Below, piece by piece: positions 1 to 20,623 of a stretch of 20,623 bases of DNA. This DNA comes from a virus: IMG/VR virus record IMGVR_UViG_3300020470_001783, positions 1 through 20,623 of that record. The stretch is one strand, 5' to 3'. The translations under genes were made by a program, and so were the position numbers. The notes below the pieces were generated by a model that saw only the letters and a program-made list of their open reading frames with translations, was not told where the DNA came from and did not search any database. Numbering within the stretch: position 1 is the first letter of the stretch; every line of letters starts with the position of its first letter.

Positions 1-2
1 CA

Positions 3-77
3 TGGTGGGAGCGGTGGGGGTCGAACCCACGCTCTTCGGATTAAAAGTCCGCTGCCTTACCGCTTGGCTACGCTCCC
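3..77 (-). tRNA. tRNA-Lys (anticodon UUU), CCA encoded
   Basis: On the minus strand a full 75-nt cloverleaf can be folded by eye: 7-bp acceptor stem GGGAGCG/CGCTCCC, D-arm GCC..GGC, anticodon loop CTTTTAA (anticodon TTT), T-arm GTGGG-TTCGACC-CCCAC, discriminator A and encoded CCA. Anticodon and A73 both fit lysine. The anticodon stem has one mismatch at its outer end (G27/A43). The D-arm GCCAAGCGGTAAGGC is of the type seen in many bacterial tRNA-Gln rather than the GCTC..GAGC arm usual for tRNA-Lys. It sits last in the transcription order seen here, 6 nt after the stop of the 84..614 gene. Confidence 0.95.
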
Positions 78-83
78 TAGATT

Positions 84-614
84 TTAAACAGTGCGACGGT
101 CTTCGTAACCATCAAGTTTAGTGAGATGTTTAATGTCTATCTCACGGGATCTTTTGCCAGCCTTTTCGGTAGAAGGGTCAATGTAGTTTGGTGTAGTTCC
201 AAGTTCCCAAGCGTCATCATACTTGATGTGACCAAGAATGTCAACTTTTTTAAACTCGTCATCTACAGTTCTAGCCACAAAAAGATGAAGCCCCTTGCCA
301 ACCTGATGCTCTCTAACAGCAGCAGCATTGCGAGTGCGAATGCAACGAACCTCAAAATTAGTACCAACATCGGCATGGGCAGACTTGTATTTACTGTGAT
401 TATTCTTAGTCCAAACACTACCAGACCAATAACGATTAGTAGCCTTAGCAACTGCCAACTCACAAACACAAGCACGAGCCTGTGCAGTGCGGTCATCTTC
501 CATGCGACCACGCTTGTAATAAGACTTATCCTGTGAGTCCCAGTTTGCTTCTTGCCTTCGGGCGGCCACATTCAAAGCGTGTACCCATTCCCAAGGCTCT
601 AGTTCTACTATCAT
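84..614 (-). CDS. Putative PD-(D/E)XK-like phage protein of unknown function
   Basis: This is a 176-residue soluble protein with no signal peptide or membrane segment. The order of conserved-looking elements is a glutamate in CELAVAKA (about residues 50-57), a DVG motif (about 82-84) followed by EVR (88-90), then a hydrophobic strand with a DILGHI turn. That E..D..ExR/K spacing and strand pattern resemble small phage proteins of the PD-(D/E)XK nuclease superfamily. I infer the fold from motif layout only, and activity is unproven because the usual lysine is an arginine. The start ATG at 614 is preceded by a consensus promoter placed 7 nt away and no Shine-Dalgarno sequence, so it is probably read from a leaderless or near-leaderless transcript. 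The gene ends 6 nt before the tRNA. Confidence 0.75.
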   Translation of the reverse strand: MIVELEPWEWVHALNVAARRQEANWDSQDKSYYKRGRMEDDRTAQARACVCELAVAKATNRYWSGSVWTKNNHSKYKSAHADVGTNFEVRCIRTRNAAAVREHQVGKGLHLFVARTVDDEFKKVDILGHIKYDDAWELGTTPNYIDPSTEKAGKRSREIDIKHLTKLDGYEDRRTV

Positions 615-621
615 GGATACT

Positions 622-650
622 ACGGTATCACACTATTACCGGATTGTCAA
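622..650 (-). promoter_or_regulatory. Sigma-70-type promoter, near-leaderless, for the 84..614 gene
   Basis: Minus strand reads TTGACA (650-645), 17-nt spacer, TACCGT (627-622), then 7 nt to the ATG. The spacing would put transcription start at or within one base of the start codon. The -10 region is part of an inverted repeat, GATAC-CGTA-GTATC (629-616), which could be an operator. Confidence 0.7.
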
Positions 651-652
651 GG

Positions 653-721
653 CTATAAATCCAGTACGGCGACAATAATCCACAATATTGCACCGATCAA
701 AAGTAGCCAACCAAGGCCCAT
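653..721 (-). CDS. 22-residue hydrophobic peptide
   Basis: This short frame starts one base after the stop codon of the 723..932 gene. A purine-rich GGCGTAGGTAAA stretch (AAGGCG, AGG) lies just upstream of its ATG. The peptide begins MGLGWLLLIGA and is almost entirely hydrophobic up to a terminal Asp-Leu, so it would be a single membrane segment. Its exact fit between the previous stop and the -35 box of the next promoter (650-645) argues that it is translated rather than accidental. Function is unknown; small membrane peptides in phages can act in lysis or superinfection control, but nothing here shows that. Confidence 0.5.
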   Translation of the reverse strand: MGLGWLLLIGAILWIIVAVLDL

Positions 722-722
722 T

Positions 723-932
723 TTACCTACGCCTTATCTCACTATTTAGGTAACGAATTGTGTCGGTTGTGTCAGTTTTGAACAAAAACGGAAAAATTGC
801 GTGAATAATTCCAACAATCCCTGTCCATATAAGCAAAACAGAAGTACTAATTGCAAAAGCAAAATGCTGTAAATAACTCATACTATTTGACTTCGGGTGA
901 TCCGTGAATGCCCCTAGAGCCTTCTTCAGCAT
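723..932 (-). CDS. Small membrane protein, DUF6356-like
   Basis: This is a 69-residue protein with the pattern HPKS...SYLQHFAFA (about residues 12-29), a hydrophobic segment (about 26-50), then HAIFPFLF (about 44-51) and a polar tail. That histidine-proline start, YLxHxxFA core and HAIxPFLF motif match my memory of the DUF6356 family, found in bacteria and in aquatic phages and lacking a firm function. It is preceded by AAAGGGG five bases before the ATG, a good Shine-Dalgarno. The first 50 nt overlap the end of the 883..1050 gene in another frame, implying translational coupling. It probably sits in the inner membrane. Confidence 0.75.
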   Translation of the reverse strand: MLKKALGAFTDHPKSNSMSYLQHFAFAISTSVLLIWTGIVGIIHAIFPFLFKTDTTDTIRYLNSEIRRR

Positions 933-1050
933 CTTTACCCCTTTCCGTGTCTTGAAGTTTCTTTGGTTTTACAATAGTTTTTCGCAACAGACCATCATCA
1001 GGTCGATCACCCATCATTTCTACAGGCAAGTCGTCCCACAAGTCCGGCAT
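883..1050 (-). CDS. 55-residue charged hypothetical protein
   Basis: I start this gene at the ATG at 1050, one base after the thioredoxin stop codon. A longer version beginning at 1188 would only re-read thioredoxin codons in another frame. The protein begins MPDLWDDLPVEMMGD and continues into a lysine/glutamate-rich hydrophilic tail, probably disordered. The ribosome-binding signal (GGCAGAG) is weak, consistent with coupling to thioredoxin translation. Its last 50 nt overlap the next gene. I do not recognise a family; the tight fit between neighbours is the main evidence that it is real. Confidence 0.6.
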   Translation of the reverse strand: MPDLWDDLPVEMMGDRPDDGLLRKTIVKPKKLQDTERGKDAEEGSRGIHGSPEVK

Positions 1051-1051
1051 C

Positions 1052-1438
1052 TTACTCTGCCTTTGTCTCAACATTCGTAAATGATGCCAAGTCTTTTTCC
1101 AACTGTTGCATCGGGCGAGCACCAACAACACGGTCTTGCTCCTTACCGTCCACGAATACAACCATCGTGGGGATATTTGCGATGTCAAAACGCTCTTGCA
1201 ATAGAGGTGCTTTATCTACCTCAACCTTGATAACCTGAACTTCGTCAGCATACTTTGCGGCAAATTCGTCAAGAATAGGTGCCTGAATGTCACAGGGGCC
1301 ACACCAAGATGCCCAAAAGTCTACAAGTACAGGCTTAGACGCCGTGTTAATAATTTGGTCAAAATGCTTTTCCTCGACAGGCAAAGCAAATCCCTCTGCA
1401 AGTATTACTCTTTTTACGCTTTGTTCTTTACGAGCCAT
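1052..1438 (-). CDS. Thioredoxin-family protein
   Basis: This 128-residue protein contains the thioredoxin fold: an N-terminal extension of about 20 residues, then the strand PVLVDFWASWCGPC with the redox site CGPC (about residues 47-50), a long helix, and the cis-proline loop IANIPTMVVF (Pro about 90) opposite the active site. It reduces protein disulfides in the cytoplasm using host thioredoxin reductase. The B12-dependent ribonucleotide reductase in the same window carries a C-terminal cysteine pair that thioredoxins normally re-reduce, so the two may be partners (inference). The start ATG at 1438 lies 6 nt from a TATCAT -10 box with a TTGATT -35 box and has no Shine-Dalgarno, pointing to a leaderless mRNA. 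A nine-cysteine peptide gene lies directly upstream. Confidence 0.95.
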   Translation of the reverse strand: MARKEQSVKRVILAEGFALPVEEKHFDQIINTASKPVLVDFWASWCGPCDIQAPILDEFAAKYADEVQVIKVEVDKAPLLQERFDIANIPTMVVFVDGKEQDRVVGARPMQQLEKDLASFTNVETKAE

Positions 1439-1444
1439 GTATCT

Positions 1445-1473
1445 ATGATACCATCATAAACACAATAAATCAA
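1445..1473 (-). promoter_or_regulatory. Leaderless promoter for thioredoxin
   Basis: Minus strand reads TTGATT (1473-1468), 17-nt spacer, TATCAT (1450-1445), 6 nt, ATG (1438). This places the predicted +1 on the A of the start codon. An inverted repeat GTATC-ATA-GATAC spans the -10 box and the bases before the start (1451-1439). The -35 box begins immediately downstream of the stop codon of the cysteine-rich peptide gene. Confidence 0.8.
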
Positions 1474-1542
1474 TTACTCTTCCCAGCAACAACAACCACA
1501 GTTGCAGTCTTGGGTGCAAACACACACATCACATCCACACAT
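1474..1542 (-). CDS. 22-residue cysteine-rich (metallothionein-like) peptide
   Basis: This very short frame reads MCGCDVCVCTQDCNC and continues with Gly, three adjacent cysteines and Trp-Glu-Glu. Nine of 22 residues are cysteine, arranged as CxC, CxC, CxCxCCC. An AAAGGA Shine-Dalgarno stands 9 nt before the ATG, and the frame fits exactly between the upstream gene (stop at 1560) and the -35 box of the thioredoxin promoter. Such density of CxC motifs is typical of metal-thiolate peptides (Zn, Cu, Cd) and of fungal and bacterial small metallothioneins; a disulfide-exchange role beside thioredoxin is another possibility. Both are inferences, and I know of no named family for it. Confidence 0.6.
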   Translation of the reverse strand: MCGCDVCVCTQDCNCGCCCWEE

Positions 1543-1559
1543 TGCAATATGTCCTTTCT

Positions 1560-1811
1560 TTAACTTGTAGGGGGATCAGGGAACGTCACGGTTTCTGGAA
1601 TAGGAGTGCCTACTGTTGCTGGTAGGTCACGCAATGCTTGACGGTATGTTCTCCATTCCGTTTTTAATTCGTCTGACATGGGGATATCTGCCATTTGAGT
1701 CCAATCACAGGCTACTAACTGATGATCCCTTATTTGTCGCATCTTGTCGGCCCTATATACTTGCATGTCATTGGGGGTAACACTATCAGGTGGGCTTAAT
1801 AAAATATCCAT
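1560..1811 (-). CDS. Tail fibre assembly/chaperone-like protein (Phage_tail_APC type)
   Basis: This is an 83-residue protein with the core R(D)HQLVACDWTQMADIPMS...WRTYRQALRDLP (about residues 27-64), then a proline-rich end. The DWTQ..D.P motif followed by YRQALRDLP is characteristic of the small phage protein family annotated as tail assembly chaperone (pfam16778), commonly found directly after tail fibre genes. It is preceded by AAGGAG seven bases from its ATG and begins 10 nt after the stop codon of the fibre gene. The role is probably folding or attachment of the fibre, by analogy. Confidence 0.8.
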   Translation of the reverse strand: MDILLSPPDSVTPNDMQVYRADKMRQIRDHQLVACDWTQMADIPMSDELKTEWRTYRQALRDLPATVGTPIPETVTFPDPPTS

Positions 1812-1821
1812 AACTTGCTCC

Positions 1822-4017
1822 TTACATCACTGCCGCTAGAAAGTAAACGTAAACTGTGGCACTGTAGATAGTTGATGAAGTGTAGTTTGAGTTGCCATTT
1901 CCGTTAATTTCATACGCACGGAAAGTAATATTTGTACCGTCCACCCCAGTTACTGGGAACGCTAACTGATTGTCATTATCACTGCTTAGTGTAGTATATG
2001 AAGTGACAAAAGCAAAAGATGGAGTATCGGGTAAACCATGTGGAATAGTACCATACCCTGAACTGTTTACAGCAACGTTATCAGAACCTCCACGGAATCT
2101 ATATTGAGTCCAGATGGGGTAGTGGGCGCCGTTTTGTTGCTCGGCTATAAACTCATTCCCTGAGTCATCCCACCTAAAGGTGCGCCATGTGTTTGAGTTG
2201 TCGTCGTGGAAGTGGATCTGAGAGTCGCCATTGCCACTTGACCCGACGTAGAAGTCGTCATTGGCATACATGTGGCCAGTAGAACGAAGATTGCCGTTGA
2301 CATCCAACTTGTACGACGGCGTAGTGTCGTTAATACCAACACTGCCGTCGTTGTCAATGTGCATAGCCGTAGCAAGACCGGCACGACTTGTGCCCGTCTT
2401 GAACCCAATGTCATAGCCAGAGAAATGACCCAAGGCAGGACTGTCACCGCTCGCTGTCGTGAACCCAAGTTCGGCGTAGTTGGTTGTCCCAGAGTCAAGG
2501 ACCGACACAGCACGGTTCTGAGAGGCGACTTGGAAATGCGAATCAGCCGGAGGCGTGACGCCACCGACCCCAGCGTCGCCACTGACCGTTAAATCTCCGG
2601 CTACATCTAGTTCTGTGGCAGGTGCTATTGTCCCAATGCCCACATATCCAGTGTCTCCTTTTATCACCATGCGATAATCAGGATCGGCACTATTGTCCGA
2701 AGCAGTAGAAGTCGTAAAATACATGTGACCGCCAGTTGCACCAATACCCCAGTCAGTACTGTTAGCGGTTCGCCAATACAATAAGTTACCAGTATTTAAT
2801 GCCACAGCCTTGCGCCAGTTAACATTTGTAAACAAATCACCAATGGCCCCCACTAGGTCAATATTGGCAACGGGTGAAGTCGTACCCACACCAGTTTTAC
2901 CTGTAGATGCATCTACAAAAAATTTGTCTGTATTAATAGTCAGATTACCGTCAATGTCTACCGTACTATCAAACTGACCAGCACCATTAACCTCTATACC
3001 TGTACTATTAAGTAACTTCATCGTCGTGGAGGTAAAGCGCATTGCGATATTATTCGCCCCTGCCTTTTTAAGCATGATCTCTATAATGCCGTCCTCAGTT
3101 GTATCAGAAGCATCGTCAATCTTGCCAGTGAGTTTGGCGTACACGACTTTTTGATCAGCGTCATTTTCGGCTTGAAACTTGATCTGACCTATGTAGTCAG
3201 CATCAGCAGGGCTAGCACTATTTCGATATAACTCAATAATCGGTGCCGCTTCCGAGCCGGCGTCAGTATCAGTCAACGTAACTGTAGATGTTCCATCAAA
3301 CGTAAAGTTAGCCGAGCCTGCAAAAGATCCAGAGTTGTTGTACTGTATCTGACTTGGAGATCCACCCGGACTTGCCGCAGCAAGGTTAGCAATCGACTGA
3401 GCAGTCACATGCTTGGGATTATCGCTATCACTTGTATCAGCAATAACCACCTTGTCATCAGTAGCAACAGTTACAGAAGAAAGTTCTGAGGGAGCAAAGT
3501 TTAGTGTGACCGATCCACTCGTACCACCACCACTTATACCAGTCCCAGCAGTAACACCTGTAATGTCACCCGGAGAAAGATCAACTATTGACTGAACAGT
3601 AACAGTCTTAGGGTTGTCACTATCGTCAGCATCTGCAATAACAATTTTATCAGACGTAGAAACTGTGGCAGACGAAAGTTCTGAAGGCGCAAAGTTTAGT
3701 GTAACATCGCCTGAAGAACCGCCACCACTTAAAGCGGTGCCAGCAACAACAGAATCAATATCGCCCGTGTTAACGTCATTACTAGTAAATGCAACAGGAG
3801 TTGATGATTGCCCCTCAATAAAACCAACAAATATGTTATCGCCCACACTAGGGGTTGGTCCAATAATCGGACAGTCAAAGTAAACGTTTTCCAAACCAAT
3901 GCGTGGTATCTTTACGTCAACTAGATTTCCATTAACTTTCGCAACAACTCCGTTGTAAATCCCAGAAGGCCTAAAGCCTGTGGTGTAATTAGTGTTTCGT
4001 GAATTTCTTCTTGCCAT
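1822..4017 (-). CDS. Tail fibre / receptor-binding protein with OB-like N-terminal domain
   Basis: This is a 731-residue structural protein. Residues about 18-80 (YNGVVAKVNGNLVDVKIPRIG ... GDNIFVGFIEG) look like the OB-fold of baseplate spike/gpV-type proteins and would be the attachment end. Residues about 85-149 and 150-213 form two near-identical repeats of the type GDI..V.AGT..SGGG.SG.VTLNFAPSELSS. Further on, several copies of a VGIGT..P...LDV.G.L motif (about 373-390, 462-480 and 563-580) mark fibre segments of the sort seen in marine and freshwater phage fibres. The C-terminal 100 residues are aromatic and serine/glycine rich and probably contact the host receptor. Its start codon overlaps the stop of the hub gene (TAATG), so translation is coupled. 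The segment 2145-2590 is clearly more G+C-rich than its flanks, suggesting domain exchange. Confidence 0.85.
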   Translation of the reverse strand: MARRNSRNTNYTTGFRPSGIYNGVVAKVNGNLVDVKIPRIGLENVYFDCPIIGPTPSVGDNIFVGFIEGQSSTPVAFTSNDVNTGDIDSVVAGTALSGGGSSGDVTLNFAPSELSSATVSTSDKIVIADADDSDNPKTVTVQSIVDLSPGDITGVTAGTGISGGGTSGSVTLNFAPSELSSVTVATDDKVVIADTSDSDNPKHVTAQSIANLAAASPGGSPSQIQYNNSGSFAGSANFTFDGTSTVTLTDTDAGSEAAPIIELYRNSASPADADYIGQIKFQAENDADQKVVYAKLTGKIDDASDTTEDGIIEIMLKKAGANNIAMRFTSTTMKLLNSTGIEVNGAGQFDSTVDIDGNLTINTDKFFVDASTGKTGVGTTSPVANIDLVGAIGDLFTNVNWRKAVALNTGNLLYWRTANSTDWGIGATGGHMYFTTSTASDNSADPDYRMVIKGDTGYVGIGTIAPATELDVAGDLTVSGDAGVGGVTPPADSHFQVASQNRAVSVLDSGTTNYAELGFTTASGDSPALGHFSGYDIGFKTGTSRAGLATAMHIDNDGSVGINDTTPSYKLDVNGNLRSTGHMYANDDFYVGSSGNGDSQIHFHDDNSNTWRTFRWDDSGNEFIAEQQNGAHYPIWTQYRFRGGSDNVAVNSSGYGTIPHGLPDTPSFAFVTSYTTLSSDNDNQLAFPVTGVDGTNITFRAYEINGNGNSNYTSSTIYSATVYVYFLAAVM
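3376..3765 (-). repeat. Two tandem ~195-bp repeats encoding ~65-residue fibre modules
   Basis: Inside the fibre gene, codons for residues about 85-149 and 150-213 repeat with shared words such as SGGG, VTLNFAPSELSS, DSDNPK.VT and QSI. At DNA level the plus strand repeats strings such as gaaagttctga(g/a)gg(a/c)gcaaagtttagtgt. Length variation by recombination between the copies is plausible. Confidence 0.8.
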
Positions 4018-5312
4018 TATATTGGTCCATGTCCTATCGCATCAGTGATCTTTGATCGCCAATCTGGTGGTGTTGTAGGCCGACTAGGTTGCCCAGTTCC
4101 ATAGAAATTGCTCTGATAATTAGCATCTATTAAGTATCGTCTCCAATTATCTGGTATTGGTGGAGTAATGTCAAGGTCGTCAAGATCATCGTTAACAATG
4201 TCATACTCATCACTACCGGTCCAATCTTCTGCTGTAGTATTAGATGAACCTGACCCACTTGGGCTTGGCTTTATAAAGTTTCCTTGGCACTTCTCCCATT
4301 CTTCTGGACCCCAAATACCGTCTTGTGTTAATCCATTTAATTTTTGGAATAATAAAACTTGTCTTTGTGTGATCGGACCCCATATACCATCTGCCGTGGT
4401 ATTGCAAACCATTTGTATCCTTTTTACACACTCGCCTTTTGAGCCTTGCTTGAATTCCTCAAGTGCGCATGCAACATCATCTGATTCAAACACAGAAGTG
4501 CCACTAATTGTTATGTTTGCAGTTGGTCCCGCATTAAAAGCAACTTTATCAACCATAAAAATACTTTTGTCAAAATGAGATACGCCTAGTACTTTAAAAG
4601 CCGCACCGGGATAGATTGACAACGAGGATGGACTTTGAAGTAAAGTTATTTGTGTTGAAGCGGCCTTTTTGGTGTCAGTGCTTCTTTTGAGAGTGCTTTT
4701 TAAAACAAAGTGTGGATCAGTTTCTCCAGAAGGCACGTTTAATTCAAACTTGTCTGAATTTTCTACAATGAATTCTTCAGAAGCGAAAAATAAAACTCCC
4801 TTTGCTTCAAAAAATCTAAAGTCTAAATCTCTAGCCAATCTTTGTAAAACATCAAAAGTTGACTCATCTTTATTTTTATTTGACTCTCGAACGATTGTTC
4901 CGTTCCTAGGACTGTCTTCTGCAAATATTTTCAAACCAAACTTTGCTGCCATCGCTGCCGCAAATTCAGAAGGGGACGTATTGCCAAAAGACTTTTGCCC
5001 TTTGTCTCTTCTCATTTTTTGAGTTGCTTGCAATCTGGCAATAAAAGATGTCGTGTCTGTAGAGTCATGCGTTACAGTAACATCGGCTATCTCAAAGTTT
5101 TGTTTAAGGTAGTGTACTGTTCGGCCAATCATAAAATAATTGTTATTATGCATTTGAAGTTGCGGGTCGTGGACAGTTACGCTGATCTGGCTAACCATTG
5201 AGGCTGACAAGTCATACTGAAGACGTGTAACTGAATCACGAATTTCAACAATCTTGTCTCCTATTTCACCAATCTTTAGCGAGTCCACGCTAGTAGTTAC
5301 AGTAATTGTCAT
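4017..5312 (-). CDS. Baseplate hub protein (gpD/gp27-like) with C-terminal peptidoglycan-binding domain
   Basis: This is a 431-residue protein. The first about 270 residues contain the alternating beta pattern and features of hub proteins of the late-control gpD family: an N-terminal half with a SDLS-type barrel region, the segment STFDVLQRLARDLDFRFFEAKGVLFF (about 151-177) and a second barrel ending in a DKVAFN strand. Residues about 287-341 form a PG_binding_1 domain (QGSKGECVKRIQ ... DGIWGPITQRQVLLFQ ... GIWGPEEWEKC) followed by a Ser/Gly linker and an acidic tail. The hub caps the tail tube and carries the tube-tip toward the cell wall, so a fused cell-wall binding module is sensible. The gene follows the adaptor gene by 16 nt and overlaps the fibre gene by the TAATG junction. 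Confidence 0.85.
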   Translation of the reverse strand: MTITVTTSVDSLKIGEIGDKIVEIRDSVTRLQYDLSASMVSQISVTVHDPQLQMHNNNYFMIGRTVHYLKQNFEIADVTVTHDSTDTTSFIARLQATQKMRRDKGQKSFGNTSPSEFAAAMAAKFGLKIFAEDSPRNGTIVRESNKNKDESTFDVLQRLARDLDFRFFEAKGVLFFASEEFIVENSDKFELNVPSGETDPHFVLKSTLKRSTDTKKAASTQITLLQSPSSLSIYPGAAFKVLGVSHFDKSIFMVDKVAFNAGPTANITISGTSVFESDDVACALEEFKQGSKGECVKRIQMVCNTTADGIWGPITQRQVLLFQKLNGLTQDGIWGPEEWEKCQGNFIKPSPSGSGSSNTTAEDWTGSDEYDIVNDDLDDLDITPPIPDNWRRYLIDANYQSNFYGTGQPSRPTTPPDWRSKITDAIGHGPI

Positions 5313-5328
5313 AAAATTACCCTAACTT

Positions 5329-6093
5329 TTAACTAGCCCTAAACACTGTTGGAACTACGTCTGACTTGGATTGCTCGTATAGGTAGTCAATCATAGCCAT
5401 GCTTGGTGCCCCTGTCATTCCCGGTCCGATACCATGTTTTTCTAACAGTTGTTCAAACCTAGCAGGCTGTTGCATTGACGACCATTCGTATTGAGTTATC
5501 TCATCTTCAGGTGGAGGAGGAGCCGGTGGAGGATCTGTTGTTATGTTTGGGTTTCTGTAAATCGCTTTCAGCAGAACAATGTCTGGATTGAATATCGGTG
5601 CCTCAGTTAACTGAAAAGATACTTCTGCCCTAGTTGGCAAACCTTCATTATCTCGATATTGAATACTGTAACTTAACTTAGTTATTTTAACGAAATAAGA
5701 CAGAGCCGTGTTGGCATAAATAAACTTACACTTATACCCATTAGAAGCAATAGTTTCTATCTGACCTAACAAATCATCAACAGGCAAAACACCGCCAGAC
5801 TCTTTATGGGCCATTACCGCACTAAAACTAACTGTTCTTAGTTGTTCATTTTCTTTAACTAGCAAAGGTTGTTTACCGGGTCGGGCAATCTCTCTAAACC
5901 TTGCCTCAATTTTATCATGTTGTAGGTCTTTCGGACCAAACGGAAAAATTACTTCTATGTTTGCATCGTTTCCGTCGTCATCCAAAAGACCCTGTGTTGT
6001 TAATTTTGCACGCAAAGGATTTGCGGTCCTTATCTGAGAAGGCTGTCCGCTGTTTGATCCAAGGCTTACAAAACTTGTTTTTATTCTAGGCAT
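5329..6093 (-). CDS. Tail-tip/baseplate adaptor protein, CIS-tube-like
   Basis: This 254-residue protein lies between the tape measure and hub genes, the position of the tail-tip adaptor in contractile phages and injection systems. Its N-terminal about 165 residues include IEVIFPFGPKDLQHDK, a RTVSFSAVM strand, a helix DDLLGQIETIA and SYSIQYRDNEGLPTRAEVSFQL (about 144-165). That layout resembles the CIS_tube/LysM-adaptor group, in which the tube-like domain is often followed by a LysM domain. Here no LysM is seen: a proline run (TDPPPAPPPPE) leads to a helical C-terminus. TAGGAG stands nine bases before the ATG. Assignment rests mainly on position and on the strand motif. Confidence 0.6.
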   Translation of the reverse strand: MPRIKTSFVSLGSNSGQPSQIRTANPLRAKLTTQGLLDDDGNDANIEVIFPFGPKDLQHDKIEARFREIARPGKQPLLVKENEQLRTVSFSAVMAHKESGGVLPVDDLLGQIETIASNGYKCKFIYANTALSYFVKITKLSYSIQYRDNEGLPTRAEVSFQLTEAPIFNPDIVLLKAIYRNPNITTDPPPAPPPPEDEITQYEWSSMQQPARFEQLLEKHGIGPGMTGAPSMAMIDYLYEQSKSDVVPTVFRAS

Positions 6094-6102
6094 CTACAAC
6101 TC

Positions 6103-9100
6103 CTAAGTATCTGGATTCTCTGCGGCAATACCCTCAACAATTTGCTGAACGTCAATTCGTAACGTAGCGACCCCAGCGCCTTCATCAACGCCTCCCTCAA
6201 TCAAAATCTGGGGAGGTAACTTGGTATTGTTAACAATCTCTTGTAATAGTACGTTTGCGTCTTTTTCGTATTGTCCGGTCTCTGTTAGGTAATCAATCAT
6301 CAATTGACTTGCGCCTTCTCCGGCCAGTGCCTCAACTTGTTCAAGGGTTTGTATTTGGTTTTGCGCAGAATACCCTAATGCTCGGTCGCTACCCTCTAAC
6401 CCTGAAACATCAATAAGTTGTTGCCTAGCGTATCGCATGAAAGCATTCTGTTGCTCGGTGTCCATGACCGTACCTAAAGCAGATATATCTCCTTCAAAGA
6501 TCCCCTTCTTGTACACATTTCGTTTAGCCTCTGTCTCTTTGAGGAAGTTATCCACACCTAAAGTTCCACCTTCGGCTAATGCCAATTCAAGATCTCCAAC
6601 TGATACGCCGTGGGCTTGAGCGAGAGAAGAGATTTGATTCTCAATCTGACCACCAATACCGAAATTAGCCATAACGTCTGTGCTTCCAAAGTCGCCTCTT
6701 TCTTGGGCTTCTTGCAAGAACAACAACATTGATAAGCCAGCCAAATCGGCAGAGCCTCCCTGAGCAACCTCAGCCACAGCCCCTTTCTCAATGAAGTCCA
6801 GTAAGGCACTTTCATCCGTCATGCCACCTTGAATGAAGGCATTGTACGCAGCATTGGCTGATGCGTTTCTACTTGATCGACCAATAGCGCTTGTAGCAAA
6901 ATCAATGTCACCCACAAAAGACTGTGTTCTATCCATGGGGTCTAAAGCATGCAAACCAGCGAGCACTGAAACACCGCTTAAGTTTAGATTAGAGTAACCG
7001 TCAATCCCAAAGGCTTCCATAAAGCCAGCAATTTGTTCAGCGGTTTGCCCTGTTGCTGAGGCAACCTTATCAATTTGTGCAATGTAAAACTCTTGAGCGT
7101 TTTCCATGTTCTCAAGAACCTGATCCATCAGGCCTTCTTCGGCTAACGCTTTCATCATGTTGTCTCTATGAACAGAATCAGGGTCAATTCCCATTCCTCT
7201 TAAGAAGTCAGCAAACTCTCGTGTGTCGCCGTCCCCAGTGAATTTACCATCGTCATCAACTGCGGCTTCAAGGGCTGCACCAAAGGTTTCCGCCATCATT
7301 CTTTGTTCTTCAAACTTTTCAAACCCTGAACCAACTTCAAAATCTTCAGTGAGGCCCATTAACCTTGATACTTCTTTTTTGCCTCGCTTCTTTTTTCGGC
7401 TTTGACCAATAAGAGCGCCTATTCCTTCAGCAATACCACCAACAGCAGTACCGATGGCAGCACCTATTGCTGTACCAACAACAGGCAAAATCATTGAACC
7501 TATTGTTCCACCAGCAATAGCACCAGAAAGCATTCCACTTCCAGTGAACTGTCCAGTTTGTGAAGCGTTAAAAGCACTTTGGCCAACTTCAAAAGCGCTG
7601 AAGCCCGCACTCAAAATTCCAGCACCTCTTGCAAATTTTCCCATTTGCGCAAAGCCAGATCCTAACTTAGCACCTTTAGTTACAGCATTTGCACCTGATC
7701 TGGCTCCTCTGACCTGACCAGCAATTCGACCACCACCTGCAGCAGCGTTTCTGCTAAGTGCAGTGCTCCTAGCGGCTTGGAAAGTTCTAGCGTTTCCAGC
7801 CACGTTTCTTGCACCAGTGGCTATTTTAGCACCACCCTTAGCAGCAATAGCACCTCTACCTGCTTTAGAAAATAAACCGGCTTTCTTTCCCAACATTGCC
7901 ATACCTGCAACAGCAGCAAATTGCATAAAGCCACCACCGCCACCGCCAAACGGCGCAGTAACAAGTGCTCCTACCCGTTCAACCGCAATCATCAATCCTC
8001 TTAAAATATCAACAATTGTTTCCATGATTGGAGCAAGCATATTTAAGGCTTGAGCCAACCCGTCAAGAACAGTAGGAAGTTGATCAAAAACAGGAAGAAT
8101 TGTGTTAAACAAATTGAACATCGCTGGTATAACACGAGTAGCAACTTTATCAAGAACTTCACTTATGAGTGGCAACTTAGCGAAGAACGACCCTTGCCCA
8201 CTTTTAAGTTGGTCAAACAACGCCCCAATAACACTACCAAAGGCTTCACCAAACTTTTTAAAGTTATCAGCATTATCTAAGATCAACTCATTAAACTGCC
8301 TGAAAAGCCCTCGTCCACCAGCGCCACTACCAAAGGCTCTGAAAACATCAATTAAAACATTGGCTGCTGGTTCAAACTTACCAAAGAAATCTCCCATGCC
8401 TGTGAAAAAGTTTTTAACTGCCCTAAAGAAGCCAACAAAACTTTCACCCATTTTTTCAATGTTTGCTAAATCTTTAAGAATATTCTCTTTTATAAATTTA
8501 GAAATAGAATCGACAACTGAAACAAGCGTGGGAGCAAATGACTCTGCACCAAATCTTTGTATTACCGCTGTTAAAGTTATAATGTCATTTTTGATAATGC
8601 TAGATATTTGAAGAAAAGCATTTCGGAAAGGACCGAGTAGCGGTTCACCCATGTCAGCAAAAAGATTTTTGACACCAGCAAACTGAGTTTTCATAGTACC
8701 CATAAAGGTGTCTGCCATCAGTTTGCCAGCACCTTGATACGCATCGGCAGTAGCCCCACCGGCTGAAACTGTAGAAATCAATCCACCAAAAGTACTAACA
8801 CCGGCTAAAGAACCACCACGGAAACCTTGTGCGCCTTTAATCGCTTCTGAAGCAGCGCTAAAGTTTTTGGTTGATATTGACGCCGCTAATTGCTGTGCAG
8901 CCTTAGCGTCTCCACCAGCCAAATTAATTAACTGAGTAATAAGAGCATTTGCTTGAGAGCCTCTAATTCCACTTCTAGCCAATGACTGAGTTATAGCACC
9001 AGATGACTCACCACCCATCAAACCCATGTTTCGTGAACTTATACCACTAGTAAAGTTTCTCGCTCTACGCATTCCGCCCATTCCACCGCCCAATAGGGGT

Positions 9101-9540
9101 GCCATTTGGGCTTCTTGGAACTGTCGCATTGCTCCAGCAGCAACTGCCAATGCAGTAGCCACCGCTGCCGCCGTGACCGACAAACCCTTCAAAGCAACGT
9201 CGTAAAGTTTTACGGCCGCTCGACCAGTTATAAGAGCGGCTTTAGCCGCTAACAAACCAGCAGTAAACAAAGCAAGTTGACCAGCGAGAGCAATAAATGA
9301 AAACTTACCCATCATGGTGATAAACTTGGTGAATATCCCCATAAAACCTTTTAGGGCATTGCCCATCCGGTTGAATCGTCTATCAAGTTTATCAGTAGTT
9401 TTATCTAAGTCTCTGTTAGTTTTATTGAACGACTTTGTGCGATCTTCAAGAGCCTTTATACGGCGTTCAATAGCAGCAAGGTCTTTATTGATGTCAGCAT
9501 CAATTTCGACCTTAATTACTACTCTTTCTTCAACAGCCAT
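6103..9540 (-). CDS. Tail tape measure protein
   Basis: At 1145 residues this is the longest gene in the window and sits directly after the frameshifted chaperone pair, the standard tape measure position. The N-terminal about 60 residues are a charged coiled coil (AAIERRIKALEDRTKSFNKT). Hydrophobic stretches follow at about 70-140, with further glycine/alanine-rich segments near 545-560 and 650-690 (IAGGTIGSMILPVVGTAIGA) that could enter the membrane during DNA injection. The remainder is mostly helical with aromatic-rich repeats of the FxKFxExFG kind. It sets tail length and is expelled with the DNA. No lysozyme or peptidase motif is evident. A GAGG ribosome-binding site precedes the ATG, and a strong terminator lies between it and the chaperones. 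Confidence 0.93.
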   Translation of the reverse strand: MAVEERVVIKVEIDADINKDLAAIERRIKALEDRTKSFNKTNRDLDKTTDKLDRRFNRMGNALKGFMGIFTKFITMMGKFSFIALAGQLALFTAGLLAAKAALITGRAAVKLYDVALKGLSVTAAAVATALAVAAGAMRQFQEAQMAPLLGGGMGGMRRARNFTSGISSRNMGLMGGESSGAITQSLARSGIRGSQANALITQLINLAGGDAKAAQQLAASISTKNFSAASEAIKGAQGFRGGSLAGVSTFGGLISTVSAGGATADAYQGAGKLMADTFMGTMKTQFAGVKNLFADMGEPLLGPFRNAFLQISSIIKNDIITLTAVIQRFGAESFAPTLVSVVDSISKFIKENILKDLANIEKMGESFVGFFRAVKNFFTGMGDFFGKFEPAANVLIDVFRAFGSGAGGRGLFRQFNELILDNADNFKKFGEAFGSVIGALFDQLKSGQGSFFAKLPLISEVLDKVATRVIPAMFNLFNTILPVFDQLPTVLDGLAQALNMLAPIMETIVDILRGLMIAVERVGALVTAPFGGGGGGFMQFAAVAGMAMLGKKAGLFSKAGRGAIAAKGGAKIATGARNVAGNARTFQAARSTALSRNAAAGGGRIAGQVRGARSGANAVTKGAKLGSGFAQMGKFARGAGILSAGFSAFEVGQSAFNASQTGQFTGSGMLSGAIAGGTIGSMILPVVGTAIGAAIGTAVGGIAEGIGALIGQSRKKKRGKKEVSRLMGLTEDFEVGSGFEKFEEQRMMAETFGAALEAAVDDDGKFTGDGDTREFADFLRGMGIDPDSVHRDNMMKALAEEGLMDQVLENMENAQEFYIAQIDKVASATGQTAEQIAGFMEAFGIDGYSNLNLSGVSVLAGLHALDPMDRTQSFVGDIDFATSAIGRSSRNASANAAYNAFIQGGMTDESALLDFIEKGAVAEVAQGGSADLAGLSMLLFLQEAQERGDFGSTDVMANFGIGGQIENQISSLAQAHGVSVGDLELALAEGGTLGVDNFLKETEAKRNVYKKGIFEGDISALGTVMDTEQQNAFMRYARQQLIDVSGLEGSDRALGYSAQNQIQTLEQVEALAGEGASQLMIDYLTETGQYEKDANVLLQEIVNNTKLPPQILIEGGVDEGAGVATLRIDVQQIVEGIAAENPDT

Positions 9541-9550
9541 GTTGCCTCAC

Positions 9551-9598
9551 AATAAAAAAGACTGGGAACCTCTGTAACTATTGTACAGAAATTCCCAG
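9551..9598 (-). terminator. Intrinsic terminator between tail chaperones and tape measure
   Basis: On the minus strand a 14-bp stem (CTGGGAATTTCTGT with ACAGAGGTTCCCAG, including two G-U pairs, 9598-9562) with a 9-nt loop is followed by TCTTTTTTATT. It ends 11 nt before the tape measure ATG, so the tape measure must rely on read-through or a promoter I cannot identify. Confidence 0.85.
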
Positions 9599-9605
9599 CC
9601 CTAAT

Positions 9606-9815
9606 TCAGTAACCACCTTGGGCATTTTGCCGCTTTCTTTCCCTTTCTTTTTGATCTCTAGAAAGGGCCGTGGCAGTAGCCAAGCGTATTAACCACTCAT
9701 CGTAGTCGCTTCTCAGTATCTCAATTGGATCTGTATGGAAGGCTTCGGCTAGCCGTGCCGCCGATCTGATCCTAACATCACCGGCTAATTCTTCAACTAG
9801 CCCTTCGTAGGGTCC
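9606..9815 (-). CDS. Frameshift extension of the tail assembly chaperone (GT-type)
   Basis: In the -1 frame relative to the chaperone gene, 69 codons are open from 9815 to the TGA at 9608-9606. The predicted sequence includes EELAGDVRIRSAARLAEAFH, then DPIEILRSDYDEWLIRLA and a lysine/arginine-rich tail. DP..IL.SDY.EWLIRLA is strongly reminiscent of the T domain of phage tail chaperone fusions. No usable ATG, GTG or TTG occurs near its beginning, and it overlaps the end of the chaperone frame by 19 nt. Translation should therefore enter by -1 ribosomal slippage between 9815 and 9797, giving a fusion of about 234 residues. No canonical slippery heptamer is present; the AAG-GGC-TAG codons at the stop are my best candidate. 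The fusion would help load the tape measure for tail assembly. Confidence 0.85.
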   Translation of the reverse strand, partial: GPYEGLVEELAGDVRIRSAARLAEAFHTDPIEILRSDYDEWLIRLATATALSRDQKERERKRQNAQGGY

Positions 9816-10309
9816 TCAGCGTCCACATCATCGCCGTAACCAGCGTAGTCTAGAACTTTTAGCGCAACAGATTCTAGGTGGGGATCAACCGCATAAAACG
9901 CACGGATTGCATCTGGCAATGGTCGATCGGTGTCTGTCATCTCCATAATGACCGGAGAAGCAAATGTGATAGCATTTCCGTCATCATCTAGTACCAACTC
10001 ATCATTAAAGTAGATACCGGAAACAGTCTGACCAACAACGTAACAAGAAAACTTGATAGAGTCTAACTCGTCAGTTTTTCTGTTAGTAGAGTTTCTCCTC
10101 CAAGATTTTAACTGATCATTGGTAATGTTAGGAGAAAATCTAACTGTTACACCTTTTCGCTCAGGAACACTAATCTCAATATCAGGTCGAGTAACCTCTT
10201 TTGAGATTTCTTCCTTCAATTGGTCAAGGACCGTGATCCTTTTGGTCTTTTTCTTAGCAGTGGGAGCCTCTGCCTCAGCAGAAGCAACCTCAATTATTTC
10301 ATCACTCAT
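9797..10309 (-). CDS. Tail assembly chaperone (G-type, zero-frame product)
   Basis: This 170-residue acidic protein has a lysine/alanine-rich start, a beta segment RPDIEISVPERKGVTVRFSP, a helix-rich centre (NDQLKSWRRNS) and ends DAEDPTKG. Its position just before the tape measure, with an overlapping frame downstream, is the classic arrangement for tail assembly chaperones, where most ribosomes stop here and a minority continue into the extension. The ATG at 10309 is 6 nt from a TAGTAT -10 box, with a TTGACA -35 box 18 nt further up, and has no Shine-Dalgarno. A leaderless transcript initiated here would set chaperone dose separately from the sheath/tube operon. Confidence 0.85.
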   Translation of the reverse strand: MSDEIIEVASAEAEAPTAKKKTKRITVLDQLKEEISKEVTRPDIEISVPERKGVTVRFSPNITNDQLKSWRRNSTNRKTDELDSIKFSCYVVGQTVSGIYFNDELVLDDDGNAITFASPVIMEMTDTDRPLPDAIRAFYAVDPHLESVALKVLDYAGYGDDVDAEDPTKG

Positions 10310-10315
10310 AAATGT

Positions 10316-10345
10316 ATACTACCTCTTTCGGTATGTGGGTGTCAA
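10316..10345 (-). promoter_or_regulatory. Leaderless promoter for the tail assembly chaperone
   Basis: Minus strand reads TTGACA (10345-10340), 18-nt spacer, TAGTAT (10321-10316), 6 nt (ACATTT), ATG (10309). The -35 box directly abuts the stop codon of the upstream peptidase gene (10348-10346). Confidence 0.8.
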
Positions 10346-11080
10346 CTAGTCACAGAGTCTGGCCCAAGTATTAGGACCAACTATGCCATCAACAACTAGA
10401 CCTTCATCCTTCTGGAACTGACGAACAGCACGATCAGTCATACGACCAAAATCGCCGTCTACACCAGAATATTTCTTAGGACGGTTTGAAAGTTTGTATC
10501 CATTCTTATCTAAGAGTTTCTGTAAGAACTCTACAACAGGACCCTTTGCGCCTTTACGAAGCGTAGTTTTGATCGCTTCTGCAATAAACGTAAACACATT
10601 CTCTTGCTCTTTCTTAACAGAAGCAGCCTTAGGAAGTTTCTTGTCCTTCTCTACAGGGAACCAGTCCATTTTTGTTCCACTTACACGGCAAGGCTGGTGG
10701 TGCCACCACTCAGAAGGCACAGTTTTTACGATGCCATACTCAGCAGCAATAGAATTAACCTGTCTAGTTGTAAGCCCTTTGCCCACGATTCTAAAGTCTA
10801 CAGCATAACCATACCCTTGAAATTTAGGTTGGCTCATGTGGTAAGACCCTTGGAACCCAGCGCTATTTACTCGATCCGGGTTTGCGGCCAGGTTGAACCC
10901 CGGACGGCGACTCTTATACCCGTCATACAGGTACTTCTGCTGTTGGTACGTCCTAACGCCAGAAGAAACAGAAACTTTGCCTTTGATTCGTGGATCGGCG
11001 AAGAATGCTTCGAGACGCTGTTTGAACTTTGGGTGCAAGTCTTTAATGTTGACTCTGCTTGATACTGTTGGTATAGCCAT
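10346..11080 (-). CDS. Peptidoglycan peptidase (M15/VanY type) with PG-binding domain; endolysin candidate
   Basis: This is a 244-residue protein. Residues about 15-132 form an M15 D-Ala-D-Ala carboxypeptidase domain with VSVSSGVRTYQQQ, then zinc ligands H81 and D95 (in HMSQPKFQGYGYAVDF, with G91-A93-D95 matching GxAxD) and E124-W-W-H127. The His-to-Asp interval is longer than the usual SxHxxGxAxD. Residues about 173-243 are a PG_binding_1 domain (LRKGAKGPVVEFLQKLLD ... DGDFGRMTDRAVRQFQ ... DGIVGPNTWARL). It should cleave peptide cross-links in the cell wall. It has no signal peptide, so it is either released by a holin or, given its position within the tail genes, virion-associated. AAGGAAA precedes the ATG, and it has its own promoter after a terminator. 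Confidence 0.9.
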   Translation of the reverse strand: MAIPTVSSRVNIKDLHPKFKQRLEAFFADPRIKGKVSVSSGVRTYQQQKYLYDGYKSRRPGFNLAANPDRVNSAGFQGSYHMSQPKFQGYGYAVDFRIVGKGLTTRQVNSIAAEYGIVKTVPSEWWHHQPCRVSGTKMDWFPVEKDKKLPKAASVKKEQENVFTFIAEAIKTTLRKGAKGPVVEFLQKLLDKNGYKLSNRPKKYSGVDGDFGRMTDRAVRQFQKDEGLVVDGIVGPNTWARLCD

Positions 11081-11116
11081 TTTGTTTCCTTACAAATTGA
11101 GAATAACTACCTAAAT

Positions 11117-11145
11117 AGAATACTAAAATTTACCCCTAGCGTCAA
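11117..11145 (-). promoter_or_regulatory. Promoter of the peptidase gene
   Basis: Minus strand reads TTGACG (11145-11140), 17-nt spacer, TATTCT (11122-11117). Predicted +1 near 11110 gives a leader of about 30 nt containing the AAGGAAA Shine-Dalgarno. It begins a few bases beyond the terminator of the tube operon. Confidence 0.7.
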
Positions 11146-11151
11146 GTAGAT

Positions 11152-11184
11152 AAAAAAGAAAAGGTGCCACCGCTAGGTGACACC
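11152..11184 (-). terminator. Intrinsic terminator after the tail tube gene
   Basis: On the minus strand GGTGTCACC-TAGC-GGTGGCACC forms a 9-bp stem with a 4-nt loop (one G-U pair), followed by TTTTCTTTTTT. It lies 28 nt after the tube stop codon and closes the sheath-tube operon. Confidence 0.93.
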
Positions 11185-11211
11185 TAATCTAATTAAATTT
11201 TTAGTTAAACT

Positions 11212-11673
11212 TTAGATGGCTGCTACTGTGCTCACTGAGAATGTCAATGAGTACGCTGCAGGTGCACCTGATGAAGCATCGCCATCAGGCTCTGTTAGTC
11301 CAACAAGAAGGGCCTTTGCGTAAGTACGCTCTGAACCCGGAACTTTTAGTTCACAGTTGGTCGTGTAGATGATAATATCATAATATGTCATTCCCACTAA
11401 CTGACGAAGTGAAGTCAATTTTGCGTGGTCATCATCACCATCAGTCTCTGGATCATAGAACTTGCTTACAGTTATATCTCCAATTTCTGCTGGTGCACAT
11501 AATACCTCTGGAAAGGTACTATTACCATCATAAACTTTTTCCACAGAAGCGCTTATTTCGCCACCACTAACAGTTGCAAAGTACTTCGGAAAATCAGGAC
11601 CCGGAATGTGACCGGGAACATCTTGCACCGGAGAAATCTTGGCAACAATTTGTCTCTGAGTTGCTTTAGCCAT
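11212..11673 (-). CDS. Tail tube protein
   Basis: This 153-residue protein starts 13 nt after the sheath stop, with AAGGAG before its ATG. Elements typical of contractile tail tube subunits are visible: an early segment FATVSGGEISASVEKVYDG, a loop/strand with EVLCAPAEIGDITVSKFYDPETD, and a C-terminal ALLVGLTEPDGDASSGAPAAYSLTFSVST, which is the usual beta-hairpin end. It polymerises into the inner tube through which DNA and the tape measure pass. Order sheath then tube is the normal one. Confidence 0.9.
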   Translation of the reverse strand: MAKATQRQIVAKISPVQDVPGHIPGPDFPKYFATVSGGEISASVEKVYDGNSTFPEVLCAPAEIGDITVSKFYDPETDGDDDHAKLTSLRQLVGMTYYDIIIYTTNCELKVPGSERTYAKALLVGLTEPDGDASSGAPAAYSLTFSVSTVAAI

Positions 11674-11685
11674 TTACCTTACTCC

Positions 11686-13203
11686 TTAGATTACTGGGGC
11701 TGATAAGTTACTCTTTGTAATTACTATATCAATTAAGTCTGCGACTCCAGACACTCTTACACCAACCTGAGCCTTAACTAGACCAGTAGCGAGTTGAGTA
11801 GCAGGGTTAATTGTTCCATCTACAACCACGTTATATCCCGGATCTACAAGAGCACCGTTATTATCGTATGCTTCGTAAAGTCCACCGGCAACACGGATTG
11901 GCTCAAGGAATGCCTTGATTGAGCCTCTAATGAGACCAAACAAGTTTCCACGCCCATCGATTGTCTGGAACACATGCTGTTCCATACGATCTTCAATGCC
12001 GAGTGTGATGTAGTTCATTGTGTCTTGCATGGTGATGTACCGCCAGTTTGCCTCATCATTGGAAACTGAACGTGCACCATACACACGAATTGACGTGCCA
12101 ATCTTTCTTAAAGCATTAACTCTAGCCTCGTCAAGTGCATCACCTGTAGCAGGTGTTACGTCTGTAGCGAGATCTGAAACAGTGTATGCTGATGAAATTT
12201 GGCCAGCGCCTGCACGCCATGGACCACCAGCCTCTTGGGTTGCTCTGGTTCTTGCACCAGCAACAAATCCTAAAGGAGATATGGTCAAAGTTGCACCTTG
12301 AAGTGCACTAGTTCCAGTTGCTAACTCTGATGCGTTAGGAACAGGAACTTTAATCTGTGGCCAATAGAATGCCATGTACTGTGCTTTACCATCAGCATAG
12401 TATTCAGCGGCTTTTGCCTTAGCATTCGCTGCTGACTCACCTGAAGCGAAGTCACACAAAGCAATTCGATTGTTAGCGGCAGCATGATCTCTCAAAGCGT
12501 TATAAATTACACGGCTTGAAGGACTGTCGCCATGTCCACGACCCGGAGCGGCAATTGCGCCACTCTTTAGGTTCGGACTAAGTAGAGTTGTGTCTGTAGC
12601 CAAGGCAGCCTGAATGGTTGTCTCGTCTACAGCAGAACCGTTTGAACCACCGGAAAGTGCGGTGGATGATAAAGTAGCAGGGTTGTTTGCAGAGGTTGTA
12701 TTATCAACCGCTTCAAGCAAGTGTGCTACTGAAGAAGCGTTAAGAACATTTATAGCATCTGTAACGCTTGTTAGGTCTCTTGTTGTGAGTAGTAACTCAC
12801 CATCTAAGACGACTTTAATTTTAAATCCAGAAACATCAGCAGCGGCAACTTCAATCTTAAGGTTACCTGCCCAAGCACCAACATTCTTAGCGTTGATGTC
12901 TAGAGTCGCTGATCCTGATGAATCGTTGAGGGTAATGCTACCTGCGGCAGCACCTGATCCTATCACACGCATAACATAACAGCGTGAGCCTCCCTCGTCA
13001 AAGTATGTCTTCACATGTGAGTAAAGGCTCCCTGACTGATAATTTCCATAATAGGTCGTGTAGTCACTGAATGATCGAAGAAGAGTGGGTTCAGTTGTTG
13101 ACCCTCTTTCTGTCTCACCAACGACAAATAATTGACCTGCCACGATGTCTCCAGTGCCCACAGGACCGCTACGCACTGCTGTTGTGACGTTTACTCCCGG
13201 CAT
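11686..13203 (-). CDS. Contractile tail sheath protein
   Basis: This 505-residue protein shows the sheath signature: MPGVNVTTAVRSGPVGTGDI at the N-terminus, VGETERGSTTEPTLLRSFSD..YYGNY, SHVKTYFDEGGSRCYVMRVIG (about 82-102), and a C-terminal domain with WRYITMQDTMNYITLGIEDRM and GLVKAQVGVRVSGVADLIDIVI. It forms the outer contractile cylinder that drives the tube into the cell, which fixes this phage as a myovirus morphotype. GGAGG is placed 6 bases upstream of the ATG, with a leader of about 80 nt carrying three small hairpins and a TATAAT box further up, consistent with high expression. Confidence 0.95.
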   Translation of the reverse strand: MPGVNVTTAVRSGPVGTGDIVAGQLFVVGETERGSTTEPTLLRSFSDYTTYYGNYQSGSLYSHVKTYFDEGGSRCYVMRVIGSGAAAGSITLNDSSGSATLDINAKNVGAWAGNLKIEVAAADVSGFKIKVVLDGELLLTTRDLTSVTDAINVLNASSVAHLLEAVDNTTSANNPATLSSTALSGGSNGSAVDETTIQAALATDTTLLSPNLKSGAIAAPGRGHGDSPSSRVIYNALRDHAAANNRIALCDFASGESAANAKAKAAEYYADGKAQYMAFYWPQIKVPVPNASELATGTSALQGATLTISPLGFVAGARTRATQEAGGPWRAGAGQISSAYTVSDLATDVTPATGDALDEARVNALRKIGTSIRVYGARSVSNDEANWRYITMQDTMNYITLGIEDRMEQHVFQTIDGRGNLFGLIRGSIKAFLEPIRVAGGLYEAYDNNGALVDPGYNVVVDGTINPATQLATGLVKAQVGVRVSGVADLIDIVITKSNLSAPVI

Positions 13204-13232
13204 TTTAAGCCTCCATATTCCTTAGATTTTAA

Positions 13233-13297
13233 CAATACCAGTATTGAACATGCCCTGAGGGCAAAGCGCATTAGCGCCTGCTCTATCACTTATTATA
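13233..13297 (-). promoter_or_regulatory. Sheath promoter -10 box and hairpin-rich leader
   Basis: Minus strand has TATAAT at 13297-13292 with no good -35 box. The predicted leader then contains three successive inverted repeats: GCGC-TAAT-GCGC (13277-13266), TGCCC-TCA-GGGCA (13263-13251) and CAATAC-TG-GTATTG (13246-13233), ahead of the GGAGG site. They may stabilise the sheath mRNA; none is followed by a T run. Confidence 0.5.
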
Positions 13298-13336
13298 CTA
13301 CCACTGAGTGTCTAGAAATCGTTGGAACTATAAATA

Positions 13337-14212
13337 CTATGAGGCGCTTGGCGTAATGCCCAAACTATTGGCAGAGAAAGCACCTGTTCCCGCTTGGTTT
13401 AAAGCAGCCACTCGGAAAAAGTATTTTGTTCCATTAGTCAATCCAGTAATAGTTCTTGCTGTGTCAAGGGACCCAGTATCTGCAACTACAGTAGTGAACG
13501 TGGACCCATTATCCGTGCTCTGTTGTATCTGATAACCAGTGACTTCGTACACTCCGCCATTCCAAGTGTTTGTAGTCCAACTCAAAGTTGCCTGAGCATT
13601 TCCCGCTACTGCAATAACGTTTGTTGGGGCGTTTGCTGTAATTGCTATTCTTGAAACAGTATTTTCATGTGACTGCATTACTCCAAGTGGTGTGTGATCA
13701 ACCACTTCTTCAAGAGATAAATCATACGCTACATAGGCACCGGCTAGAAGTCTTTCACCTTTAATCAAAGTTAAATCAGAAAATTCTTCTCTTATCGTAC
13801 TTTCATCTATTTTTGGGTAACAAGGAACAGTGCTGTCATATGATGACAATGATGGTCCATCCATCAACGACTCCCTAACAACAGCAGTTAAATTATCTCT
13901 CTGCTCTGTTACAGTTTGCGCACCATTTGCTCGTGTCCAAATGTAAGTCCTCATCTCATAAGTCACCCTATAGTTAGGGTCAAAGTCGTACTCATACCCC
14001 TGTCGATCAATAGATCGAGTGTTTATAACTAAGGAAATTATGGTTGGCCAAGTATCTAAAGTAAATGGCTCAAAAGTAAGCAATTTTCTAGGATCTGGAA
14101 GTTGTGATTCACTTAAACTCCAGTGGTTTCTGTAAGTGATTAAACGAGGAGGTAAATCATTAGCCAAGTAATTACTTACATAAGATTTTGCCAATCTGGC
14201 TCCAGACATCAT
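13337..14212 (-). CDS. Neck/tail-completion-position protein with C-terminal fibronectin type III domain
   Basis: This 291-residue protein has two parts. Residues 1 to about 190 (MMSGARLAKSYVSNYLANDL ... WPTIISLVINTRSIDRQGYE ... YEMRTYIWTRANG ... RESLMDG) occupy the tail terminator position just before the sheath and resemble phage proteins annotated as minor tail/neck proteins, with a fold resembling terminator proteins only by inference. Residues about 198-290 are a fibronectin III domain: APTNVIAVAGNAQATLSW, VTGYQIQQSTDNG, TITGLTNGTKYFFRVAALN and GTGAFS are all hallmarks. Such domains on virions are thought to bind carbohydrates at the cell surface. The ATG overlaps the upstream stop codon by 4 nt (ATGA). 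Confidence 0.75.
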   Translation of the reverse strand: MMSGARLAKSYVSNYLANDLPPRLITYRNHWSLSESQLPDPRKLLTFEPFTLDTWPTIISLVINTRSIDRQGYEYDFDPNYRVTYEMRTYIWTRANGAQTVTEQRDNLTAVVRESLMDGPSLSSYDSTVPCYPKIDESTIREEFSDLTLIKGERLLAGAYVAYDLSLEEVVDHTPLGVMQSHENTVSRIAITANAPTNVIAVAGNAQATLSWTTNTWNGGVYEVTGYQIQQSTDNGSTFTTVVADTGSLDTARTITGLTNGTKYFFRVAALNQAGTGAFSANSLGITPSAS

Positions 14213-14721
14213 AATACGCCAAACCCCCTCTTCAAGTTAGAATAAACTTCTCCGACTGACCCATAAACTATATGCTCGCCAGTCGCCCTAGCAACATCAT
14301 GCGCCATCATCTTTGGAACAAACAAAGGCTTTCTTTGTGCCATGTTTGACGTGCCCGCTTGATGAAACTTAGCATAACCTATTGTTGTACCAAAGTATGC
14401 CGTCCTAAGACCAATATCTCTGACTGCCCCTCTATTGCTATTCATAGAAGTTAGGCTATTTCTTAAGTCTCCAGACCTGACTAAAATCCCATTCGCTCCA
14501 TAATTAGCCAACTTCCAAGAAGCGTACTGGGGATCTAGTGGTTGCCAAGGGAATCCTGACGTGGTTCCTTCAGTTCTAAAGTTATCCCTATGTGCTTTTT
14601 GCAACTCTTGCATCATCCATCTAAAGACGGGTGTAAAGTTTTGTGCACGTCGAGACATCGCCATGAATCTTCTTCGTAGCGCACTTGTGTCTACTTTCGT
14701 AACCTTCATGTACTTGCCCAT
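14209..14721 (-). CDS. Tail completion / virion morphogenesis protein (Mu gpG-like)
   Basis: This 170-residue protein shows the family pattern: an N-terminal helix region LRRRFMAMSRRAQNFTPVFRWMMQELQKAH, then FPWQPLDPQYASWKLANYGANGILVRSGDLRNSL (about 59-92), and YAKFHQAGTSNMAQRKPLFVP (about 116-136), where HQxGT..M..R.F is the diagnostic motif of the phage virion morphogenesis (pfam05069) family. It functions in joining head and tail. It follows the connector gene by 1 nt and overlaps the next gene by 4 nt, so the three are translated as a coupled set. Confidence 0.9.
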   Translation of the reverse strand: MGKYMKVTKVDTSALRRRFMAMSRRAQNFTPVFRWMMQELQKAHRDNFRTEGTTSGFPWQPLDPQYASWKLANYGANGILVRSGDLRNSLTSMNSNRGAVRDIGLRTAYFGTTIGYAKFHQAGTSNMAQRKPLFVPKMMAHDVARATGEHIVYGSVGEVYSNLKRGFGVL

Positions 14722-14722
14722 G

Positions 14723-15364
14723 TTACGAAACCCTTACTCTGCGATACCTCTTAATACTCTGGAGTTCTCGTTCAGAAAACCCAGTCTCAAGTGGGGCAAC
14801 ATTACGAGTAGTCAGATCTTTTAGTCCAACCGTGTCGTCATGCATATTCTGAACTTCTCTGGTGGCCGCACGCAAAAGCAGAGACTTGAAAACTTTAATG
14901 TTTGTTCCATCTAATCCAGCGGTGTATGTGACTGTAACTCTATCATTGGCATAAGCGTTGAAAAGATCAATCCCATATTTTCTGACAACATAATCCTGTT
15001 CAGCGACTTGCGCTGTAGCAGTAGCCGAAGCGGTGGCAGGAGTTATTGAAACGGATGCAACTGAGACAACAGGGCTATTATCCAAATACAAAGTGTATAC
15101 AGGAGCATAAATAATTCCAGGAGAAGTTAGCGTGGTCTCTGGATTTGTCGGATAGTTGTAGTAGTACTGTTGGTTAACCACACCCCTACCGACTTCTGGA
15201 ACTCTATAGGTTTCCGTATAAGCACTTTGCTCAATCGGTCTCCTAAGATATGCTTCTAATTCAGATTGTAGCCCTTCAATTACCATTGTAACAGCGTCTT
15301 CTTGCGTGTTAGTAAAGGAAATATCCATGTATGTTGCTAAGTCTGAAACAGTTATCAACGCCAT
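14723..15364 (-). CDS. Head-tail connector protein (gp6-like)
   Basis: This 213-residue protein begins MALITVSDLATYMDISFTNT, continues with the helix VTMVIEGLQSELEAYLRRPI (about 26-45) and ends with two helices including SLLLRAATREVQNMHDDTV. This is the typical layout of head-tail connector adaptors (gp6 of HK97 and relatives), which form a ring under the portal. An insert of about 75 residues with beta structure and an alanine/threonine-rich run (PATASATATAQVAEQD) separates the two helical parts. AAGGTG precedes the ATG. Confidence 0.85.
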   Translation of the reverse strand: MALITVSDLATYMDISFTNTQEDAVTMVIEGLQSELEAYLRRPIEQSAYTETYRVPEVGRGVVNQQYYYNYPTNPETTLTSPGIIYAPVYTLYLDNSPVVSVASVSITPATASATATAQVAEQDYVVRKYGIDLFNAYANDRVTVTYTAGLDGTNIKVFKSLLLRAATREVQNMHDDTVGLKDLTTRNVAPLETGFSERELQSIKRYRRVRVS

Positions 15365-15382
15365 AATACACCTTATCTAAAC

Positions 15383-15559
15383 TTAACGACGAGCACGAGC
15401 ACGGTTTCTGCCTGCACGCCTATCAAGATTATCTGCGCCCCTATTAAGCAGTCGGGCTAAACGTCTACGCAATCTAGTCAATAGACCGGCCAGTCTAGGC
15501 CTAGCATTCCCTCTACCACGCCGACGCTCCCTATCTACAATCTCTACTGGTTCTGGCAT
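15383..15559 (-). CDS. 58-residue arginine-rich protein
   Basis: This frame is shorter than a usual cut-off but has the clearest ribosome-binding site of its region (TTTTTTAGGAGTGATACG before ATG) and its own -10 box about 35 nt upstream. It begins MPEPVEIVDRERRRGRGNAR and continues with LRRRLARLL and ends RNRARARR. By my count 20 of 58 residues are arginine and none is lysine, and the middle forms an amphipathic leucine/arginine helix. A nucleic-acid-binding or head-filling role near the connector is plausible, similar in spirit to protamine-like peptides, but I do not recognise a family. Confidence 0.8.
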   Translation of the reverse strand: MPEPVEIVDRERRRGRGNARPRLAGLLTRLRRRLARLLNRGADNLDRRAGRNRARARR

Positions 15560-15593
15560 CGTATCACTCCTAAAAAAGATCTTCTACTTTTAT

Positions 15594-15599
15594 ATGATA
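15594..15599 (-). promoter_or_regulatory. -10 box upstream of the arginine-rich/connector operon
   Basis: Minus strand GGTATCATATAAAAG contains TATCAT, the same -10 word as in the thioredoxin and HTH gene promoters. No clear -35 box stands 16-18 nt upstream. Unlike those genes, it is followed by a leader of about 28 nt with an AGGAG site. Confidence 0.5.
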
Positions 15600-15623
15600 C
15601 CGCAACTACCTTATCTTCTGGTA

Positions 15624-16100
15624 CTAGTTAGACATGAGAGGCGCAAAGAAAGTATCGTCTAACAACATCAAACCAATCACAGAATAACCAACTATATCTA
15701 AGTAGGTGTCGTGTAGGGATTCGTTCTTGGCATCTTTGTTATTGTTTAGTAGGTTCTCCATTCGAGCAACCTTATCGTGGAGTCTTAAGAGTAAACCTGA
15801 CTGTCCAAATCTAGCGATGTTGTTTGGTCCATAATCTCTCTGCTTGTCACACAAAATAGTCCAAGTATCTATTTGATCTAGTTCTCCACTAGCCAAAATA
15901 GCCAACTTAGCCATAATCCGCCACTCTGATTTTAGTGGAGTTGCCTTTGCGTTGAAGTACTCATCAATCATATAGTCCAAATGGACCCTAATGGCATCAT
16001 TGACACTCTCAACAGGTGGACTTATCTCTTTGTACTTCCAAATCTCTTGAACATGTATTTTGGCAGACTCTTCCCAACTGCCGCACAGTATGTTGTTCAT
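15624..16100 (-). CDS. DUF1599 / Nmad1-like nucleotide-metabolism-associated protein
   Basis: This 158-residue, mostly helical protein has the motif CDKQRDYGPNNIARFGQSGLLLRLHDKVARMENLL (about 84-118) followed by ESLHDTYLDIVGYSVIGLMLL (about 127-147). The KxRDYG..N..FG..GLL.R..DKVAR.ENL and D..LDI.GY pattern corresponds to the domain called DUF1599 or nucleotide modification associated domain 1, an all-alpha, MazG-like group found in phages with modified DNA or nucleotide-processing genes. The exact reaction is unknown. Its ATG overlaps the previous stop codon by one base (TAATG). Presence near a ribonucleotide reductase supports a role with nucleotides. Confidence 0.8.
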   Translation of the reverse strand: MNNILCGSWEESAKIHVQEIWKYKEISPPVESVNDAIRVHLDYMIDEYFNAKATPLKSEWRIMAKLAILASGELDQIDTWTILCDKQRDYGPNNIARFGQSGLLLRLHDKVARMENLLNNNKDAKNESLHDTYLDIVGYSVIGLMLLDDTFFAPLMSN

Positions 16101-16414
16101 TACTTACTCTCAGTCTTTGAGACGTTAGAAGTAACCCCAAGTTTGATAAACGTTATAAACCAAATCAAAGCAGAAAGAAAAGCAGCGTTTCTGTAGCCTA
16201 TACCAGGCGATAACGCAGTCAATTCTGGCCATGCTGAGTTTATTACCATATTGATAAGCATAACCACTACTGCGGATACACCTACTAATGATATAAATGC
16301 AAATATCGCCGAAGTGAACGCAAGAAATTTGGGGGGTTCTTGACTATCTTCTCTGTTCTCTTCTGTCAAACTTGACAAAAGACTTTCCCAATCAGATGAA
16401 TTATTTTTACTCAT
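16100..16414 (-). CDS. Small membrane protein with two predicted transmembrane segments
   Basis: This is a 104-residue protein with a hydrophilic serine/glutamate-rich N-terminal 30 residues, a first hydrophobic segment at about 30-55 (LAFTSAIFAFISLVGVSAVV...), a short loop with PELTALSPGIGYR and a second at about 73-93 (AAFLSALIWFITFIKLGV). No family is recognised. It begins at an ATG that overlaps the stop codon of the HTH gene by four bases and ends overlapping the DUF1599-like gene by one, so the three are co-translated. It could be a holin-like protein by topology, but the position in a nucleotide-metabolism island does not support that strongly. Confidence 0.75.
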   Translation of the reverse strand: MSKNNSSDWESLLSSLTEENREDSQEPPKFLAFTSAIFAFISLVGVSAVVVMLINMVINSAWPELTALSPGIGYRNAAFLSALIWFITFIKLGVTSNVSKTESK

Positions 16415-16791
16415 ACCTTTTCCTTAACTATTTGATGGATTCTTTGTCTTGATAATCCGTATTCCCTAGCAATGCCTGATAGTGATTGCCCACTGTTGTA
16501 TTTACTTTTGATTACTTGATTCCTTTCCAAAACTATGTCTCTTGATTTGGGGCCAGGTCGCACTGGTCCCCAGTCCCAAGATGGAATTTCTTCTAGTAAG
16601 CAAATTCTCTCATTTGATAAAGCGTTTTGGCGATAACGAGTGCGCATGTAACTCACCCAGTTGCCAAGGTTTATCTCTTCTCCAGAGTCGGCAAACTCAA
16701 CATGCCCGCTAGGAACAAGAGCATCTCCATATCGATGTGAATATGTCAACAGTGCGTCGTAATGCTTTTTCCAGCGTATGTTATGATTCAT
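16411..16791 (-). CDS. Helicase-associated domain plus sigma region-4-like HTH protein; putative regulator
   Basis: I place the start at the ATG at 16791, giving 126 residues. An upstream TTG would put the -35 and -10 boxes inside the coding region. Residues about 6-75 match the helicase-associated (HA) domain: W..HYDALLTYSHRYGDALVP, LGNWVSYMRTRYR, LSNERICLLEEI, SWDW. Residues about 87-123 are a helix-turn-helix of the sigma-70 region 4 type (SGQSLSGIAREYGLSRQRIHQIV). Both halves could bind DNA, so it may be a transcription regulator of the phage. HA repeats are common in actinobacteria and eukaryotic algae. It is transcribed from a perfect TTGACA-17-TATCAT promoter ending 6 nt from the ATG. 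Confidence 0.85.
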   Translation of the reverse strand: MNHNIRWKKHYDALLTYSHRYGDALVPSGHVEFADSGEEINLGNWVSYMRTRYRQNALSNERICLLEEIPSWDWGPVRPGPKSRDIVLERNQVIKSKYNSGQSLSGIAREYGLSRQRIHQIVKEKV

Positions 16792-16797
16792 ACTTGT

Positions 16798-16826
16798 ATG
16801 ATACTGGAAATGTAAAAGTGTGTCAA
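16798..16826 (-). promoter_or_regulatory. Leaderless consensus promoter for the HTH gene
   Basis: Minus strand reads TTGACA (16826-16821), 17-nt spacer, TATCAT (16803-16798), 6 nt (ACAAGT), ATG (16791). It has a full consensus -35 box and optimal spacing, and lacks room for a Shine-Dalgarno sequence. Confidence 0.88.
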
Positions 16827-16844
16827 ATGGACATTTGGACAAAT

Positions 16845-17198
16845 CTAGGCGTGTTCAATAACTTTAGAAAGATTCCTAATTTTGCTAACAGTTCGTGTCG
16901 TACCAACATCCTCTGACCATAAAACAATGTCGTGATCCACTTCTGCTTCAATAACTTCCCAACAAGTAATAAACATGGGAACATACTGGCTCGGTACTTG
17001 GTCAATCAAGTAATCAAAATCGTCACTTATGCACTTTTGGTTAGCACCGCATAGAACTGCTAGGGCAAAAGGTAAAGAAAGTCTGTCTTCCTCGTCTCTT
17101 GGGGCCGCTTTTGACAGCCTTGTGGTTTCAAGAAGATCGGCAAGATAACCTAAATAAACGTTTACTTTCCTACTCTGTAGATCACGAAGTCGAATCAT
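16845..17198 (-). CDS. 117-residue hypothetical protein
   Basis: This soluble protein begins MIRLRDLQSRKVNVYLGYLA and has mixed helices, with a central segment LSLPFALAVLCGANQKCISD and a tryptophan-containing region MFITCWEVIEAEVDHDIVLW. There is no membrane segment, signal peptide or motif that I recognise. The ATG at 17198 lies 6 nt from a TAGAAT -10 box whose -35 box sits in the loop of the preceding terminator, and no Shine-Dalgarno is present. The stop is 18 nt before the -35 box of the next promoter. Being the first gene after the reductase terminator, it starts a separate transcription unit. Confidence 0.75.
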   Translation of the reverse strand: MIRLRDLQSRKVNVYLGYLADLLETTRLSKAAPRDEEDRLSLPFALAVLCGANQKCISDDFDYLIDQVPSQYVPMFITCWEVIEAEVDHDIVLWSEDVGTTRTVSKIRNLSKVIEHA

Positions 17199-17204
17199 GC
17201 TTCT

Positions 17205-17234
17205 ATTCTAATAAGAAAACGGGGTCCAGTTCAA
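17205..17234 (-). promoter_or_regulatory. Leaderless promoter for the 16845..17198 gene, overlapping a terminator
   Basis: Minus strand reads TTGAAC (17234-17229), 18-nt spacer, TAGAAT (17210-17205), 6 nt (AGAAGC), ATG (17198). The -35 box lies in the loop of the terminator hairpin and the spacer contains its right arm. Confidence 0.75.
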
Positions 17235-17248
17235 GCCAGACCCCGTTT
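17213..17248 (-). terminator. Intrinsic terminator after the ribonucleotide reductase unit
   Basis: On the minus strand AAACGGGGTC pairs with GACCCCGTTT (10 bp) around a loop containing TTGAAC, followed by TCTTATTAG. It is moderately T-rich after the stem. Because the stem is flanked by A and T runs it might also act weakly on the plus strand. Confidence 0.8.
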
Positions 17249-17256
17249 CGTAGATG

Positions 17257-17340
17257 ATGATTGTTTTTACATCGGCTACCGGCTTAACCGATATCCACAA
17301 TCTCCTCCTTTTGGGGTTAGCCTGATTCCGGTACAATCAT
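17257..17340 (-). ncRNA. Candidate structured RNA element downstream of the ribonucleotide reductase
   Basis: This part of the 137-nt non-coding stretch between the reductase stop and its terminator can fold extensively. An 8-bp outer stem ATGATTGT/ACAATCAT (17340-17333 with 17264-17257) encloses either a long stem (TACC, GGC, TAACC pairing with GGTTA, GCC, GGTA: 17333-17315 with 17289-17277, with bulges) or a hairpin ATCGGTTA-AGCCGG-TAGCCGAT (17292-17271). The two inner folds share bases and exclude each other, as in a switch. No frame longer than a few codons is present. No known RNA family is recognised. Confidence 0.45.
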
Positions 17341-17386
17341 AACTTAGTAGACTAACTTGCGCTGAATTGCAACTCTTATCAGTAAA

Positions 17387-19342
17387 CTATCTAATCGGGC
17401 AAGCCCCAGTAGCACACTCTTCATCAAAGTCATCGTCACTCATAATTGTGGAACCAGACAGTTTTTCGCCCAAAGGTGACGTTGTTGAAAGAACCTTCTC
17501 ATAGTCTTCCCTTGTAAGTTCACCCATTGGCGCCTGATCAAACCCATGCTCACTATGTAACAAGAATGAAACAGACTTCATCTCAGACCAATGTTCGGCT
17601 AGATATTCTCTAATTCCATCTAGTTCATGACTACGGTAGTAGACCGTCACCGAAATAGCATTGTCTGCCCAAACTTTCTGAAGTTTTCTAACCAAATCCA
17701 TTTGCTCAACGGCAGTCATATCTTCAGCAAGAATTGTTCCTTCTGGGAAAGCGCATGGGAATTCGACTACAACTGTCCTGTCGTCCTCTGTGCCGTCAAA
17801 GTTTCTCAGAGGCTCAACATAAAAGCCCTTACTCTTGCAATAATTCACAAGTACATCTGAGGAAGCCATCCGCATTCTCTTTACGAAATACTGGCTAAAT
17901 GCCGGATGCACGCCCGGCGTAACACCCGGTAGTAGGCTCAATGTGCCTGAAGGCTTAATAGTTGTAAGCCGAACTGACTCTGGCCAACCACGATGGGCAG
18001 ACCATTCTGCATCAAACTCACGAAGGGCCACATATGCTTCATCAAGCCAGTCAACTTTGTCCATAGCCTGAGTAACACCAGTTACCCCAAGACCCAAACG
18101 CATATTCTTAGATGTAATCTTGTCAGATGCTGGGTCAAGGTATGAAAGTGCTGAAGTTGCTTTCTGAACCTTGTAAAGAAGTTTTGCAACATCAATTAAT
18201 TCTTCTGGTGAGTCTATCATGGGCAAGTACAACTCAGACAAGTTGCATGACTCTCTGTTTGCCAAAGGAATCTCAGCACATGGATTCACACCAACGATTG
18301 AGTGGTCTGGGCGTTCTTCGCCCATTCGACCATATGTCTGAGAAGCCTCAAGGTTGAAGAAACCATACGGCTCCCCGTTACCCTTATAACCTTCCCAAAT
18401 AAGATCAGGCATATCTTTCATCTGGTCTGGCGAAACAAACACAGTGTTGTTTGACATCGCACGCTCAATAGGAATGTCTCCCAAGTCCCACCGCTTTGCC
18501 ATCAAGTAGTCCTCATCATCAAGGCTACCTACAGCAATCTCTGCGGAACGACGAACGTTTCCGGCAACAACAATAGAACCGATGATATTCATGCAATCTA
18601 GAACCTCAACAGATGTCATTGTTCTACCAATGGCGCCATCAAGAACTTTACAAATCTTTTCCACACCAGAAATCAAAATATCAGGTCCAGAGGCTGTTCC
18701 TCCAAAGGTCTTGATTGGGACACCAGCAGGACGAATAAGATGTGTAGCATAACTCATTTTCCGTGGGTAGTCGTCATCTCCCAGATAGCACTCAAAAACC
18801 TTGCGGATTAGTTCTCCCCAACCCTCTCTTGTGTCAGGAACAATAAAGTCAGAATCATTGGCATCCTGATGCTCAACCCATGCTGAACGAACAGTACCAA
18901 GTCTTTCCGGTTGGTCGCACGAAAATCCTACACCACCGCCAAGCATCAACCGCTCAACAGACCATGAAAAGTCAGTGGGCTTTTGGATATCAACAAACCA
19001 ACAATTTACTAGGCTGTCACCACCAAGTCGTTTATTGTTGGGTGTGCCAAGTTGCCATAGCATACGTCCGGCAACGCACCCCTTGAGATTAAAAAGATAA
19101 TCGTATAGTCGAATGGCCTCATCTTCAGAAAGCCCTGCACCAATACTTTGTGCCCCATTGACTACACGTTGAACAGTCTCATGCCATTCTTCGGTGCGTT
19201 CAATAACGTCACTATTCCCCTCAAATATGGGGCGAGCGTAAGTTCGCTTATAGGTCACATAACCTAATCCATTGAAACCCCAAGGAGGCATTTTGTCCTC
19301 ATAGGTCTTAGCGTGATCGTCTGAGATGAGGAACGCTTCCAT
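17387..19342 (-). CDS. nrdJ: Adenosylcobalamin-dependent (class II) ribonucleotide reductase, monomeric type
   Basis: This 651-residue enzyme converts ribonucleotides to deoxyribonucleotides with vitamin B12. Key residues of the monomeric Lactobacillus leichmannii-type reductase are all visible: redox cysteine C114 (SLVNCWFVD), GGGVGF (135-140), catalytic C355 and E357 in NPCAEIPL, second redox cysteine C366 (SCNLSE) exactly 11 residues on, PSGTLSLLPGVTPGVHPAF (464-482) and the C-terminal C643/C648 pair (CATGAC) that relays electrons from thioredoxin. It is shorter than the roughly 740-residue Lactobacillus enzyme, and no intein is visible. TATAAGGAG precedes the ATG by about 8 nt. A leader with a hairpin and dyads lies upstream. 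It provides dNTPs without needing oxygen or a separate small subunit, and relies on the host for cobalamin. Confidence 0.95.
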   Translation of the reverse strand: MEAFLISDDHAKTYEDKMPPWGFNGLGYVTYKRTYARPIFEGNSDVIERTEEWHETVQRVVNGAQSIGAGLSEDEAIRLYDYLFNLKGCVAGRMLWQLGTPNNKRLGGDSLVNCWFVDIQKPTDFSWSVERLMLGGGVGFSCDQPERLGTVRSAWVEHQDANDSDFIVPDTREGWGELIRKVFECYLGDDDYPRKMSYATHLIRPAGVPIKTFGGTASGPDILISGVEKICKVLDGAIGRTMTSVEVLDCMNIIGSIVVAGNVRRSAEIAVGSLDDEDYLMAKRWDLGDIPIERAMSNNTVFVSPDQMKDMPDLIWEGYKGNGEPYGFFNLEASQTYGRMGEERPDHSIVGVNPCAEIPLANRESCNLSELYLPMIDSPEELIDVAKLLYKVQKATSALSYLDPASDKITSKNMRLGLGVTGVTQAMDKVDWLDEAYVALREFDAEWSAHRGWPESVRLTTIKPSGTLSLLPGVTPGVHPAFSQYFVKRMRMASSDVLVNYCKSKGFYVEPLRNFDGTEDDRTVVVEFPCAFPEGTILAEDMTAVEQMDLVRKLQKVWADNAISVTVYYRSHELDGIREYLAEHWSEMKSVSFLLHSEHGFDQAPMGELTREDYEKVLSTTSPLGEKLSGSTIMSDDDFDEECATGACPIR

Positions 19343-19368
19343 TGTTATTACTCCTTATAGTGCAAGAA

Positions 19369-19389
19369 AGCAGCGATCCTTTCGCTGCT
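19369..19389 (-). promoter_or_regulatory. Leader hairpin upstream of the ribonucleotide reductase
   Basis: On the minus strand AGCAGCG-AAAGGAT-CGCTGCT forms a 7-bp stem followed by TTCTTGC, before the TATAAGGAG ribosome-binding site. The T run is too broken for a confident terminator, so it may be an attenuator or an mRNA-stabilising hairpin. The loop contains AAAGGA, a second Shine-Dalgarno-like word. Confidence 0.45.
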
Positions 19390-19413
19390 CAGTGATTTTA
19401 AGATGGTTCTTGT

Positions 19414-19447
19414 ATTCTAAGCAGGCTTAGAGAAAACCAAGTGTCAA
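19414..19447 (-). promoter_or_regulatory. Possible promoter and operator dyad of the ribonucleotide reductase
   Basis: Minus strand shows TTGACA (19447-19442) and TAGAAT (19419-19414) separated by 22 nt, longer than optimal. A perfect dyad CTAAGC-CT-GCTTAG (19430-19417) overlaps the TAGAAT box. Either the -10 box is used with an activator or the true pair differs. No B12-riboswitch box is visible here. Confidence 0.4.
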
Positions 19448-19483
19448 GTCCTTATGAGACATTGAACAATTAGGTTGACATTA

Positions 19484-19495
19484 CCACGATCGTGG
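19484..19495. promoter_or_regulatory. Perfect 12-bp palindrome CCACGATCGTGG
   Basis: This is an uninterrupted palindrome in the short gap between the stop of the 19503..20231 gene and the reductase promoter region. It could be a repressor site or a restriction/methylation-like target; nothing else in the sequence decides. Confidence 0.4.
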
Positions 19496-19502
19496 CAGAA
19501 CG

Positions 19503-20231
19503 TCAAATCGTAAGGCGTGCTAATTTTGCGGCCAGTTCAGTTTTGCTACTAAACAAAAGAAATATTCCAGACGAAACAACTTCAATGTTTATTATCGCCT
19601 TACCCGACTTTTGTATCTCAGTAGATATCAAACCAACCTCACACATCTTTCTTACGAAGTCAACAAAATCTAACTCGGACTTAAATTCGAAGACCGAACT
19701 CATTTGCTTGTATGTGGAACCTATTGTATCAGATAGTTTGTCCTTAGTCAATATAGAAAATAGAAGGCCTGTTGCTAATATTTCCCAGTGACCAAACAGA
19801 GATAAAACAGGTCTAGTTTTGTCTTTGTAGAAAATTGAAGTTGCGTCTTTTGACCGACACACCGAAGCCTCTAAGGCTAAGTCGTCTTCTTCTTGTAAAG
19901 CAAGATACAGTACAGCATTGTCTGACAACTCAACAAGTGATAATATTTGCTTATCATATATGCAGTCAATCAAGCAGAACTCGCTAGCAACTGATACTAT
20001 TGACTGAGCCTCTTCAAACGTGTATTGATCTTCTATTCTGTTTACCAAAGAGTGTACGACTAAAGTTAAATCTAAAGTCTCGTCTAAAATCAAGCCTTCT
20101 TCAGCAATCAAGAAACGTAAGAGTTCTACAATGCCCGTGGAGAACGAGTGATCGATCGCTTCCAACACATCAACATCATCCATTGTCCATGTTGGAATTG
20201 GAAAGTCTGACTCTTCCTCAAATATAGGCAT
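19503..20231 (-). CDS. 242-residue acidic hypothetical protein
   Basis: I prefer the ATG at 20231 over the one at 20237, because TATAAT ends 6 nt before 20231, as at the other leaderless genes here, whereas it directly touches the 20237 ATG. The protein begins MPIFEEESDFPIPTW and is rich in aspartate and glutamate, with several helical stretches such as IVELLRFLIAEEGLIL and EEAQSIVSVASEFCL, and a more basic C-terminus (ELAAKLARL). No catalytic motif, membrane segment or signal peptide is evident. It may be a helical or winged-helix-like protein, but I do not recognise a family. It lies between the capsid gene and the reductase. Confidence 0.8.
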   Translation of the reverse strand: MPIFEEESDFPIPTWTMDDVDVLEAIDHSFSTGIVELLRFLIAEEGLILDETLDLTLVVHSLVNRIEDQYTFEEAQSIVSVASEFCLIDCIYDKQILSLVELSDNAVLYLALQEEDDLALEASVCRSKDATSIFYKDKTRPVLSLFGHWEILATGLLFSILTKDKLSDTIGSTYKQMSSVFEFKSELDFVDFVRKMCEVGLISTEIQKSGKAIINIEVVSSGIFLLFSSKTELAAKLARLTI

Positions 20232-20237
20232 ACACAT

Positions 20238-20243
20238 ATTATA
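20238..20243 (-). promoter_or_regulatory. -10 box (TATAAT) of the acidic protein gene, leaderless arrangement
   Basis: Minus strand TTGATATAAT-ATGTGT-ATG places TATAAT 6 nt before the preferred start at 20231. The -35 region falls in the loop of the adjacent hairpin (CTGTTT, 17-nt spacer) and is poor. Confidence 0.55.
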
Positions 20244-20247
20244 TCAA

Positions 20248-20273
20248 GACCCCCCTGCCGAAACAGGGGGGTC
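20248..20273 (-). terminator. Strong G+C-rich hairpin, possible second terminator
   Basis: GACCCCCCTG pairs with CAGGGGGGTC (10 bp) around a 6-nt loop. On the minus strand only TTGATATAAT follows, so the U tract is weak. It may be a backup terminator for the capsid gene or a roadblock/insulator in front of the TATAAT box. Confidence 0.5.
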
Positions 20274-20296
20274 CGCTTCAGGGGATGCACCACCAT

Positions 20297-20331
20297 GAAA
20301 GACAAAGCCCCCGCCCCGAAGGGCGAGGGCT
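20297..20331 (-). terminator. Intrinsic terminator after the major capsid gene
   Basis: On the minus strand AGCCCTCGCCC-TTCG-GGGCGGGGGCT forms an 11-bp stem capped by a UUCG tetraloop, followed by TTGTCTTTC. It is placed 53 nt after the capsid stop codon. Confidence 0.88.
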
Positions 20332-20384
20332 AGATCTTAAATCGTTAGGTCTCTAAGACTTAACTCTGTCCTATTCCGTTAGGT

Positions 20385-20623
20385 TTAGGATGGAGCAGCG
20401 TCGAAGGTGACTTTTACGAAGGATTCTGGTCGCTTAACAGCGAGGGCAATTCTTTCCTCTGCAAGAATCACGATTGCGTTTCTTACGAAGAAGTCTGAAT
20501 GCTGTTCCGAAATTCGGATTGTAGCAGCCTCACGGTCATACAACTGAGCACCTGTGCCGAAGGCACCGATCAAAGCAGTACCAGAAGCGATGGCAGGAGT
20601 ATCAATGACTGGAATTCTCCAGA
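20385..20623 (-). CDS. Major capsid protein (HK97 fold), C-terminal part only
   Basis: The reading frame is open to the right edge of the window, so the 5' part lies outside. The visible 78 residues include RIPVIDTPAIASGTALIGAF, YDREAATIRISEQHSDFFVR and AIVILAEERIALAVKRPESF. This is the characteristic end of HK97-type capsid subunits: a strand around the P-domain, then DR...V..S..H.D.F..N....RAEER.AL.V..P..F. An internal TTG at 20573 is not a real start. It forms the icosahedral shell, and a terminator just after it isolates its transcript. Confidence 0.9.
   Translation of the reverse strand, partial: WRIPVIDTPAIASGTALIGAFGTGAQLYDREAATIRISEQHSDFFVRNAIVILAEERIALAVKRPESFVKVTFDAAPS

Follow-up and report, generated by a model that had tools for sequence, protein, structure and literature searches.

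The stretch analysed here (hereafter the window) is a 20,623-nt, 20.6-kb IMG/VR fragment carrying a contractile-tail module, in which tape measure, baseplate and fibre genes come after a sheath gene closest to those of Gordonia and Arthrobacter phages, and which also encodes a ribonucleotide reductase of the B12-dependent type. Between a tail-fibre-assembly gene and a thioredoxin gene lies a very short open reading frame (Table 1), whose coding strand begins ATG TGT GGA TGT, ends TGG GAA GAG TAA, and spells Cys with both TGT and TGC. Its product devotes 9 of 22 residues to Cys in the layout CxC-x2-CxC-x3-CxCxCCC, and with three CxC motifs plus a CCC it has the very high Cys content expected of metallothioneins. 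The original prediction of a nine-Cys, 22-residue ORF with a Shine-Dalgarno upstream of thioredoxin agrees with what lies at the locus, and its statement that the frame fits exactly between two genes is a fair one, with 17 nt separating the end of the tail-fibre-assembly gene (1560) from the peptide start and 35 nt separating the peptide stop from the thioredoxin start (1438).

Table 1. Features at and around the nine-Cys reading frame, in window coordinates
Feature	Position	Strand	Remarks
tRNA gene	6-77	(-)	best phage matches annotated tRNA-Lys
Small putative membrane protein	723-932	(-)	69 aa
Thioredoxin (WCGPC), downstream of peptide	1052..1438	(-)	phrog_22
Sigma70-like promoter for thioredoxin, TTGATT-N17-TATCAT	1445..1473	(-)	starts directly 3' of peptide stop
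22-codon peptide gene + TAA stop	1474..1542	(-)	product MCGCDVCVCTQDCNCGCCCWEE, nine Cys
Shine-Dalgarno GAAAGGA	1552..1558	(-)	9 nt 5' of peptide ATG
Tail-fibre-assembly gene, upstream of peptide	1560..1811	(-)	phrog_4912, E 6e-19

Close relatives of the window (L002 and L003/L004) were retrieved via a scan for the thioredoxin and not for the peptide, and conservation of Cys in L003 and L004 is therefore not conditioned on the search. L002 has a thioredoxin identical to that of the window and a peptide with one change (Val to Ala), and the thioredoxin of L003/L004 stands at 84% relative to the window's. The L003 peptide reads MKECECEACVCTQDCNCGCCCWEE, with spacer and promoter retained, and follows a gene unrelated to the one upstream in the window, which by eye, not by profile search, resembles a 2-oxoglutarate oxygenase. 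A third phage of the window clade, L175 (sheath 81% identical), came from a second pattern scan; its peptide reads MCECETCMCTKDCNCGCCCWD, after which the contig ends, and its upstream gene differs again. The tail-fibre-assembly gene is thus swapped for other genes in relatives that keep the peptide, and a ribosome-binding motif persists 5' of the peptide start (GAGGGGG in L003, AAGGG in L175) despite the unrelated upstream genes.

Stop codons, frameshifts or loss of Cys in related phages had been named as signs against the original prediction; frame, stop and all nine Cys are kept in both L003 and L175. The 8 base changes between the window and L003 spare every Cys and create no stop with P about 0.016 under random substitution, as do the 13 changes between the window and L175 with P about 0.0006; part of the second half of the L175 peptide was in the search pattern, so that only its remainder is unconditioned. 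Furthermore, in comparisons among the peptide codons of the window, L003 and L175, pS lies at 0.35-0.6 vs a pN of 0.06-0.14 (pairs against L003 and L175: 0.52 vs 0.06 and 0.60 vs 0.14), all from short sequences, and the changes among homologues in related phages are mostly synonymous or conservative. On the evidence of the sequence, the window ORF is a genuine gene. A tblastn search with the peptide against isolate phages gave no match, although the low-complexity filter may hide one. At the DNA level, 33 of 35 bases of the thioredoxin spacer are the same in L003, and the ~80 nt at 1436-1515, which span the 3' half of the peptide gene together with the thioredoxin promoter, contain only 3 differences, while the thioredoxin DNA is 76% identical with synonymous sites near saturation (pS 0.82). 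This near-identity could stem from a recent exchange or from additional constraint on the DNA itself.

IMG/VR was scanned with the start-anchored pattern ATG-C-x-C-x2-C-x-C-gap-C-x-C-x-CC, which demands 8 Cys. Peptides of 19-27 aa terminating directly past the pattern were found on 73 of the 74 matching contigs, the one other being a chance match whose stop falls inside the pattern. Outside this count, pattern matches in L007 and L008 were also dismissed as chance. Seven further peptides, for instance MNCDCKECNCGASCDCTCCNC and MKPCTCPKCPCGTSCDCDCCGC, have one or two added residues 5' of the first Cys. The collected set comprises 59 distinct DNA sequences encoding 52 distinct peptides, mostly 19-22 aa long. 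Exactly nine Cys are present in 51 of these 52, in three spacings distinguished solely by the middle gap and by CCC vs CCxC. Because a Cys pattern served to retrieve much of the family, conservation of the eight pattern Cys is conditioned on the search; the ninth lies outside the main pattern, and its constancy is unconditioned evidence. Outside the Cys positions, N, E, K, G, D, T, S and Q account for nearly every residue. In the family as a whole aromatic and hydrophobic residues are few: about 1150 residues include a single Tyr, a single His and four Trp that belong to the window clade, which carries one Trp together with Val/Met/Ala. A comparison of 188 close pairs gave a pN/pS of 0.21, rising to 0.5 when only the non-Cys codons are counted.

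That such frames are not genes at all, merely chance or low-complexity TGY repeats, has some appeal in that many TGY-repeat tracts match loose Cys-spacing patterns; when used without a start codon, these patterns were swamped by such tracts in the virus and genome collections and were abandoned. We nevertheless hold this explanation to be extremely improbable, given the frame conserved in L003 and L175, the clean ORFs behind nearly all start-anchored matches, and simulated windows (first-order Markov, n=150) in which none of 28,489 ATG-ORFs of 15-40 aa had at least nine Cys, the maximum being 8. In addition, the nine-Cys feature recurs independently of the window, and thus is not a product of chance. 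Judged from sequence, these peptides are a previously unrecognised family of about 50 distinct ultra-short, nine-Cys members in several unrelated virus lineages. The expectation that gene callers would miss the peptide is well supported by the conservation, the nine-Cys architecture, the composition and the family itself, a widespread viral gene family that was overlooked because its genes lie below the usual gene-calling limits. No match to the pattern occurred in 1168 bacterial genomes (three groups of 386, 397 and 385), a small sample; ten family peptides matched no Pfam profile at E <= 10, with queries so short that HMMER may miss them, and a PDB sequence search with the family returned no match.

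Clustering of neighbouring genes, combined with profile searches, defines at least five genomic settings with differing neighbours. In the first, the window clade, the peptide adjoins thioredoxin. In the second (group B), it lies near a holin gene at several loci and upstream of a FAD-type enzyme, a thymidylate-kinase-like gene and the terminase, and a Shine-Dalgarno is not recognisable in many members. In the third (group C), it is found directly 3' of, or near, an SbcC-like recombination gene, and in the fourth (group A), it lies between the genes of two proteins without known function, 1 nt past the one of 289 residues and about 15 nt ahead of the one of 136 residues. In the fifth, a Gp23-like capsid gene, or else a different large gene without known function, is close to it. 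Flavobacterium phage immuto, in whose record a T4-like Gp20 is listed, has a terminase 58% identical to the one of group B, and groups B, C and the fifth setting may be related T4-like viruses; among the matches inspected in the nearest group B isolates (immuto and Microcystis phage Mel-JY01), no family member was recognised. Neither a transporter nor a regulator of metals was noticed next to the peptide.

These settings bear directly on the suggestion that the peptide works with thioredoxin and the B12-dependent reductase. It would then be rich in dithiols/disulfides and serve the phage thioredoxin as a substrate or partner, buffering or relaying electrons to ribonucleotide reductase, which suits the adjacency of the two genes in the window, L002 and L003/L004 and the reductase gene on the same contig. 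However, this adjacency is limited to one clade, in which thioredoxin has a promoter-like site of its own (9/12 consensus matches, TG before -10; the sigma70 consensus alone is weak, because the region shows 7 such sites vs 3.8 expected), and other members adjoin SbcC, the FAD enzyme or genes without known function. Moreover, the nearest thioredoxin relatives lacking the peptide (L130 and L131, 61% identity) carry, by eye, a terminator and a promoter where the peptide would be, and thioredoxin is encoded on 4 of 9 long peptide-bearing contigs and absent from 5, which may be incomplete. The flanking stretches examined of the more distant thioredoxins L132-L166 held no Cys-rich short ORF preceded by a Shine-Dalgarno, and the tail-fibre region of L472, a baseplate relative (sheath 70%), lacks both thioredoxin and peptide. 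Peptide-less relatives, varied neighbours and the contig count lead us to reject thioredoxin partnership as a general role. The clustering of CxC and CC motifs also points to metal thiolates more than to a single relay site, and a redox function of this kind seems unlikely.

The main rival reading, which we disfavour, is a cysteine-responsive attenuator, in which the Cys codons of a leader peptide would stall the ribosome at cysteine scarcity and so tune the next gene. WhiB proteins are encoded by G001 and G002, the two members of the clade whose contigs are longer, and among the control genomes WhiB occurs in Corynebacterium only, so that the host of the window phage is probably an actinobacterium; the attenuator deserves weight because short ORFs of the required kind exist in mycobacteria. 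Polycysteine leaderless short ORFs are reported to act there as attenuators (Canestrari 2020, via PMC9031893), and they resemble the window peptide in being short, Cys-rich and 5' of another gene, with a probable actinobacterial host on the phage side. Unlike them, the peptide belongs to a phage gene with a Shine-Dalgarno (present in the window, L003 and L175, so that a leaderless start is not required), its Cys are interspersed and not solely contiguous, and its downstream gene is not fixed. The near-identity of the ~80 nt shared with L003 would suit an attenuator, as would the hairpin and strong terminator that come after the peptide in group B; in L396 and L405, however, another gene intervenes, which makes the hairpin and terminator part of the operon end or of the next gene. 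In the window, no terminator lies between peptide and thioredoxin, the folding is unremarkable (z -0.9), and the promoter-like site follows the peptide stop. Elsewhere the next gene varies by setting and often starts within about 20 nt, leaving no room for a terminator, and what follows is thioredoxin, the FAD enzyme, SbcC-linked or function-unassigned genes instead of an operon for sulfur or cysteine metabolism. A leader peptide would need neither a fixed spacing nor a constant number of Cys, nor any polar bias at the other positions, and we regard attenuation as improbable.

With moderate confidence, we favour the reading that the window encodes a separately translated 22-residue thiolate-cluster peptide, a member of the family and most likely a minimal metallothionein. 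The original prediction spoke of a metallothionein-like or redox peptide, possibly partnered with thioredoxin and the B12-dependent reductase: the metallothionein-like character is well supported by conservation, nine-Cys architecture, composition and family, and the partnership is not supported. Nine Cys in ~20 residues, mostly as CxC and CC with single polar spacers, form the architecture of a metal-thiolate cluster, from which we infer metal binding like that of known metallothioneins. The fixed layout CxC-x2-CxC-x2/3-CxC-x-CC-x0/1-C would fold around three divalent ions or a small cluster of Cu(I) (at least Cu4); for comparison, mammalian metallothionein has a beta domain that, likewise with nine Cys, takes up three divalent ions or about six of Cu(I). 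Produced in the late region beside tail or lysis genes, the peptide might hold Cu(I) or Zn(II), or buffer thiols, during the dismantling of the infected cell. Gene-like conservation, a fixed number and layout of Cys, a metallothionein-like composition and independence of any one neighbour are what the sequences show; translation, the choice of metal and a benefit to the phage are inferred, along with metal binding itself. The Val and Trp of the window peptide, unusual for metallothioneins, count against this reading, as do the missing Pfam and PDB matches, the retrieval of much of the family by Cys pattern, the want of any noticed metal-related neighbour and the unrecognisable Shine-Dalgarno of many group B members. 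Alternatively, a peptide binding Zn or an iron-sulfur cluster could act as an adaptor on a specific protein, such as host RNA polymerase, a virion tail part or a defence protein, and not in metal homeostasis. Phages use many tiny host-takeover proteins, and in several settings the gene has tail or lysis genes around it, but the family lacks the hydrophobic or conserved non-Cys surface needed for protein binding, its non-Cys positions varying among polar residues, and we give the adaptor only a slight chance.

Compared with known systems, the putative phage metallothioneins share their Cys-richness with the bacterial metallothioneins SmtA/BmtA and MymT, which are metal-binding proteins of prokaryotes; SmtA employs His ligands. 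Unlike these, the phage peptides are far shorter, match no Pfam family and are almost wholly devoid of His. In the marine environment, BmtA of Synechococcus banks zinc (PMC9337993). The fungal Cu-thioneins of Neurospora crassa and Agaricus bisporus, with 26 aa and 7 Cys once the shortest reported (PMC4755600), are likewise very short and CxC-based, with polar or small residues among the Cys, whereas the phage peptides have nine Cys in mostly 19-22 aa, another layout, no detectable homology, and putative metal binding. The CCC motif of the window peptide and of group C also occurs in the fungal-IV metallothionein of Yarrowia lipolytica, where all three of its Cys are reported to join a Cu4Cys8-9 cluster (PMC13107397), although that protein is longer, eukaryotic and has a Cys-free N-terminal part.

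If they bind metal, the phage peptides would be shorter and more Cys-rich than the fungal proteins of 26 residues that used to be regarded as the minimum, and would reveal phages as manipulating the trace-metal or thiol pools of their hosts. Literature searches found no paper on phage metallothioneins. Many of the source IMG data sets are presumably ocean surveys. We put forward, as a proposal whose prospects we judge evenly balanced, that uncultured marine phages of several lineages, whose hosts range from actinobacteria to probably Bacteroidota, possess the smallest known metallothioneins that are genetically encoded, nine-Cys peptides of ~20 residues made late for Cu/Zn capture and possibly a phage-specific route for ocean trace metals. 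As a 20-residue peptide can be synthesised, the claim of metal binding is directly testable.

Several further observations concern the neighbourhood of these genes. The gene for the 69-aa putative membrane protein also lies 3' of thioredoxin in L003 (78% identical) and in L130/G004 (41%), and since it follows thioredoxin even in this otherwise different phage, the two look like a conserved pair. WhiB-like regulators are phage-encoded on G004 as well as on G001 and G002. An Rfam search yielded nothing beyond the tRNA. Separately, more than 20 group B loci (L399, L394, L403, L412, L423, L453 and about 20 more) share a conserved RNA-like element 5' of the FAD-enzyme gene, situated between it and the peptide or the gene that follows the peptide. 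Its 5-bp stem varies on both sides (GUCCG/CGGAC, GACUG/CAGUC, GCUCG/CGAGU, GUUCG/CGAAC, GUCUG/CAGAC and AACUG/CAGUU) around an invariant loop, AUUCAUAGC, and is followed by a strong intrinsic terminator; four of the loci gave no match in Rfam. Finally, L481 (LR756508), a 484-kb uncultured phage, has an ORF of ~50 residues that carries a Cys-rich tail, CSSTCDCSEDDSSCKCENCSC, at its C terminus and may encode an independent Cys-rich peptide.
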